NCBI RefSeq assembly: GCF_009711165.2
Contig: NZ_WMID02000010.1
Span: 62,001 to 126,000, forward strand
Reading direction: 5' to 3'
DNA from: Flavobacterium sp. MC2016-06
GTDB taxonomy: Bacteria; Bacteroidota; Bacteroidia; Flavobacteriales; Flavobacteriaceae
DNA: 64,000 bases
Both the position numbers and the translations under genes were made by a program. This document shows positions 1-64,000 of this stretch, piece after piece. The first letter of the stretch is position 1. The number at the start of each line of letters is the position of its first letter. The notes below the pieces were generated by a model. That model did no database searches. It saw only the letters and a program-made list of their open reading frames with translations, and had not been told where the DNA came from.

Positions 1-2
1 AT

Positions 3-35
3 CCAGATGAATATCAGGACATCTGGAAAAAATAA
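3..35 (+). CDS. 3' end of an upstream gene (partial)
   Basis: An open frame enters from the left edge and ends at a TAA at 33-35, giving the tail PDEYQDIWKK. Sixteen bases separate it from the ATG of the next gene, so the two are probably cotranscribed. Too little is visible to name the product. Confidence 0.45.
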   Translation, partial: PDEYQDIWKK

Positions 36-51
36 TTTAAAATATACGATT

Positions 52-672
52 ATGAGTTTAGAAATTATAACAGACGGAGTTCCTTTAAATCAGGCAAAAA
101 AAGCACTTATTTTACTTCACGGACGTGGTGCAGGAGGTCATGATATTCTTTCGGTTGCAAAACATCTTAAAGTTGACAAATTTGCTTTGGTTGCGCCTCA
201 GGCAGAAAACAGGAGCTGGTATCCGTATTCGTTTTTAGTGCCTCTTGAAGAGAATGAACCTTCTTTTTCAAAATCATTAGAAGCTATACATCAAACCGTT
301 GTAGCGATTCAGCAAAACGGAATTGAGAAAGAGAATATTTATTTCTTAGGATTTTCTCAAGGTGCTTGTCTTGCTTTAGAGTTTACAGCTAGAAATGCTG
401 CAAAATATGGCGGTGTTGTGGCTTTTACTGGCGGACTTATTGGCGATAAAGTATACGAAAATCATTATGCTGGAAATTTTGAAGGCACTCCAATTTTCAT
501 CGGAACAAGTGATCCAGATTTTCATGTTCCTGTAGAGAGAGTAAATGAAACCGCAGCACTTCTTGAAAAAATGGGCGCTTCGGTTACTAAAAGAATCTAC
601 GACAATATGGGCCATACTATAAGTCAAGATGAAGTGGATTTGGCTAACGAACTTGTTTTTGCTAAAAAATAA
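52..672 (+). CDS. phospholipase/carboxylesterase-family alpha/beta hydrolase (MhqD-like)
   Basis: A cytoplasmic serine hydrolase of about 206 residues. The chosen start is the ATG at 52 (MSLEIITDG); an in-frame ATG at 7 overlaps the end of the previous gene and adds residues that do not look like the family. The oxyanion-side LLHGRGAGG is at about residues 21-29, the nucleophile elbow GFSQGA puts the serine at 102, the acid is D154 or D156 in TSDPDFHVP, and the histidine is H188 in NMGHTI. The family (Abhydrolase_2) includes Bacillus MhqD, which is induced by quinones together with ring-cleaving dioxygenases. A dioxygenase of that kind lies at 3764-4702, so a role in electrophile detoxification is inferred. 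The stop overlaps the next start in a TAATG junction, which suggests translational coupling. The substrate is unknown. Confidence 0.88.
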   Translation: MSLEIITDGVPLNQAKKALILLHGRGAGGHDILSVAKHLKVDKFALVAPQAENRSWYPYSFLVPLEENEPSFSKSLEAIHQTVVAIQQNGIEKENIYFLGFSQGACLALEFTARNAAKYGGVVAFTGGLIGDKVYENHYAGNFEGTPIFIGTSDPDFHVPVERVNETAALLEKMGASVTKRIYDNMGHTISQDEVDLANELVFAKK

Positions 673-1022
673 TGATTACAATTACTCGAGTTTACAGCGA
701 TGCAAATGGCGAAAGTCATTTTGAAGATTTCGAAGTTCCGTTAAAAAACAATGGCGACATCGGTTTTCTGTCTGATGATGAACCTGTAAAATCAATTGTT
801 TTTAGAGAAGTAAAACCTTCTTACGATTATGATTTTCATAATGCGCCAGACCGCCAATATATTGTTTTATTAGAAGGCGGCGTAGAAATCGAAACTTCAT
901 TGGGAGAAAAAAGAATATTTAATACAGGTTCAATTCTATTGGTTGAAGACACCACAGGAAAAGGACATAAAACAAAAAATATTGAGACGCAATTGCGTAA
1001 ATCAATATTTATAAAATTATAA
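672..1022 (+). CDS. small cupin-fold protein
   Basis: A 116-residue protein with the spacing of a single-domain cupin: beta-strand segments with YIVLLEGGVEIET near residue 65 and FNTGSILLVEDTTGKGHKT near residue 85. The final H in GKGH could be a metal ligand, but a full HxH...E...H set is not evident. No signal peptide is seen. It overlaps the preceding esterase gene by one base (TAATG) and so is very likely cotranslated with it. Cupins in such pairs are often small-molecule binding or oxidation accessory proteins. The function here is not determined; the fold call rests on pattern only. Confidence 0.7.
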   Translation: MITITRVYSDANGESHFEDFEVPLKNNGDIGFLSDDEPVKSIVFREVKPSYDYDFHNAPDRQYIVLLEGGVEIETSLGEKRIFNTGSILLVEDTTGKGHKTKNIETQLRKSIFIKL

Positions 1023-1042
1023 TCTAAACCTTTTAAACGCAA

Positions 1043-1060
1043 TCCCGATAACTATCGGGA
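1043..1060. terminator. palindromic hairpin after the cupin gene
   Basis: TCCCGATAACTATCGGGA is an 8-bp perfect stem with a two-base loop, 21 bases after the cupin stop. There is no long T tract directly after it. The same palindrome, read on the other strand, forms the core of the much longer hairpin at 4711-4754, so it belongs to a dispersed palindromic family that may act as a terminator. Confidence 0.5.
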
Positions 1061-1093
1061 CAATCTCATTAAATTAAGGATTATTAAAAAAAG

Positions 1094-1157
1094 TTTCACG
1101 CAGATCTCGCAGATTTTAGCAGATATAGAATGAAAAATCTGCCAAATCTGCGTGAAA
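1094..1157. repeat. imperfect inverted repeat (dispersed, MITE-like)
   Basis: Arms at 1094-1117 and 1134-1157 begin and end with TTTCACGCAGAT / ATCTGCGTGAAA and pair with a few mismatches. A further outer pairing is visible between AAACGCAATCC near 1035 and GGATTGCGGTT near 1190. Together they make most of the 1023-1231 gap a nested inverted repeat. No coding potential is seen in it. Confidence 0.6.
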
Positions 1158-1231
1158 AAATATCTCAACTTAATAACATTAAGCTATTTGGATTGCGGTT
1201 AAATAATAATATTACTCAATAAAACTAAAAA

Positions 1232-1849
1232 ATGGAAAAAGAAACTGTAAGAATCGAAAATTTCAGTGATGCCGTTTTCTCAATTGCTATTACACTTTTG
1301 GTCTTAAATCTTCATGTTCCAGACACAAATGCTGTAAAAAATGGCGCAGATCTTTTAGTTTTTCTAAAAGGAGAATGGAAATCTTATCTGGCTTTTACGC
1401 TTTCTTTTTTCAGTATTTTTATCATGTGGGTCAATCATCACAAAGTTTTCAAACAAATTTACAGCCGTAATACTGCGATTATGTTTGCCAACGGATTGAT
1501 TCTTTTTTTGGTTTCGGCTGTTTCCTATCCAACAGCGCTATTATCTCGTTTTTTTGATGGGGAAGCATCCAGCATTGCTGTGGCACTTTATACTGGAATA
1601 TTTCTGCTGATCAATATCTCGTACAACCTTTTGTGGTTTGTTGCCAGTAATAACAAGAAATTGCTGCGTCCTGGAATTACAAATACGGCCATTAAAAAAA
1701 TTAGAAACAATTTTTTATACGGACTTCCAACGTACATAATTGCATTCGGAATTTCATTTCATTTTCCAGCAATTGCTTTGGCGATAAATATGGTTTTGCT
1801 AGTTTTTTGGGCCACTTCTTCAGGAAAAATAAATCTTGCCCCAGAATAA
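1232..1849 (+). CDS. TMEM175 (DUF1211) family potassium-channel-like membrane protein
   Basis: A 205-residue integral membrane protein with about six hydrophobic segments. The first segment carries the family signature RxxxFSDAVFxIAITLLVL (R7, F11, S12, D13), which in bacterial TMEM175 channels contributes the pore-lining helix with an FSD motif. Length matches the bacterial single-repeat members, which assemble as tetramers in the inner membrane and conduct K+ with modest selectivity. The gene stands alone. Its stop is only two bases from the stop of the converging sigma-54 regulator gene, with no terminator between them, so the transcripts may overlap. Family assignment is firm; ion specificity is inferred. 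Confidence 0.88.
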   Translation: MEKETVRIENFSDAVFSIAITLLVLNLHVPDTNAVKNGADLLVFLKGEWKSYLAFTLSFFSIFIMWVNHHKVFKQIYSRNTAIMFANGLILFLVSAVSYPTALLSRFFDGEASSIAVALYTGIFLLINISYNLLWFVASNNKKLLRPGITNTAIKKIRNNFLYGLPTYIIAFGISFHFPAIALAINMVLLVFWATSSGKINLAPE

Positions 1850-1851
1850 TA

Positions 1852-3444
1852 TCAACCTAAAAAATGTTCTTTTTTAATGCCTAATTTCTGCATTTTAGAA
1901 ATCAGCGTTGTTCCGGGTAAATCTAACAAAACTGCAGCGCCTTGCGGGCCGGAAATTCTTCCGTTGCATTTTTTTACTACTCTCAAAATATGCTCCTTCT
2001 CTACTTCTTGCAATGTTTTTGGGTAAAATTCACTTTCTGTAGTTTTAGATTCAGCCATAAAAATTACAGGAAAACTCATTTCTTTTATCACCTCCTCTTT
2101 GGCAAACAAAATACTTCGTTCTACCATATTTTCTAGTTCACGTACATTTCCCGGCCATGCATTTGCCGTCATACTATTCAAAACTTTTTTAGAAAAACCA
2201 GTGATCTTCTTTCCTATTTTGATAGAATGTTTTTCTAAGAAAAAATTACTTAAAACGGCAATATCTTCTCTTCGATCTCGTAAAGCCGGCAAAGGAATCG
2301 GATATACATTTAATCGATAATACAAATCACTTCTAAAACGATCTTCGGCAACTTCTTTTAGCAGCGATTTATTTGTTGCTGCAATCACGCGCGCATTTAC
2401 TTTTATTGTCGTTTTTCCGCCAATTCTTTCTATTTCTTTTTCCTGCAGCACACGCAATAATTTCCCTTGCAGTTCTAAAGGCAGTTCTCCTATTTCATCT
2501 AAAAAAATAGTGCTGTTTTCGGCCTGTTCAAACTTCCCAATTCTTAAATCTACAGCACCTGTAAAAGCGCCTTTTTCGTGTCCAAATAATTCACTTTCAA
2601 TCAAATTTACAGGAATCGAAGCGCAGTTTACCTTAATCATTCTTTTAGTAGAAACCGAAGATAAATTATGAATCGCACTCGCCACCAATTCTTTTCCAGT
2701 TCCCGTTTCTCCAAAAATCAAAACTGTAGACTGCGATGGCGCGACTTGCTCAATTAATTCGTAAACGTCCTGCATTGCGTTGCTGCTGCCCACAATTCCG
2801 TGAAAACCTTCGGTTTTTGTATTTGTAGTTTCTAATTTTTTTTCGGCTAAATTTCTTTTCAAAATCTTCAATTCGGCAATCTTACTTTCATATTCTTCCG
2901 ATATTTTAATGTTTCTTGCCGTTATAGAAAGCTGCATTGCAATTCCTCTCAAAACTCTATTAGATTCTCGGGTAAATGTCACAGCATTTTTAAAAAACAG
3001 AAAAAGTACATTTTGATTTTCTTTTATAGCAGGAAGACAAACACCCAAACCATTTTTAAAACCTTTATTTTGTACATTATTGATATAATCTGGGAAACTG
3101 CTTTTCTTGTCTAATACTGATTTCAAATCAAAAATAACCGTGTCTGCATCATCCAAACAAACATTAAAAAAACCATCGTTTACCACATAACATTTTAGAT
3201 TGGCTTGTTTGTGTGAAAATTGATAGAAAATTTGATATTCTGTTTCCTCTTGATTTGATGATGCAAAAACAAAATCATCAAACTGTAATTCTTCTTTTAA
3301 TAAACTGCTTACAACAGCATTAAATTCTTCTTTGGTTAAAGCTTGAGCAAGTGCGCTGCAAATTGACAGAATCAACATTTGTTCTCTTTCTCTTTCCTGC
3401 AATCTGTTCATCATAATTGCCGTCTGATCCGTCTGCTTTTCCAT
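1852..3444 (-). CDS. sigma-54-dependent transcriptional activator with GAF-like sensor domain
   Basis: A 530-residue enhancer-binding protein. Residues 1-200 resemble a GAF-type sensory domain (no receiver aspartate), followed by a coiled linker. The AAA+ domain has Walker A GETGTGKE near residue 243 and the sigma-54 contact loop GAFTGA at about 292. NVRELEN follows near 435. A C-terminal Fis-type helix-turn-helix ends in PGTTLISKMQKLGIKK. The layout resembles NorR/FhlA, which sense a small ligand through GAF rather than phosphorylation. It is divergent from the dioxygenase gene at 3764, its likely target. I could not find a convincing -24/-12 sigma-54 promoter in the 319-bp gap, so the target is uncertain. 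Confidence 0.88.
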   Translation of the reverse strand: MEKQTDQTAIMMNRLQEREREQMLILSICSALAQALTKEEFNAVVSSLLKEELQFDDFVFASSNQEETEYQIFYQFSHKQANLKCYVVNDGFFNVCLDDADTVIFDLKSVLDKKSSFPDYINNVQNKGFKNGLGVCLPAIKENQNVLFLFFKNAVTFTRESNRVLRGIAMQLSITARNIKISEEYESKIAELKILKRNLAEKKLETTNTKTEGFHGIVGSSNAMQDVYELIEQVAPSQSTVLIFGETGTGKELVASAIHNLSSVSTKRMIKVNCASIPVNLIESELFGHEKGAFTGAVDLRIGKFEQAENSTIFLDEIGELPLELQGKLLRVLQEKEIERIGGKTTIKVNARVIAATNKSLLKEVAEDRFRSDLYYRLNVYPIPLPALRDRREDIAVLSNFFLEKHSIKIGKKITGFSKKVLNSMTANAWPGNVRELENMVERSILFAKEEVIKEMSFPVIFMAESKTTESEFYPKTLQEVEKEHILRVVKKCNGRISGPQGAAVLLDLPGTTLISKMQKLGIKKEHFLG

Positions 3445-3553
3445 AAATAAAAATTGGTGTGGTATTTTAATGCGGTAACAGCGTAAATTTAAGAAATAGC
3501 CTTTATTAAACTGTTATCCATTTTCTAAATAAAACATTTCTAATTCATAAAAT

Positions 3554-3567
3554 TACGATATATCGTA
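3554..3567. promoter_or_regulatory. palindrome in the divergent intergenic region (possible operator)
   Basis: TACGATATATCGTA is a perfect 14-bp palindrome in the 3445-3763 gap between the divergent sigma-54 activator and dioxygenase genes. A second near-palindrome (GATAAAA, one central base, TTTTATC) lies at 3652-3666. Either could bind the activator as an upstream site. A TAAATTTG at 3717-3724 resembles a Bacteroidota -7 element for the dioxygenase gene, but no good -33 partner is seen. Confidence 0.4.
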
Positions 3568-3763
3568 TTCTTAAAATTCATTATTTAAATTTAAACCACT
3601 AATTTACAATACATTAATCCAAACGGAATGTTATTTGGTTATGGTTAGACCGATAAAAATTTTATCACTTTTTTATTTCTTAATCTAGGTTAATCGATCA
3701 ACAGCGATAACAGAAGTAAATTTGTAAAAGAAAATCAATAACAATTTAATACATAAAAACACC

Positions 3764-4702
3764 ATGGAAAATAAAATTTTAGGCTTACACCATATTACTG
3801 CAATTGCAGGTGACGCTAAACGTAATTTCAACTTTTACTCTAACATATTAGGATTAAGATTCATTAAAAAAACAGTGAATTTTGACGATCCAGGAACGTA
3901 CCATTTTTACTTTGGTGATGAAGTTGGAAGTGCTGGAACTATTTTAACTTTTTTCCCTTGGGGAGAAGGAATTCAACAAGGAAGAAAAGGTTCTGGAATG
4001 GCAACAGAAATTGGTTATTCTGTACCAAAAGGAAGTCTTGATTTCTGGCAGGAACGTTTTGAAAAATACAATGTGATTTACAATAAACCGGCTGAAAAAT
4101 TCGGTGAAAAATATTTGACTTTCTTAGATCCAGACGGATTAAAATTAGAATTAATAGAATCTAAAACAGAAGACAACAGAAAAGCTTGGGAAACTGACGA
4201 AGTAAAAGCTGCTGTGGCTACTAAAGGTTTTCATAACATTACTTTGACTTTAAACAGTATTAAAGCTACTGCAGCAATCTTAACTGATATTTTTGGTTAT
4301 AAATTGATTGATCAAGATGTAAACCGTTATCGTTATGCAACAGATGCTGTAGAAAATGCTGCAATTGTTGACTTGGTAGAATTGGCTGAAGAAAAACGCG
4401 GTCATGTAGCTAATGGATCTGTACATCACGTGGCTTTTAGAGTGCAGAATGATGAAATTTTAATGCACTTCCGTGAAAAAATCGAAGAATACGGATTATC
4501 TATTACACCGCAAATTGACAGACAATATTTCCACTCTCTTTATTTTAGAGAACCAGGAGGAGTTTTGTTTGAAATTGCTACAGAAAATCCTGGTTTTACG
4601 GTTGATGAAAGCTTAGAAGAATTAGGTAAAAACTTAAAACTTCCTGCACAATATGAAAGTGATAGAGCTAGAATTGAAGGACATTTGGTTAAAATAAATT
4701 AA
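3764..4702 (+). CDS. VOC-family ring-cleaving dioxygenase / glyoxalase-like (MhqO-like)
   Basis: A 312-residue cytoplasmic protein with two vicinal-oxygen-chelate modules. Module 1 begins LGLHHITAIAGD and ends LKLELIESK. Module 2 begins GFHNITLTL and includes HHVAFRVQND and GGVLFEIAT. The histidines and glutamates at these points are the usual metal ligands. Length and motif order match the PcpA/MhqO/MhqE ring-cleaving dioxygenases, which open hydroquinone-type rings using Fe(II). It is divergent from a GAF/sigma-54 activator and close to an MhqD-like esterase, a combination known from quinone-response regulons in Firmicutes. A very strong terminator follows. The substrate is inferred only. 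Confidence 0.88.
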   Translation: MENKILGLHHITAIAGDAKRNFNFYSNILGLRFIKKTVNFDDPGTYHFYFGDEVGSAGTILTFFPWGEGIQQGRKGSGMATEIGYSVPKGSLDFWQERFEKYNVIYNKPAEKFGEKYLTFLDPDGLKLELIESKTEDNRKAWETDEVKAAVATKGFHNITLTLNSIKATAAILTDIFGYKLIDQDVNRYRYATDAVENAAIVDLVELAEEKRGHVANGSVHHVAFRVQNDEILMHFREKIEEYGLSITPQIDRQYFHSLYFREPGGVLFEIATENPGFTVDESLEELGKNLKLPAQYESDRARIEGHLVKIN

Positions 4703-4710
4703 TTCTAAAA

Positions 4711-4754
4711 TTTAAACACGTAGTCCCGATAGTTATCGGGACTACGTGTTTAAA
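4711..4754. terminator. strong palindromic terminator after the dioxygenase gene
   Basis: Arms 4711-4731 and 4734-4754 are perfect 21-bp inverted repeats around a two-base loop, starting nine bases after the stop codon. The core TCCCGATAGTTATCGGGA is the reverse complement of the hairpin at 1043-1060. A-rich and T-rich flanks make it usable in both directions. Confidence 0.85.
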
Positions 4755-4798
4755 AAAATAACCCAGAAAATTAATCAATAATAAAAACACATTATATC

Positions 4799-5800
4799 AT
4801 GGCAAAAATAGCATTATACGGATTTGGCCGAATTGGAAGACAGTTTCTTCGTGTAGCCTTAAAAAACAATCTTTTTGTTCCAGAAGTCATTGCAGACATT
4901 CAAGATATTGACATGCTGGGAGCACTTTTTAGTGTCGATACCAATTATGGAAGATGGCATGAAGAGGTAAAAACGGCTGATGAAAACTTTATTATTGGAG
5001 ACCGAAAAATTCCGTACAAGAATTCAAAATTGGATATTCCGGATTGGAAGGCTTTGGGAGTTGATTTGGTTGTAGATTGTACTGGGCGTGCCACAACGAG
5101 AGAAGGTGCGCAGAAACACATTGACAAGGGTGCAAAATACGTTTTGGTAAGTGCGCCAAGTAAATCGCTTGCAGATTGTGATGCAGTGCTTTTAAAAGGA
5201 ATTAATTTGGATGAATTTGATGCTGCAAATCACAAAATCATTAGTATGGGAAGCTGTACTACAAATGGTTTAGCTGCTGTGGTAAAAGTGATTAAAGAAA
5301 ATTTTGGTATTGAATACGGACTTTTTTCAACTGTTCACTCTTATACTAATACACAATCCTTGACAGATCAGCCAATGAAAGACAGACGTGATTCTTGGGC
5401 TGCTGCCGAAAACATTATTCCGTCTTCTTCTGGTGCTGCAAAAGCTTTACAGTTTATTTGGAAAGATTTAAAAATTACCGGAAAAGCCTATAGAGTTCCA
5501 ACAAGAACTGGAAGTATTGCCGAATTAAACCTTGTTACAACAAAAGACTGTACGGTTGAAGAAGTAAACAATGCGTTTAGAAAAGCAGCTGCTGAAGGTC
5601 CGTTAAAAGGTGTTATGGACGTTTTGGAAGAACAATGGACTTCTGCTAGAATTGTTGGTGATCCGCATTCTTCTATTATCGATTTACCGCTTACGGTAAA
5701 AGAAGGCAATTTACTTTCTGTAGCTGCTTGGTACGATAACGAATGGGGTTTTTCTAACAGACTTGCCGAAGTTGCTAAATATTTGGCTGATAAAATTTAA
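4799..5800 (+). CDS. gap: glyceraldehyde-3-phosphate dehydrogenase
   Basis: A 333-residue type I GAPDH. The Rossmann motif YGFGRIGR is at residues 7-14; the catalytic cysteine is C153 in MGSCTTNG, the partner histidine is H180 in STVHSYT, and WYDNEWGFSNR closes the catalytic domain. It oxidises glyceraldehyde 3-phosphate with phosphate and NAD(P)+ in the cytoplasm, or works in reverse. The motif after the cysteine is TTNGLA rather than the common TTNCLA, which marks it as the less typical paralogue. Its gene stands alone between two terminators. Whether it is glycolytic or gluconeogenic cannot be read from the sequence. Confidence 0.93.
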   Translation: MAKIALYGFGRIGRQFLRVALKNNLFVPEVIADIQDIDMLGALFSVDTNYGRWHEEVKTADENFIIGDRKIPYKNSKLDIPDWKALGVDLVVDCTGRATTREGAQKHIDKGAKYVLVSAPSKSLADCDAVLLKGINLDEFDAANHKIISMGSCTTNGLAAVVKVIKENFGIEYGLFSTVHSYTNTQSLTDQPMKDRRDSWAAAENIIPSSSGAAKALQFIWKDLKITGKAYRVPTRTGSIAELNLVTTKDCTVEEVNNAFRKAAAEGPLKGVMDVLEEQWTSARIVGDPHSSIIDLPLTVKEGNLLSVAAWYDNEWGFSNRLAEVAKYLADKI

Positions 5801-5824
5801 TTTTTTAAACCTAATATTTTTTTT

Positions 5825-5852
5825 AAAGCTGTTTATATTTTTAGACAGCTTT
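5825..5852 (+). terminator. intrinsic terminator of gap
   Basis: AAAGCTGT and ACAGCTTT form an 8-bp stem with a 12-base loop, 24 bases after the gap stop, followed directly by a T run. Confidence 0.7.
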
Positions 5853-5977
5853 TTGATTTTTAAGGCTTCAAGTAATTAGTTTTAATCTTTAGAAAAATAA
5901 CTCCTGTTTCTGCTATTAAAATAGAATATAAAAGCTTTCAAACTCTTAACTTTACTGCACCAAAACAAATCTATCGA

Positions 5978-8383
5978 ATGAAAAAAGTTCTATTTTTCAG
6001 CATATTATGTCTTTTTACCTTAAAATCTGCAAGCCAGAGTCCAAATACACAACTTCAAAAAAACAGATTATTAATTCAAGATGTTGGTATTTATATTCAT
6101 AGCTCTAATCAAGGGCTTATAGATATAGACAGCGCAATGACTTTAGCGTGCAAAGCCAATAAAATTCCGTACACATTGGTTAATGACGAAGGTTATAATG
6201 ATGGTACTTATTTTCCTGGAAACGATTTAATTGATCAGAATAACATTCGCGGAGCAGAAAAATTACTTTCTAAATTAAAACCAATTGATCAAATAAAGCT
6301 GACTTTACAATTGGGTAGTTTTTATCTTTTTAAACCTGGAACAAAAAAGGCTGATCTTAATGATGCTCTTTTTTATATCATTAAAGCTCAAAATCTTGCC
6401 AAAAAGATTAACCTTCAAAAATGGAATTTTCAAACTAAATTTCTTTTGGCAAAGTATTATTATCAGGCTGGAAATACAGCATTAAGCAAAACTATTTTTA
6501 CACAGCTTGTCGCTGAAAGCAGAAAAACAAATAACAGCAAAATTATCGCTGAGGCAATTGACAATCAAGGTACTTATATACCTAATGATAATCCTGAAAA
6601 AGCAGTTATTTTAGCCGAAGCGATGGGACTTTATAAAAATTTAGGTTATAAAGAGAAGGAAATCGAAACTTTAATGAAGATTATTACAGTTCATTTTTGG
6701 ACTGGAAATCTAAAACTCGCAAGACAAGAACTTTTAATAAGCTTGGCACTTCAAAAGAAAATAGGTTTTCTGTACACACAATATACTGAAACAACTATTG
6801 CATACATAGATATAATACAAGATGATGTAAAAAACGCACTCTTTTTTGCTGTTGAAAGTATCAATTCTATGGAAAAAACTAAAGATTATGCTTTTGCCGA
6901 TACTTTTTATATGCGTTTGGGTAATATTTATAATAGAATGGGATATTATGAAGAGTCTATTAAATTTTACCTAAAAGGAATTGCTTACAATCAAAGAGAA
7001 CTTAGCGGCGGCAACTGGTACAAAAGTTTCTTAAGCTCTTTGGATTCTCTAACGGACAGAGGAAAATATTCTGAGGCTTTGAAATATCTTGAAGCTACAA
7101 GCAAAAAATATCCGCCTCAAAATGATTTAGATAATATGATTCTCAATCAAATTAAAGCAGATTGTTATGAGAATTTGGGTCGAATGAAAGAGGCTGAGGC
7201 TACTTATGAGAAAATGGAATTTTATGCTAAAAAACTAAATTCTATAGAGACTGTAAAAGATGTTGCCACACATTACTCGCTAATGGCTTTGTTTTATACT
7301 AAAATCAATAAACCAGAAAAAGCCAGAGTAATTGCTGATAAAGTAATTGCGATGACCCAAAATAGAAAAACAGGTTTTAGTCCTCGCCTATTAGAACTTT
7401 CTTTATTTAAAATTGATTCTCTTACGGGCAACTTTTATTCGGCTATAAAACATTATGAGAAATACAATAAATATAAAGATTCTCTATATGATGTTGCTAA
7501 GAATAAAGAATACGAAAGTTTAAGATTTAAATACGAAACGGTAACCAAAGAACAGAATATTAAGTCTTTAGAAAATCAGGCAAAACAACAGGAAAGTAAA
7601 TTAAATACTTCAAAACTCTTAAATACAATTTCTATAAGTGCATTGTTTTTACTGCTCATTATTATTGGTTTATTGTACAATAGAGCAAAAATTAAACAAC
7701 GAAATACCATTAGACTAGAACTTAAAGAAAAAGAAATCAAGCTTAAAAACGTTAAACTTCAGCATTTGGTTGAGGAAAAAGAATGGCTTTTGAAAGAAAT
7801 TCATCATCGTGTAAAAAACAATCTTCAAACCGTAATAAGTCTGCTTAATTCGCAATCCGCTTATTTAAAAGATGATTTAGCAATTTCTACCATAAAAAAC
7901 AGTCAGAACAGAATACATGCGATGTCGCTGATTCATCAGAAATTATATCTGGGCGAAACTTTGTCTACGATAAACATGCCTAATTATTGTCTTGAATTGA
8001 TTGAATATTTAAAGGATTCTTTTAATGTAGAACAGTGCATTCGTTTTGAAATGCAGATTGATCCTATAGAATTGGATATTTCGCAGGCAATTCCGCTCGG
8101 GTTAATTATGAATGAAGTAGTGACCAATTCAATAAAATATGCTTTCCCAAAAAAAGAGAATTGTATTATTACTATTTCACTTTTAGAAATCACTGAAGAC
8201 TGCTACATTATGATTATTTCTGATAACGGAATTGGTATTTCGAGTGTCTCAGATCTGCAAAATAGCAATTCTTTCGGAATGACGCTTATTCAAGGTTTAA
8301 GTGATGCGCTGGAAGGTGATTTATCTATAGAAAATGAAAATGGTGTTTCTGTAAAATTAGCTTTTAAAAAGGAACTTAAATGA
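5978..8383 (+). CDS. membrane sensor histidine kinase with periplasmic TPR repeats (HisKA_2 type)
   Basis: An 801-residue kinase. An N-terminal signal peptide (MKKVLFFSILCLFTLKSASQ) precedes about 500 residues of TPR-like helical pairs (for example the YEESIKFYLKGIAY and LGRMKEAEATYEKM segments). One membrane helix (LLNTISISALFLLLIIIGLLY, about 545-565) and a charged coiled linker follow. The kinase core is HisKA_2: EIHHRVKNNLQ with the phospho-accepting histidine at about 610, then an HATPase domain with MNEVVTNSIKYAF and ISDNGIGIS. No response regulator gene is adjacent, so it is an orphan; its partner is likely elsewhere, often a LytTR regulator for this class. The signal sensed is unknown. 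Confidence 0.88.
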   Translation: MKKVLFFSILCLFTLKSASQSPNTQLQKNRLLIQDVGIYIHSSNQGLIDIDSAMTLACKANKIPYTLVNDEGYNDGTYFPGNDLIDQNNIRGAEKLLSKLKPIDQIKLTLQLGSFYLFKPGTKKADLNDALFYIIKAQNLAKKINLQKWNFQTKFLLAKYYYQAGNTALSKTIFTQLVAESRKTNNSKIIAEAIDNQGTYIPNDNPEKAVILAEAMGLYKNLGYKEKEIETLMKIITVHFWTGNLKLARQELLISLALQKKIGFLYTQYTETTIAYIDIIQDDVKNALFFAVESINSMEKTKDYAFADTFYMRLGNIYNRMGYYEESIKFYLKGIAYNQRELSGGNWYKSFLSSLDSLTDRGKYSEALKYLEATSKKYPPQNDLDNMILNQIKADCYENLGRMKEAEATYEKMEFYAKKLNSIETVKDVATHYSLMALFYTKINKPEKARVIADKVIAMTQNRKTGFSPRLLELSLFKIDSLTGNFYSAIKHYEKYNKYKDSLYDVAKNKEYESLRFKYETVTKEQNIKSLENQAKQQESKLNTSKLLNTISISALFLLLIIIGLLYNRAKIKQRNTIRLELKEKEIKLKNVKLQHLVEEKEWLLKEIHHRVKNNLQTVISLLNSQSAYLKDDLAISTIKNSQNRIHAMSLIHQKLYLGETLSTINMPNYCLELIEYLKDSFNVEQCIRFEMQIDPIELDISQAIPLGLIMNEVVTNSIKYAFPKKENCIITISLLEITEDCYIMIISDNGIGISSVSDLQNSNSFGMTLIQGLSDALEGDLSIENENGVSVKLAFKKELK

Positions 8384-8458
8384 TAAAATCTCGTTTGTAA
8401 GATTAGATTTTTTTTGCATTATGTAAGCCTTTGACAAGATTGCGGATAATCAGGGCGG

Positions 8459-8544
8459 AGACGCACTGCTGTACGCCTCTACAATAAAAAAATGCGTATT
8501 AAATTTCCACAATTTATTCCGTAGAGGCGTACTGCAGTGCGTCT
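8459..8544. repeat. inverted repeat with 24-bp arms in the 8384-8698 gap
   Basis: Arms at 8459-8482 and 8521-8544 are reverse complements with one mismatch and enclose 38 bases. The motif core is CGCACTGCAGTGCG-like and far more GC-rich than the surroundings. It looks like a dispersed non-coding repeat. The rest of the 315-bp gap is AT-rich; I see no gene in it. Confidence 0.75.
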
Positions 8545-8698
8545 TACATCTTGTTATTTGCCCGTTCGTGCTATGTGAAATCAAACACAATTTATATTAT
8601 TGATTAAATTCTGTATATTTAATTTTTATAACAACGAATAAGTAATATTTCCACAATCAGGACGCTCTTTCCTGTAACTATTACTAAAAAGATTAATT

Positions 8699-9064
8699 AT
8701 GGAAAAATACAATCTGCGACAACTAGTAAATAATAAAGGCTATCTCTTTAACATTAATTTTGAGGTGAATTTAGATCGAAGCAAAGATTCTGGATTAGTT
8801 ATTATTTATGAAGCCGATCAAAATTGGGAAAATACCTGCAGAGCTGGTATTGCTATTTTTTATGATTATTTCAGTAGAAAAACAAAAGGACAGTTAACCG
8901 TTAAAATTATCGAAACGCATTGGCTTCCTGTAGATACCAACAATTTAATTGTATTATTTGCAACAATAAAAGCCTTAAGTGAATCATTAAATTTTAAAAT
9001 TGATAAATTAGAAATTGATTCTATAAATGAAACTTTTATTTTTCCTGAACCTCGTTCTTTGTAA
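8699..9064 (+). CDS. hypothetical protein (121 aa)
   Basis: I do not recognise this family. The product is small, soluble and acidic to neutral, without signal peptide or membrane segment. Its middle part reads AGIAIFYDYFSRK, then a strand-rich KGQLTVKIIETHWLPVDTNN and FATIKALSESL. That alternation distantly recalls the S5-like fold of elongation factor G domain IV, but I give this little weight. It lies in a repeat-rich stretch and is followed by another unknown gene on the same strand after 41 bases, so the two may form an operon. Confidence 0.6.
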   Translation: MEKYNLRQLVNNKGYLFNINFEVNLDRSKDSGLVIIYEADQNWENTCRAGIAIFYDYFSRKTKGQLTVKIIETHWLPVDTNNLIVLFATIKALSESLNFKIDKLEIDSINETFIFPEPRSL

Positions 9065-9105
9065 AATTCAGATTATGTTTTCTTTTCGTGTAAATTATTA
9101 AAAGT

Positions 9106-9558
9106 ATGGCAGACGCAAAAATAGATTATAAAAATGATATAGGTTTTTGGATTCATGAAACCTATATGCAGTTAGTTTTTCATTTTATTTACGCAGAACT
9201 TCAAAAAACTAAATATGATTTTATTAATAAACCCGAATTACTTCTTGATTGTGAAGGAAAAATAAATGGATGGACTAACGGCTATCTAGTTTTAACCTGG
9301 AATCGATTTATTTGTGGAACTATAGAAGAACAGACTATGATTCATCTTTTACAAAATGTAATCATACATTTAGAAAACAAGGAAAAATATATTACGATAG
9401 CTGAACTACAAGTTATGCCAACAGAGGATGAGCATTGGAAATCTGTAATGGATAAAGATTTTCCAATAAGTGAGCTAATACGTATATTCAATACCCTTAT
9501 TCAAATGTTACAAGGTGTTTGGGAATCTAACAATTACGATATGAAAATCAATTGGTAA
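9106..9558 (+). CDS. hypothetical protein (150 aa)
   Basis: Not recognised. The product is soluble, rich in aromatic residues and acidic, with several W residues spread through it (FWIHETYMQLVFHFIYAEL at the start, GWTNGYLVLTWNRF in the middle, a terminal MKINW). No signal peptide, membrane segment or catalytic signature is apparent. It starts 41 bases after the previous unknown gene and probably shares its transcript. A 42-bp inverted repeat of the REP type begins 17 bases after its stop and may serve as its transcript end. The overall pattern suggests an immunity or anti-toxin-like small protein only as speculation. Confidence 0.6.
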   Translation: MADAKIDYKNDIGFWIHETYMQLVFHFIYAELQKTKYDFINKPELLLDCEGKINGWTNGYLVLTWNRFICGTIEEQTMIHLLQNVIIHLENKEKYITIAELQVMPTEDEHWKSVMDKDFPISELIRIFNTLIQMLQGVWESNNYDMKINW

Positions 9559-9574
9559 TTTACATCATTTCGAC

Positions 9575-9721
9575 TCAATTGGAACGGGCGCAAAGTCAGG
9601 AGACATTTGCGCAGCGTTGCCTTCAAGTCTCCAATGGTTTTTGTTTTTTGTCTTCAAAATATTTATTCATAATCTATATCGCTGCGCAAATGTCTCCTGA
9701 CTTTGCGCCCGTTCCAATTGA
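9575..9721. repeat. REPIN-like pair: two REP hairpins in perfect 42-bp inverted arms
   Basis: The arms at 9575-9616 and 9680-9721 are perfect reverse complements over 42 bases, separated by 63 bases. Each carries one REP unit of about 31 bases (9586-9616 plus strand; the matching minus-strand copy in 9680-9710). A unit folds as GCGCAAA-GTC-AGGA-GAC-A-TTTGCGC, a hairpin with a bulged A. The pair sits between the stop of the unknown gene at 9558 and the stop of the RAYT remnant, three bases away. Confidence 0.88.
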
Positions 9722-9724
9722 CTT

Positions 9725-10338
9725 CTAATATTGATTGTATTTTGTAAATGACCAACTTTGCAAAACATCTACAATAGGATTATCCATTTTTTCAATCCTG
9801 ATTAAGCCTGCATCAAAAACATAATTACTCGCGCTTGAATAAATATAGTCTGAAGCTTTTTCTACAATTCCCGCTCTAACTGGATTCATGTGAATATAAT
9901 TTAATTTTGACCACATAAATTTAGACGTATAAATTTAGACGTATAAATTTCCTCTGCATGATTGCCGTATTGCCAAAATTGATAATTGGTATTTCTAGAA
10001 TGACTTTCTGTTGCTAATTTAAATCGTTCTAACATCCATTCTCTTCTACTTTCTGGTTCATTCTGAATTTTATCTAAAATCGATTTTGATGTGAATTTTT
10101 TAAAATCTCGCAATAAATCAGACAGTTCTCCTTCTTCAGATTGTACAATTAAATGGATATGATTACTCATAATTACATAACCGTACAAAATCATGTTTTT
10201 ATTTGCAATGCAATAATCCAAACAAGAAATGATACAATCTCTATAATTTTTTCTTGAAAAAACATCAATCCAATCAACAACAGTTGCAGTTATAAAATGA
10301 GCTTTAGTTTGATCTCTAATAACATATCCTTCTTTCAT
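9725..10338 (-). pseudogene. REP-associated tyrosine transposase (RAYT, Y1/HUH), frameshifted
   Basis: Two reading frames give one transposase. Codons from 10338 encode an N-terminal part with the HUH motif as MSNHIHLIVQ, and the other frame gives the C-terminal KLNYIHMNPVRAGIVE and DYIYSSASNY, typical of RAYT proteins. The break is a tandem duplication of a 14-bp unit (ATAAATTTAGACGT on the plus strand) at 9915-9942. Removing one unit leaves exactly 600 bases, or 199 residues plus a stop, joining HAEEIYTSKF to MWSKLNY. RAYTs are single-copy relatives of IS200 transposases that recognise REP hairpins, and REP units flank this gene on both sides (9575-9721 and 10487-10517). The protein is probably inactive now, unless slippage restores the frame. 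Confidence 0.85.
9915..9950. repeat. 14-bp tandem duplication inside the RAYT gene
   Basis: ATAAATTTAGACGT occurs at 9915-9928 and again at 9929-9942, with a partial third copy ATAAATTT at 9943-9950. Fourteen is not a multiple of three, so it shifts the transposase frame. It is a likely replication-slippage product. Confidence 0.9.
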
Positions 10339-10486
10339 AAATTCTTAATTATCATTTTTACAAATATAAGAATTTTACTATATTATTTTATTTAAGCTTT
10401 ACCTTTAAATAATTTTTATACGTTGCTAAAATGTCCCTGATAGTTCGTTTTCTTATATTATTTATTTTTTTGTGGTCTCACTTTGT

Positions 10487-10517
10487 GGGCGCAAAGTCAG
10501 GAGACATTTGCGCAGCG
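10487..10517 (+). repeat. single REP unit upstream of the RAYT remnant
   Basis: An exact copy of the 31-base unit (GGGCGCAAAGTCAGG start, TTTGCGCAGCG end) 149 bases upstream of the RAYT start. Its mate in the opposite orientation is not seen nearby. The rest of the 10339-10637 gap is AT-rich and holds the terminator described separately. Confidence 0.88.
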
Positions 10518-10567
10518 AACACATTTACGACCAAATAAATTATGAATAAAAGTTTTATACAAAAACA

Positions 10568-10595
10568 AAAGCCCAAACCTTTCGGCTTGGGCTTT
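10568..10595 (-). terminator. intrinsic terminator of the M56 peptidase gene
   Basis: AAAGCCCAA and TTGGGCTTT form a 9-bp stem with a 10-base loop; read on the minus strand it is followed by a T-rich stretch. It lies 43 bases after the stop of the gene ending at 10638. Confidence 0.75.
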
Positions 10596-10637
10596 ATCAG
10601 TCTTACAACTCATTTTTTTTATATAAAACTAAAGGAA

Positions 10638-12641
10638 TTAGTTATGAGCAAGAGCTTTCAATTCTACGTATTTATCAATACTATTAAAATTATGTCCTTT
10701 CTCTCTCATTGATTTAATAAAAGCTGGTGAAGCACCAATTGATTTTGCTCCAAATACATCGTCAAGTTCTAAGTTATTAAAACCAAGATCTTTGTATTGC
10801 TTAATTAACTCTGGTGTTATATTCAATGATTTTAGTGCTAATAAATCGCCTGCTTTAATATTTTTATAACCCAATTTTTCAAATTCACTTACAAATTTTG
10901 GCGTAATATTTAGAGACTTCATAGCTGTAAGATCACTATTCGAAAGATTATTATATCCTAAAGCTTTAAAAGAATCAATAAATTCTTTATCAATATTTAA
11001 AGATTTAAATGCAATGATATCTTCCTCTGTTTTATCATCGTTGCTGCCGTTTGTAGCATTACGAAAATCAGTAATATACTTTCCGTCAATATTTTGAGAT
11101 TTTAGTGCTATAAGATTATCGGCTGTCACATTTTTATAACCCGCTTGGCGAATTTCGTCAATAAAAGCTTTATCAATATTCATTGATTTAAAAGGAACAA
11201 GGTCCTCTAAATCAAAATTTTCAATTCCAGATTGTTTAATAGAAGCGATATAAGCATCATCGACATTTAAAGCTGCCAATGGAATCAATTGATCTTTGTC
11301 TATATCCTTGTAACCATTTTTCTTAAGCATTTTTACATAAGAGTTTTTTATGTTTATCATAAAGAAAGCCATAAAGTCATCATCCTCTGCAATCGTAACG
11401 CCTTCTTTAGCCATTTCTTTAGTAAAATTTTTATTGGCGGTAAATTTATAAGTTCCCATTCCTTTGTTGCCTTCAAATTTTCCAATAAAATTCATCGTTC
11501 CAGCTTCGCGAGTTAAACTAAACTCACCTTGTTTGTCTCTTGGAAGCGTACTAAATTCGCTCAATTGAAAATTAGAAGATGAGTTACTGTTCTTTCCGCT
11601 TTTGAATTGAATACTTACCGTATTACCTTCAATAGTCGCAAACCAGTCTCCTTCTGTGTCCATTCCGTTTTGAATGTTTGACTGTTCTTTTGGTTCAGTA
11701 GTTTTTTCATTTAAACTTAGAGCTTGTGCCTGCGCTGTCGGTTGATTAAAAAGACAGGCAAACAATACCAATACAGGCAATAGGAAAAAATATTTCCAAG
11801 CCGTGTGTACGTTTGATTTTTTTGAATTCATCATAATGATTCGTTTTTTGAGTAATGATTGATTATAGTTAGTTGTAAGACTCAATGGAAACTGCGGTGC
11901 CGCTACTTTTAGCAGGCTGAACTGATAACTTTCTCTTTCAACAGTGTCTTGTTGCAGCATTTTATCATCAGTCAAAAATTCTAGATTAATCTCTAATGCT
12001 TTTCTCCATTGCCATGCAAAGGGATTAAACCATTGAAAAACAAGCACTATTTCTGCCAATAAAAGATCAATGGTGTGTTTTTGCTCGATATGAATTTTTT
12101 CATGCAGCAAAATCTGATTGTACGTTTCCCACTCGTATTTTTCGGGATTGATAAAAATAGTATTGGCAAATGAACAAGGGGCTTTGTCTCCCGTTATTTC
12201 AACAATACGGAATTTTCCGTCTTGAATTACCGATGTTGTATACCCTCTATAAAGTAATATAACGGCTTGCATTAAAAAGTTAAGCGCAAAGATTATAACA
12301 CCAAACCAATACAAATAAACGAGCCACTGTACTGCTAAATCTAGATTAAAATGTTGTGAAGTCTGCTCAGCAATAGTTTCTTTAGCAGGTGAAGCTGTGA
12401 GTTGTACCGTTTCGTTTTTTTGAACAGAATTTTTAACTGAAGGTGTATGCGTTACGGCAGCTTCTTTTCGAAGGGAAAATTGCTGTGGTATTGGCAGTAC
12501 TGGCAGAATAAAAGCCAAAACCATACAACTCAGCAAAACAAACCTGTTTAAGTGAAAGAAAGTTTCTTGCTGCAAAAGCAATTTGTAGAAGATAAAACAA
12601 ACCGAAATTATAAGTGCTGTATACAGAATATAAGGTATCAT
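10638..12641 (-). CDS. BlaR1/MecR1-type M56 membrane peptidase with 29-residue repeats
   Basis: A 667-residue protein with N-terminal membrane helices at about 5-23, 35-52 and 105-131. The zinc-peptidase motif HEKIH is at 180-184, with downstream acidic residues in EINLEFLTDD as the likely third ligand, and a fourth helix (YFFLLPVLVLFACLF) lies near 285. In the family, this anti-repressor cleaves or inactivates a partner BlaI repressor after sensing a signal. No penicillin-binding sensor domain is present. Instead, residues from about 423 to the end consist of roughly eight repeats of 29 residues (pattern LxALKSLNIxxxFIxxFxxLGYxN), on the far side of the last helix. Its start overlaps the BlaI-type gene by four bases. 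The signal is unknown; cell-envelope stress is a guess. Confidence 0.88.
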   Translation of the reverse strand: MIPYILYTALIISVCFIFYKLLLQQETFFHLNRFVLLSCMVLAFILPVLPIPQQFSLRKEAAVTHTPSVKNSVQKNETVQLTASPAKETIAEQTSQHFNLDLAVQWLVYLYWFGVIIFALNFLMQAVILLYRGYTTSVIQDGKFRIVEITGDKAPCSFANTIFINPEKYEWETYNQILLHEKIHIEQKHTIDLLLAEIVLVFQWFNPFAWQWRKALEINLEFLTDDKMLQQDTVERESYQFSLLKVAAPQFPLSLTTNYNQSLLKKRIIMMNSKKSNVHTAWKYFFLLPVLVLFACLFNQPTAQAQALSLNEKTTEPKEQSNIQNGMDTEGDWFATIEGNTVSIQFKSGKNSNSSSNFQLSEFSTLPRDKQGEFSLTREAGTMNFIGKFEGNKGMGTYKFTANKNFTKEMAKEGVTIAEDDDFMAFFMINIKNSYVKMLKKNGYKDIDKDQLIPLAALNVDDAYIASIKQSGIENFDLEDLVPFKSMNIDKAFIDEIRQAGYKNVTADNLIALKSQNIDGKYITDFRNATNGSNDDKTEEDIIAFKSLNIDKEFIDSFKALGYNNLSNSDLTAMKSLNITPKFVSEFEKLGYKNIKAGDLLALKSLNITPELIKQYKDLGFNNLELDDVFGAKSIGASPAFIKSMREKGHNFNSIDKYVELKALAHN

Positions 12642-13000
12642 GATTTCTCTTTTTTAATGATCTTTACGATTTCATCCAATTCATTATCGGTAAGCTTTTG
12701 CTCTTTTGCAAAAAAAGCAAGCATTCTAGGATACGAGTTATCAAAATACTGACTTACTACATCCTTAAGTGCAAACTGCTGATATTCTTCTCTGCTGATT
12801 ACTGGAAAAAAACAATGCATATTCCCTGTTGTTTCATGATTCAAGAAACCTTTTTCTTCTAATATTTTGACGATTGTCGCCACGCTGTTATAATGTGGTT
12901 TTGGATCTGGCAGCAATGGAATTACGTCCCTAATAAAGGCTTTATTCAAATCCCAAAAAACTTGCATGATCTGTTCTTCTCGTTTCGCTAATTTTATCAT
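12638..13000 (-). CDS. BlaI/MecI-family transcriptional repressor
   Basis: A 120-residue winged-helix repressor. LAKREEQIMQVFWDLNKAFIRDVIPLL and HYNSVATIVKILEEKGFL are the recognition region of the family, followed by the wing and a dimerisation tail. The protein binds palindromic operators and is released when its M56 partner cleaves it. That partner follows directly with a four-base overlap, so the pair is one operon. A perfect palindrome fills the spacer of its own promoter (see 13019-13049), which indicates autoregulation. The family is also used for genes other than beta-lactamase, and no beta-lactamase gene is visible here. Confidence 0.92.
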   Translation of the reverse strand: MIKLAKREEQIMQVFWDLNKAFIRDVIPLLPDPKPHYNSVATIVKILEEKGFLNHETTGNMHCFFPVISREEYQQFALKDVVSQYFDNSYPRMLAFFAKEQKLTDNELDEIVKIIKKEKS

Positions 13001-13018
13001 AGTTAGAAATATTTAAAA

Positions 13019-13083
13019 CAAATATAACTACTAATTAATTAGTAGCAAAACTAATTGGTTAATATTTAAACTAATTTGTTAGT
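13019..13083 (-). promoter_or_regulatory. promoter and palindromic operator of the BlaI-type operon
   Basis: On the minus strand a TTTG -33 element (13046-13049) is followed after 19 bases by TATATTTG (-7, 13019-13026), a full match to the Bacteroidota promoter form. The spacer contains the perfect 18-bp palindrome CTACTAATTAATTAGTAG at 13028-13045. Two weaker half-operator copies (ACTAATTGGTTA from 13050 and ACTAATTTGTTAGT from 13070) follow upstream. A bound BlaI dimer would block the promoter directly. Confidence 0.85.
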
Positions 13084-13216
13084 GGAATATCACTTGATAT
13101 GATGAAAATCCTTATGAATAAAAGGCTTTGGCGATAATTATTTTTTTTCTATTTTGATGAAATAAAAAAAAATCTGTTTCTTGTAAGCTGCTTTTAACTT
13201 TATATTTTTATTTAAA

Positions 13217-13350
13217 GTGGAAATTGAAAACTAAACATCGTTGTAAACGCTGCGCAAATGTCTCCTGACTTTGCGCCTTTCCTATTATTACGTTTACTTT
13301 TCTTGTTGTATTACTTTGCGGGCGCAAAGTCAGGAGACATTTGCGCAGCG
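13217..13350. repeat. REP pair with flanking sequence (first long repeat copy)
   Basis: Holds one minus-strand REP unit (13248-13277) and one plus-strand unit (13320-13350). The 104 bases 13217-13320 recur at 13414-13517 with an offset of 197 bases and about three differences, all in the first 20 bases. The segment lies in the 558-bp gap between the BlaI-type gene and the methyltransferase gene. No reading frame is evident. Confidence 0.85.
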
Positions 13351-13413
13351 ATATAGATTATGAAAGGAAGCTTTGCGAAGTGAGAGCCGCTTAACTCTAT
13401 CTTTTTAGTTAAC

Positions 13414-13517
13414 GTGCAAATTAAAAACTAAATATCGTTGTAAACGCTGCGCAAATGTCTCCTGACTTTGCGCCTTTCCTATTATTACGTTTACTTTTCT
13501 TGTTGTATTACTTTGCG
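13414..13517. repeat. second long repeat copy with REP unit
   Basis: A near-identical copy of 13217-13320 carrying a minus-strand REP unit at 13445-13474. The matching plus-strand unit is absent; after TTTGCG the sequence departs from the first copy and enters the promoter of the methyltransferase gene. Confidence 0.85.
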
Positions 13518-13557
13518 AATCTACATTATCACAATCTTCGTTTCAACTTAATAAAAA

Positions 13558-13589
13558 ATTGATTTATGTACTTACAGTTTGTATTTTTG
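13558..13589 (+). promoter_or_regulatory. promoter of the SpoU methyltransferase gene
   Basis: ATTG at 13558-13561, a 20-base spacer, then TATTTTTG at 13582-13589 match the -33/-7 Bacteroidota promoter pattern. The ATG at 13595 lies only five bases after the -7 element, so the transcript would be leaderless or almost so. This is the reason for preferring 13595 over an upstream start. Confidence 0.6.
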
Positions 13590-13594
13590 CACTT

Positions 13595-14053
13595 ATGAAT
13601 GATAATTTTATAAATGAGTATTTTGGAATAGGAATACAAAATGGTAAAACTCCTGAAAATTTAGGTGTTTTGTGGCGATCGGCTCAAAACTTAGGCGCTA
13701 CTTTTATATTTACCATAGGTAATCGATATGCCAAACAAGCCTGCGATACTCATGATGCAGTAAAAGCAATTCCTTATTTTCATTATGATAATTTTGAAGC
13801 TTTTTTTGAAAACTTACCAAAAGGAGCGCGATTAGTTGGTGTTGAATTAGATGAAAAGGCTTCAGATTTGGAAACCTTCGAACATCCAAGACGTTGTGTT
13901 TATTTATTAGGAGCAGAAGATCATGGTTTATCCCAAAAAGTAATGGATAAATGCCATCATTTAGTAAAATTCAAATCAGAGAAAAGTTTAAATGTCGCCG
14001 TGGCAGGAACTATTATTATGTACGACAGAAACTTGCCTAAACCACGTTCTTAA
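13595..14053 (+). CDS. TrmH/SpoU-family RNA 2'-O-methyltransferase
   Basis: A 152-residue SPOUT methyltransferase (MNDNFINEYFGIGI...). Motif 1 is NLGVLWRSAQNLGA, with the conserved asparagine and arginine; motif 2 is LLGAEDHGLS; motif 3 is SLNVAVAGTIIMYD. Together these form the deep trefoil knot that binds S-adenosylmethionine. Family members methylate the 2'-hydroxyl of tRNA or rRNA. It is a minimal version without the N-terminal L30e-like substrate-binding domain of larger SpoU enzymes. I place the start at 13595; a longer in-frame start at 13559 would lie inside the promoter. The target RNA is unknown. Confidence 0.88.
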   Translation: MNDNFINEYFGIGIQNGKTPENLGVLWRSAQNLGATFIFTIGNRYAKQACDTHDAVKAIPYFHYDNFEAFFENLPKGARLVGVELDEKASDLETFEHPRRCVYLLGAEDHGLSQKVMDKCHHLVKFKSEKSLNVAVAGTIIMYDRNLPKPRS

Positions 14054-14162
14054 AACAAAATCTTAACTTTTTTTACAGTCGCTTTACTTAACTGTGAAGA
14101 TTTTTCCTTTGCCGATAAAACGAATAATATTTGTAAAATCTAAACATTTATTAAAGAAAAAA

Positions 14163-14182
14163 CCACTCCCAAAAGAGAGTGG
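14163..14182 (+). terminator. hairpin after the methyltransferase gene
   Basis: CCACTC and GAGTGG form a 6-bp stem with an 8-base loop, preceded by an A run and followed by TTTAACTTTTT. It lies 110 bases after the stop and may end transcripts from either side. Confidence 0.5.
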
Positions 14183-14238
14183 CTTTAACTTTTTCTATAG
14201 CCTACAATTATAAATTGTAATCTAAATATCATTATAAA

Positions 14239-14338
14239 CGCTGCGCAAATATCTTAGACTGCGCTATTTCTATTATTACTTTTACTTTTCTTATTGTACA
14301 ACTTTGCGGGTGCAAAGTCAGGAGACATTTGCACAGCG
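14239..14338. repeat. third, diverged REP pair
   Basis: A decayed minus-strand unit (14239-14264) and a full plus-strand unit (14308-14338) that reads GGTGCAAA...TTTGCACAGCG. Relative to the other copies, a C-to-T change in the left arm is matched by a G-to-A change in the right arm, so the stem still pairs. The flanks (TATTATTACTTTTAC, TTGCGGG) match the repeats at 13217 and 13414. Confidence 0.85.
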
Positions 14339-14398
14339 ATGTAGATTACGAAAGAAAGTTTTGCGAATTGGGTGATGTATTGAGATTACTCATTTTTT

Positions 14399-15394
14399 TT
14401 ATGGAACATACATTTTTCCAACCTTAATTTTGTCGCCAGAATCATCTACCTCAAACAATTTTGGAACTCGAATAAATTGACCTTTATCATTAACATAATG
14501 ACTGTGTAAAGACATTAATAGTTTACCCTCAAAAGTTCTAAAAAGCATTCCGTGTCCAAAATTAGGCGGTGTAATTGGTTCTGATTCTTGTATCCAAGGT
14601 CCATCTAAAGTACCACTTTTAGAATATGCAACTCCTTGCGTATATTTATCATAAACCCAACTCGTCCACAACATTCCTAATTTTTTAGTTTTTGTTCTAA
14701 AAACCCATGGCCCATCAGTTACTTTGTTGGGAACAATTTTTCCATCTTCTTTTTCTCGACTCCACGGTGAATCTTTAGCATAGAAAAGAATTTTAGCTTT
14801 TCCTGTTGAAGCACTAAGATCTGGAGTAAGTTCTATTTTCTCTACAGTTCCGTTATTATTCTGTACCCATTCATGACAATAAACCATGTATGGCTTTTTA
14901 TCTGAATCTATCCACAAAGTTGCATCCAATGTAGACATTGATTCAGGGAGATAATTTTTATCATTTATAGGAACATACGGTCCATCGGGTTTATCACTTA
15001 TTAGTATTGAACTTGCGCGTCGTACGTTATTTTTAGCATCAATAATTATCTTTTCGTTGATAAATGTGGCAAAATAATAATACTTTCCTTTGTACTCGTG
15101 TATTTCTGCAGCCCATATCATAGGAGACTCACCCATCCATGATTCTGGATTGGTTTTAGTAATAACAAAAGGACCTGTCCAGTATTTTAAATCTTTGCTT
15201 TTCCATAATTGTCCTCCCGTACCCGTCATGTAATACATATTGCTTTTTTTATCCGCAAGGATAAAAGGATCACTCATTTTTATAGAATCTAAAGCAATAT
15301 CATGCTTTATTTCTGGAGTTCTATCTTGTGAAAAAATAGAAAATGTTATCAAAAAAAGCAGCGTAATTAATACCCTTATTTTATTTTTTTCCAT
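14399..15394 (-). CDS. glycoside hydrolase family 43 (secreted)
   Basis: A 331-residue five-bladed beta-propeller enzyme with a signal peptide (about residues 1-22, ending FSQ). MSDPFILADK places the catalytic base at about D42; LDATLWID carries the usual second aspartate, and CHEW near the middle may supply the acid. Family members are exo-acting or endo-acting arabinosidases, xylosidases or galactosidases; the subfamily cannot be set here. The gene is the last of the minus-strand glycan locus, three bases from the previous GH43 gene. It presumably trims arabinose or galactose side groups. Confidence 0.85.
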   Translation of the reverse strand: MEKNKIRVLITLLFLITFSIFSQDRTPEIKHDIALDSIKMSDPFILADKKSNMYYMTGTGGQLWKSKDLKYWTGPFVITKTNPESWMGESPMIWAAEIHEYKGKYYYFATFINEKIIIDAKNNVRRASSILISDKPDGPYVPINDKNYLPESMSTLDATLWIDSDKKPYMVYCHEWVQNNNGTVEKIELTPDLSASTGKAKILFYAKDSPWSREKEDGKIVPNKVTDGPWVFRTKTKKLGMLWTSWVYDKYTQGVAYSKSGTLDGPWIQESEPITPPNFGHGMLFRTFEGKLLMSLHSHYVNDKGQFIRVPKLFEVDDSGDKIKVGKMYVP

Positions 15395-15397
15395 ACT

Positions 15398-17344
15398 TTA
15401 TTTTTTAGCAGCATTTACAATAGGCGCAATTCCTTCAAGCGTAGGAACAACTTGTTTTATGGTTCCATCTGGATTGAACTCTAGTTTGTCCATACAGACT
15501 TCACGGTGAAAACCTCCTGCATCACCCATTTTTATTCCGGTTGGGTAAGAGAATCTATGATAGGTAATGTACCACTCGTCTTTGTTTGGAATTTGCAATA
15601 CCGAATTGTGTCCGGTTGCGTAAATGCCTAGATCTGGATTTCCTTGAATTACGATGTTGTTTTTAGGCATTTCAAGCGGGCCAAGTGGTGAATTTGAAAT
15701 GGCATATCGTACTTTATAATTTGGACTTCTGGTGTCGTCTTCACTCCAGAAAAAGTAATATTTTCCGTTTCTGTAAATTACATATGTTCCTTCTCGGAAA
15801 GAATTATTTACGTTAATTATTTTGGTGCTTCCTGCTTTTAGCGAAACCATATCTGGGTTTAATTCGGCTGCAGCCATATACATATTTCCCCAATACAAAT
15901 AACTTTTTCCTGTTTTTGGATCTGTAAACACATCTGGATCTATTTCTTGACCGTCTTTTATACCTTCTGGTCTTGTAGCGACAATTGGTTTTCCGCTGTC
16001 TTTAAACAGTCCTGTCGGGTTGTCTGAAACAGCAACACCAATTTTTTGTGCTGCTGTGAAATAATAGAAATATTGGTATTTTCCTTTTATCTTTTTCTCT
16101 ACAATACATGGTGCCCAAGCGTTACGATTTGCCCAAGCAACGTCTTTTTTAAGGTCTATAATGATTCCTTCGTCTTTCCAGTCTACTAAATTATCTGAAG
16201 AAAAAGTTTTAAAATAATAACCCGACCAGCCGTCAAATCCGTCACTTGTTGGATAGATGTAGTATTTTTTTGTTTTGTTTGAATATAGAATTTCTGGATC
16301 TGCGTAATAACCTTCTAAAACGGGATTGTTGTTTATTTTTGGATATTTTGCAGGCATTCCCCATTTGGCAGTAATTCTTTTTAACTCTGAACGTGTTATG
16401 GGCAGAATGGTTCCGTGACGCGGATTAAAATCCATAGAAATATCATTGTCTATAACCGTGAAGTTTTCTAAATCTTTGGTTTTAGTAAACTGACATCTTC
16501 CTTTTGTGTATACATCGTACATCAAGATATACTCGTCAGAATTGTTTAGTTTAAAAACACTTGATCCTTCTACTCCATCTTTGGTCTGCTGTAGATAATT
16601 ATCGTTTTCTGTCCACTTTCCAGAAGTTAAATCGGTAGTTGTCGCTACTTTTATACCTGGATTTTCTGTTTCAGTTTTATAAAAAAGATGGTAAACGCCG
16701 TCCTTCTCAATAATATCTCCGTCAATGCAGGCTCTTTCTGATTTTGGCACAAATAGTAGTTTTGGAGCGCTTTCTAAGGCCGTGAAGTCTTTATTCGCGT
16801 AGGCGTAATAAATTTTATCTGGACCTCCAGCATGCTGCATGCTAAAATAAATCATATACTTGCCTGCTTTGGCATCATAAATAGTCTGCGGTGCCCAAAC
16901 TCTTTTTAGGTTTTCGTTTCCTGAAAATGTAGTTTGAATGTTTACTACACTGCTTTCCCATTTTACAAGGTCGGTACTTTTTAGTAAAATCATTGCGCGG
17001 TTACTGTCCCATCCTTTTGATGAAGTCATGTCGGTAAGGACCATGTAAAAGGTTTTGCCATCGTGGCCGCGCAGAATGTGCGGATCGCGAACGCCGCCTG
17101 TAGAACTGATTACTTTGCTGTCTATAACAGGTTTGTTGTCGTTAAGATGATAATAATGATATCCGTCTGCGCTGACAGCATAATGAACGGCTTCTTTTTC
17201 TATTTCATTTCCTGTGAAATACACAAATAAATAGGCCGTTAAATCTTTGTCTGCAATTACGGGCGGAATTCCTTTTGTATTTTCTTGGGCTTGTAGATTA
17301 AAAAGCATTAAAAATAATGCTAGGCTTAAAAATATTTTTTTCAT
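15398..17344 (-). CDS. two-domain glycoside hydrolase family 43 protein
   Basis: A 648-residue secreted protein (signal peptide MKKIFLSLALFLMLFNLQAQ) with two GH43-like propellers. The first has GVRDPHILRG with its aspartate near residue 90 and a VWAPQTIYD motif. The second begins near residue 345 with GYYADPEILYS and contains AWAPCIVEKK and REGTYVIYRNGKYYF. Tandem fusion of two GH43 modules is uncommon, and either one could be inactive. The start overlaps the GH27 stop in a TAATG, so expression is coupled with it. Substrate is inferred from context to be arabinogalactan side chains. Confidence 0.85.
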   Translation of the reverse strand: MKKIFLSLALFLMLFNLQAQENTKGIPPVIADKDLTAYLFVYFTGNEIEKEAVHYAVSADGYHYYHLNDNKPVIDSKVISSTGGVRDPHILRGHDGKTFYMVLTDMTSSKGWDSNRAMILLKSTDLVKWESSVVNIQTTFSGNENLKRVWAPQTIYDAKAGKYMIYFSMQHAGGPDKIYYAYANKDFTALESAPKLLFVPKSERACIDGDIIEKDGVYHLFYKTETENPGIKVATTTDLTSGKWTENDNYLQQTKDGVEGSSVFKLNNSDEYILMYDVYTKGRCQFTKTKDLENFTVIDNDISMDFNPRHGTILPITRSELKRITAKWGMPAKYPKINNNPVLEGYYADPEILYSNKTKKYYIYPTSDGFDGWSGYYFKTFSSDNLVDWKDEGIIIDLKKDVAWANRNAWAPCIVEKKIKGKYQYFYYFTAAQKIGVAVSDNPTGLFKDSGKPIVATRPEGIKDGQEIDPDVFTDPKTGKSYLYWGNMYMAAAELNPDMVSLKAGSTKIINVNNSFREGTYVIYRNGKYYFFWSEDDTRSPNYKVRYAISNSPLGPLEMPKNNIVIQGNPDLGIYATGHNSVLQIPNKDEWYITYHRFSYPTGIKMGDAGGFHREVCMDKLEFNPDGTIKQVVPTLEGIAPIVNAAKK

Positions 17345-18714
17345 TATTTCTTGCTTTTGATTTTATACAAAATAGAACTGTGAGGTTTTAAAACTGCTGC
17401 AATTTCGGTTGACGAAATGTTCGATTTTTCGCCTGTCCATAAATTGGTTACTTCTACAGTTCCTGAAAGATTTAGGTCTGAAAGCTTTACGGCAACTTTT
17501 TCTGAATTGGCATCTGTTATATTGAATAAAGCTAAATACGTGCTTCCGTCTTTTGTATTTTTTGATGTTACGGCTATTTTTCCGTCTTTTTGGAAAAGCT
17601 GTTTTACAGCTGAACTTTCATTATGCATTTTTACGACTTCTTTGTTCATTAATAATGACAAGGTAAAAGCATCGTTGCTTGGTAAATCACCTCCAAAAAA
17701 CAATGGCGATTTGAATATATTAAAGAATGTTATCAGCGTGTATTGTTCGTCTTTCGTTAAACGAGACATTCTGTCTTTACCGCGTTCTCCTCTTAACGAA
17801 ATTCTTCCCAACGGAATCATGTCGCAGTCTGGCCACGTTCCTGGAGCGATATACGGATACCATTTTTGAGCAACTTCCATTAAGTGCGTTACGTGCGGCC
17901 AAGTGTCCCAAACATCATCTACCATTCTCCACATATTAGCGTGTCTAGTAACGTGCGGTGCTGCAGAAATTGGTGTTTCTCCTGGCGAAGTACTTAAAAC
18001 AATTTTACGACCGCATTTATCAATGGCGTTTCTAATTAAGTTGATTTCACCTTCGTGATACGGTCTTGATAAATCATCAATTTTAATAAAATCTACACCC
18101 CATTGTGCATAAAGTTCGAAGATAGAATTGTAGTATTCTTGCGCTCCTGGTTTGTCTGCTAGAACGGTGTAATTGTCTTTCAGCCATTCGCATTGCAAAT
18201 CTGTAGTATAAATTTGATCGGCTGTGATTCCGTTTGCACCTTTGATGGGCATTTTGTCTTCAACTGCTTTTTTCGGGATTCCACGCATAATATGGATTCC
18301 GAATTTTAATCCTTTACTGTGAATATAATCGGCTAAAGGTTTAAATCCTTTTCCGTCTTTTGCAGAGGGAAAACGATTTAAAGCGGGCTGATATCTTCCG
18401 TATTGGTCAATTACATAACGTGGATCGGTTTGGTTATAACCTCCTGCTTTGTCATTTTCTACAAACCATCTAATGTCTACTACGATATATTCCCAGCCAA
18501 ATTTTTTAAGGTTTTTAAACATATAATCGGCGTTGGCTTTTACTTCGTGTTCTTCTACTGTAGAACCGTAACAATCCCAGCTGTTCCAACCCATTGGCGG
18601 CGTTTGAGCCCATTGTTTAAATTCTTCTTTACCAAAAGTTTTTGTTTGTGCGTTTGATGTGGCAGACAGGAACATTGCTCCAATTGCCATAGTAAGTATG
18701 TTTTTTATTTTCAT
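17344..18714 (-). CDS. glycoside hydrolase family 27 (alpha-galactosidase or beta-L-arabinopyranosidase)
   Basis: A 456-residue secreted (beta/alpha)8-barrel enzyme; the signal peptide ends near residue 22 (SNAQ). TPPMGWNSWDCYG opens the barrel. The nucleophile is D213 in FIKIDDLSRP, and the acid/base is D266 or D267 in WRMVDDVWD. TWPDCDMIPLGRISLRGERG is a family landmark. A beta-sandwich C-terminal domain follows. GH27 enzymes release alpha-galactose, or beta-L-arabinopyranose from arabinogalactan proteins, and the latter would fit the neighbours. The gene is cotranslated with the two-domain GH43 downstream. The 448-bp gap upstream suggests its own promoter. Confidence 0.9.
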   Translation of the reverse strand: MKIKNILTMAIGAMFLSATSNAQTKTFGKEEFKQWAQTPPMGWNSWDCYGSTVEEHEVKANADYMFKNLKKFGWEYIVVDIRWFVENDKAGGYNQTDPRYVIDQYGRYQPALNRFPSAKDGKGFKPLADYIHSKGLKFGIHIMRGIPKKAVEDKMPIKGANGITADQIYTTDLQCEWLKDNYTVLADKPGAQEYYNSIFELYAQWGVDFIKIDDLSRPYHEGEINLIRNAIDKCGRKIVLSTSPGETPISAAPHVTRHANMWRMVDDVWDTWPHVTHLMEVAQKWYPYIAPGTWPDCDMIPLGRISLRGERGKDRMSRLTKDEQYTLITFFNIFKSPLFFGGDLPSNDAFTLSLLMNKEVVKMHNESSAVKQLFQKDGKIAVTSKNTKDGSTYLALFNITDANSEKVAVKLSDLNLSGTVEVTNLWTGEKSNISSTEIAAVLKPHSSILYKIKSKK

Positions 18715-19162
18715 TGTGTGTGGTTATATGTGTAAGTTTTACACTTTAAATATAATGAAATTTTTATCAATACAAAATGAATTAACCTGTAAGCTAAATT
18801 GCATACAGGTTAATTTATATTTTAAACACATAGAAACATAGCTTTTTTAATGCTTTTGAGAGTTCAGAAGAAAGCTCGCTTTTTTACATAACCCTATTGC
18901 GTTTTAATATATAAGTGAAACGACTTATTCAACTATTAGGGAAATCTGCAGTTTTCAACTTTGTCAAAGTTCAAAACTTTGACAAAGTTTACGCAAAATA
19001 ATCCGCAATCTTGTCATTCCGAGGAACGAGGAATCTTCGCAAGAAACTCCATAAAGATTAAGGAAATCTGTGTTTTTCAACTTTGTCAAAGTTCAAAACT
19101 TTGACAAAGTTTACGCAAAGTAACCCGCAATATTACCAACTATTTTTCTATGTGTTAAAAAA
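18715..19162. other. intergenic region with duplicated hairpin
   Basis: 448 bases between the GH27 start and the GH2 stop. No reading frame is supported. It holds two 70-base direct repeats (18940-19009 and 19062-19131) that each form a hairpin, and between them a fragment starting GTCATTCCGAGGAACGAGG (19013 on) of a second dispersed repeat family. Confidence 0.7.
18940..19131. repeat. two 70-bp direct repeats, each a perfect 15-bp hairpin
   Basis: Copies at 18940-19009 and 19062-19131 differ at a few positions. Each contains AACTTTGTCAAAGTT, three bases, then AACTTTGACAAAGTT, which pair perfectly. Each arm is itself a near palindrome. They may act as tandem terminators or mRNA stabilisers after the GH2 gene. 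Confidence 0.8.
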
Positions 19163-21586
19163 TTATTTTACATTAATCATAACCTCAACAGGTTTTAACC
19201 ATTGACTTGTAAACGTAACTTTTATTGGTTCTGTCGAATCTCCATTTGATTGAATATAAGCTGCAATGTGACCGTGGAAAACTCTCTGAACATTATCTGT
19301 ATAATCTGTCATATCGCTGTTGTTTCCAGCTTCCAATCCTAATAAAGTTCCAGAACCCGTAATGGTACACGTAACTTCATTGTCTGAAAGCATTACCGGA
19401 AGACCGTTTTGATCTTTTACCTGTACCATAATTTTGGCAACTCCTTTATCTTTTGCAATAGTAATGTCTTTATCTGCAATAGTTAATTCAACTGGCTGTT
19501 GTGTTGTATTGACTGCATAACGGCTTACTTCTTTATCATTTGCATCTAAACCAACTGCTTCTAATTTTCCTGAAGCAAACGGAATATCCCAATAAATAAT
19601 TCCTGTTTTTTCGTCGTACAATTTAGTTTCGCCAACTACTTTTCCGTTTAATTCTAAACGAGCTTTTGCAGCATTGGTATAACAAACTACGCGAATTTTT
19701 TGTCCTTGATCGTAATTCCAAATTGCCCAAGCATCTTTAGAAATGTCTTTTTCATTTTTTAATGGATAAGTTCCAATATAGGTCATTGGTTTATCCGACC
19801 ATAAAGATTGACGAAAGTAACCTCTTGGTTTGATAACGCCTGCAAAATCAACTAATCCTGAGTAGAAACCTCTTGACGGCCATCTTCCTGATTCTCCTAA
19901 ATAATCAATTCCTGTCCATAAGAACTGCCCGAAGATGTGTTTGTTGTTTTTTACGGCCAACCAAGGATCCATATCGTGAACGTTTTCACTTCCGAAAATA
20001 ACTCTATTTGGGTATTTTTCGTGATCTGATTGGTATTTGCTTTCAGTATAATTGTATCCTGTAATATCTAATGCTCCCGGATATTCGGTTTCGTTAGACA
20101 TAGCAACTCCTGCTAATCCTGCCGTTGTTGGGCGAGATTTGTCGTATTTTTTAACGGCTGCAACCAAACGTTTTGCGATTGCTCCAAGACGCATTGCATC
20201 TGGCGCATCTTTTTGGTAGCCTCCGTAAGCTGCTTGTCCAAAACCGTTTTTTCCTTTGTCTAAAACTGGGTGAGAATACGGATCGTTTGGATAATCTACT
20301 TCGTTACCAATGCTCCATCCAAATACTGAAAGGTGGTTTCTGTCGCGGCGTACAAAGTCTTCTAAGTCTTTTTCTCCCCAATTGGCAAAAATATCAGATG
20401 ATCCTTCAAATCCTGGAGTTCCGTAATTCCAGCCTTCTAACCATTTACGTTTTGGAAATTCCCATTCGTCATACGCTTCATTCAATACCAATAATCCTAA
20501 CTCGTCGCATAGTTCGTAGAAATCTGGTGCCTGCGGGTTATGACTTGTACGGATTGCGTTTACTCCTATTTCTTTTAATGTTTTTAGTCTTGTTTTCCAA
20601 ACTTCTCTTGGTACTGCTGATCCTAAAACTCCTGCATCATGGTGTAAACAAACGCCTTTCATCTTCATCCATTTTCCGTTAAGGGCAAAACCATTATTTG
20701 GGTCGAATGTAAAGTTTCTGAAACCGGTTTGTGTAACGGTTTTATCAATTGCTGCGCCGTCTTTTAAAACAGTTGTTTTAAGCTGATATAGGTTTGGATT
20801 TTCTAAATCCCATAATTGAGGATTTTTGATATTTATTTTAGTCGAAATTTTTCCACTTTGATTGGCCGCAACATCTATTTTACTTGTCGCTTTTGCAACC
20901 GATTTTCCATCTTTTGCAATCAATTCATTTACAACAGTAAGTGTTGCTTTTGCTGCTGAACCATTTTCGACTTCAACCTCAACATTTAGAGTTCCGTTGC
21001 CTTTATTTACTTCTGGATAGGCATAAACGCCCCATTGTGTAATATGTACTGGATTTGAATATACTAACCATACATTTCTGTAAATTCCTGATCCTGTATA
21101 CCATCTAGAATCGGCACTTAGGCTGTGGTCTACACGAACTGAAATGGTATTTTCTGCTCCGTATTTTACGTATTGGGTTGCATCATAAGCAAATGAAATA
21201 TATCCATTTGGACGTTTTCCTAAGGAATGTCCGTTGATGAATACTTCGCTTCTGTTGTAAACACCTTCAAAATATAAATATACTTTTTCGCCGCTTTTAC
21301 TTTGAGGTACATTGATTGATTTTCTGTACCAAGCAATGCCGCCCGGCAAAAATCCTGTACAACTTGCTAATGTTGGGCTCAATTGTCCTTTTACACTCCA
21401 ATCGTGCGGTACGTTTACAGACTGCCATTTGCTATCGTCGAAAGCTGTGTTTTGTGCGTCTGGCGTATCTTGAAGATTGAACTTCCAATTGTCATTTATT
21501 TTTTTTGAATCTCCAAATGATATCTGACTGAATGCCGATAAACAGGAGAAGAGTAAAACAGGGAGTAAGATTTTTTTTGTAAACAC
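19163..21586 (-). CDS. glycoside hydrolase family 2 (beta-galactosidase type)
   Basis: An 807-residue secreted enzyme with signal peptide (ending SAFSQ). Domain order: jelly-roll sugar-binding domain (WYRKSINVP, YLYFEGVYNRSEVFING), Ig-like domain, TIM barrel starting near VCLHHD, then C-terminal Ig-like domains. NAIRTSHNPQAPDFYELCD is a GH2 hallmark. The acid/base is E429 in SIGNEVDYP and the nucleophile E534 in IFGSENV. It would remove beta-linked galactose in the periplasm or at the surface. It follows the GH30 genes in the locus with a 230-bp gap rich in inverted repeats. Confidence 0.92.
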   Translation of the reverse strand: MFTKKILLPVLLFSCLSAFSQISFGDSKKINDNWKFNLQDTPDAQNTAFDDSKWQSVNVPHDWSVKGQLSPTLASCTGFLPGGIAWYRKSINVPQSKSGEKVYLYFEGVYNRSEVFINGHSLGKRPNGYISFAYDATQYVKYGAENTISVRVDHSLSADSRWYTGSGIYRNVWLVYSNPVHITQWGVYAYPEVNKGNGTLNVEVEVENGSAAKATLTVVNELIAKDGKSVAKATSKIDVAANQSGKISTKINIKNPQLWDLENPNLYQLKTTVLKDGAAIDKTVTQTGFRNFTFDPNNGFALNGKWMKMKGVCLHHDAGVLGSAVPREVWKTRLKTLKEIGVNAIRTSHNPQAPDFYELCDELGLLVLNEAYDEWEFPKRKWLEGWNYGTPGFEGSSDIFANWGEKDLEDFVRRDRNHLSVFGWSIGNEVDYPNDPYSHPVLDKGKNGFGQAAYGGYQKDAPDAMRLGAIAKRLVAAVKKYDKSRPTTAGLAGVAMSNETEYPGALDITGYNYTESKYQSDHEKYPNRVIFGSENVHDMDPWLAVKNNKHIFGQFLWTGIDYLGESGRWPSRGFYSGLVDFAGVIKPRGYFRQSLWSDKPMTYIGTYPLKNEKDISKDAWAIWNYDQGQKIRVVCYTNAAKARLELNGKVVGETKLYDEKTGIIYWDIPFASGKLEAVGLDANDKEVSRYAVNTTQQPVELTIADKDITIAKDKGVAKIMVQVKDQNGLPVMLSDNEVTCTITGSGTLLGLEAGNNSDMTDYTDNVQRVFHGHIAAYIQSNGDSTEPIKVTFTSQWLKPVEVMINVK

Positions 21587-21631
21587 TATTTTTTAGTTTT
21601 TGATTATTGATGTGATTTTTTTTGGGTTGTT

Positions 21632-21790
21632 TGTTTCAAGTTTCGGGTTTCAGGTTTCAAGTTTTTATACTTTGGCTTGGAACGTTCCTTCGACTTCGCT
21701 CAGGATGACATTGTTTTGTCTGGCTGGCTAAATTAAGTTGAAGCCTAACGATGAAAACCTGAAACCTGAAACTTGAAACCTGAAACTTTT
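21632..21790. repeat. inverted repeat between GH2 and GH30 genes
   Basis: Arms near 21632-21665 and 21754-21790 are built of GTTTCAAG/CTTGAAAC-type heptamers (AGTTTCAGGTTTCAAG-like) and pair imperfectly. Inside lies a dispersed-repeat fragment (CCTTCGACTTCGCTCAGG, from 21688). No gene is seen. Confidence 0.65.
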
Positions 21791-21816
21791 AACTTATAAC
21801 TCATAACTTTTAAACT

Positions 21817-23403
21817 CTAATACTCTAATTCACCTACGAAAGTTACGACTGATTTTGCTGGAATTTCTAGGTTGTCTGCTTTTTGAATTTGTTCTCTTTT
21901 TAGGTTTGAATTTTCAGCGGTAATGTAAGGTGTTAATTCGTTGTTTTTGAGTGTTCCTTTTGTTAAATTGAATTTGTATTTCTGGTCTGATTTTCCACAG
22001 TTTACCGCTACTATAATTAGTTTTTTGTTTGCTTTATCTTTATAAGCTGTAAGCATTACATCATTTGCTGCGTCAACTTCATTTTGATTTGGAACATCAA
22101 CTCTAAGCATTCCGGGACGTACAAAAAGCGAATAATTTCCTAAAGCCCAAAGCAATTTTGAATCGTGAAATTCACCGTCATTTCTAACATAATCTGGTGC
22201 GGTTCCTCCGTTGCTTTTTCCGTCGTCTAGATAAATTAAACCGTCTTTGTAATCTACGCGTGTAAGCGATGTCCACCATTGCCACGAAGCTGCGTTTGCT
22301 ACTGCAATATCATTGTGTATCAATCTTGCTACAAAAAGTGCAGTCTGCATTCCTAAATCTCTTCCACCGCCTCCGCCTCCTGGAATTTCAGCTTCTCCGG
22401 GATTTTCTAAAATACAATATTCAGACTGCCAATATCTTAATCCTGATTTTTGTTTTACCTCTGCAGCGATTAATTTTCGACTTAAAACTTGTTTGTCTAT
22501 TGGCCAAGTGGTAAAATAACTGTGTCCTAATATGACATTTTTTACATTTGGAAGTTTAGAAACATTGGTTTTGTTTTTTCCGAAAAAGTAATCAATTTGA
22601 TTGTCGCGGTTTTCTCCATTTACATTTTCATATAGATAATTGATTTGCGCTGCTTCTGCAATTACAATTTCTGTATTCATTTTTTTTGCATTCAGTTTTT
22701 CTGAAAGTGCTTTGGTCAAATCGTAAATTTCCTGATTGGTCGCCGGTGTTCCTTCTTGACTGTTTTGGTCACCGCTTTTTGGCATCCATTCCCATTGCGG
22801 TTCGTTTATCGGACTTACATAATCGAATTTGATTCCTTCTTTTTTCTCTAATCCTTGAATACTTTGAACTAAGAAATCGGCAAATTTTGGAATTGCTCCA
22901 TCTTTTAGATTCAGTTTATTCTTTTGAGATGCGAAAGATAATCCGTTGTTAGTCATATAAACGGGCGGACTGTTGGTGAATATCAGGAATTTTTCTACAC
23001 CGCGTTTTTTAGCTGCTTGCAAAAACCATCTTTGCCCTTCTTGTTTTGAGAAATCATACGTACCATCTGCATTTAAGAAACATTCGCTTCTTCTCCATTC
23101 GTCAGAAACTTTACTGTTTTCGCCTTGTTCTGTGCTTCCTGCGCCTAGATTAAATCTCCAGATCGAAAGTCCAATTCCTTTTGGATTTCCCTGTGCATCG
23201 ATTTCTTTACTAAAAAGTAAATCGGCAATGGCATTCTTTTTCTGATCCGGCCAGTTTTTACCAACAAATTGTGTTCTCCAAGCATCAGATCCTCCAAAAC
23301 CATCCATTGTCTGGACTACATTATCTGTGCTAATGCTAATCGTTCGCTGCGCAAATGACAGCGAACTTATTAGCAATAAAAGCGAGATGTATACTTTTCT
23401 CAT
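21817..23403 (-). CDS. glycoside hydrolase family 30 (endo-beta-1,6-galactanase type)
   Basis: A 528-residue secreted enzyme (signal peptide ending SFAQ). Start of the barrel is TMDGFGGSDAWRTQF; the acid/base is E201 in VSPINEPQWEW and the nucleophile E328 in YWQSEYCIL; a beta-sandwich side domain closes the C-terminus (IPAKSVVTFVGELE). The combination FGGSDAW with WRFNLGAGS is what I know from endo-beta-1,6-galactanases of the GH30 family, so I favour that activity over glucosylceramidase or xylanase. It is a paralogue of the next gene upstream (about half identical by eye), but lacks a lipobox and would be released to the periplasm or secreted. Confidence 0.88.
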   Translation of the reverse strand: MRKVYISLLLLISSLSFAQRTISISTDNVVQTMDGFGGSDAWRTQFVGKNWPDQKKNAIADLLFSKEIDAQGNPKGIGLSIWRFNLGAGSTEQGENSKVSDEWRRSECFLNADGTYDFSKQEGQRWFLQAAKKRGVEKFLIFTNSPPVYMTNNGLSFASQKNKLNLKDGAIPKFADFLVQSIQGLEKKEGIKFDYVSPINEPQWEWMPKSGDQNSQEGTPATNQEIYDLTKALSEKLNAKKMNTEIVIAEAAQINYLYENVNGENRDNQIDYFFGKNKTNVSKLPNVKNVILGHSYFTTWPIDKQVLSRKLIAAEVKQKSGLRYWQSEYCILENPGEAEIPGGGGGGRDLGMQTALFVARLIHNDIAVANAASWQWWTSLTRVDYKDGLIYLDDGKSNGGTAPDYVRNDGEFHDSKLLWALGNYSLFVRPGMLRVDVPNQNEVDAANDVMLTAYKDKANKKLIIVAVNCGKSDQKYKFNLTKGTLKNNELTPYITAENSNLKREQIQKADNLEIPAKSVVTFVGELEY

Positions 23404-23434
23404 TTATTCTTTATTTTTTGTATTGTGCTTACTA

Positions 23435-23538
23435 TTGTCATTTCGACGAAGGAGAAATCTTCGCAAGTAACTCCGTAATGTTAGTTCCAATCTTTGGTGA
23501 GCTGCTTGTGGAGATCCCTCGTTCCTCGGGATGACAAG
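23435..23538. repeat. dispersed inverted repeat between the two GH30 genes
   Basis: Left arm 23435-23460 (TTGTCATTTCGACGAAGG start) and right arm 23511-23538 (ending CGGGATGACAAG) pair imperfectly. Fragments of the same family occur near 19013 and 21688, so it is a multi-copy non-coding element. Confidence 0.7.
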
Positions 23539-23583
23539 ATTGTGTTTTATTACATTAGCAATCACATAAAATGTTAATTCCTT

Positions 23584-25224
23584 TTATTTATAAGTCCCAA
23601 CATACGTCACAATTGACTTCGCCGGGATTTCAAAATTTGTGGCATCAACGGCTGTACCTTTTTTCAAACTTAAGGTTTCAGAGGTTGTATAAGGCGTTAA
23701 TTTATTGTCTGCCAAAGCGCCTCCTGAAAGATTTAATTTGTATGTTTTTGCCGATTTGCTGATGTTTACGGCTACAATTACCAGTTTTTTAGTTGCTGTT
23801 TCTTTGTAAGCAGTCAACATAACATCAGTTGTAGCTGCTGCATTATCGATTTCTGGAATTAAAACTCTTACCATTCCCGGTTTTACAAAGAATGAAAAGT
23901 TTCCTAAAGCCCAAAGTGTTTTTGAATCTCTAACAAATCCGTCATTTTTACAATAATCAGCATTTCCGCCACCATTGTTTGTACCATCGTCAACATAAAC
24001 TAATCCATCTTTATAATCACCACGACTAACCGCTGTCCACCATTGCCAAGACGTAACACCGCCAATTGAAATATCTGAACTAACAATACGCGCTGTCCAA
24101 AGTGCAGTTTGCATTCCTAAATCTCTTCCTGGTCCTGCACCGCCAGGTAATTCTGAAGTTCCCGGTGCTTCTAAAACACTATATTCTGTTGACCAAAGAC
24201 TAACTCCGCCAGTTGTCGTAATTCTTGAAGCAGCCGATTGTCTAGACGAAATCAATTCGTTCAAAGGCCAAGCCTGCCAGTAGCTGTGTCCAGAAATAGT
24301 TTTCTTTACGTTGCTTAATGCTCCAATATTTTTAGCAGAATTGGCAGCAAAGAAATAATCGATTTGGTTGGATCTGCTTTCTTTTCCAGAAACTGTTTTG
24401 TACAATGATTCGTAAGATCCAGCTTCACCCACTACAATTTTAGCATCAAGTCCTTTTGCTTGTAATTTTGGCGATAGCACATTCACGAAAGTGTAAATAT
24501 TTGTATTTGTGGCCGGCGAACCTTCTTGTGCTGAACCGTCCCATTCGTACTGCGGTTCATTAAAAGGACTAATATAATCGATTGTTAAACCTTGTTCTGT
24601 TTTTAATTTATCTAAAGAAGTAACCCAGAAATCTGCTAATTCTGGCATTTTTCCTTCTTTTAAATTATAAAACTCTTTTATGGCTGCGTGTGCTTTTCCG
24701 TTTTGAGTTAAGTAAACTGGAGCACTGTTTGTAAAAGCTAGCAATTTGGAAACGCCGCGTTGTCTCGCTGCTTTCATAAACCAAATCTGTCCAGCTTGTT
24801 TGGTCAAGTCGTATGAAACTCCATCTGTTGTAAAGCATTCTGTACGTCTCCATTCATCGGTAATATCACTTGCATCGCCTTGTTCTGCACTTCCTGCACC
24901 AAGATTAAAACGCCATAATGATAAACCGATTCCTTTTGGGTCTCCGTCAGCATCGACTTCATTACTGAATAATAAATCAGCAATTTTATTTTTTTTGTCT
25001 GTAGGCCAATTTTTTCCGATAAAGTTACACTGCCAAGCATCAGATGCTCCAAAGCTTTCCATTGTTTGAAGATTCATATCTAAATTAACACTTAAACTGG
25101 TAGTTGTTGCTGTTTCAGAACCTGAATTATCCGTATTATCAGAATCACAGCTTACTAAGAATGTGTTTGCTAAAAGCAAGCCTGCACACAGCAGACTTAC
25201 TTTGTTGTTGTTTATGAGCTTCAT
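23584..25224 (-). CDS. glycoside hydrolase family 30, surface lipoprotein
   Basis: A 546-residue GH30 enzyme with a lipoprotein signal (LLANTFLVSC, lipidated C26, followed by acidic SDNTDN, which suits surface export in Bacteroidota). TMESFGASDAWQCNF opens the barrel; acid/base E223 in SPFNEPQYEW; nucleophile E347 in WSTEYSVL. It is the membrane-anchored counterpart of the soluble GH30 encoded next to it. A surface endo-enzyme next to SusC/SusD is the usual arrangement, as it cuts the polymer into pieces that the transporter can import. The start is one base from the stop of the susD gene, so they share one transcript. Confidence 0.9.
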   Translation of the reverse strand: MKLINNNKVSLLCAGLLLANTFLVSCDSDNTDNSGSETATTTSLSVNLDMNLQTMESFGASDAWQCNFIGKNWPTDKKNKIADLLFSNEVDADGDPKGIGLSLWRFNLGAGSAEQGDASDITDEWRRTECFTTDGVSYDLTKQAGQIWFMKAARQRGVSKLLAFTNSAPVYLTQNGKAHAAIKEFYNLKEGKMPELADFWVTSLDKLKTEQGLTIDYISPFNEPQYEWDGSAQEGSPATNTNIYTFVNVLSPKLQAKGLDAKIVVGEAGSYESLYKTVSGKESRSNQIDYFFAANSAKNIGALSNVKKTISGHSYWQAWPLNELISSRQSAASRITTTGGVSLWSTEYSVLEAPGTSELPGGAGPGRDLGMQTALWTARIVSSDISIGGVTSWQWWTAVSRGDYKDGLVYVDDGTNNGGGNADYCKNDGFVRDSKTLWALGNFSFFVKPGMVRVLIPEIDNAAATTDVMLTAYKETATKKLVIVAVNISKSAKTYKLNLSGGALADNKLTPYTTSETLSLKKGTAVDATNFEIPAKSIVTYVGTYK

Positions 25225-25225
25225 A

Positions 25226-26827
25226 TTAGTAATTCGGATTTTGAGTAATTAATCCACCGCTTAAATCGATTTCTAATTGTGGGATTGGCCACAATAGGTT
25301 TTTGGCTGGATTAAAATTGATTCCTTTGTCTTGTGGTTCTCTTAAATTGGTCGTTTCGTACGGATCTGTAGAATTTAAATTGTACTGAACGAAAGTTCCG
25401 TTTGGCCCCATTAAAGATTCGATTACGGGTCTGTTTGTTGTTGGGTCTTTTTCACGACGAATATCGAATAAACGCAATCCTTCGAAAGCCAATTCTAAAC
25501 GGCGCTCTTTATAAATTTGTTTTAATAAAGTTGGCCCAGATATTCCTGTTTTTGGATCTAATTTTACACGTGCTCTAATGATGTTGATATCTGCTAATGC
25601 GTCTCCGCCTGTATGATAATTTGCTTCTGCTCTTGTTAAATACATCTCAGCCAAACGAATCAACGGAATGTTTAATGGTAAATGCTCGTATTGTTTGTCT
25701 AATGAACGACGTGTAGCTATTGGAATGTAATATTTACGACAGATACGTCCTGATTTATTATCTCCCAAGCCAAATTTATGAGTAGGATTTAAAACCTCAT
25801 CTCCATAAGCCGGTTCTCCCCATTTTGTAATGGTGCTTCTACGGCGAATCACATCGTTTTCTGAAAGATAGGCGTTTTCTAAATCACTTGTTGGCATACA
25901 CCATCCCCATCCGTCAAGAACATCTTGAGCATCGTTACTTGGAAAATTCTTCTTATCTTCTCCTCTTGCTCCTGCTAAAGTTGGTAAAGCAGAACCTAAG
26001 CTTTTGTCTTGTACAGCTGATGATTGTGCTTCAAGAATAGATTCTACTCCGTTATGATTGTTTACATTCCAGATGTTTAAGAAATCAGATTCTAAGGCGT
26101 AAGGTCCTTCTGTGATTACTTTGTTTGCATATAATTTTGCATCTGCCCATTTTTCTTGAAACAAAGATACACGTGCTAATAAAGCATAAGCAGCCCATTT
26201 GTTTACTCTTCCGTTTCTGTTAACTGTTATGTTTTCTAATTTTGCAGCAGATTCTTTAAGATCGGCTTCAATTTGAGCATAAACTGCAGCAACAGGACTA
26301 CGCTGTAATTTTAAATCTGCTGTTCCTAATGAAGTTGTATATAATGGAACATCTCCAAAACTATTGACTAATTCGTAATAACAATACGCACGAACGAATA
26401 ATGATTCTCCCATATATTGGTTCTTTTGAGCATCTGTAATTGGTGCTACTGCCATTCTTTCTAATCCAAGATTTGCCGATTGAATGGTATAATAGTGTGC
26501 TGTATACATACTGTTCATGTCTCCCATATTGTCTGGAGTAATGATGTATTGCGAGCAAGGTCTGTGTGCAGAATTATCCTGTCCGGTATTTCCCATCCAA
26601 GCATCGTCTGTAGCCATTTCGTTGGTTACTCTTGGTGCTACAAGTGTGTACCAATCATTAGGCAGTAATAACCTATGTGTCAATTCGTTTACATAATTTT
26701 CACATTCTTGAGCAGTTTGAAAGTAGTTCTCTAATGTTTGAGTTCCTCTCTGTTCTTTTTCAATAAAATCACTACACGAAACGGATAGTATAGAAAAAGC
26801 GATTATTGATACTATTATTTTTTTCAT
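25226..26827 (-). CDS. susD: SusD/RagB-family glycan-binding lipoprotein
   Basis: A 533-residue outer-membrane lipoprotein (lipobox LSVSC, C19, then SDFIEKEQRG). TPR-like helices follow, with family motifs FVRAYCYYELVNSFGDVPLYT in the first half and IYKERRLELAFEGLRLFDIRR near residue 460. PLIRLAEMYLTRAEANY is typical. SusD proteins cap the SusC barrel and bind the glycan before import. It lies 12 bases after susC and directly before the lipoprotein GH30. Confidence 0.95.
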   Translation of the reverse strand: MKKIIVSIIAFSILSVSCSDFIEKEQRGTQTLENYFQTAQECENYVNELTHRLLLPNDWYTLVAPRVTNEMATDDAWMGNTGQDNSAHRPCSQYIITPDNMGDMNSMYTAHYYTIQSANLGLERMAVAPITDAQKNQYMGESLFVRAYCYYELVNSFGDVPLYTTSLGTADLKLQRSPVAAVYAQIEADLKESAAKLENITVNRNGRVNKWAAYALLARVSLFQEKWADAKLYANKVITEGPYALESDFLNIWNVNNHNGVESILEAQSSAVQDKSLGSALPTLAGARGEDKKNFPSNDAQDVLDGWGWCMPTSDLENAYLSENDVIRRRSTITKWGEPAYGDEVLNPTHKFGLGDNKSGRICRKYYIPIATRRSLDKQYEHLPLNIPLIRLAEMYLTRAEANYHTGGDALADINIIRARVKLDPKTGISGPTLLKQIYKERRLELAFEGLRLFDIRREKDPTTNRPVIESLMGPNGTFVQYNLNSTDPYETTNLREPQDKGINFNPAKNLLWPIPQLEIDLSGGLITQNPNY

Positions 26828-26839
26828 TTTTCTTTGTTA

Positions 26840-29800
26840 TTAAAATGCAACATTAAGACCCATTAAGATTGTTGGCTGAACTGGATAGTTCCATCCCCCA
26901 AAACCTGCTCCTTTAACTCTATCACCTGCATCAGGATCTCCTCCTCCAACTTCAGGCTCAACACCCGTAAATTTTGTCCAAGTCCATAAGTTCTGACCTG
27001 ATAGAGACAATCTTAGTTTGTCTAAACCAAATTTATTATAGAGTGTAAATCCTAATTGAAGGTTTTTCATTCGTACATAAGAACCGTCTTCTACATAGAA
27101 AGAAGAGAATTTAGAGAAATTTTCGTTATTGTCATCTTTAGATAGACGAGGAACATAGTTTGAGGTTCCTTCACCATGCCAAGCCATTTGCTCTAAACCG
27201 CTTACTTTGTTTGTTAAACTTGTACCATTGTATAAATCTGAAATGTTTTGGTTTACAATATCATTTCCTATACTTGAGTAGAAATTTGCTACTAAATCAA
27301 ATTGTTTGTAGGCAAAAGTCAAGTTTAAACCCACATTATAATCTGCCCAAGGAGAACCGATTTTTGTTCTATCCTTGTCATCAATTTTTCCGTCACCATT
27401 TAAATCTTTAAAACGAATATCTCCAGCCTGCGCATAAGGTTGTAATTTAGTTCCATGATCATCTGTGTGTGCGTTTAATTCTGTTTGATTTTGGAATAGT
27501 CCATCTGCAACATATCCGTAGAAAAACCCTGGTTCATCACCTTGAACTGTCAAAGTTCTGTTTCCAGATCCGTATAATTTTTCTCCACCCGTAGATAAAG
27601 AAAGCATCTCAACATTAACGGTAGTAAAAGTTAGATCTGCACCGTATGAGAAATCTCCTTTTTTATCTTTATAAGAAATTAATAAATCAATACCGCTAGA
27701 TTGCATTGATCCAACATTTGTCCACATTCTAGAATAGTCTGGGAAACCACTATAGGTTGGAAATTGTTTTAAAAACAACATATCTTCTGTCTTTTTCTGG
27801 TAATATTCTAATGAACCAGAAAGTTTATTTTTCCATAATCCAAAATCTAATCCAAAACTAATATCTTGTACCGTTTCCCACTTAATGTCTTTGTTTGCCA
27901 TACTAGACGGGTATGCAGTGTTGGCAACATCATTCCCAAGAGGATAAAATCCTTGTCCGATATTAGATTGATAAACCGCATCTGGCAAGCCTTGATTACC
28001 TACTTTACCCCATCCTGCTCTAAATCTAAGATCACTAAGTACATCTTTGGTAGATTCCATAAAACCTTCATTTAAGATTCTCCAAGAAACTGATGCTGAA
28101 GGGAAATTTGCCCATTTGTTATTGGTCATAAATTTAGAAGACCCATCTCGTCTAAATGTCGTTGTTAAATAATATTTACTATCGTAGTTATAAGAGAAAC
28201 GAGAAATGTAAGACATTAAAGAGCTAGACCAGCTTGTTCCTTTACTATTACGGTTTTTTGTTGCTGCATCAAGTTCTCTCATTACATCAGAATTGTTAGG
28301 AACACCTTCTCCATAACCCCACAAATTAGTATTGTTGTACTCTTCCATTGTGTTACCGATCATTAACGATGCATTGTGTTTTTCTGCAAATGTTCTAGTA
28401 TAGGTTGCTGTATTCTGCCAGCTCCAGTTTACACTTGTAGTGTTCCATCTTTCAACACTATTAATTTCAGCTTTTTCGTGTGCTGCATCAATTACAAAAT
28501 CAGGAACAAATTTATCACGTACTACATCACCAACTTCAATAGATCCTTGTGTACGAATTACTAATCCTTTTATTGGTGTATATTGTAAATATCCATTGGT
28601 GTTTAAATTGTACTGATTTGTATAATCATCGTATCTTTTTACAGCAGCAACCGGATTCCAAATGTATGAAGGGGAACGTGCATAAATACTGTATTCGTTT
28701 TCTAATCCTGTTAATTGATCTGCTGGTTTGTAAATTGGTGTAATTGGATCAATTTTATCAAAATCTGCCCAGTTTCCTGGTGAACCATAAGTTTCATAAC
28801 GAGGGTTTAAAGTAATTCCGGCAGAGAATTTATCAGAGAATTTAAAATCATTTGCAATTCTCATAGTAATTCTTTCCCAGCCGCCTATTCCATACATAGA
28901 TTCTGAGTCGTAATAGTTTAAACTAACAGCAAACGTGTGTTTGTCTGAACCTCCGCTAACTCCAAAAGAAGCATTTGTTACAGGACTTCCATCTCTTATT
29001 CCTGCATCCCACCAATCTGTAGTTTTTCCTTTGTATTGAGATGGATTTGGTAAATAATCACTATAACCAGCATTGTTGTAGGCTTTGTTCATAATAGAAG
29101 CATAACCTTCTGCGTCTGCCATATGATACGGATTTTTCATCATTTGAAAACCTGAACTCATATCAAAATTGAATCTTGTTTTACCTGCTTTACCTTTTTT
29201 AGTAGTAATAAGAATAACTCCATTTGAAGCACGAGAACCATAAATAGCACTTGCAGACGCATCTTTAAGAACTTCCATAGATTCGATTTCGTTATTACTC
29301 AAAAAGTTGATACTTGTTCCCATTGGGATTCCATCAACCACATAAAGCGGATCTGTGCTAAGATTTAATGTAGAAATACCTCTAATTAAAACTCTTGGCT
29401 GTGCTCCTGGACCTCCAGCTCCTGTAACTTGAACTCCAGAAACTTTTCCTTGTAATGATTCTGTAACGTTACCAACGGTCATGGTTTGCAGTTCCTTTCC
29501 TTTTACTGAAGATATAGAACTGGTTACATCGCTCTTTTTTACTGCAGCATAACCTACCACTACAATTTCGTCCAGCGCTTGGCTTGACTCTTCCATTACT
29601 ATATTAATTTCTGTCTGTTCTCCTACTGCAATTGTTTTATTGCTGAAACCTACAAACGAAAATTCAAGCTGTGCCGTTTTATTGGGCACATTGATTGTAA
29701 AATTTCCATCAAAATCTGTTGCCGCATTTGTAGTTGTTCCTTTTACAATTACGTTTACTCCGGGAATTGGCACATTGCCTTTGTCCTTAACAGTACCTTT

Positions 29801-29872
29801 TATTTTTACTTGTCCAAATGACACGGCTGTGCACATTATGGCAATTAAAAAACCTATATATTTTAATTTCAT
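26840..29872 (-). CDS. susC: SusC/RagA-family TonB-dependent outer-membrane transporter
   Basis: A 1010-residue transporter. A signal peptide is followed by a carboxypeptidase-D regulatory-like domain (IKGTVKDKGNVPIPGVNVIVKG...SFVGFSNKTI), a TonB-box-like LDEIVVVGYA near residue 110, and the plug with SLQGKVSGVQV and RIRGISTL-type motifs. The remainder is a 22-strand beta-barrel ending in F (GLNVAF). It imports oligosaccharides together with the SusD protein. The 47-base gap to the SusE-like gene upstream and 12 bases to susD put all three in one operon. Confidence 0.95.
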   Translation of the reverse strand: MKLKYIGFLIAIMCTAVSFGQVKIKGTVKDKGNVPIPGVNVIVKGTTTNAATDFDGNFTINVPNKTAQLEFSFVGFSNKTIAVGEQTEINIVMEESSQALDEIVVVGYAAVKKSDVTSSISSVKGKELQTMTVGNVTESLQGKVSGVQVTGAGGPGAQPRVLIRGISTLNLSTDPLYVVDGIPMGTSINFLSNNEIESMEVLKDASASAIYGSRASNGVILITTKKGKAGKTRFNFDMSSGFQMMKNPYHMADAEGYASIMNKAYNNAGYSDYLPNPSQYKGKTTDWWDAGIRDGSPVTNASFGVSGGSDKHTFAVSLNYYDSESMYGIGGWERITMRIANDFKFSDKFSAGITLNPRYETYGSPGNWADFDKIDPITPIYKPADQLTGLENEYSIYARSPSYIWNPVAAVKRYDDYTNQYNLNTNGYLQYTPIKGLVIRTQGSIEVGDVVRDKFVPDFVIDAAHEKAEINSVERWNTTSVNWSWQNTATYTRTFAEKHNASLMIGNTMEEYNNTNLWGYGEGVPNNSDVMRELDAATKNRNSKGTSWSSSLMSYISRFSYNYDSKYYLTTTFRRDGSSKFMTNNKWANFPSASVSWRILNEGFMESTKDVLSDLRFRAGWGKVGNQGLPDAVYQSNIGQGFYPLGNDVANTAYPSSMANKDIKWETVQDISFGLDFGLWKNKLSGSLEYYQKKTEDMLFLKQFPTYSGFPDYSRMWTNVGSMQSSGIDLLISYKDKKGDFSYGADLTFTTVNVEMLSLSTGGEKLYGSGNRTLTVQGDEPGFFYGYVADGLFQNQTELNAHTDDHGTKLQPYAQAGDIRFKDLNGDGKIDDKDRTKIGSPWADYNVGLNLTFAYKQFDLVANFYSSIGNDIVNQNISDLYNGTSLTNKVSGLEQMAWHGEGTSNYVPRLSKDDNNENFSKFSSFYVEDGSYVRMKNLQLGFTLYNKFGLDKLRLSLSGQNLWTWTKFTGVEPEVGGGDPDAGDRVKGAGFGGWNYPVQPTILMGLNVAF

Positions 29873-29919
29873 ATTCAGCTATTTTATTAATTAAACGTTA
29901 TAACAAAAATGATAATCCA

Positions 29920-31317
29920 TTATTTTTTTGTTATAAATACTCTTTCCAATTCGGTATCCAGAACAACTTTGTAAACTCCTGCTGCTGCCGGATATTTAGC
30001 GTTACCATTTTCTCCTGGTGACATTGTTGCGATACCATTGCTGATTAATCTCCAAGACGGACTCCACCATTGACCTGTAAAAGTCGCTTCCATTGTTCCT
30101 GTCAAAGTATATTCTCCTACTAATTGGTAAGGGTTTGCAGCATTATTTGTTAAGTGTAAACCAGTTTGTGTCCAAGCGTCCCAAGTATCCCATGTTGCGC
30201 CTTGAATACCACTTCCGCAAACACTCACAAATGGTCTTCTTTGCGCTTCAACATCATGCCATAATCCGTTGGCAATATCTGCCCAAACTTTGCTTGAAGG
30301 AGTGTATTTTGTTGCTGTATACGCTAAAGTGTTCGGATTTATTTTGATTACATAATATCCTTTTGTTGGCAAAATAATTGGTGCCGAAGTAACATCATCT
30401 GTTAAAGCTCCTTCTGCATTTAAACCAAAACAATGTGGTGCAAAATCTGATTCTTGTCCTAAAAAATAAATCTCTTTATTGTCTTTATCAGCATAATATT
30501 TGAATTGAAAATCTTGTCCGCTTTTCTCGTGGAAATACATCGGTACTCCAACTGCATCTGTAGTAAGATTAGTGCCTTTTGGCTGGTCGCATAAGTAAAT
30601 TGCAGGAAACTCGTTTGTAGCTACTATATTGATATTTAAACTTCCTGAGTTTGGAATTGCAAATTTATCTTTTGCTGTAATCGTTAAAACATAATTGGCT
30701 GCAGTTACAGGTAGTGTATAGGTTTTATTGAAGGTATAGGATTGCGGTGAACCTTGTAATTGAACAGTTTCATCAATACCAAGAGCTTCACATTTTACTT
30801 GTACATAATCGATACCAGAATCGTCGTTTACAACAAAATTTACTGGCATTAAATTACTTGTCGATAATAAAATTACAGCACCTTCTTTTGGTGTAATCAT
30901 AGTGATTGACGGTGCCGAAAATTCTCCATCTAAACGCAGATTAATATCTTCGTCTACAGCATTTCCTGAAACGTCTGTAATCGTTAATTTTATTTTGAAA
31001 GCTTCTGAAGTTCCTCTATTAGCTGGAATTTCAAAAAAGTAATCCAAATCATAAGATTCTAATAAAGGATCTGTAGTAAACGTAATTAGTTTGTCTAGAG
31101 ATAATTCAGGAATTTGAATTCTTACACTCTTTAATCCTAAGTCATCGGCAAGAGCGGCTTTAATTTCAAATTTTCTACTTGGCGCACCGTAAATTTCTTT
31201 TGTAGATACTACCACCGTAGGTTTATCAGAACTTGGAAATCCTGATTCGTTATTTTGACATCCGCTAAAAAGGACGGCAAAAAGGGCAAGAAAAAATAAA
31301 AATACATTTTTTTTCAT
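29920..31317 (-). CDS. SusE/SusF-like surface glycan-binding lipoprotein
   Basis: A 465-residue lipoprotein (lipobox LFSGC, C20, followed by QNNESG). The N-terminal half has two Ig-like stretches (KFEIKAALADDLGLKSVRIQI; MPVNFVVNDDSGIDYVQV). The C-terminal 150 residues resemble the carbohydrate-binding modules of SusE/F, with a glycine-, tryptophan-rich segment (IQGATWDTWDAWTQTGLHL) and a final GVYKVVLDTELERVFITKK. It would bind the target glycan at the cell surface and feed SusC/D. Being first in the operon, ahead of susC, is unusual for this gene type; most loci put it after susD. Confidence 0.82.
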   Translation of the reverse strand: MKKNVFLFFLALFAVLFSGCQNNESGFPSSDKPTVVVSTKEIYGAPSRKFEIKAALADDLGLKSVRIQIPELSLDKLITFTTDPLLESYDLDYFFEIPANRGTSEAFKIKLTITDVSGNAVDEDINLRLDGEFSAPSITMITPKEGAVILLSTSNLMPVNFVVNDDSGIDYVQVKCEALGIDETVQLQGSPQSYTFNKTYTLPVTAANYVLTITAKDKFAIPNSGSLNINIVATNEFPAIYLCDQPKGTNLTTDAVGVPMYFHEKSGQDFQFKYYADKDNKEIYFLGQESDFAPHCFGLNAEGALTDDVTSAPIILPTKGYYVIKINPNTLAYTATKYTPSSKVWADIANGLWHDVEAQRRPFVSVCGSGIQGATWDTWDAWTQTGLHLTNNAANPYQLVGEYTLTGTMEATFTGQWWSPSWRLISNGIATMSPGENGNAKYPAAAGVYKVVLDTELERVFITKK

Positions 31318-31976
31318 TTCTTTAATTTTAAAAGGTTAGGTCAGTTAGTTTGTTGTAATTTGAAAACTTGTATTATAATGCAGGTTAGTTTTCGAGGTTT
31401 TTGCTATTTGTTTTGAGGTAATCAACAAGCAGCAAAATTGATTATCTGGTTGTATTCATAATATTTGGTTTGGTTAATAGTTAGGTATTTTTTTCTTTTT
31501 TTTTATATGCTTCTTAATACTTAAACTTCTATAAAAACAATGTTTATTTTTATTTAAACCCGCAGCTTTAGACTGCGGGTTTGATAAGTAAACTGTAAAA
31601 CCAACTCTTACTTTCTTATCTTAAAGAAGGCTCAATTCTTTAAAATGATAAAAACTTATCTTAAAAAAAAACACTTATAATCTACACAGTAATAGGACTA
31701 ACTATCTATTACCATAACTGCAAAGTAATGTCTAGTTTAAAGTTTCAAGGAGGGGTAAAATGGAAAAAAAAAGAGGTCAAAATGGTAATTAACTATTATT
31801 TTGGATCAAAAATTACTGAGTATTAAAAAATACATACCTATTTTTAAACAATATGTAATTATTGATTTAAATCAGCTTTTTAACACTCAAACGTTTTAGT
31901 TTTAAAAACAGAAAAGATTTCTCTGATACAAAAAAGTAAAAGAGGCTGTGAAACGAACTTGAAAAGCGATGCGGTT
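31318..31976. other. 659-bp intergenic region upstream of the glycan operon
   Basis: Very AT-rich with no supported reading frame. It holds the terminator at 31556-31582. A weak minus-strand promoter, CTTG, 17 bases, TTACTTTG (31721-31748), would give a leader of about 400 bases for the SusE-like/susC/susD operon, but one mismatch in each box makes this doubtful. No operator palindrome for the hybrid regulator was found by eye. Confidence 0.4.
31556..31582 (-). terminator. intrinsic terminator after the hybrid regulator gene
   Basis: AAACCCGCAG and CTGCGGGTTT form a perfect 10-bp stem with a 7-base loop. On the minus strand it is followed by an AT-rich, T-containing stretch. It lies about 395 bases after the hybrid regulator stop and 239 bases before the SusE-like start, so it separates the two transcripts. 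Confidence 0.7.
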
Positions 31977-34900
31977 TTATTTGATAATATTCAAATCTGA
32001 ATTGAAAGAGCTTTTATACTTTTTAATATATTCTGAAGGTGTCATTCCAAAAAGTTTTACAAACTGCTGTCTGAAATATTTTGGATCTTCAAAACCTACT
32101 TCGGCACTTGCCTGTGTAATATTAATATCTTCTGTAAGCATTAACATGGCTGCTCTTCGAATTCTAACAGAACGTATAAAAGCATTTAAGGTTTGTCCCG
32201 AAATGATTTTAATTTTAGTGTACAGCGTTCTATGGCTCATTCCCATTTCTAGGGCGAAGTTTTTTATGGTAAAGTCTCTTTTATGAATATTAGCTTCAAC
32301 AATATCAATACATCTTTTTAGGATTTCTTGATATTCTACAGGAACTTTCTGTGTGTTTTCTTTTAAGGTAATGCTGTCTAAGAAATACGTACGCAGATTG
32401 CTTCTATTTCTAAGCAGCGATTCTACACGCGCCATCAATATATCATCATCAAAAGGTTTTGTGATGTAATCATCGGCGCCGTCATTAATGCCTTGCAGAT
32501 GTGTTTCTGGATTTTTTGACGCTGTTAATAAGATTACTGGAATATGAGATAATGCGTTGTTTTCTTTAATTTTTCGGCATAATTCTAAACCATCCATTTC
32601 TTCCATAGTAATATCACTGATTACTAAATCGGGCATGTGTTTTTTGGTTAGTTTTAAACCTTCTTCTCCATTTTCGGCGCTGTAAACAATATAGTTCTCC
32701 GAAAACATCTTAATTAAATACGCTCTAATTTCTGCGTTATCGTCTATAATTAAAACGGTGCGTTTGTCGGTAAGCATGATTGTTTGAAAATCATTTTCTG
32801 AGATTGATGTGTTAGCAGGCTGATTCTCTTCAATTTCGTCAACAATTAATTCATCAAACAATTGGCTTCGCTGTGGTATTTCATTGGTAATTTCTACATC
32901 TTCAAAATGGCTGTTTCCTTTTAAGAATGTCAGCTTAAAAATACTTCCTTTACCTATTTCACTTTCACAGCTTACTGTTCCTTTATGTTTGTCAACGAAA
33001 TATTTCACAATATAAAGTCCGATTCCGAAGCCTGTTCCTACTGATACTTTTGAATTTATTTGTTTGAATTTTTCGAAGATTACGTCAATATCTTTCTTTT
33101 CGATACCATCACCGCTGTCTGAGATTTCAAGCGCGACATCATTATCGGTTTCTGTGAGTTTCAAATTGATTTCGCCGCCAATTGGTGTGTACTTAAAGGC
33201 ATTTGACATTAAGTTGAATAACGAAATTTCAATTTTCTCGTAATCGCCAATTATAACAATTTCGTGATCTGGAATAGTATAATTGTACTGAATGCTTTTA
33301 TCTTTTGCTTGATTTACAAAACATTGATATACTTCATTGCATAAATTATTAACATTGATGGGCGATAATCGAAGTGAATCTGCATCATTTTCGGCTTTTC
33401 TAAATAATAGTAATTGATCTACTAAACTCAACAATCGTCTGGCGTTTCTGTGTGCAATTGCCAAATCGCTTCCTGATGAACCGTTTTCGACATTTTCTTT
33501 TTGAACTGCTTTTTTTAACGGGTTTATTATCAGCGAAAGCGGCGTTCTAAATTCATGCGAGATATAAGTAAACATAGACGATTGCTTTTCGGCAACTTCT
33601 TTTTCTTTCTTGCTTTCCAGCTCGGCAATTTTTACTTTATATTTTAGTTTTTCTTTATTCTTGCTATATTCTAAATAAGCAAAAATAGCGCCTGCAGCTG
33701 CCAATAAATACAATGAATAAGCCCACCAGGTTCTGTACCACGGCGGGAGAATTTCAATTGTAATAAGATTTACTTCTTTGTTCCAACCGCCTTTAAAATT
33801 GGTGGTTTTTACCTTAAAAGTATATTTGCCTTCGGTTAATCTGGCATAATTTGCTTTTCGGGCCTGACCCACAAAATTCCATTGCTCGTCCCAGCCTTCT
33901 AAGAAATAGGCATAATTTATTTTATCGGCATTATTATAATCTAATGCTACAAATTCTAATGAAAGCGTGGTTTGATCGTAAGGCAGACTTACTTCTTTTA
34001 TTTTTCCCGAAACTTCATCGGAAACAATCTCATTTTTACTTTCTTCAATTGGCTGATTGTTTACATAAAAGTCCGTCAAAAGCAGATTATTTTCTTGATT
34101 GAATCCTTTTATGGCTTCTGGAAAAAAGATATTGAAACCGTTGATTCCGCCAAAAAGAAATTCGCCTGTCGATAATTTTATTCCGGCATTAAAACTAAAC
34201 TGATTGCTTTGTAAACCATCGTTTACAGAGAAATTACGGAAGGTTTTTTGTTTTTTATCAAATCGACAGACGCCGTTATATGTACTCATCCAAAGGTTTC
34301 CTTCTTTGTCTTCGAGTAATCTTAAAATTGTATTTGACGGTAAACCATCGTCTGTTGTAAGTCTCTTAAAAGTATTGGTTTTTCTATCAAATAATAACAA
34401 ACCTCCTTCTTGCGTTCCTAACCACAGATTTTTGTCTTTGTCTTCGTAGATAAATCGAACTGGGTTTCCGATGTTGATTTTATTGATTTTTCGAGTTCTT
34501 TTTTCAATAGAAAATAAACTGGTATAATTACCGCCCCAAAGTTTTCCGTCGCTGGTTTCGGTAAGACATTGCAAATTATTGATTGTTTTATCAAAAAGTG
34601 TGAAAGCATTTTTGGTACGATCAAAAAGATATAATGATCCTTCGTTGGTAGCACTTGCCCAAATATTGGCTTTAGAATCTTTGTATACAAACCATATATT
34701 TTTTTCGACTTGTTTGGTGTATGGATTATAACAAGAATATGGTGTTACGGCATTGGTCTTCGGGTTTATTTTGTTTACGCCGCCAGCCCAAGTCGAAAGC
34801 CAGATTTCGTTATTGTTATCGCGAACAATTCCTGTAATAAAAGTGCTCGAGAGTTTATTAGCATAATTTGTATATTGATTGTTTGCTCGATTCCAATATT

Positions 34901-36023
34901 TTAATCCTGCGCCATCTGTTCCAATCCATACATTTTTCTTTTCGTCTTCGCAGAAAGAAAGAATAAAGTTTTCTGCAGGATCTACTGCATTGTATTTTAT
35001 GGTTTTAAAATACTTGGTTGTATTACTGAGCATGCTTATACCGCCACGCAAAGTTCCAAACCATTTGTTTCCAGATTTGTCTTCGTATAAACTCCAAACG
35101 GAATTACTTTTTACAAGTGAATTATTTTTTAAAGTATTGTACGAAACGACTTTTTTGTCTTTTTCGTTGAGTTTGTAAATACCACAGCCGTCTGTTGTGA
35201 TCCAAAGTTCTTTTTTCTTATCTAAAAGAAGATCGGAAACACTGCATTTGGAAATGAAATAATTTCCTGAAAGTGCGCCAGTTTTGACATCAAACAAAAA
35301 TAATCCTTCGTCTGTTCCCAGCCAGAGATTTCCATCGGCAGAAAGTTTCATTGCTTTTACTTCTATCGAAAGCGGAAAAACAACCTCTAACCTTTTGGAT
35401 GCATAATTGAATGTACAAACTCCAATATTTCGAATATATACCCAAGAAAAATCCTTTTGTTTAGACTCTTGAATGGCTATTGCATCATAATTATCTGAGC
35501 TGTTTTTATTTCCCTGACTTTTAAGCGGAATGTGTTTTCCTGTGAAAGATCCGTTTTCAAAAGCAATTAAACCTAAACTTTGAGAGGCTGTTAAAACCAA
35601 ATTTTCAGAAACTGTATTGGTTTGATGTATAATATCTTTTAGAACTTTTACTTTTTGGTCGGCGAGCGCATATTGTGCGGTATGAAATGTTGCAGTTGTT
35701 TTGTTGTAAATACACAATCCGTTTGAACCTCCAACCCAAATATTGTTTTTGGTATCGCCTTCTATATTGTAAATGGTATTAAAAGGAAGTGATTTTTTGT
35801 CGTTGATTCGGTTGCGGAAAACTTTAAAATTATATCCATCGTATCGATTTAAACCGTCGTAAGTTCCAAACCACATATAACCGTCACGGTCTTGAAATAT
35901 GGTTGTTATAGAATTATTAGATAATCCGTCTGATATATCGAGGAACTTGACAGGATAATCCTGTGCCTGCACTATTGAAGTAAATCCCAGCAAAAGCAGG
36001 AAATATAGAATAAGATGCTTCAA
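31977..36023 (-). CDS. hybrid two-component system regulator (HTCS)
   Basis: A 1348-residue single-protein signalling system. A signal peptide (ending VQAQ) is followed by about 700 residues of two-component propeller repeats (for example DGYMWFGTYDGLNRYD, GNLWLGTDEGLFLFD) and a Y_Y_Y domain. A membrane helix lies at about 764-786. The kinase has H823 in SHEFRTPLSL, an HATPase region with SLFNLMSNAFKYTP and GTGFGIGLYIVKYF, then a receiver with D1137 in VISDITM. A C-terminal AraC-type helix-turn-helix ends at about 1340. HTCS proteins bind imported glycan fragments in the periplasm and switch on their neighbouring glycan operon; here that is the SusE-like/susC/susD-GH30 set just downstream. 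Confidence 0.95.
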   Translation of the reverse strand: MKHLILYFLLLLGFTSIVQAQDYPVKFLDISDGLSNNSITTIFQDRDGYMWFGTYDGLNRYDGYNFKVFRNRINDKKSLPFNTIYNIEGDTKNNIWVGGSNGLCIYNKTTATFHTAQYALADQKVKVLKDIIHQTNTVSENLVLTASQSLGLIAFENGSFTGKHIPLKSQGNKNSSDNYDAIAIQESKQKDFSWVYIRNIGVCTFNYASKRLEVVFPLSIEVKAMKLSADGNLWLGTDEGLFLFDVKTGALSGNYFISKCSVSDLLLDKKKELWITTDGCGIYKLNEKDKKVVSYNTLKNNSLVKSNSVWSLYEDKSGNKWFGTLRGGISMLSNTTKYFKTIKYNAVDPAENFILSFCEDEKKNVWIGTDGAGLKYWNRANNQYTNYANKLSSTFITGIVRDNNNEIWLSTWAGGVNKINPKTNAVTPYSCYNPYTKQVEKNIWFVYKDSKANIWASATNEGSLYLFDRTKNAFTLFDKTINNLQCLTETSDGKLWGGNYTSLFSIEKRTRKINKINIGNPVRFIYEDKDKNLWLGTQEGGLLLFDRKTNTFKRLTTDDGLPSNTILRLLEDKEGNLWMSTYNGVCRFDKKQKTFRNFSVNDGLQSNQFSFNAGIKLSTGEFLFGGINGFNIFFPEAIKGFNQENNLLLTDFYVNNQPIEESKNEIVSDEVSGKIKEVSLPYDQTTLSLEFVALDYNNADKINYAYFLEGWDEQWNFVGQARKANYARLTEGKYTFKVKTTNFKGGWNKEVNLITIEILPPWYRTWWAYSLYLLAAAGAIFAYLEYSKNKEKLKYKVKIAELESKKEKEVAEKQSSMFTYISHEFRTPLSLIINPLKKAVQKENVENGSSGSDLAIAHRNARRLLSLVDQLLLFRKAENDADSLRLSPINVNNLCNEVYQCFVNQAKDKSIQYNYTIPDHEIVIIGDYEKIEISLFNLMSNAFKYTPIGGEINLKLTETDNDVALEISDSGDGIEKKDIDVIFEKFKQINSKVSVGTGFGIGLYIVKYFVDKHKGTVSCESEIGKGSIFKLTFLKGNSHFEDVEITNEIPQRSQLFDELIVDEIEENQPANTSISENDFQTIMLTDKRTVLIIDDNAEIRAYLIKMFSENYIVYSAENGEEGLKLTKKHMPDLVISDITMEEMDGLELCRKIKENNALSHIPVILLTASKNPETHLQGINDGADDYITKPFDDDILMARVESLLRNRSNLRTYFLDSITLKENTQKVPVEYQEILKRCIDIVEANIHKRDFTIKNFALEMGMSHRTLYTKIKIISGQTLNAFIRSVRIRRAAMLMLTEDINITQASAEVGFEDPKYFRQQFVKLFGMTPSEYIKKYKSSFNSDLNIIK

Positions 36024-36301
36024 AATGAGTTTGGTTTTGTGGTTTTGAGGTTTTGCGTAAAAGCCACAATTATAAGCTAAATTTATATATATTCCATATA
36101 AATTAGACCAAAAGCATCTTTCTGCCGTGTGTTTGCAGGATTTTATTGTGATTTGTTGTTTTTAATAAAATAATACCTATAAATAAAAGCTGGAATTTAC
36201 ATACGCCAAACCCGTAAAGTTTATTGCTTTTACTTCTCTAAAAATTGTACTTTTCGTGGACCAAATAAATATCTTAAACCAAGAATAAAGGGTATCTGCG
36301 A

Positions 36302-36853
36302 ATGAAATATCAAAATGAATTAGTTGACTTAATAGAACATGATCCATTAATTATGGAAACTCTAAGTGTTGTTAGAAGTTTAAACCTAAATGACTGCTGG
36401 ATTGGTGCTGGATTTATACGAAATAAGGTTTGGGATATTTTACATGATCAAAAAACTACAGATTTTAACGATATTGATGTAGTGTTTTTTGATGATACTA
36501 CTATTTCAGTGCATTTAGAAAATGAAATAGAACAGCAGCTTACTGCAATAAGTCCGAAAATGAAATGGTCTGTAAAAAATCAGGCAAGAATGTATATTCG
36601 CAATAATCATTTGAAATATAACGATACTGAAAATGCGATTTCGTATTGGCCTGAAACGGCAACGGCAGTTGCTGCAAGATTAAGTAAAGATGATAAAGTC
36701 GAAGTTTTAGCTCCTTATGGTTTAAATGATTTATTTAATTTAATCATTAGACCTACACCAAATACTAGTCTAATTGTTTTTCAGGAAAGAATGAGTGAAA
36801 AACAGTGGAAAAAGCAATGGGGAAATTTGAAATTGATTGATGCTTTTGTATAG
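36302..36853 (+). CDS. nucleotidyltransferase-like protein (DUF925 family)
   Basis: A 183-residue cytoplasmic protein. WIGAGFIRNKVWDIL and FNDIDVVFFDD match the pattern of the DUF925 nucleotidyltransferase-like family (a G-x-G loop followed by a D-x-D metal pair). Later motifs YWPETATAVAARL and PYGLNDLFNLIIRPTP are also typical of that family. It stands alone between AT-rich gaps. The substrate is not known for this family, and the gene may only be tolerated here by chance. No link to the glycan genes is visible. Confidence 0.8.
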   Translation: MKYQNELVDLIEHDPLIMETLSVVRSLNLNDCWIGAGFIRNKVWDILHDQKTTDFNDIDVVFFDDTTISVHLENEIEQQLTAISPKMKWSVKNQARMYIRNNHLKYNDTENAISYWPETATAVAARLSKDDKVEVLAPYGLNDLFNLIIRPTPNTSLIVFQERMSEKQWKKQWGNLKLIDAFV

Positions 36854-36910
36854 AATTAAAATTGCCAAAACTTTTAACCTTGGGAAACGGATGTCGGTAT
36901 CTATTGTGTT

Positions 36911-36930
36911 CCAATGGTTGAAACCATTGG
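36911..36930. repeat. short hairpin CCAATGGTT...AACCATTGG
   Basis: A perfect 9-bp stem with a two-base loop, 58 bases after the nucleotidyltransferase stop. It looks like a dispersed Flavobacterium hairpin rather than a proper terminator, since no T run follows. Confidence 0.6.
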
Positions 36931-37038
36931 CTATGTTTATATTAATTTGTGTATCTATTTTTGTGTTTTTTAGCAGAAAATAGCTTCTGGAAATTAATGT
37001 CTAAATATCATAAAAACAAAAAGTTATACTGAAACAAA

Positions 37039-37121
37039 TAGCCCTAGCCCTGATAGAAGTGGCATCCTTTTTCTGGCTCCTTTAGCCGGAAAAAGATAGA
37101 GCGGATAGCAGGAAACAGCTT
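37039..37121. repeat. structured repeat element (possible non-coding RNA)
   Basis: A stretch starting TAGCCCTAGCCCTGATAGAA and ending AGCGGATAGCAGGAAACAGC. Its core (37067-37078 with 37084-37095) forms a 12-bp stem with one G-T pair. I recall this motif as recurrent in Flavobacterium genomes. A related fragment (AGCAGAAAATAGCTTCTGG) lies just upstream at 36972, and a 51-base imperfect duplication joins the two. No coding potential is seen. Confidence 0.55.
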
Positions 37122-37155
37122 CTAAAAATTAAAACCCAAAATATCTTAAAAATAA

Positions 37156-37183
37156 AAAAAGAGGATCGCTAAATCCTCTTTTT
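37156..37183 (-). terminator. intrinsic terminator of the lutABC-like operon
   Basis: AAAAAGAGGAT and ATCCTCTTTTT make a perfect 11-bp stem with a 6-base loop, 19 bases after the LutC stop. It contains A/T tracts on both sides and can work in either direction. Confidence 0.85.
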
Positions 37184-37202
37184 AAATATTGTTGATTTTA
37201 TT

Positions 37203-37790
37203 TTAATCCATTAAAAAAACAACCAAACCTCTTGCGCCATGTGCTCCAAGAACCAAAGACTGTTCAATATCGGCAGTTTTTGAAGGTCCTGCAATGAAAG
37301 TTCCGAAACCATATTCTTGATTTCCGATTTTATCGTACGCTTGCTGCATCGTTGGGAGAATAGTCTTTTTTTCTACTATAATAGCCAAATATTGTGCGAT
37401 GAAAGGTGAAACTCTTTGCCCTAATACATCATCTGTTACCCAAAGTGCGCTGTTTTCTGAAACACCAAAATGGGCCTTTATAATGGTTAATTCCACATTT
37501 TGAAGCGAATGTGGATCATCATTATTCCAATCTAAACTTGCGATTTCAGCAAACTCAGGAAGTGTTGTTATTATACGTTTTTCAACATCGTAATTTTCTT
37601 TTATAAAATTGATCACTGCATTGTAATCTGGAACTTCTACAAAATCTCCTCCAATATTTTTTAATACGGTTTTATAAGTTTCAAGCACGTCAAATTGTTC
37701 TGAACCTAAAACACCTAAATTAGGAAGTTCGGTAATTGAACTGGGCTGATTTTGTTTTATTTTTTTTAATATCTCGGCTTTACTACTCAT
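37203..37790 (-). CDS. lutC: LUD-domain lactate utilisation protein C
   Basis: A 195-residue LUD-domain (YkgG/LutC) protein. Core motifs are VELTIIKAHFGVSENSALWVTD and GFGTFIAGPSKTADIEQSLVLGAHGARGLVVFLM, where IAGPSxTADIE is the family hallmark. LutC works with LutA and LutB in the membrane-associated oxidation of L-lactate to pyruvate. It overlaps lutB by eight bases and ends the operon. In this window it follows the rhamnose genes, whose dehydrogenase would produce L-lactate. Confidence 0.9.
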   Translation of the reverse strand: MSSKAEILKKIKQNQPSSITELPNLGVLGSEQFDVLETYKTVLKNIGGDFVEVPDYNAVINFIKENYDVEKRIITTLPEFAEIASLDWNNDDPHSLQNVELTIIKAHFGVSENSALWVTDDVLGQRVSPFIAQYLAIIVEKKTILPTMQQAYDKIGNQEYGFGTFIAGPSKTADIEQSLVLGAHGARGLVVFLMD

Positions 37791-39183
37791 TGTCTTTTAC
37801 TTTTGCTTCTCTCGAATTTTTCTTGTACCATTCTCTAAAAGATTCTTCTGGAACTTCGGGCATTTCGCGCTGATCGTACCATTTATTCATCTTATTATTG
37901 ACCATTGCCGGAATGTTTTTCATTACAAATCTGCCTGATTTTCCTGCAATATTAAAAATAGTAGGATTGGCTAAAACGGTCGCCATTGTTTTCATTGCAA
38001 CGGTTTTGGCTTTTGGCGTATATCCTTCTTTCACCAAAACCTGACGCCATTTGTACAACTGATCGTGAATGTCAATTTTTACGGGACAAACGTTGGTACA
38101 AGAACCGCAGAGCGTGCTTGCAAACGGAAGATCGGCATTTTTGCTCATGTCTAGATTTGGTGCTAAAATAGAACCAATCGGGCCTGCAACAGCATTATGA
38201 TAACTGTGTCCGCCACTTCGTCTGTATACAGGACACGTATTCATACACGCACCGCAGCGAATGCATTTTAATGAATTTCTAAAATCTTCTCTTCCTAATT
38301 GTGTGCTTCTGCCGTTATCGACAATTACGATATGTATTTCTTTTCCGTCTCTTGGTTTCTTAAAATGACTCGAAAAGGTAGTAATTGGCTGTCCGGTTGC
38401 GCTTCTTGCTAATAATCTAAGGAAAACGCCTAAATGTTTGCGCTGCGGAATCAATTTTTCAAATCCCATACAGGCAATGTGAACATCGGCTAAATGTGCC
38501 CCCATGTCTGCATTTCCTTCATTGGTACACACTACAAACTCGCCAGTTTCTGCAATAGCAAAATTCACTCCGGTTAAAGCTGCTTTTCGGGTTAAAAAAG
38601 TATTTCTTAAACTCTGACGTGCTGATTCTGTTAAATACTGCGGATTAAAGTTTCCTTTTTCTGTACCTAAATGTTCGTGAAAAGTTTCACTTACATCTTC
38701 TTTTTTAAGGTGAATGGCGGGTAAAACAATATGACTTGGCGGTTCTTTACGGAGCTGTACAATATATTCTCCTAAATCAGAATCGATTACTTCTATGCCA
38801 TTGTCTGCCAGATAATCATTTAGATGACATTCTTCTGTAAGCATTGATTTTGATTTAACCATCTGCTTAACTTCATGTTTTACCAAGATCGAATGTACGA
38901 TTTCGTTATGTTCTTTTGCATCGGCTGCCCAATGCACAATGATGCCATTTTTTTGCGCATTCTCTTCAAATTCAACTAAATAATCATGAATATTAGAGAG
39001 TACATTATTTTTGATTTTTGAAGCTGTTTCTCGCAGCAATTCCCAATCTTTAATTTGATTGGCCGCTTTATCTCGTTTCTCACGAACAAACCAAAGTGTT
39101 TCATCATGCCAGTTGACACGCTCTACGTCTTTGTTAAATTTTGTTGCAGCTTCGCTATGTGGTATTACTTTTTCTGAAGACAT
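37783..39183 (-). CDS. lutB: LutB-type iron-sulfur L-lactate oxidation protein
   Basis: A 466-residue protein: an N-terminal LUD domain (GVNFAIAETGEFVVCTNEGNAD) and two 4Fe-4S binding sites, CIRCGACMNTCPVYRR at about residues 308-323 and CGSCTNVCPVKID near 358, then a basic tail. It is the electron-transfer subunit of the LutABC complex that oxidises L-lactate in place of a flavin lactate dehydrogenase. Eight bases overlap lutC. The gap to lutA upstream is 235 bases, so a separate promoter there is possible. Confidence 0.92.
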   Translation of the reverse strand: MSSEKVIPHSEAATKFNKDVERVNWHDETLWFVREKRDKAANQIKDWELLRETASKIKNNVLSNIHDYLVEFEENAQKNGIIVHWAADAKEHNEIVHSILVKHEVKQMVKSKSMLTEECHLNDYLADNGIEVIDSDLGEYIVQLRKEPPSHIVLPAIHLKKEDVSETFHEHLGTEKGNFNPQYLTESARQSLRNTFLTRKAALTGVNFAIAETGEFVVCTNEGNADMGAHLADVHIACMGFEKLIPQRKHLGVFLRLLARSATGQPITTFSSHFKKPRDGKEIHIVIVDNGRSTQLGREDFRNSLKCIRCGACMNTCPVYRRSGGHSYHNAVAGPIGSILAPNLDMSKNADLPFASTLCGSCTNVCPVKIDIHDQLYKWRQVLVKEGYTPKAKTVAMKTMATVLANPTIFNIAGKSGRFVMKNIPAMVNNKMNKWYDQREMPEVPEESFREWYKKNSREAKVKDNE

Positions 39184-39205
39184 CTTTTGTGTTTTCTTTT
39201 TTTAC

Positions 39206-39359
39206 CATTAAGATATTAAGTTAATTAAGCTAAAATAATTACTATACGCAGTAGTAAAAGAAAATTAAGCTTCATTTTACATTATATCAAAATAAATTTA
39301 TTTTTTATCGCTAAAATATAAAACATAAAGTTTGGCTTAAATCACTTAATATCTTAATG
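39206..39359. repeat. inverted repeat between lutA and lutB
   Basis: CATTAAGATATTAAGT at 39206-39221 and ACTTAATATCTTAATG at 39344-39359 are perfect 16-bp reverse complements. Both are followed on their own sides by AATTAAGCTTCATTT-like direct repeats. The rest of the 235-bp gap is AT-rich. Confidence 0.65.
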
Positions 39360-39418
39360 CTAAAATAATTAAGCTTCATTTAAAAAATACTTTATATTTT
39401 AATTCTGATGCAATTTAT

Positions 39419-40159
39419 TTAATTTTCTAGTGAATTTAATATTTCGGCTATGTGAATGGTTTTAATGCTGCTTTTCTGCCTTTTTAAAATTCCTTCTAAA
39501 TGCATTAAGCAAGACATATCACCGCCTGTTATATAATCAACTTGATGATCTGCGTGGTCTTTTATTCGGTCTTGTCCCATTTTTACAGAAACTGCTTCTT
39601 CGGTCACACAAAATGTACCTCCAAAACCGCAGCATTCGTCTTTTCTTGATAAAGAAACCAAGTCAAGTCCTTTTATATTGTGCAGTAATTGTTCTGGTTT
39701 TGAGAAAAATGGTGCGTTTAATTCTGTCATCTGCGAAAGCTTTAATCCGCGTTGACCGTGACAGCTTTGATGCATTCCTACCCTAAATGGGAAGTTTCCA
39801 TCGATGTGGTCTACTTTAAGAATATCGGTAATAAATTCAGTCAATTCGAAAACTTTCTTTCTCATTTCGGCTGCTTTTTCTTCTTGTTTTTCGTCATGTA
39901 AATGTTCTTTTACATGCAGAACACAACTTCCAGATGGGCAGACGATATAATCGAATCCAGAAAAATTGGCTATAAAATTGGCATCACAGCCTTTTGTTAG
40001 ATGTTGATAGCCGCTATTAGCCATTGGCTGTCCGCAGCAAGTTTGTCCCATTGGGAAATGAACTTCACAACCTAATTTCTGTAAAAGTTCATAGGTTGCG
40101 ATACCTACTTTTGGGTAAAATTGGTCGACATAACAAGGTATAAAAAGTCCAATTTTCAT
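39419..40159 (-). CDS. lutA: LutA-type cysteine-rich iron-sulfur protein
   Basis: A 246-residue protein with two CCG domains: TCCGQPMAN near residue 39 and ECCGFGGTFCV near 174, which hold an iron-sulfur cluster in heterodisulfide-reductase-like and glycolate-oxidase-like subunits. The N-terminal GLFIPCYVDQFYP is a family landmark. With LutB and LutC it forms the L-lactate oxidation complex. It lies 91 bases after the rhamnulokinase gene, which supports use of lactate made from rhamnose. Confidence 0.92.
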   Translation of the reverse strand: MKIGLFIPCYVDQFYPKVGIATYELLQKLGCEVHFPMGQTCCGQPMANSGYQHLTKGCDANFIANFSGFDYIVCPSGSCVLHVKEHLHDEKQEEKAAEMRKKVFELTEFITDILKVDHIDGNFPFRVGMHQSCHGQRGLKLSQMTELNAPFFSKPEQLLHNIKGLDLVSLSRKDECCGFGGTFCVTEEAVSVKMGQDRIKDHADHQVDYITGGDMSCLMHLEGILKRQKSSIKTIHIAEILNSLEN

Positions 40160-40250
40160 ATTGTGGTAATTAATGTTTTCATTAGTCTAGTGTAATTGGC
40201 GTATAATAAATGGTTCTCCCGCAAATTTACAACAATGCATCTTGATTATT

Positions 40251-41612
40251 CTAATGTTTATAAAATTTCAAATCAATTAAATCGTTCTGAATTGGTTTTG
40301 GGTTCCAATTTTCGTGAATTGCCAGCGCTGCGCCCAAAGCACTTGCCTGCGCCATAGAAGCGGCGTAAACTTCGATATCTGGAAAAGCTTCTGCTAACAA
40401 ATTCATAAAAATCGAGTTTTTACTGAATCCTCCGTCTACAAAAATTTTCTTAACTGGGCTGTTGTGTATGACTAAATTGGTCGAAAAAACCTGCTGTTCT
40501 ACCAAATCGAGCATTAATTGATGATAAGCGGTTTCGTAATTTTTATAATGAGAAAGGTCTCTTTTTTGAAATGGACATTCTTTTAGAATATCAAAATCGT
40601 ATTTCTTTGGATACACAATTGTAAAGTTTAAAGCACGTAAAGTAGAAACTATTTTTTTGTCAAAATAAATGTCTTTATACGCATCTACGGCAACTTTAAA
40701 ATGTGCTGCTAATCTTTTTGTCTGTACTTCATGTTCGTTTCCAGAGAATAAACGAGCTGCTTTTACAGGCTTTTCTGTGTATTGCATGTAACACAAACAA
40801 TCGTGCTGCAATTCCTCAAAAGTAAGTTGTTTATTATTGAACGGATTTAGAGAAATACTCCAAGTTCCGGTTGACAATAAAACAAATGGTTCTGTAAAAT
40901 TTATGGTATAAGGAATAATGGCCGATGAGCTATCGTGAAGTCCAACTCCTATTGCTAATCCGTCGTTGTTTTTAATAACGTCTTTTCCGTAATGAAGCGG
41001 CGGAATTTTTTTGGCTATTTTTTCTTCTTTGAGCCATTTGTGATACTTCATTTTTTTGAAGTTCCAAAGATTGGTATGGCAACCAATACTTGTAATATCG
41101 GCGTAAGCTTCATTGGTTAAAAGAAAACTTAAAAATTGCGGTAAGTGCAGACAGTATTTTACTTGGCTGAATAATTCTGGTTTTTCTTCTTTTAGTCTGT
41201 AAACCTGCATGCCAGAATTTAGACTTCCTAAAACTGGAGAAGCGGTTTTTACTGCAAAAACTTCTTTTCCTTTGTATTTTAAATAAAAATCATTTTTTAA
41301 ATCCTCTGGATAATCTTTTAAATAATTATACAGAGGAGTTAATATTTTTCCTTCTTCGTCTATGTATACAAAACTAGCGCCGTAAGTGCTAAAATTGATG
41401 GCTTTTAGAACATAATCATTGAGGTTTTTTATTTCTGATAAGCGATCGAGTATCCAGTTTTTGAGTACTTCGATATCTTCACACGGAAAACCATCTTCGT
41501 CTACGGTTTCATCAAGATTTACTGATTTCTCCCAAACAATTTTATAATTTTCATTAAATAAAAATACCTTTTTGTTTGTTTTACCAATATCAAAAATTGC
41601 AACTACATTCAT
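40251..41612 (-). CDS. rhaK: rhamnulokinase (FGGY family)
   Basis: A 453-residue ATP-dependent carbohydrate kinase. The N-terminal VAIFDIGKTNKKVFLF is the phosphate-binding loop; LLSTGTWSISLNPF and FVDGGFSKNSIFMNLLAEAF are the adenosine and second phosphate motifs. Rhamnulokinases phosphorylate L-rhamnulose at C1. The neighbours (isomerase, permease, aldolase/dehydrogenase) fix the substrate. An AT-rich inverted repeat (41638-41738) separates it from the isomerase gene. Confidence 0.9.
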   Translation of the reverse strand: MNVVAIFDIGKTNKKVFLFNENYKIVWEKSVNLDETVDEDGFPCEDIEVLKNWILDRLSEIKNLNDYVLKAINFSTYGASFVYIDEEGKILTPLYNYLKDYPEDLKNDFYLKYKGKEVFAVKTASPVLGSLNSGMQVYRLKEEKPELFSQVKYCLHLPQFLSFLLTNEAYADITSIGCHTNLWNFKKMKYHKWLKEEKIAKKIPPLHYGKDVIKNNDGLAIGVGLHDSSSAIIPYTINFTEPFVLLSTGTWSISLNPFNNKQLTFEELQHDCLCYMQYTEKPVKAARLFSGNEHEVQTKRLAAHFKVAVDAYKDIYFDKKIVSTLRALNFTIVYPKKYDFDILKECPFQKRDLSHYKNYETAYHQLMLDLVEQQVFSTNLVIHNSPVKKIFVDGGFSKNSIFMNLLAEAFPDIEVYAASMAQASALGAALAIHENWNPKPIQNDLIDLKFYKH

Positions 41613-41637
41613 TGGTTAATTATAAATTATGAGTTAT

Positions 41638-41738
41638 AAGTTATGAATTATGAATTATGATTTTAGTGTTATATATTGGTCTTTGTTTTACATCAACCAA
41701 CTAATAACTTATAACTCATAATTCATAATTCATAACTT
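41638..41738. repeat. AT-rich inverted repeat between rhaK and rhaI
   Basis: Arms 41638-41660 and 41716-41738 are perfect 23-bp reverse complements of the ATGAATTATGAATT type. A related run (AACTTATAACTCATAACT) occurs at 21789-21807. It lies inside what is probably one operon and may separate messenger stability of the two genes. Confidence 0.75.
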
Positions 41739-41742
41739 AAAA

Positions 41743-43017
41743 TTACAAGCCTGTAGCCATCGTTTTTAATCCTCTTTCGCCCACTAGATTTTTTCTTACG
41801 CTAAGCGAACGATATAATTCTACTGGATTTATTGCTGCTCCAGAACGTAAACGAGCTTCGGCAACTAAGGCGCGAACATCTGTACGGAAAGCATTTTGCA
41901 GAATTTCCTGTGCTTTTACAACATCATTTTCTTCTTGTGCTTTTTCTAATGCTTTTCTATCTACAGAAAGTGCTTGAGCATAAGCAATCATAATCGCTTC
42001 TACAGATTGTAATAAATCTTCTAATGGGTCTTTGATGTTATGAGAAGCATCAATCATCCAGCCTAAATCTTTGGCGTGATTCATTCCTCTAGCGTCCATT
42101 CCATCTACTAATTCATTAAAAATCAAGAACAATTGATAGGGTTTTAATGCTCCAGCAGTTAAATCATCGTCTCCATATTTTGAATCATTAAAATGGAAAC
42201 CTCCTAACTTACCTTCCATCAATAATAAAGAAACAATCTGCTCAATATTAGCATTTGGTAAATGGTGTCCTAAATCGACTAGAGTCTGCGCTTTATCGCC
42301 TAACTTTTTCACGTATGAATATGATTGCCCCCAATCAGCCACAGTCGTCGAATAAAAGTTAGGCTCAGCACATTTATATTCTAAAAATAATTTCCAGTTA
42401 GAAGGCAATGCATCGTAGATTTCTTCTAAACTTTCTAATGTATTTTGGTAAGCGCGACGGAAATTTAACTGTCCAGGAAAGTTTGATCCATCTGCCAGCC
42501 AAATCGTTAAAGATTCAGAACCTAATTCAATTCCGTGCTTAATAACTTCAATATTGTGTGCAATTGCTTGTTTGCGAACTGCTTTATTAACGTTTTGCAA
42601 CGAACCGTATCTGTAAGAATGCTCAGAATTTGCCTGATCTTGAAACGTGTTCGAGTTCATGGCATCAAACTTTAAATTGTGCTGTCCAGCAAGCGTTTTA
42701 ATTGCCTTATAGTCTGTTGGAATATCCCACGGAATATGAAGCGAAATTGCGCCAGAAGCATTGTTTAAAGCATGAAGCAATCCTACATCTTCAATTTTTT
42801 CTTCTAATGAACGAGGTTCACCGCCACCCGGAAAACGTCCGAATCTAGTTCCTCCTGTTCCCAATGCCCAAGATGGAATTGCGATTTGAAAATCGATTAG
42901 TTTTTTAATAATCGATTCTGTTTCATCTATTTCAGAAGCTGTATAAATTAATTTATTGGTATGTTTTTGTAGTAGTTCCTCGTTATGAGATTCTATAGTG
43001 TTTGGTGTAATTAACAT
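41743..43017 (-). CDS. rhaI: L-rhamnose isomerase (RhaI type)
   Basis: A 424-residue xylose-isomerase-like TIM barrel. The start ITPNTIESHNEELLQKH and WALGTGGTRFGRFPGGGEPRSLEEKIED are features of the RhaI isomerase group (as in Pseudomonas stutzeri), distinct from E. coli RhaA. Metal ligands are in FLEYKCAEPNFY, VDLGHHLPNANIEQ and GGFHFNDSKYGDDD. It converts L-rhamnose to L-rhamnulose. It lies between the kinase and the aldolase genes; a terminator-like hairpin precedes it (43140-43169). Confidence 0.92.
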   Translation of the reverse strand: MLITPNTIESHNEELLQKHTNKLIYTASEIDETESIIKKLIDFQIAIPSWALGTGGTRFGRFPGGGEPRSLEEKIEDVGLLHALNNASGAISLHIPWDIPTDYKAIKTLAGQHNLKFDAMNSNTFQDQANSEHSYRYGSLQNVNKAVRKQAIAHNIEVIKHGIELGSESLTIWLADGSNFPGQLNFRRAYQNTLESLEEIYDALPSNWKLFLEYKCAEPNFYSTTVADWGQSYSYVKKLGDKAQTLVDLGHHLPNANIEQIVSLLLMEGKLGGFHFNDSKYGDDDLTAGALKPYQLFLIFNELVDGMDARGMNHAKDLGWMIDASHNIKDPLEDLLQSVEAIMIAYAQALSVDRKALEKAQEENDVVKAQEILQNAFRTDVRALVAEARLRSGAAINPVELYRSLSVRKNLVGERGLKTMATGL

Positions 43018-43139
43018 GTGGTATTATATTTTAATAGAGCTTACAATATATAAATTTATATAAATCGAACTCAAAATTTAACTTTACTATTTTTATACTT
43101 TATTGTTGTTTTAAGCGGCATTACTGTAGGCTAAAAAAA

Positions 43140-43169
43140 TCTAACGTCCGAATAATATCGAACGCTAGA
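43140..43169 (-). terminator. terminator-like hairpin between the aldolase and isomerase genes
   Basis: Read on the minus strand, a 12-bp stem with two G-U pairs, a 6-base loop and a following run of seven T. On the plus strand the same bases would leave A-C mismatches, so only the minus-strand RNA folds well. It is probably a partial terminator that makes the downstream isomerase and kinase less abundant. Confidence 0.75.
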
Positions 43170-43217
43170 CCACAAAAAACCACTTTTGCTTAAACAAACT
43201 TATAAAACCTAAACAAT

Positions 43218-45359
43218 TTATCTGTAAAAGCCCATCGCTACGCCGCCGTCTACGTTTAAGGCATTTCCTGTTGATTTATTTAATAAACCACCAACAAAAG
43301 AGAAACAAGCATTTGCAATATCGTCGGGCAATATAATTTCATTCAATAACGTACGCTTAGCATAATAAGCCGGTAATTCTTCTACCGTAATACCATATGC
43401 TTTTGCACGACCATCTGCCCATCCGCCAGACCAAATATTTGAATCTGAGATTACGGCATCTGGATTTACTGTGTTTACACGAATTTTATCTGCTCCCAAT
43501 TCGGCAGCCATTAAACGTGTTAAATGTGCCTGCGCCGCTTTTGCCGATCCGTAACCAGGATTATTTGGTCCTGCTACTACAGCATTTTTAGAAACAATAT
43601 TTACGATGTCTCCACCAAAACCTTGTTTACGCATAACTTCAATTCCAGCTTTAGAAACAATAAATTGTCCTTTAACCAAAATATCATATAATCTATCCCA
43701 CTCTTCAAGTGTATGTTCGGCAATAGATTTAGAAATACTGATTCCTGCATTGTTTACTACAATATCTACACCTCCAAAAGCTAAAGATGTTTCATCTAAT
43801 GCCAGTTCTGTACTTTTTTCGTCAGTAACATTCAATAAAGTACTCGAAACAGTATCTTTTCCAAACAGTTTAGTAAACTCGGCTGTAGCCTGCTCTAAAC
43901 GTTCTGCATTAATATCATTGATCACAATACAAGCTCCTTCTTGTGCAAATTTCTTCGCGATAGCTTTACCAATTCCTCCGGCAGAACCTGTAATTAAAGC
44001 TACTCTGCCAGATAACGCTTTAGGTTTTGGCATACGCTGTAATTTTGCTTCTTCTAATAACCAATATTCGATGTCAAAAGCTTCTTGGTGCGGCAATGAA
44101 GTATATTCTGAAACTGCTTCTGCACCTTTCATTACATTTACTGCATTGATGTAATATTCTGATGCCAGACGAGCCATTGTTTTATCTTTAGCAAACGTAA
44201 ACATACCAACTCCTGGATATAAAATCACAACTGGATTTGGGTCACGCATTGCTGGCGAATTTGATTTTTTACAGGCATTGTAATAGTCTTTGTACATTGC
44301 ACGGTATGCCTCAAAAGCTGGTTTTAGTTTAGCTTTTACAGCATCAACATCTGATAAATCTTCGTTTGGATCTAATGTTAAAACCAAAGGACTAATCTTA
44401 GTTCTTAAAAAGTGATCTGGACAAGAGGTTCCTAATGGAGCTAATTTTGCTAAATCATTAGAATTAATAAATTCCAAAACTCTATTATCATCTGTATAAT
44501 GTCCAATCATCTGACGTTCTGACGAACAGAAACCTCTTAAAATTGGTGCTACTTTTGCTGCTTTTAATTTACGGTCTGTTTCAGGAAGACTTTCCATTTT
44601 CTGACCGCCAAAAACAGCACGTTTTTTTCCGTAGTTATTTTCTAAGTAATCTGCGCATTTCTCGATTACTTCCAGCGTATTTATATAACTTTCAAACGCA
44701 GTATCTCCCCAAGTAAATAAACCATGAGAACCTAACATGATCCCGCGTAGTTTTTTACCTTTCTTTGCAGCTTCTTCTAAACAAGCTCTTAATTGAAGCC
44801 CTAAGTCAAAACCTGGACGCTGCCAGCCTACCCAGCCAATTTCACCGTCAAATAATTCTTCGGTAATTTTAGCTCCATCTTTTGCTGCTGCGATTGCAAT
44901 TGCTGCATCTGGATGTAAGTGATCTATATGTTTAAATGGTAAAAAACCATGTAAAGGCGTATCTATTGATGGCGCTTTTGAAGCTAAGTCGAAAATACAG
45001 TGATTGAATAATTCTACCATTTCGTCTTCAAACTCAATTCCTCTGTAAACATTTTCAAGATTACGAAGTCTGTCTAAATACAGTGCTGCACAACCTGATT
45101 TTGTCAATGTTCCGATATCTCCTCCAGAACCTTTAATCCACATTACCTCAGAGCTTGCTCCTGTTAATGGGTCTTTATCTGTTATTTTTACAGAAGTATT
45201 TCCTCCTCCGTAATTTGTCAATCGCAAATCTGCTCCTAATAGGTTAGAACGATAAATGAAAAGCGCAACTTCATCTCCTGCTAATGCTGCTGCCTTTGCG
45301 TCATCCCACAGGTAGCTTACATGCTTAAAATTCATATTTTTTGTATTTATATTCGACAT
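43218..45359 (-). CDS. bifunctional rhamnulose-1-phosphate aldolase / short-chain dehydrogenase
   Basis: A 713-residue fusion. The N-terminal ~420 residues are a class II aldolase (GGNTSVKITDKD; LGSHGLFTWGD with metal-binding histidines). The C-terminal ~260 residues are an SDR: VALITGSAGGIGKA near 452, NNAGISIS, and the catalytic YGSAKAA near 602. Such RhaD-like/SDR fusions (RhaEW, YuxG) split L-rhamnulose 1-phosphate into DHAP and L-lactaldehyde and oxidise the lactaldehyde to L-lactate. The lutABC genes downstream would use that lactate. It lies 25 bases after the permease gene, in the same operon. Confidence 0.93.
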   Translation of the reverse strand: MSNINTKNMNFKHVSYLWDDAKAAALAGDEVALFIYRSNLLGADLRLTNYGGGNTSVKITDKDPLTGASSEVMWIKGSGGDIGTLTKSGCAALYLDRLRNLENVYRGIEFEDEMVELFNHCIFDLASKAPSIDTPLHGFLPFKHIDHLHPDAAIAIAAAKDGAKITEELFDGEIGWVGWQRPGFDLGLQLRACLEEAAKKGKKLRGIMLGSHGLFTWGDTAFESYINTLEVIEKCADYLENNYGKKRAVFGGQKMESLPETDRKLKAAKVAPILRGFCSSERQMIGHYTDDNRVLEFINSNDLAKLAPLGTSCPDHFLRTKISPLVLTLDPNEDLSDVDAVKAKLKPAFEAYRAMYKDYYNACKKSNSPAMRDPNPVVILYPGVGMFTFAKDKTMARLASEYYINAVNVMKGAEAVSEYTSLPHQEAFDIEYWLLEEAKLQRMPKPKALSGRVALITGSAGGIGKAIAKKFAQEGACIVINDINAERLEQATAEFTKLFGKDTVSSTLLNVTDEKSTELALDETSLAFGGVDIVVNNAGISISKSIAEHTLEEWDRLYDILVKGQFIVSKAGIEVMRKQGFGGDIVNIVSKNAVVAGPNNPGYGSAKAAQAHLTRLMAAELGADKIRVNTVNPDAVISDSNIWSGGWADGRAKAYGITVEELPAYYAKRTLLNEIILPDDIANACFSFVGGLLNKSTGNALNVDGGVAMGFYR

Positions 45360-45384
45360 ATCTCTGTTATGTATTTTTATGTTT

Positions 45385-46434
45385 TTATAATGAATTCCCT
45401 ATTCCGACAATGATTATCGAAAGCATAATTAATCCAATTCCCCAGATAAAAGTTCTGAATGTTTTTTTTGAAACTCCTGACCATTCTTTCAAATAAAAGC
45501 CCCAAAAATTAGCCGTCAAAATAATGGTTGCCATGTGCAAAATCCATGAGCTTGCACCATTTCCTAATTTACTCTCTCCCATTCCGTAAAAGAAAAACTG
45601 TAAAAACCACATAGTTCCTGCAAGTGCCGAAAACAAAGTGTTTTTTGCAATAGGCGTTTCTTTATTGGTATAATCTGAGAAAGTCTTATTCTTAAAATTA
45701 AGATACAAACACCATATAAAATTGGTTGTCAAACCTCCCCAAAGCAAAACGACATAGGTTACATTGTTTTGAAATAACGGGTTACAGCCATACACTATAG
45801 CTTCTTCTGCCATTGGTTTTCCAGCTTCAATTCCGAAATTAAAAAACGAACTTAAAATCCCTGAAATCACAGCTATAACAAGTCCTTTGACCAAGCTGAA
45901 ATCCTGATCCTTGTCTTCATGACCAACAGCAAAGTCTTTTTCTTTCAGCATTCCTGCCTTACCAGAAATTGCGATACCCGCAAGACAAACCAAAACTCCA
46001 AACAAAACCATTTGTCCGCCAGTATGCGAAAGCATATCTGAAAATGAGATTTTTCCTTCTGTTGGATTAAAATCATAATATATAGAAGGTACTAATGCTC
46101 CAAAAGCAGAGCAGAATCCTAAAATAATCGAATTACCAAGTGACATTCCTAAATAACGAACACCTAAACCATAAGTAAGTCCTCCAATTCCCCAAATCAA
46201 TCCCATTGAGAAGGTAAAAGCTTTTATTGCCGGCGACGCTGCAATGATAATGTCTACAAAATTTGGAATGGTTAAATACGCTGCGATTGGCGGTACAATC
46301 AGCCAAGAAAAAAATCCTCCTACAAGCCAATAGCTTTCCCAAGCCCAGTTTTTAACTTTCTTAAACGGCATATAAAAACTGCCCGAAGAAAAACCTCCTA
46401 TAGAATGAAAAATAATCCCTAGTAATGATTCCAT
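45385..46434 (-). CDS. rhaT: L-rhamnose/proton symporter (RhaT)
   Basis: A 349-residue inner-membrane permease with about ten hydrophobic helices. The opening LGIIFHSIGGFSSGSFYMPFKKVKNWAWESYWLVGG and YGLGVRYLGMSLGNSIILGFCSAFGALVP are RhaT landmarks. It brings L-rhamnose into the cytoplasm with a proton. It is the first gene of the minus-strand rhamnose operon and is divergent from the GntR-type regulator gene. Confidence 0.93.
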   Translation of the reverse strand: MESLLGIIFHSIGGFSSGSFYMPFKKVKNWAWESYWLVGGFFSWLIVPPIAAYLTIPNFVDIIIAASPAIKAFTFSMGLIWGIGGLTYGLGVRYLGMSLGNSIILGFCSAFGALVPSIYYDFNPTEGKISFSDMLSHTGGQMVLFGVLVCLAGIAISGKAGMLKEKDFAVGHEDKDQDFSLVKGLVIAVISGILSSFFNFGIEAGKPMAEEAIVYGCNPLFQNNVTYVVLLWGGLTTNFIWCLYLNFKNKTFSDYTNKETPIAKNTLFSALAGTMWFLQFFFYGMGESKLGNGASSWILHMATIILTANFWGFYLKEWSGVSKKTFRTFIWGIGLIMLSIIIVGIGNSL

Positions 46435-46806
46435 CTTAATATTTTGTTTTGGTTGGTTTGATAGTTATTTAGTTTTGTAAAATAAGAGAATGTAAAAAAC
46501 AAAACTGTCCTGTACTATCCTTTATGCTTTTAGTATTTATGTTAAAACTGAATGTTATTGAGAATAACAACCTCAATATTTTAGAAAAACAAATTTAAAA
46601 TATCTATTTTAGCAATCGATTTCGTAATTATTATATCCGCAATCAGCCTTAAACAAACGAATTACTAAAAAAATAAAATAAGTCTTATTTTTATCTGCTT
46701 TACTTGTAAGAAAAACATCAAAACAAAAAAAATAACAAGTTTTAAATAAACCTTTTCGAAAAAATATAATCTAAGAATTAAGTCTCATGTACAACATAGA
46801 CCTAAT
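46435..46806. other. divergent control region between rhaT and the GntR-type regulator
   Basis: An AT-rich gap of 372 bases with no reading frame. A minus-strand -7 candidate TAAATTTG (46591-46598) lies 157 bases upstream of rhaT, but its -33 partner is weak (ATTG, 15 bases away). I found no clear palindromic operator. Confidence 0.4.
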
Positions 46807-46821
46807 TTGAAAAAAAATATC

Positions 46822-47862
46822 ATGATTAAATTAATTAAAATAGACGAAGATTCCAGGGTTCCAAAATATAAACAAATTGTTGACTCTATATTACAGAATA
46901 TCGCTAATGGAAATTTAAAAATAAATCAAAAAATACCCTCCATAAATAGTTTCAGCGAAGAATTTTATATGTCTCGAGATACTGTTGAGAAAGCTTATAA
47001 TATTCTAAAAGAGCGAAAAATTATCTCTTCTATTAGAGGGAAAGGCTATTATATTACCCGAACAAAATTAGAATCTAAAGTAAATATCTTGTTTTTAACG
47101 AATAAATTGAGCGCGTACAAAATGAAAACGTACAGCTCATTTATTAATACGCTTGGTGCTAACGCACACACTGACCTGCATATTTATCATTGTGACGAAA
47201 CTTTATTTTTAAATATACTGGACAAGTTTGAAGGCGCATACGATTATTATGTTATTACTACGCATTTTAAAACCGATGAGCTGAAACATTCTAGTTTTAC
47301 AGATGAAGTGGTTCAAGCCATTCAGAATATTCCGCAAGATAAATTGGTAATGCTGGACAACATTAAACTTGGAATGGGAAGTGAAGTGATTAAAATCTAT
47401 CAGGATTTTGAAAATGATATTTATAATGCCTTAAAAGAAGGTCTTTCGAAGATTACCAAATACAAAAAACTAATTCTGGTTTATCCTGATAAAGCGGTTT
47501 ACCCTTATCCTAGAAGAATTTTACACGGATTTAGAAAATTTTGTGTGGAGCATGAAATTAACTTCGAAATTATGAGTGAAGTTTACGATGATATGATTCT
47601 AAAAAAAGGCGATTTGTTTATTACTATTGAAGAATCTGATTTGGTAAATTTGGTAAAACAAATTAGAGATGAAGAATATGTTTTAGGCGAAGATATAGGT
47701 GTAATATCATACAACGATACTCCTCTAAAAGAATTACTTGGCATAACGGTTATGTCTACCGATTTTAATATCATGGGAGAAACTGCTGCACGAATGATTT
47801 TAAATAAAGAGAAAGGACAAGTAAAAGTTCCGTTTAATTTTATTGATAGAAATTCTATTTAA
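46822..47862 (+). CDS. GntR-family regulator with sugar-binding-like sensor domain
   Basis: A regulator of about 346 residues. The ATG at 46822 is preferred to the TTG at 46807. The N-terminal winged helix (SRVPKYKQIVDSILQNIANG...SINSFSEEFYMSRDTVEKAYNILKERKIISSIRGKGYYI) is GntR-type. The rest resembles a periplasmic-binding/LacI-like sensor (KYKKLILVYPDK; GDLFITIEESDLVNLVKQ; EDIGVISYNDTPLKELLGITV). Such proteins respond to a sugar or sugar phosphate. It is divergent from the rhamnose operon and is its likely regulator. A terminator at 47910-47935 follows. Confidence 0.88.
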   Translation: MIKLIKIDEDSRVPKYKQIVDSILQNIANGNLKINQKIPSINSFSEEFYMSRDTVEKAYNILKERKIISSIRGKGYYITRTKLESKVNILFLTNKLSAYKMKTYSSFINTLGANAHTDLHIYHCDETLFLNILDKFEGAYDYYVITTHFKTDELKHSSFTDEVVQAIQNIPQDKLVMLDNIKLGMGSEVIKIYQDFENDIYNALKEGLSKITKYKKLILVYPDKAVYPYPRRILHGFRKFCVEHEINFEIMSEVYDDMILKKGDLFITIEESDLVNLVKQIRDEEYVLGEDIGVISYNDTPLKELLGITVMSTDFNIMGETAARMILNKEKGQVKVPFNFIDRNSI

Positions 47863-47909
47863 AATTACTACAACTCCTTTTTGTTATAAAAATTAAAGAC
47901 ATAAAAAAA

Positions 47910-47935
47910 CCTCGTTTAATATTTCTTAAACGAGG
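47910..47935. terminator. bidirectional terminator
   Basis: CCTCGTTTA and TAAACGAGG form a 9-bp stem with an 8-base loop, preceded by an A run and followed by T-rich sequence after a short gap. It is shared by the GntR-type gene and the converging histone-like gene. Confidence 0.8.
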
Positions 47936-47958
47936 CTGCATTTTTTTAATAAAAAATA

Positions 47959-48135
47959 CTATTTTTTAGATTCTTCGATAGAAACTTTTCTGAACTCTTT
48001 TAAAAGTTTTTCAATTTCTAAAGTTGATTTACGTGCTCTTGGTCCAGCAGCTTTAACACCTTTTTCAGTTAACGATTCTGCTTCCGCTTTAAATGTGTCA
48101 ATTTCGGCGTTGATCTTTACTAATAAATCTTTCAT
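47959..48135 (-). CDS. histone H1-like small protein
   Basis: A 58-residue basic, helical protein (MKDLLVKINAEIDTFKAEAESL...GPRARKSTLEIEKLLKEFRKVSIEESKK). The chosen start is the ATG at 48135, which lies close after a good promoter; a longer frame would run into it. The sequence matches the short H1-like proteins of Bacteroidota (Hc1 family), with a conserved GPRARKSTLEIEK segment. Such proteins bind DNA and may affect chromosome packing. Confidence 0.85.
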   Translation of the reverse strand: MKDLLVKINAEIDTFKAEAESLTEKGVKAAGPRARKSTLEIEKLLKEFRKVSIEESKK

Positions 48136-48159
48136 GCTTATATTTGTTAAATTAAGGCA

Positions 48160-48190
48160 CAAAAATAAAAGTTTGTGTGATAGATACAAC
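48160..48190 (-). promoter_or_regulatory. promoter of the histone H1-like gene
   Basis: On the minus strand: GTTG (48187-48190), 19 bases, TATTTTTG (48160-48167). The transcript should start near 48153, giving a leader of about 18 bases. The -7 sequence equals that of the methyltransferase promoter at 13582. The remainder of the 48136-48566 gap is AT-rich with no other gene seen. Confidence 0.65.
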
Positions 48191-48566
48191 ACTTTTGTTG
48201 TTAAAATTATGGCTGTTTTTTATCACATAGTTTAACATTAAATTTACGCCAGCCCTTTTCATTGCTGAAAATAGACTCAATAATTTAATAATCAATCACT
48301 TATTAATATATCCAAAATTAGACACGTTCTATATAGACTACTCAGCACAATAAAATATTTTTTTTTGCAATAGAAATTTTAAGAAAAATTGACTGATTTT
48401 TGAAGATTTTAAGCTTCTGAATTCTAGTCTTTTCATAAAATTACGCTGCCAATTGCCAATTTAAGTCGATATTTACAAAAGTAATGCACCTTAATTAGAC
48501 TTTAATCAATCTTATTCATTCCCTTTATAATTTCATTTTCAAAATAAAAATCAAATCAAATTGAAA

Positions 48567-49859
48567 CTATTTCTTTATTTCAACCTGAATTGAAGTTGAA
48601 AGCTGTTTTGCTAAAGTAGTTACGTAATTTGTAAAATAAGCAGCATCTTGAAAAGCTCTATCTGCACTCAATTCCCAGCATGCTACTGCATAATAACTAA
48701 TTTCTTTGTTATTTTCTATACTTAATTCTGCTAAATAAGAATCTGTTAATTGTCCTGTTTTAGGTGCTTCTGTATATCCTTTATAAATTTCTTTTGGGAC
48801 TAAAATAGCCGTTCCTAAAATCCATTGACGGTCATAAGTAAGATAATCATGCTGTAATAAACATACCCAATTACCTGATTCAATTACCTGCAACGGATTT
48901 TTATTGTTTAAATTAGAAAGAGCAACTAAAAATTTTTCTTTTCCTTTAATGCCGTTTATAGCAACTGTATTTTTGTATGCATACATTCCTGGCCAAATTG
49001 AAGTGGTTTCCTGTACTTGATATAAGTTACCTGAAGCATTCCAATTATGATAATTATAACTCAAAACAGAATTTACCGGTCCTTCGCTTACTATTTTAAA
49101 GGTTGTTTTTTCAACATTATTAAGGGTATCAGCTGCAAGAATACCAAGTCTATTGATTTCACCATCAATTGATAATGCGTAGCCGCCTAAACCAGCTGAA
49201 TTTCCGACAGGAAAAATATCTCTTCCCCAATCGTACATAACATGGTAATTATCTTCAACAGCTCCTTTACTATTTATACCAACATTTTCCGGAGTGATTG
49301 CTGGAATTTTCTTTCCAAAAACATCAACAGAGTTTCTACCGTCTAAATAATGCCTAAAACCTACTTTATCATTTTCCCAAGTTGGGCCGTCGGTTTGGTA
49401 CTTTTGGTAGCCTAATTTTTTATGTACTTGATTGGCCATCAAAACTTCTTCGACAGCAGGATGAACAGGAAGATCTTTTCCTTCTCTTTTTCCAAATCTA
49501 ACGCTTGTTTTTATGGGGAATTTTGGGTCAGTCTGTGACCATTTTAGCTCTAGCGTTTTTTCTTCTTTTGGAGAAAAATCTGCTACTAAAAAGAGTTCAT
49601 CCCATTTTCCGTCTCCGTTAAGATCATTAACCTGAGCAGGAATTGTATCTGTTTTATTAATTAAAATTGGGAAATTTGCTTTTGGATTATTCGCCAAAAG
49701 CAATGCTCTTTTTATAGAAACTGCCTTTTGGGGCAGTGCTAAATCTGATGTATTCTTTAAAATAATTTTGTTTACAGCTATTTTCTGTTGCGCTTTACAG
49801 TTCCCTAAAAATAAGACAGATAAAGCGATTGGCACATAAAGTTTGATCGTTTTTTTCAT
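48567..49859 (-). CDS. DUF4861-family lipoprotein, probably pectin-related
   Basis: A lipoprotein of about 430 residues (lipobox FLGNC, C21, when started at 49859; an ATG 39 bases earlier lacks a good signal peptide). Family marks are KIILKNTSDLALPQKAVSIKR, VNDLNGDGKWDELFLVADF, KYQTDGPTWENDKVGFRHYLDGRN, and MYDWGRDIFPVGNSAGLGGYAL. DUF4861 proteins occur in pectin and rhamnogalacturonan loci and are thought to act as glycan hydrolases or binders, though their chemistry is unproven as far as I know. It sits between the rhamnose genes and the pectin locus, which fits that role. Confidence 0.85.
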   Translation of the reverse strand: MKKTIKLYVPIALSVLFLGNCKAQQKIAVNKIILKNTSDLALPQKAVSIKRALLLANNPKANFPILINKTDTIPAQVNDLNGDGKWDELFLVADFSPKEEKTLELKWSQTDPKFPIKTSVRFGKREGKDLPVHPAVEEVLMANQVHKKLGYQKYQTDGPTWENDKVGFRHYLDGRNSVDVFGKKIPAITPENVGINSKGAVEDNYHVMYDWGRDIFPVGNSAGLGGYALSIDGEINRLGILAADTLNNVEKTTFKIVSEGPVNSVLSYNYHNWNASGNLYQVQETTSIWPGMYAYKNTVAINGIKGKEKFLVALSNLNNKNPLQVIESGNWVCLLQHDYLTYDRQWILGTAILVPKEIYKGYTEAPKTGQLTDSYLAELSIENNKEISYYAVACWELSADRAFQDAAYFTNYVTTLAKQLSTSIQVEIKK

Positions 49860-50017
49860 TCTATGTTTTAACGTTTTATTTGTGAACAATTTAATCATTT
49901 TATCGAAATGAAAAACTTCTTTTAATAAAAATTAAAAATAACATATTTAAATGATCTTTTTTAAGGTTTAAAAAATGTGCATAATTGTTCCATTTTTGGC
50001 TTACAAATAGTCTAAAA

Positions 50018-50053
50018 AAAAGCAGTATATGGAACAACACATATACTGCTTTT
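50018..50053 (-). terminator. intrinsic terminator after the 149-residue gene
   Basis: AAAAGCAGTATAT and ATATACTGCTTTT form a 13-bp perfect stem with a 10-base loop, ending 55 bases after the stop of the gene at 50108. The minus-strand side ends in T-rich sequence. Confidence 0.8.
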
Positions 50054-50107
50054 AACGCTATTCATCACTAGAACAGCTAATTAATTATATCTCAATAACA
50101 AAAATAA

Positions 50108-50557
50108 CTACATAAGAAAAAACAAAGTTTTATAATAATTATTGAACTGTGTTTGAAGAATATTTGAACTACTAAATTTTATTGTCTCTTTTTTTGAAGC
50201 AGAATTGGGTATTCTAGCAAAATGTAATTTCAAATCATTGATAATTTCTTTTCTTGTTTTAGAAGCATCTAATAAAGACAAATCGTTTACTTCTTCTAAA
50301 AAAAATAATTTTTCATAAAGCTGTTTATCAAACAAACAAACCAAAACATTAGTTCCTTTATTTTCTAATTTCAAAAACTCTACAAGCTCTAATTTATCAT
50401 ATACTACATATACAAAATGATCAAAATTTTTAATTTCATTTTGTTCTTTTGCTACTGAAGAATTTTCAAAAAAATCAAATTCTTCTTTAAATTTTCTTTT
50501 GAACATTTTCAAGAAAATGTTTTTATTATCGTGTACTAAAATTCTTTCCTTTTCCAT
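50108..50557 (-). CDS. degenerate receiver-like hypothetical protein
   Basis: A 149-residue protein of no confirmed family. The start (ERILVHDNKNIFLKMFKRKFKEEFDFFE) looks like the beta1-alpha1 portion of a response-regulator receiver, and VLVCLFDKQLYEKLFFLEE and SLLDASKTRKEIINDL would be the later strands and helices. The aspartate pocket is incomplete: one acidic residue at the expected loop is HDN, and the phosphorylation site is unclear. No DNA-binding domain follows. Its neighbours are a scramblase-like and a YcxB-like gene on the same strand. Confidence 0.55.
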   Translation of the reverse strand: MEKERILVHDNKNIFLKMFKRKFKEEFDFFENSSVAKEQNEIKNFDHFVYVVYDKLELVEFLKLENKGTNVLVCLFDKQLYEKLFFLEEVNDLSLLDASKTRKEIINDLKLHFARIPNSASKKETIKFSSSNILQTQFNNYYKTLFFLM

Positions 50558-50623
50558 AATCTTTCTCTAGAATTATTAAGCCTTAAAGCTGTCCTTTTTT
50601 AATTCTCAAACAACTAAGTATAT

Positions 50624-51205
50624 CTAAATCATATACATAACAATAGCACTTGAAAAAATGGCTATTTTATCATTTTTATTTACAAAATCAGTCTTTATAT
50701 TAACATTGAATTTATCTGCAGAACTATAGATTTCTTTCATGATTCCTTCCCATTTTTTATCTATAGATCCTATTTTGCTTTTTGATGCATCAGTTATCAT
50801 AAAACTCCATTCTTTATCATTACCAGAAATTTCGGCAATAATTTCATCAAATTGATTAAGTATCGTATAGGTTGATTTAAAAAAATTAACTCTTCTCTTA
50901 ATACAGCCTAATACATTTCCGCGTGGATCACATATTACAATTTTATTGCTTTGAAAAAATGATCTTCTAGACAACAACACTTCTAATGTTCCGTTTGCAC
51001 TCCTAATTTCTATCTGAGCAGGAAGAAATGTTTTACCAACAACTTGTCTTAGAATTTTCTTTCCTTTTGTCATTCTTTCTCTAACAAAACCGATGTTTTC
51101 TTTTTTATTATTAAAAATTTGATATTTATCATATGATTTAGAACAGATTGCATTTTGCCCTACAAAATAATTGCTCCTTTCAAAGAAATTTGAGTTTGAA
51201 TTCAT
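50624..51205 (-). CDS. phospholipid scramblase-like / LURP-one-like protein
   Basis: A 193-residue protein (start at 51205, MNSNSNFFERSN). Alternating strands with YQIFNNKKENIGFVRERMT, IVICDPRGNVLGCIKRR, TYTILNQFDEIIAEISG, and WSFMITDASKSKIGSIDKKWEGIMKEIYSSADKFNVN fit the Scramblase/Tubby-like fold, with KKWEG...SADKF as its typical motif. A hydrophobic C-terminal segment (IAIFSSAIVMYMI) may enter the membrane. Bacterial members have no known function. It lies between a degenerate receiver-like gene and a YcxB-like gene on the same strand. Confidence 0.75.
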   Translation of the reverse strand: MNSNSNFFERSNYFVGQNAICSKSYDKYQIFNNKKENIGFVRERMTKGKKILRQVVGKTFLPAQIEIRSANGTLEVLLSRRSFFQSNKIVICDPRGNVLGCIKRRVNFFKSTYTILNQFDEIIAEISGNDKEWSFMITDASKSKIGSIDKKWEGIMKEIYSSADKFNVNIKTDFVNKNDKIAIFSSAIVMYMI

Positions 51206-51296
51206 AATTGTTTTTTTAAGACAGACGTAAATCAAACCAAATATTGATTTGAAAATTTCAATTTTTAAATATTCTTTTAATCTATAACTTGTTTAA

Positions 51297-51839
51297 TTAA
51301 ACCTTTGTAACATGAGTGACATGTCTTTCTATGAAAGTTATTAATTCTTCCATATTTCTCTGATTGTTGTCTTTATTAGAAATTGTAATGATGTACCCAT
51401 TTCTTTTTTTCACATAGAGAAAGAAAAAATCCTTTGTTAATATTGCTTTCTCTATTTCACTCCATTTATGAGCAAACTCACCTAGAGGTGAATGTACATG
51501 AATAAGAGAACTAGTAAAATTGAATTTATATTTACTTATAAATGAATCAAATTTCAGCAGTTTTTTTGCTAGTCTAAAAATCAGTTTACAAATTGTATTT
51601 ACAAATGAGTACTGAATCAACAAAAAAAATATAATAAGTATCAAACTTCTTATAATCCATTGCATCATATCATTATTATGATCCACTCTAAAAAAATCAA
51701 ACAGAATTAACAAAAACAAAATCAAAGAAGAGATAGTGGTTACTCTTTCTTTATAAAGATGTTTAAAATACATCTTGTTGAGTTTTCGTATTTCAGAAAT
51801 ATTCAATTCAAATTCCAACGAAAAGTCAGGCATATTCAT
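51297..51839 (-). CDS. YcxB-like membrane protein
   Basis: A 180-residue protein with two membrane helices at about residues 35-50 and 62-82 (ISSLILFLLILFDFF; IIRSLILIIFFLLIQYSF), then a beta-rich tail with VHSPLGEFAHKWSEIEKAILTKDFFFLYVKKRNGYIITIS. This strand set (a KWSEI element and a final FLYVKKRNGYII) is the YcxB/DUF domain pattern. The function is unknown. It may be the first gene of a three-gene set with the scramblase-like and receiver-like genes. Confidence 0.7.
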   Translation of the reverse strand: MNMPDFSLEFELNISEIRKLNKMYFKHLYKERVTTISSLILFLLILFDFFRVDHNNDMMQWIIRSLILIIFFLLIQYSFVNTICKLIFRLAKKLLKFDSFISKYKFNFTSSLIHVHSPLGEFAHKWSEIEKAILTKDFFFLYVKKRNGYIITISNKDNNQRNMEELITFIERHVTHVTKV

Positions 51840-52286
51840 AACACTTACATTAATTTTTAACCTCTTAGTTACCGATTACTTTGTTTTTCAATCTTTTATC
51901 AGAAATTCATCAAATAAAGATAGAAAGCAAAAATACCTCAAGAGAAAGCATTAAGTAGTCCACATAAAGCCATTATAATGTCAAAATAAGCTTTATTTCA
52001 TGAAAGCATTTACAAGTCCTTTTATAAATAAAAGAGATTTAGCAAAACCCAAAATCACAACAGAAAAAAGGTGATTTTTGCACAAAATATTATTTTTTCA
52101 CTACCAAAAACAAGCTAAAAAAAATACCTCGAAAAGTTAAAAAAGTATCATTATAAGATTAAAGGAATGAAATCTATTTATTTTATTTTCAAATAGTTAA
52201 ATAAAAATATATTTTAATATCATAACTAAAATATATAGTTACTTTTGGCATTAATTTAAAATTTATTGTAAAAAAAATCCTTCAAA
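51840..52286. other. divergent intergenic region before the kinase operon
   Basis: 447 very AT-rich bases with no supported reading frame. A -7 candidate TACTTTTG at 52240-52247 lies 39 bases upstream of the kinase ATG, but the -33 region is poor. Confidence 0.45.
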
Positions 52287-53378
52287 ATGAAACTTGCTTC
52301 TATCGAAGAAAAACTCAAAGAAAGAATTAAAGAGCTAACCTGCCTTTATGAGATTTCACAAATAATATCTCAATCAAATTCTGTAAATAATCAGGTCTTA
52401 CAAGAAATAATTTTAAGCACAAAAAAAGCTTGGCATTATAATGATGAGGCGATAATTGAAATCCAAATTTTAGATTCTAATTTATCAACATCAATTATAA
52501 ACGAACAGACCGTTTATCAAACTAGCCCGATAACTATCACCAAAAACAACATTGGCTATATTAAAGTGCATTATCCGCGGAGCAGATTTACTGAAGATTA
52601 TTTTTTAGCAGACGAACAAAAACTACTCGATACTATTGCCCATGAGATTGCTAATTTTATTGAAAAACATCAAATTTTAGAAAAAACGACTTTATTAAAT
52701 CAAACCATCGAACGGATGGACCGTTTGAATATTTTTGGCCAAATGACAGCTGGAATATCTCACGAACTCAATACTACTTTAGGCAATATATTGGGATTTG
52801 CAGAACTTATTAAAATAAATAATGCTGATCCTGAAATTGATTCTGATATTTCAATAATTATAAATGCAGCTATTTATTCTAGAGATGTTGTAAAAAAGCT
52901 AATGTATTTTTCAACCGAAATACCCCAACAATTAAAGCTCCAGCCTCTTCAACCTATTATAACTTTTGCTGTAGCCTTTTTGAAACCTAATTTTTTAAAA
53001 AAAGATATAAAAAGCGAGTTAATTTTTGAGGATAATACACTGAATTCTAAAATCGATTCTGTGCAACTTACACAAGTCTTACTCAATTTACTACTAAATG
53101 CAATATATGCTTCTCCTAAAAAAAGCATCATTAGAATAACAATTAAAAATGATACTAAAAACTTATTTATAACAATAGAAGATCATGGAACAGGGATTCC
53201 CGAAAATATTAAACAAAAAATATTTGATCCCTTTTTTACAACTAAGCCAATAAATGAAGGATACGGGCTTGGATTAAGTGTTGTTTATAGTATTATCAAG
53301 AGTCACAATGGAGAAATATTCGTAAAAGATAATTTACCTACTGGAACTATTTTTATAATAAAACTACCTATACAATAA
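52287..53378 (+). CDS. NtrB-like sensor histidine kinase
   Basis: A 363-residue soluble kinase without obvious membrane helices. An N-terminal GAF/PAS-like region (LKERIKELTCLYEISQIISQ) is followed by a dimerisation domain with H159 in ISHELNTTLGNILGF, and a catalytic domain with LNLLLNAIYAS, EDHGTGIP and GYGLGLSVVYSII. The stop overlaps the regulator start in a TAATG, so the two are cotranslated. The signal is unknown; a cytoplasmic one is likely. Confidence 0.88.
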   Translation: MKLASIEEKLKERIKELTCLYEISQIISQSNSVNNQVLQEIILSTKKAWHYNDEAIIEIQILDSNLSTSIINEQTVYQTSPITITKNNIGYIKVHYPRSRFTEDYFLADEQKLLDTIAHEIANFIEKHQILEKTTLLNQTIERMDRLNIFGQMTAGISHELNTTLGNILGFAELIKINNADPEIDSDISIIINAAIYSRDVVKKLMYFSTEIPQQLKLQPLQPIITFAVAFLKPNFLKKDIKSELIFEDNTLNSKIDSVQLTQVLLNLLLNAIYASPKKSIIRITIKNDTKNLFITIEDHGTGIPENIKQKIFDPFFTTKPINEGYGLGLSVVYSIIKSHNGEIFVKDNLPTGTIFIIKLPIQ

Positions 53379-54712
53379 TGCAAATGAGCTTAAAGAAAAA
53401 AAATATACTAATTGTTGATGACAATTATGATATGCTTGATTTAATGCAGCGCCATCTTAAAGGTTTTAATTACAATACATACAAAGCATCTTCTGCAAAC
53501 GAAGCAATTGAGGTATTAAAATATGCATCAATTGATTTATTGATTACAGATCTCAATATGCCAGACACTAATGGTTTTGAATTAATAAAATACAGCAAAG
53601 AGCATTATCCAATATTACCTACTTTGATTATAACCGGAATGCCTACTATAGAAAATGCTGTTAATGCCATAAAAACTGGGGCTTCAGATTATTTAGTTAA
53701 ACCTTTTACAAGCGATGAACTTTACCAGACCATAAACCGCTCTGTTTTAAAAAACACAAATGACTCTTATCTTTCAAATCCAGTTACATCTGTATCAGAA
53801 GAAATAAATTATGCCGGCATCGATGGACGCTCGGAGCAATTTAAAAATCTGGTTGATATAATTGAACGTGTAAAAAACAACAAAGTAAATGTTTTAATTG
53901 AAGGAGAAAGCGGCACTGGTAAAGAACTTATTGCAAGAGCTATTCATACTAAGGGCTCTTTGGCAAATATGCCTTTTATTTGTATTAATTGCGGCGGAAT
54001 ACCTGAAACCTTAATTGAGTCTGAGCTATTCGGACATACAAAAGGTGCTTTTACAGGCGCTAAGGAATCTAGAATTGGGCTGTTTCAGGCGGCTTCTGGC
54101 GGTACTATATTTTTAGATGAAATTGGCAATGCTCCATTGTTTCTGCAAACAAAACTCTTGCGGGTAATACAAGAGAAAGAAATTACAAAAATTGGAGCAG
54201 TAAATACCGAAAAAATAGATGTTAGAATAATATGCGCTACCAATAGTGATCTTCACAAAATGGTACTCGATGGTACTTTTAGAGAAGACTTATATTATAG
54301 AATTAATGTTATAAATATAAAAACAACCCCCTTAAGAGAAAGAAAAGAAGACATTATTTTTTTAGTAAATACTTTTATTAAAAAATACGCCATAGAATAT
54401 CACAAGCCAAGCATCAAGATTAATGAAAAAATAAATGATATTTTATTACGCTATTCTTGGCCAGGTAATATTAGAGAGCTCGAAAACATAATTCAGAGAA
54501 TGATCATTATGACCGATGATATTATCGACCTACAACATGTACCTAAACAGCTAAAATATCATATTCCAGAAAAAACAGAACCTTTTAAATCTTTAAGGGA
54601 ATATGAAAAGGATCAAATTTTAAAAATATTAGCAGCCGTTGATAACAACAAAACTAAAGCTGCCAAAATTTTACAAATAGACCGCAAAACTTTAAATCAA
54701 AAAATAATATAA
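53378..54712 (+). CDS. NtrC-family response regulator, sigma-54-dependent
   Basis: A 444-residue regulator. The receiver has the phospho-acceptor D58 (LLITDLNMPD). The AAA+ domain has Walker A GESGTGKE at about 176 and the sigma-54 loop GAFTGA at about 223; SWPGNIRELENIIQRM follows. A Fis-type helix-turn-helix (KTKAAKILQIDRKTLNQKII) ends the protein a few residues earlier than in most relatives, which have a short tail after the recognition helix. With the kinase just before it, it forms a complete two-component system. Its targets are unknown; no sigma-54 promoter was found in the following gap. Confidence 0.9.
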   Translation: MQMSLKKKNILIVDDNYDMLDLMQRHLKGFNYNTYKASSANEAIEVLKYASIDLLITDLNMPDTNGFELIKYSKEHYPILPTLIITGMPTIENAVNAIKTGASDYLVKPFTSDELYQTINRSVLKNTNDSYLSNPVTSVSEEINYAGIDGRSEQFKNLVDIIERVKNNKVNVLIEGESGTGKELIARAIHTKGSLANMPFICINCGGIPETLIESELFGHTKGAFTGAKESRIGLFQAASGGTIFLDEIGNAPLFLQTKLLRVIQEKEITKIGAVNTEKIDVRIICATNSDLHKMVLDGTFREDLYYRINVINIKTTPLRERKEDIIFLVNTFIKKYAIEYHKPSIKINEKINDILLRYSWPGNIRELENIIQRMIIMTDDIIDLQHVPKQLKYHIPEKTEPFKSLREYEKDQILKILAAVDNNKTKAAKILQIDRKTLNQKII

Positions 54713-55211
54713 AAGTGAGTAAATATTCCTCTAGTGGTAATTTATTACTATGTGGAATTTGAAGGGATTTGCTTTTTTTAAATTATAAGAATTTGATTAT
54801 ACAATAATTACCTTTTCTATAAAATTTTAGGCACATCTTTTGCCTTTAAAAGACAAATTAGTATCAGAATAAAACTACAACACTATTAATACATACTATT
54901 AGGTTGATAATATTTTGATAAACTAAAATTTATCTAAATACGAGTTAATGCAAATGAGAAATAAAAAACACAAAATAGTTTCGATTTTAATCTTGCCTAA
55001 AATTGTCTGCTCAATTTTAGTTCGCAAAATAGAAAATAAAAATTTCTAAACTAAATCTCTAACTCATTTGAGCATTATGAATTCTTAATAATTGAATAAA
55101 GCAAAAAAATAGTTTTCAATTTGTTTTTACACACAAAAAGAACAAAAATACTGATAATCAGTTAATTAATTAACAAAAAGCATTAACTTTATATGATAAA
55201 ATCCACGTCTT
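54713..55211. other. 499-bp intergenic region before the AraC genes
   Basis: AT-rich, without a supported reading frame. The palindrome GTTAATTAATTAAC at 55161-55174, about 38 bases before the AraC start, is the only clear sequence feature and may be an operator. Confidence 0.45.
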
Positions 55212-56192
55212 ATGAAAATAATTGAACACTCATATAGTGCAGACTTAAGTTGGGTAGAATCTTTTGCGAAACAATTTGGAGGAAAAGTCGAAGGGAATTT
55301 TATTATAGTACCAGAAGAATATCAAACTGGTACTCGATACTTTATAGATTGTGGAGAGGGAATTATTGCCTATTACCTCAATGTTACCTACAAAAAAAAT
55401 ATTCATTTAATACAAAAAAATTCAACTAACGATTTTGTTGGTTTTTATTATAACTTGACAGATGGAGAAGCAAGTGTTACAGGAGAAAATTTTGTTTATG
55501 AAGTTGGAAGATGGCAGTATAATTTAGCCGTTATAGACGGAACTTTAGAATCTACATACAAAGTAAAATCAGGAAGTTCTACATATGCGCTCTGCATTTT
55601 TATAAAAAAAAGCAATATTGAAGCTTATGCAAAAAAGAACAACATTACATTTCAGAATATTGATAAAATAGTTGATCCTTCTAAAAATACAATTATACGT
55701 TTTGACAGAATGAGCAGTGAAAGTTTTCATTTACTAAATGATTTACGCAAACTTAAAGTAGGCGGTCCCATATTTGACTTAAACCTAATAGGAACTGTGC
55801 ACATGTTAATTTCTAATTACCTAAAAAAAATAGCCAGTAATCGTATTATAATACAAACCGTTAATCAATCAGATCTTGCTAACATTATTAAAATTCAAAT
55901 GTATTTGATTGAGAATATTCAAAATCATTTTCCTAGTATCAAATTTATGGCAAGTCAGGCTAATATGTCTGAATCTAAATTTAAAAATTTATTCAAAAAA
56001 ATTACAGGAAATACACCTAGCTCTTTCTTTATGGACAACAAATTACTTTTAGCCAAAGAATTACTAGAAAAAAAACAGTTAACCATAACCCAGATTTCCG
56101 ATCAGCTCAATTTTACAAACAACTCTTATTTTGCTTCAAAATTTAAATTCCATTTTGGTATGTCTCCAAAAGCCTTTATCAAACAATTGTAA
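55212..56192 (+). CDS. AraC-family regulator, first of a tandem pair
   Basis: A 326-residue regulator. The N-terminal ~215 residues form a strand-rich domain I do not recognise (HSYSADLSWVESFAKQFGGKVEGNFIIVP). The C-terminal ~100 residues are a HTH_18-type double helix-turn-helix (FMASQANMSESKFKNLFKKITGNTPSSFF; ITQISDQLNFTNNSYFASKFKFHFGMSPKAF). The next gene is a paralogue 48 bases on. Such cytoplasmic AraC proteins usually sense a ligand through the N-terminal domain. Their place between a two-component system and the pectin locus suggests they control one or the other. Confidence 0.85.
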   Translation: MKIIEHSYSADLSWVESFAKQFGGKVEGNFIIVPEEYQTGTRYFIDCGEGIIAYYLNVTYKKNIHLIQKNSTNDFVGFYYNLTDGEASVTGENFVYEVGRWQYNLAVIDGTLESTYKVKSGSSTYALCIFIKKSNIEAYAKKNNITFQNIDKIVDPSKNTIIRFDRMSSESFHLLNDLRKLKVGGPIFDLNLIGTVHMLISNYLKKIASNRIIIQTVNQSDLANIIKIQMYLIENIQNHFPSIKFMASQANMSESKFKNLFKKITGNTPSSFFMDNKLLLAKELLEKKQLTITQISDQLNFTNNSYFASKFKFHFGMSPKAFIKQL

Positions 56193-56240
56193 TTAAATCT
56201 TCCCTAACAAAAATTTAGAAATCTAAAATCAAACCTTTTC

Positions 56241-57239
56241 ATGAAAAAAATTACTTATTCCGGCACACTAACACCCGAATGTCTATATGAAATGGCAGAA
56301 GGCTTGGATACTAAAGTCGTTGATGATAAAATAGCTTATATTCCTAAAGAACTAGGCTCTGGAAATATTTATTTTACTCAAATTACACCAGATATCTCCG
56401 GAATCTTTTTTGATGTTACATTTGATAGTCCTGTAAAGATAACCCGACTGGGTTCTGATAATGAATTCTTTATTTTTCATTATGACCTAAGTGAACATGT
56501 GAATTTAATAAAAATTAACAATACCGATTATCAAATTGGAGCCTTTGATCAATTAGATCTTGCCATAATGGATAATATTCTGGAAAGCTCTTTTAAACCA
56601 GCTGTAAACGAAAGAACTATTGCAATTCGTCTGTTTGTTAATAAAAGTATACTTAACGATTTTATAAAAAAGTATACAGCCAAAAAAGAAACAAAACAAA
56701 AGAAAGAAAATGGAAAACCTTCATTTTATCATTATGGTAATATTGACAGTAATAGTATTCTATTAATTCAATCTATTAAAAATAAACCTGTAAGTGATTT
56801 ATCTTTTGAATCTCTTCTTAAAGGTATTTCGCTAAAATTATTGGGCAATTTCTTTAACAAATTTTATAATACAGATTTAAATAAAAACAACATCACAGAA
56901 ATTGAAAACGAATCGATTATAAAAACAAAAGAATATCTGCAAAACAATTTAAACGGACCTTTTCCTTCTGTAACGTTTTTAGCTGCAATGGCTGGCATGT
57001 CTGAGTCTAAATACAAAGCATTATTTAAAAAATGCTTTGATACAACTCCAAACAATTTTTTTATTGTAGAAAAAATGCGGCTTGGAAAAGAACTTTTAGA
57101 AAGTGGCGAATATTATACAATAACCGAAATTCTTTATGAATTAAACTATAGTAAACTCAGTTATTTTACATCTAAATACTATGAAATCTTTAATAGAAAA
57201 CCTTCTGAAGATTTCTTAAAAAGAAGACATGAACATTAA
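56241..57239 (+). CDS. AraC-family regulator, second of a tandem pair
   Basis: A 332-residue paralogue of the preceding regulator. The N-terminal domain follows the same pattern (ITYSGTLTPECLYEMAEGLDTKVVDDKIAYIPKELGSGNIYFTQ; FDVTFDSPVKITRLGSDNEFFIFHYDLSE). The DNA-binding region is FLAAMAGMSESKYKALFKKCFDTTPNNFF and ITEILYELNYSKLSYFTSKYYEIFNRKPSEDF. Sequence has diverged most in the N-terminal half, so the two probably respond to different ligands. A terminator follows 9 bases after the stop. Confidence 0.85.
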   Translation: MKKITYSGTLTPECLYEMAEGLDTKVVDDKIAYIPKELGSGNIYFTQITPDISGIFFDVTFDSPVKITRLGSDNEFFIFHYDLSEHVNLIKINNTDYQIGAFDQLDLAIMDNILESSFKPAVNERTIAIRLFVNKSILNDFIKKYTAKKETKQKKENGKPSFYHYGNIDSNSILLIQSIKNKPVSDLSFESLLKGISLKLLGNFFNKFYNTDLNKNNITEIENESIIKTKEYLQNNLNGPFPSVTFLAAMAGMSESKYKALFKKCFDTTPNNFFIVEKMRLGKELLESGEYYTITEILYELNYSKLSYFTSKYYEIFNRKPSEDFLKRRHEH

Positions 57240-57247
57240 TTTAAAAC

Positions 57248-57281
57248 AAAAAGTGAGAGAACATAAATTCTCTCACTTTTT
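57248..57281 (+). terminator. intrinsic terminator of the AraC pair
   Basis: AAAAAGTGAGAGA and TCTCTCACTTTTT form a 13-bp perfect stem with an 8-base loop and a T-rich end. Confidence 0.9.
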
Positions 57282-57481
57282 AAAATTTTAATAGTAAAAC
57301 CAAAATTTTGAAAAAAACAAAAACACTAACACTAAAAAATATTGGTATATATTATTACTGCAAATGTCCTCTTAATTTAAAATAACAATTACCCTAAAAA
57401 GTCATTAAACTCTTAAGATAAGACATCATTGCGTGAAAATTTATTTTCAAATAATTTTGATATAAATCTGAAAAAGTACTT

Positions 57482-58225
57482 TTACTTAATTCCTTTTTGA
57501 AGCTTTTCTAGTAAAGGATTTTCTGAAATTTTGATTTGATTTACAACAATCTGAGCTATTTCTGTCGCACCTTTTAATGACAAGTGTGTATCATCATCTT
57601 TGGCCGTTTTATAAAACGGATTTTCTCCTTCTTTAAAATGCAAATGCAGTAACTTCGATTTTTCTGGACCATAAGATTGTTCTAATAATTCTGTGTAGTA
57701 TTCTAAGTCTATAAAAGGCACTTTATACTCTTGTGCAACTAATCTTGTTTCTAACGGATAATCTCCGTGTGTAGGCACTAATACACCTTTCTCATTAAAA
57801 TTGCGTCTCGCTATAGAAGTAAGCAATATCGGAATTGCTCCTTTCTCTCTGCTTTCTTTTACAAAGCGAATTAAATTGTATCTATAACTTGTATGAGGAT
57901 TTGTATAACGTGTTGAGTCTTCTATTTTCTCATCGTTATGTCCAAATTCGATAAAAACGTAATCTCCTTTTTTTAGTTTTTTGCAAACAGAATCCCAGCG
58001 CTTTTCATTAATAAAACTCTTTGTGCTTCTGCCATTTAATGCTTTATTTTCTATTACAATATTGGCTGTAAAAAAAGACTGCAGCACTTGTGCCCAGCCA
58101 TGCTCTGGATTGTTTTCTGGATCTTTTTTATTTGCCATCGTCGAATCGCCGATACAATAAACCGTTGTTTTCTGTGCAAAACAAGTCATTGAAAACATGA
58201 AGATAATTAGTAGATAATATTTCAT
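57482..58225 (-). CDS. rhamnogalacturonan acetylesterase (GDSL/SGNH, CE12-like)
   Basis: A 247-residue secreted esterase (signal peptide ending CFAQ). The SGNH blocks are CIGDSTMAN with S28, NGRSTKSF, FGHNDEK, and DDDTHLS with D211 and H214. It is the RGAE form of the family, which removes acetyl groups from rhamnogalacturonan. It is the last of the minus-strand pectin genes in the window, downstream of the GH28 gene by 124 bases. Confidence 0.9.
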   Translation of the reverse strand: MKYYLLIIFMFSMTCFAQKTTVYCIGDSTMANKKDPENNPEHGWAQVLQSFFTANIVIENKALNGRSTKSFINEKRWDSVCKKLKKGDYVFIEFGHNDEKIEDSTRYTNPHTSYRYNLIRFVKESREKGAIPILLTSIARRNFNEKGVLVPTHGDYPLETRLVAQEYKVPFIDLEYYTELLEQSYGPEKSKLLHLHFKEGENPFYKTAKDDDTHLSLKGATEIAQIVVNQIKISENPLLEKLQKGIK

Positions 58226-58349
58226 TTTAAAACTTAATTATGAATTTAGATTTTAGATTTTTCGAAACTTGATTAACCGCAAGGTTCGCCAAGGTTTACA
58301 GAATGAACGCTGCCTTTTTATACCTCTTTAAACTAGTAACTTAAAAACT

Positions 58350-59702
58350 TTATTTGGCCGCTGTTGGAACCGTTGCTTTTTTTCCGATAAAAACATCTGT
58401 CATTACAACATTATCAGCATTTTCATTAGAAATTGCATTTTTGGCCCATTTGATTTCGATATTGTTTAAAGATATATTTCTGATTTTCTTCTCGGGAAAT
58501 CCTTGTATTACAATACCCGATTCTGTTGCTTTATTGCAGGTAATATTCGAAAAATGAACATTAGATATGTCCGATTGAAAACCACTGCCCTCACCGTGAT
58601 AATTGGCCGTGATATACAAACAATCTTCAACTTCGTCTAATTGTATATTTCTAACAAAAATATTTTTAATATAACCGCCTCTATCGGCATTGGTTTTAAT
58701 GTAAATTCCTCTTTTTAAATATCCGACAGTTTTACAATTCTCTACAAAAACATTCTGTACTCCAGCAGACATTTCGCTTCCTAAAACTACGCCGTGAAGT
58801 CCTTTAAAATTACAATTTCTAATTACGATATTCTCACTTGGTGTCGCAGCATTTGCTCTTCCTTCATGATCTCTTCCTGCTTTAACAGCTACATTATCAT
58901 CTCCGTTATCAAAATTCACATTCTCTATCAAAACATCTTTTGCGTATTCGGGATCAATACCGTCGTTATTGTAATTTAATGATTTATAACTCACGCCTCG
59001 AACGGTAATACTTTCTGATTTTAGGAGATGTAAACACCAAAACGGAGAATTTTCGATATGTACATTTTCCACCAATACATTTTTACAATTAAAAAACTGA
59101 ATCATCTGCGGACGCAAAAAATAACCGTCACCCAATTTTCTATCTTTCAGCGCCACATTGTTGTGATTCATATCTCGACTTAACTCTTTCCCCGCATTTT
59201 CTTTGGCTTTAAAACTTTTCCAAGTCTTTCCTCCTTCTCCATCTATAGTCCCTTCACCTGTAATGGCAATATTAGTGCATTCATACGCATATATAAGCGG
59301 ACTGTAATTATAGAGCATTGTGCCTTCCCAACTTGTTAAAACCATTGGTAAATAATCTTCTGGTTTATCGCTGAATTTTATTTTTGCTCCTTTTTCTATT
59401 TTCAAATTAACATTGCTTACAAAATGAATGGGTCCATTAATTTTGTAAATTCCTTTTGGGACAATTATAGTTCCTCCTTTATTCTTCTTACACAATGCCA
59501 TTGCTTTATCAAAAGCCACTTTATTGTTAGTAGTAGAATCTCCTTTTGCGCCAACTTTTAAAACATTTATTTGAAAAGCAGGAATAACCGGAAGTTTTAT
59601 TCTATTGACAATTGAATCTACTTTTGCTGACGGAAACTGATTATTCTGCGCAAAAGAAATACAAGAAATCAAAAGAAAAAAAAGGTATTTTAAATTCGTC
59701 AT
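58350..59702 (-). CDS. glycoside hydrolase family 28 polygalacturonase
   Basis: A 450-residue secreted right-handed beta-helix protein (signal peptide ending SFAQ). INVLKVGAKGDSTTNNKVAFDKA begins the helix. GH28 catalytic signatures follow: NNDGIDPEYA, FDNGDDNVAVKAGRD, LHGVVLGSEMS, and RGIYIKTN. It hydrolyses alpha-1,4-galacturonan or rhamnogalacturonan; the exo-acting type is favoured by the NNDGIDP and GVVLGSE forms. It lies 124 bases before the acetylesterase gene, and a hairpin (59754-59780) lies between it and the PL10-CE8 gene. Confidence 0.92.
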   Translation of the reverse strand: MTNLKYLFFLLISCISFAQNNQFPSAKVDSIVNRIKLPVIPAFQINVLKVGAKGDSTTNNKVAFDKAMALCKKNKGGTIIVPKGIYKINGPIHFVSNVNLKIEKGAKIKFSDKPEDYLPMVLTSWEGTMLYNYSPLIYAYECTNIAITGEGTIDGEGGKTWKSFKAKENAGKELSRDMNHNNVALKDRKLGDGYFLRPQMIQFFNCKNVLVENVHIENSPFWCLHLLKSESITVRGVSYKSLNYNNDGIDPEYAKDVLIENVNFDNGDDNVAVKAGRDHEGRANAATPSENIVIRNCNFKGLHGVVLGSEMSAGVQNVFVENCKTVGYLKRGIYIKTNADRGGYIKNIFVRNIQLDEVEDCLYITANYHGEGSGFQSDISNVHFSNITCNKATESGIVIQGFPEKKIRNISLNNIEIKWAKNAISNENADNVVMTDVFIGKKATVPTAAK

Positions 59703-59753
59703 TTTAATATTATTTTCAAATTTTACAGCAAACTACACTATCCATATTTCTTT

Positions 59754-59780
59754 CCTGCAAGGTTTCCAAAACCTTGCAGG
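59754..59780. terminator. hairpin between PL10-CE8 and GH28 genes
   Basis: CCTGCAAGGTTT and AAACCTTGCAGG form a perfect 12-bp stem with a 3-base loop, 28 bases after the PL10-CE8 stop. No T run follows, so it may be a processing or attenuation site inside the operon rather than a full terminator. Confidence 0.6.
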
Positions 59781-59807
59781 ATATATATCATACATTCAAT
59801 CAAATTC

Positions 59808-61805
59808 CTATAAATACCAATTCTCAATTTTATCTTGAAGAATATTCTCTATCGTATATTTTTCAGCTTCCGTTTTTTGAAGCTGATGTGACCAAGCGAC
59901 TCTTTTACCAGGCTGAAAACCTTCACCTTTGCAATTGTATTCGGCATAAAAAGCATTTTTTTCAGCATCGGGTTTCGACCAGTTTTCCCAGCCTTCTGGT
60001 TTAATTTGTTTTCCCATTTCGCATTCTATAAAAACGGTTTTAGCATAGATACGCCAAGGTCTTCCTAAATAAACGTCGGTTGCTTTTGCATCGGCTGTAA
60101 GTTTGCAATTTTTAAAAACAAAACCAAAGGCTGTTCCTTCTGGAGTTGAAGCTGCAGTGACATAAGAACTTTTAATGCTGTGAATGGTACAATTTTCGAA
60201 TAATGCCGTTGCACCTCCAAAAATAAAATCGGTTGTGCCTTCTATATAACAATCTTTAAAATACTGTTTTGCCTCTTTTCCAGACAAGTACAAAGTGTCT
60301 TGATTTCCTAAAAGTATACAGTTAAATATTTTTACACGATTTGCCACAACAGACAAAGCAACTGCCTGACCATTGTCTCCAGAAGTGTTTCTAATGGTTA
60401 GATTTGAAGCCGAAAAATCATCGCCTTCAACCAAAAGTGTCGAAGTATAAAAAGTACTGTTTCTGCCTAAATTGATTTTAGAGAAATTATCATCAAAACT
60501 AACAATGGTGTTTTCTTTACTTTCTCCGCGTAAAACTAAATTAGTATTACATTCTGGAATTTGCACTTTTTCGTTGTAAATTCCGTTTTTAATATATATC
60601 GTAACTTTCTCATAAGGGAATGCTGGAGTTGCATAAACAGCATCCTGAATTTTTGTAAAATCTCCCGAACCATCTTGTGCAACGGTAATTAGAGTCACGT
60701 TCTTCTTATCTGCTGTACCAACCTTAGTTCCGTTTTTAACTGCCCAATCCGGAAATTTTTTTAAAACTTCTCTTGGTGCATCAGAATACCATGAATATCC
60801 GTTACGTCGTTCAGAACCTATTTGATCCAGTGATTTTTTCTTAATTCCATCGCGATCACAGAAAAAAGGTTCATTAGTCTCTAGATCCATAAATCTAGCC
60901 CAAATTGGTGCACCATTTTGAACCATAATCATTTTTTTATCTACTACTTTTCCCGCGTCATTAAGCACTCTCTTTTCTTCTAAGTTGGTGATCTTTGTTT
61001 TATCAAACCATTCTACAGCACTTTTTACAGCAGTCACAATTTCTCTAGACGGCTTGTCTATAGACATCAAAAGCAATACAATTTTTGTAGATTCATAACC
61101 GCTTAGAGAAGCCAATTCAAAAGCTCTGGCATTTGCAGGAAGCAAAGTTACTTCGTCATGCTGTGCGCACCAAGCCGTAAGAACTCCTTTTTGTTTGTAT
61201 TGTGTTTTTAAGATACAATCAATTCCTTTATTGAACGCTTTTTTGGACTTTTCTATAATTTCTTTTGATGGTTTAATGCTATAATAATCCGTTTCATTAG
61301 CAACTTCTTTTATAATATTCAGAATATTTACCATCGAATCGTCATTGTAGGTAATGTGCGTATAATACCCTTTTTTAAGCGGATAAAACTGAGGCCAGCC
61401 TCCATTAGCATATTGTGCTTTTAACAAATAATCAAGACCATTTAAAAAAGATGCTGCATATCGTTCGTCTTTTACCTGAGCATACATTTTTGACATAAAA
61501 AGCATTTCCTGACACGTAGCTCCATTGTCTGTCGTGGTTTCTTCGGATGTTTTTTTAAGTCTCGTTAAATCTTTTTTCTGCTGTTCCGTAAGCTCATGCT
61601 GCATTTGAATGTTTTTGGGCCAGCCGCCAATATTTCGCTGATAAAGCAAAACATTCTCTGCAATACTTTTAGCTTCTGCTGTACCAAACCAAGCAGCATC
61701 ATTCTTGCGAATAATATCCGACCAATTTTTATAGGTATTCTGTGCTTTTGCACCAAAACTGCAAACGAATAAAAAGAGTACTATATATTTTTTTAACTGT
61801 ATCAT
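59808..61805 (-). CDS. pectate lyase (PL10)-pectin methylesterase (CE8) fusion
   Basis: A 665-residue secreted two-domain pectinase (signal peptide ending AKAQ). Residues to about 330 are a PL10-type lyase (NTYKNWSDIIRKND; GGWPKNIQMQHELT; GGWPQFYPLKKGYYTHITYNDD). From about 365 on, TVAQDGSGDFTKIQDAVYATP starts a CE8 right-handed beta-helix with catalytic aspartates D503 in GNQDTLYL and D526 in TDFIFGG and the arginine of LGRPWR. The esterase would remove methyl groups from homogalacturonan and hand the de-esterified chain to the lyase. Both halves appear intact. The next upstream gene, GH43, starts nine bases from this one. Confidence 0.92.
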   Translation of the reverse strand: MIQLKKYIVLFLFVCSFGAKAQNTYKNWSDIIRKNDAAWFGTAEAKSIAENVLLYQRNIGGWPKNIQMQHELTEQQKKDLTRLKKTSEETTTDNGATCQEMLFMSKMYAQVKDERYAASFLNGLDYLLKAQYANGGWPQFYPLKKGYYTHITYNDDSMVNILNIIKEVANETDYYSIKPSKEIIEKSKKAFNKGIDCILKTQYKQKGVLTAWCAQHDEVTLLPANARAFELASLSGYESTKIVLLLMSIDKPSREIVTAVKSAVEWFDKTKITNLEEKRVLNDAGKVVDKKMIMVQNGAPIWARFMDLETNEPFFCDRDGIKKKSLDQIGSERRNGYSWYSDAPREVLKKFPDWAVKNGTKVGTADKKNVTLITVAQDGSGDFTKIQDAVYATPAFPYEKVTIYIKNGIYNEKVQIPECNTNLVLRGESKENTIVSFDDNFSKINLGRNSTFYTSTLLVEGDDFSASNLTIRNTSGDNGQAVALSVVANRVKIFNCILLGNQDTLYLSGKEAKQYFKDCYIEGTTDFIFGGATALFENCTIHSIKSSYVTAASTPEGTAFGFVFKNCKLTADAKATDVYLGRPWRIYAKTVFIECEMGKQIKPEGWENWSKPDAEKNAFYAEYNCKGEGFQPGKRVAWSHQLQKTEAEKYTIENILQDKIENWYL

Positions 61806-61813
61806 TTCTTTAC

Positions 61814-63412
61814 TTATTTAGTAACTCTAAACCAATCTATCGCAGCATTTCCAGAGTCATTTTTTACTTCTTGACCCAAAGCAAAAAGTCCCACTTTAGC
61901 ACCAATCCATTTCCCTTCTTTAGCCGTAAAATCAGAACCAATGGCTTGATAATTTTTATCATCAAGACTGTAAAAGAAACTGCAGATACCGTCTTTTTTA
62001 ATTTTTACTCTCAAATAGATTGTATTGTTTTCTATTAAAATAGGCTTCGTTTCTATTTCTGAAACTGTTTTTGCAAAAGTTCCTGTCTTTTGGTTCAAAT
62101 ACAATTTACCATTGTCATTTTTAAAACATAAATAACTATAATCTAAACCCATTATGATAAGTCCTGTAGATTCTCCGTTAAGTCTTGCATTAAAAGTCAG
62201 TTTGGTTGTTGCTGTAAACTCTTCTGCTGGGAATTTCTGTAGTAACAAATTTGGTGCGTCAAAGATATTTTTAGGATCTTTAATGGTAGTTTGGCAATAC
62301 AAATTAAGATAACCTAAACTGGTTGGAAATCCCCAATTAATCTGGCGGTTTGCCTGCCATTGCCATTGTAATCCTAATTTAGGCAAATTAAATTCGTCTG
62401 ATTCTGCTGGAGTTTCTATTGGATATTTCTTTCCAACGTTTGGTTTTTTGTATTTTGTAACTGGTTCTCCAATTCCGTTTTTATCAAAATCCTGTCCCAT
62501 TACAGGCCAGTCGTTTTCCCATTTCATAGGCTGCAAATGCACAATTCTGCCGTAAGCGCCTTTGTCCTGAAAATGTATAAACCAATCTTCGCCTGTCTGC
62601 GTTTGCACCCAAGCACCTTGATGCGGCCCATTTATGGTTGTTGATCCCTGTTCTAAAACTTTTTTCTTCTCATAAGGACCAAAAACATTTTTAGATCTTA
62701 AAATCGTCTGCCAGCCCGTTGGAACACCTCCTGCCGGTGCAAAAATATAATAGTAATTGTTTCTCTTATAAAATTTTGGACCTTCAATTGTACCTTCACT
62801 TTCATGTCCGTCAATTACCATAACTTCATCATTATTGACAATTGTACCTTCAGGATTCATCGTACAAACTACCAGTAAACTTTTAATCTGTGCTCGGCTT
62901 CCTGCAAAGGCGTGTACCAAATACGCTTTTCCGTCAGTATCCCACAACGGACTCGGATCAATCAAACCGAGTCCCGCTTTTACCAAAAGTGGCTCAGACC
63001 AAGGTCCTTCTGCTTTTTTAGATTTTATCATGTAGATTCCGAAATCTGGATCTGGATAATAAATATAAAATTCATTATTATGATAATTTATACTTGGTGC
63101 CCAAACTCCATTTCCGTGCTGTACTTTATTGTAGGTTTCAAATGGCGGTTGTTTGATCAACGCATGTGCAATAATTTTCCAATTTACCAAGTCTTTAGAA
63201 TGCAGAATTGGCAATCCTGGAATACAGTTAAAAGACGAAGCTGTCATATAAAAATCATCACCTACACGAACAACATCTGGATCTGAATAATCGGCATGAA
63301 TAATTGGATTGGTATACGTTCCGTCTCCATTATCGGAAACCCAAACCTGCGCAGAATTCTTTTGTATGATAAATACAAAGAAAAGAACAAGCGTAATTTT
63401 TATATTTTTCAT
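61814..63412 (-). CDS. glycoside hydrolase family 43 with C-terminal beta-sandwich
   Basis: A protein of about 532 residues; the ATG at 63412 is used rather than the TTG at 63424. A signal peptide (ending NSAQ) is followed by a five-bladed propeller with ADYSDPDVVRVGDDFYM (base aspartate in SDPD), and LGLIDPSPLWDTDGKAYL. GTIEGPKFYKRNNYYY is the acid region. A concanavalin-like sandwich of about 200 residues (DEFNLPKLGLQWQWQANRQ; STGLIIMGLDYSYLCFKN) closes it. Such enzymes are beta-xylosidases or alpha-L-arabinofuranosidases; in this pectin locus arabinan or xylogalacturonan side chains are likely. It lies nine bases from the PL10-CE8 gene. Confidence 0.9.
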   Translation of the reverse strand: MKNIKITLVLFFVFIIQKNSAQVWVSDNGDGTYTNPIIHADYSDPDVVRVGDDFYMTASSFNCIPGLPILHSKDLVNWKIIAHALIKQPPFETYNKVQHGNGVWAPSINYHNNEFYIYYPDPDFGIYMIKSKKAEGPWSEPLLVKAGLGLIDPSPLWDTDGKAYLVHAFAGSRAQIKSLLVVCTMNPEGTIVNNDEVMVIDGHESEGTIEGPKFYKRNNYYYIFAPAGGVPTGWQTILRSKNVFGPYEKKKVLEQGSTTINGPHQGAWVQTQTGEDWFIHFQDKGAYGRIVHLQPMKWENDWPVMGQDFDKNGIGEPVTKYKKPNVGKKYPIETPAESDEFNLPKLGLQWQWQANRQINWGFPTSLGYLNLYCQTTIKDPKNIFDAPNLLLQKFPAEEFTATTKLTFNARLNGESTGLIIMGLDYSYLCFKNDNGKLYLNQKTGTFAKTVSEIETKPILIENNTIYLRVKIKKDGICSFFYSLDDKNYQAIGSDFTAKEGKWIGAKVGLFALGQEVKNDSGNAAIDWFRVTK

Positions 63413-63441
63413 TTTCAAAAACAATTGACTTTCTTACTCGT

Positions 63442-63531
63442 CCTAACAGGTTTTTAAAACCTGTTAGGTCTTTTCTTCTAGACCCAAAAAGCTTACTTAT
63501 AAAACCTAACAGGTTTTAAAAACCTGTTAGG
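63442..63531. repeat. two mirrored palindromes between the GH43 and GH105 genes
   Basis: 63442-63468 and 63505-63531 are hairpins of 13-bp arms (CCTAACAGGTTTT and AAAACCTGTTAGG) around a single base. The central base is T in one and A in the other, so the second copy is the exact reverse complement of the first. They can also pair with each other. They lie after the GH105 stop (minus strand) and before the GH43 start. Confidence 0.85.
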
Positions 63532-63552
63532 AATTTAAAAATTTAATTTTTA

Positions 63553-64000
63553 TTATCTATTTAACTCTAAAGCAGCCAAAATAAAAGGTCCCGTTGCTTT
63601 AGGATCGTTGTCTTTTTTTCTTTCGTTTACGTAATATTCGTAAGTACCATCACGATACGGAGTTCCACCTAAACCAGCTACTTGACAAGCTTGAGTTAAG
63701 CTAATTCCACCGTCTGCATCAACTTTTGTAATCAATTTAGTCGTTAAACCATCAAAAGCTTTGTTGGCTAATTTTTTAAATTTTGCAGGCAGATATCCTT
63801 TGTTTGCACCTTTTGCAAAAGCATAAGTAAACATAGCAGATCCAGATGCTTCAAGGTAATTCCCTTTTTCGCCTCCTTTGTCTGTTACCTGCCACCATAA
63901 ACCTGATTTGTCTTGGTATTTAGCTAAACTCACACAAGCTTCGTTTAAATATTGTACTAATTCCTTTTGTTTTGGATGTTCTTTTGGATAATAATCTAAC
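63553..64000 (-). CDS. glycoside hydrolase family 105 (unsaturated rhamnogalacturonyl hydrolase), partial
   Basis: Only the C-terminal part is present; the frame runs past the right edge of the window. The visible sequence (LDYYPKEHPKQKELVQYLNEAC, SLAKYQDKSGLWWQVTDKGGEKGNYLEASGSAMFTYAFAKGANKGYL, and CQVAGLGGTPYRDGTYEYYVNE) matches the YteR/RhiN (GH105) enzymes, which remove the unsaturated uronic acid that lyases leave at the chain end. It opens the pectin operon read from right to left and prepares fragments for the later enzymes. Confidence 0.88.
   Translation of the reverse strand, partial: LDYYPKEHPKQKELVQYLNEACVSLAKYQDKSGLWWQVTDKGGEKGNYLEASGSAMFTYAFAKGANKGYLPAKFKKLANKAFDGLTTKLITKVDADGGISLTQACQVAGLGGTPYRDGTYEYYVNERKKDNDPKATGPFILAALELNR

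Follow-up and report, generated by a model that had tools for sequence, protein, structure and literature searches.

Hairpin repeats beside a frameshifted RAYT gene in Flavobacterium are probably the ends of a small single-strand DNA element

We analysed a 64,000-nucleotide stretch of DNA from Flavobacterium sp. MC2016-06 (the window), in which copies of one hairpin repeat are clustered near a gene of the RAYT (REP-associated tyrosine transposase) family. These repeats are probably the ends of a small flavobacterial single-strand DNA element that carries a RAYT and moves either as the whole unit or as hairpin pairs. In the proposed element, two imperfect hairpins in inverted orientation would enclose a RAYT-family HUH/Y1 gene of some 200 codons, each hairpin being built from a GCT foot, a stem of 7 bp that is usually irregular, and a GTC-TCnn-GAC tip. 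This reading draws on comparisons between loci and genomes, namely on the association and orientation of hairpins and RAYT, covariation, coevolution, the bounds of unit homology in a few pairs, and one deletion derivative. The window copy itself seems to be a recent relic, with a broken gene and its hairpins remaining.

A search with a 30-base unit, allowing up to three mismatches, gave seven matches in the window, all within 9587–14338. Six are identical to the unit, at 9587 (+), 9680 (−), 10488 (+), 13248 (−), 13321 (+) and 13445 (−), and the seventh, at 14309 (+), has two mismatches. No match was found in 100 dinucleotide shuffles of the window, which ruled out a chance origin of the units. 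An eighth unit, at 14240, is decayed and reaches only E 0.83 with the covariance model. An earlier sequence-only reading of this DNA had listed the same eight copies, confined to gaps and, where intact, folding as bulged hairpins, and this description held: the first unit folds as a bulged hairpin of −9.7 kcal/mol (z −5.9), and none of the eight overlaps the RAYT pieces or the adjoining open reading frames of at least 60 amino acids. That reading had also placed the RAYT gene in the middle of the cluster. The gene (9725–10338, minus strand) lies instead on the left side of the cluster, its coding sequence broken into two frames.

The hairpins at 9588 and 9681 form a feet-inward pair, with perfect inverted arms of 42 bp that exceed the unit in length, while the pairs 13249/13322 and 14240/14310 have their GCT feet outward (Table 1). 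In the right hairpin at 14310, both mismatches to the unit preserve stem pairing. The stretch 13220–13320 is repeated at 13422–13520 (93 identities and 1 mismatch over the aligned part) and, in decayed form, at 14213–14310 (82 identities, 13 mismatches and 5 gap positions). The RAYT unit of the window spans about 9680–10517.

Table 1. Hairpins, RAYT pieces and repeats in the window (positions count from its first nucleotide).
Feature	Position	Strand	Basis or remark
GCT-foot hairpin (REP-like), inverted copy by the downstream end of the RAYT	9588–9615	−	46.1 bits; 42-bp arm in common with 9681
GCT-foot hairpin on the 3′ side of the RAYT, downstream end of the RAYT unit	9681–9708	+	Unit match, covariance model
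RAYT C-terminal piece with YIHMNP tyrosine motif, other frame	9725–9916	−	NF047646 29.3 bits (cut-off 80)
Two 14-bp direct repeats shifting the RAYT frame	9921–9948	.	Sequence
RAYT N-terminal piece with NHIH HUH motif and WQ	9901–10338	−	PF01797 28.7 bits; NF047646 62.5 bits
GCT-foot hairpin on the 5′ side of the RAYT, upstream end of the RAYT unit	10489–10516	−	Unit match, covariance model
Short feet-out pair 13249 (+)/13322 (−); its 45-bp spacer is similar to the inner left end of the RAYT unit	13249–13349	.	
GCT-foot hairpin inside a partial tandem repeat of the preceding stretch	13446–13473	+	Covariance model
Short pair with feet outward; left hairpin 14240 decayed (12.6 bits), right hairpin at 14310	14240–14337	.	

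The HUH and tyrosine parts of the window gene lie in two frames, and the shift between them is a 14-bp tandem direct repeat, so the gene is probably dead. Its identification as a RAYT relative, proposed from the letters alone, was borne out. Both pieces match NCBIfam NF047646, each under the cut-off of 80 bits, and all five intact homologues pass it with 96.8–101.5 bits. The predicted structure of the L078 homologue (mean pLDDT 78.1) has as its best PDB match 4er8, E. coli TnpAREP with a REP hairpin (E 3.6e-7; TM 0.55/0.65, the latter by target length; r.m.s.d. 7.9), which a sequence search reached at E 0.34 only. Residues N59, H60, H62 and Y143 are invariant in 30 of 30 aligned homologues, which carry NH[IV]H, WQ in most, SS, and a YIH[LMF]NP or YFHLNP tyrosine motif (mostly YIHLNP) at a HUH–Y distance of 81. 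The nearest named RAYT relatives of the window gene are from Flavobacterium. Three RAYT-like matches were counted in its own genome, namely the window gene, a 51% fragment on C65 and one still weaker, and none of them is thus a further gene of this clade.

A scan of species genomes returned 294 RAYT relatives, and we used the best 80 of these (74–83% identity over the best segment), from Flavobacterium, Flavivirga, Arenibacter, Galbibacter, Chryseobacterium, Epilithonimonas and others. Of these loci, 78 carry a similarly built hairpin no more than 300 bp from the RAYT, its foot directed outward from the gene; this figure is descriptive rather than a blind test since the detector was shaped on these loci. 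Such a hairpin is found upstream in 71 and downstream in 65, some loci being cut by contig ends; a relaxed detector, which allowed one stem mismatch and demanded the GCT foot, found hairpins on both sides in 58, and a strict detector in 33. Opposite-orientation hairpins numbered five upstream and three downstream, and the reversed-sequence control gave none in 80 loci. In 17 picked loci of other RAYT clades (38–53% identity), 16 had no hairpin of at least 8 pairs and 40% G+C within 300 bp of the gene, and the hairpin is therefore not common to all flavobacterial RAYTs.

On its conserved strand, the window unit reads GCT-GCGCAAA-T-GTC-TCCT-GAC-TTTGCGC: the foot has three bases, the stem has 7 bp and one bulged T, and GTC/GAC close the tip. 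As DNA it folds with −9.4 kcal/mol. Across the family the tip follows GTC-TCnn-GAC, and the GCT foot is present in 146 of 149 hairpins found without requiring a foot. Known REPs have GTAG or GTGG feet; here GCT stands where a canonical REP has GT[AG]G 5′ of the hairpin.

The stem shows compensatory changes. Among 28 variants picked from 55 distinct ones, a choice leaning to well-paired forms, 97.5% of cells are paired, against 24–38% when slid; two-sided changes occur at five of the ten pairs, and the outermost pair takes all four Watson–Crick forms. A recount on 52 of the 55, omitting three with another core, gave 96.5% paired cells and again five pairs with two-sided changes. The stem is irregular in 140 of the 150 hairpins that have the usual core (two with another core are omitted): 77 have a bulged base, mostly T, and 63 are bulge-free but contain a mismatch or wobble, which in 51 is confined to the third pair, leaving 10 regular stems. 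Passages of PMC8266576 describe an unpaired base or mismatch as important for the E. coli TnpAREP, IS608 and ISDra2 transposases.

Hairpin class, defined by the presence or absence of a bulge and a tip of three or four bases, tracks the RAYT tree. On a quick tree, in which 28 of 74 inner branches are poorly supported and three very short rows are omitted, the upstream class changes 10 times over 67 rows (shuffled mean 27.1, lowest 19) and the downstream class 8 times over 65 rows (shuffled mean 26.7, lowest 21).

With the covariance model at E 0.1 or better, the own genome holds 28 hairpins, of which 11 are of the window family and most others have GTGCGAA-type stems. The unit is not confined to the window, as four further copies of its family lie at two other places in the genome. 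At least one hairpin was found in 130 of 199 genomes of the genus, and the maximum, 35 among the 38 candidates scored per genome, may understate the top. The count of 28 in the own genome differs from the many genome-wide copies of a canonical REP. PMC12306157 reports, in the part available to us, thousands of REP-like palindromes in two Flavobacterium genomes, counted with a general palindrome tool; our low counts are valid only for this hairpin family.

Copy number is associated with the gene. In the 30 genomes of the RAYT clade (selected by a best match of E 2e-48 or better, with broken copies and the own genome included), hairpins are present in all 30 (median 9.5, mean 11.8), compared with 97 of 166 others, three genomes with RAYT fragments being omitted from the count. 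Genomes with only other RAYTs have hairpins in 50 of 74 (median 2.5), and those with no RAYT hit in 47 of 92 (median 1). Hairpins are thus not equally abundant where no RAYT was detected, and the earlier proposal that hairpins and RAYT belong together is upheld by both the loci and the genomes. Yet 11 of the 92 genomes with no RAYT hit hold at least eight hairpins, which implies that hairpins can outlive or escape the gene, or that the gene was missed. In a scan of the class, which includes some members of the genus, 8 of 295 genomes were positive at E 0.001 among the 25 candidates scored in each, six in the genus and two outside it. For both surveys the model came from the same 80 loci and was applied to other genomes.

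The claim that the units lie mostly as inverted pairs, in the REPIN arrangement, stood in part. In the own genome, seven of nine close pairs are feet-out (70–74 and 87–89 bases apart), one of them including a decayed copy added by hand, and two are feet-in; at the 80 RAYT loci, by contrast, the 59 close pairs comprise just 16 feet-out (13 of these 79–91 bases apart), 10 feet-in and 33 same-direction pairs. Feet-out doublets are therefore real but not exclusive. Pairs of 98–102 bp with feet outward, formed by the window hairpin family in its own genome, resemble REPINs; they differ in that there is only a handful of copies, that some spacers resemble the ends of the RAYT unit, and that many same-direction tandems occur in relatives. 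The excess of same-direction pairs and the 11 hairpin-rich genomes that gave no RAYT hit count against the element we propose.

Comparison of near-identical loci bears on whether the gene travels with its hairpins. In two Flavivirga species the RAYT unit is 95.8% identical over 730 columns, starts with CCCGCT, ends with AGCGGG, and has unrelated flanks. Between L072 and L073, homology covers 726 bp at 95.0%, starting with ACGCT and ending with AGC, and L072 and L074 share 741 bp at 95.5% from a GCT start, with homology reaching 17 bases beyond the right foot. A stretch of 666 bp is 99.85% identical between Chryseobacterium piscicola and Epilithonimonas tenax; its left end is sharp, and its right end is lost at a contig end. 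Elsewhere, homology ends at an outer module (L104/L121, the left end of L108/L110, the right end of L085/L099) or stops inside the hairpin (L058/L138). In Flavivirga amylovorans, an extra copy has the first 34 bp fused to the last 153 bp of the unit with both hairpins kept, and is evidently an internally deleted derivative of the RAYT unit.

Spacers of the short pairs in the own genome were compared with the unit ends in 16 comparisons in all, with uncorrected p values. The spacer of the 13249 pair matches the inner left end of the window RAYT unit (0 of 500 letter shuffles as good), as does that of the C7 pair (1 of 500; right end weaker, p 0.012), for the 14240 pair the match is chiefly to the right end (0 of 500, against p 0.04 at the left), and the C38 pair matches neither (p 0.16 or more). 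The C38 spacer, the overrun in L072/L074 and the homology ends at the outer module or inside the hairpin are further points against our explanation.

Near-identical units that end at the feet, together with the deleted copy, make the unit look mobile and the short pairs look like derivatives, and we lean towards the RAYT being mobile as a unit with its hairpins. A domesticated REPtron of the E. coli kind, in which a resident RAYT is vertically inherited while spreading is limited to the hairpins, would explain the apparent movement by horizontal transfer or reshuffled flanks. It gains from the RAYT loci that keep their neighbours: a flank gene is common to 47 of 3160 locus pairs, some Flavobacterium RAYTs keep neighbours across species (among L104/L108/L110/L121, L085/L087/L099 and L097/L106/L120/L151), and long flanks are shared by L108/L110, L141/L147 and, within one genome, L117/L118. 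Hairpins also multiply beside the gene, with right-end arrays of one, two and five copies at the same locus in L104, L110 and L108, from three related species, and the 2021 paper PMC8266576 reports, in the sections available to us, no evidence of tnpAREP mobility. The near-identical units with unrelated flanks and ends at the feet, the internally deleted copy and the low hairpin numbers all speak against a resident gene, and we consider this explanation unlikely.

No empty site was seen in the comparisons that follow. The M56/BlaI-like neighbour pair in the window aligns to up to 11 relatives over 10543–13084, with nothing beyond in the compared stretches; the SpoU neighbour gave no syntenic flanks by eye in seven relatives. 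For the Flavivirga unit, the second of the two species has homology to the right flank that begins some 13 bases outside the unit, and no matching left flank, and the flank of the deletion derivative is a repeated gene family. The want of an empty site is a point against unit mobility, as are the kept neighbours and the long flanks of L108/L110 and L141/L147, which fit a resident gene.

An ordinary IS200/IS605 insertion sequence bearing two subterminal hairpins would likewise place a Y1 transposase gene between hairpins and give unit-like homology, and the Pfam PF01797 match and the ISDra2 transposase as next-best fold of the L078 model (5.4e-4) point the same way. The five homologues, however, score 20.1–24.5 bits with the IS200/IS605 TnpA model NF033573 (cut-off 55), all five intact homologues pass NF047646, and TnpAREP is the best fold. 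Both ends of IS608 read on one strand, whereas the two hairpins here are inverted, and we regard an ordinary member of that family as improbable. A role of the hairpins in RNA, as terminators or mRNA stabilisers that lie near a RAYT by chance, would suit stable stem-loops in gaps, but is highly improbable and was rejected, as none of six terminator-like sites called in 9500–14400 is a unit, no Rfam family reaches its gathering score in 9000–15000, and the hairpins coevolve with one gene family and keep a set orientation on either side of its members.

In the mobile element that we favour, the intact protein would most likely bind the foot and tip on single-stranded DNA, for example at a replication fork, and would cut near the foot by its tyrosine. 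The whole unit or shorter hairpin pairs would then be moved, often locally. Short inverted pairs, such as 13249–13349, would be internally deleted, non-autonomous derivatives. Since the gene is frameshifted in this genome, the window copies would be recent remnants, unless they are served in trans by a related enzyme.

REPtrons are considered relatives of mobile IS200/IS605 elements. Like IS200/IS605 elements and their non-autonomous derivatives, the flavobacterial element has a Y1 transposase between hairpins and an internally deleted copy; it differs in falling below the TnpAIS200 cut-off, in its inverted hairpins, and in the outer inverted module of many members. The REPtrons of E. coli, Stenotrophomonas and Marinomonas (groups 2 and 3), as far as PMC8266576 was available to us, are alike in having an HUH/Y1 gene flanked by palindromes, a conserved foot and inverted pairs; group 2 also has stem irregularity, and Marinomonas hairpins cluster near the gene. 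They differ in the GTAG rather than GCT foot, and the system described here has few copies and evidence of the gene moving with its ends. The sequence-only reading had likened the window to gammaproteobacterial REP systems. That likeness was not supported: GCT takes the place of GTAG/GTGG as the foot, there are few copies, the window gene is broken, and, unlike its domesticated E. coli relatives, the flavobacterial gene seems to travel with its hairpins.

A group already known from Bacteroidetes is TnpAREP/RAYT subclass 2.6, which we take to be Bertels group 5. In the passages of PMC6006769 (Quentin et al. 2018) that treat this subclass, it has atypical flanking structures that lack GT[AG]G and recur elsewhere in the genome, NH[LIV]H, WQ, YIH[QN]NP and SS motifs, and an HUH–Y distance of about 82. 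The clade described here agrees in host phylum, NH[LIV]H, WQ, downstream SS, HUH–Y spacing, non-GT[AG]G hairpins and copies elsewhere, and differs, by published motifs alone, in a tyrosine motif that is mostly YIHLNP. Those passages give no foot consensus, whereas the foot here is GCT. PMC11194056, in the part available to us, mentions a RayT gene near abeS in Chryseobacterium. The suggestion that REP/RAYT systems are little described in Flavobacterium needs restricting, as a 2018 paper (PMC6006769, the passages above) already described Bacteroidetes RAYTs with ‘atypical’ hairpins; the main texts of the open full-text literature that we searched, as far as these were available, held no description of a GCT foot. 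The GCT foot, the coevolution and the unit mobility appear to be new, and for one flavobacterial clade covariation, coevolution and probable unit mobility go beyond what those passages of PMC6006769 describe.

The hairpin–RAYT system is a flavobacterial variant with a distinct putative recognition hairpin. We put forward more tentatively, as a real possibility, that it represents an undomesticated RAYT lineage, in which the gene transposes together with its inverted GCT-foot hairpins and gives rise to REPIN-like deletion derivatives, a living intermediate between IS200/IS605 and REPtrons. If so, a RAYT clade that still moves with its ends would permit direct study of the step from jumping to resident gene. 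In the guide model as outlined in passages of PMC8266576, the GTAG foot reads CT through its last two bases. With the known REP foot modelled as a guide, the prediction for an nGCT foot would be cutting at AG (or AC), a cleavage code that differs from the known one and can be tested, and this different foot, with its defined stem and tip, would allow the guide-sequence model to be tested with a new code.

A second conserved module accompanies the GCT hairpin, the REP-like hairpin that flanks the RAYT gene. It reads approximately CCCCGCTC[TC]nnRAAGwGTTC, is in most cases 25-50 bases away on the hairpin's outer side, and forms outer inverted repeats. A pattern search found it in 81 of the 235 hairpin flanks, with control counts of 0 when reversed and 6 when reverse-complemented. 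When units (the RAYT gene with its inverted hairpins) were compared pairwise, the homology of several locus pairs stopped at this module. The module resembles half a hairpin.

Features of the window, with occurrences of the outer module elsewhere
Feature	Window position	Other occurrences
M56/BlaR1-like membrane protein, long repetitive C-terminal part	10638-12641	
BlaI-like repressor	12638-13000	
Outer module	13350-13395	RAYT loci L085, L087, L104, L108, L121 and others; copy on own-genome contig C7 (L212)

The genes for the M56/BlaR1-like and BlaI-like proteins align as a pair in 11 relatives, and their flanks do not align. In Flavivirga, members of one repeated gene family adjoin hairpin units (L242; contigs C5, C50 and C103 of genome G214).

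At L101 (identical in locus to L058) and at L131, a palindromic insert (TGAACTGCCCCC...GGGGGCAGTTCA) interrupts the hairpin upstream of the RAYT gene within its tip. REPs are known landing sites of insertion sequences, ISPpu9 being one example (PMC8450116). Another long palindrome, GCTTTGTCAAAGTTTAAAACTTTGACAAAGC, lies near a hairpin pair on contig G000:C57 (L225, about position 581).

Genomes G004, G010, G054, G090, G107, G122, G137, G165, G177, G186 and G190 each carry 8-16 hairpins without a RAYT match, and these hairpins may represent either orphan populations or the companions of undetected genes.
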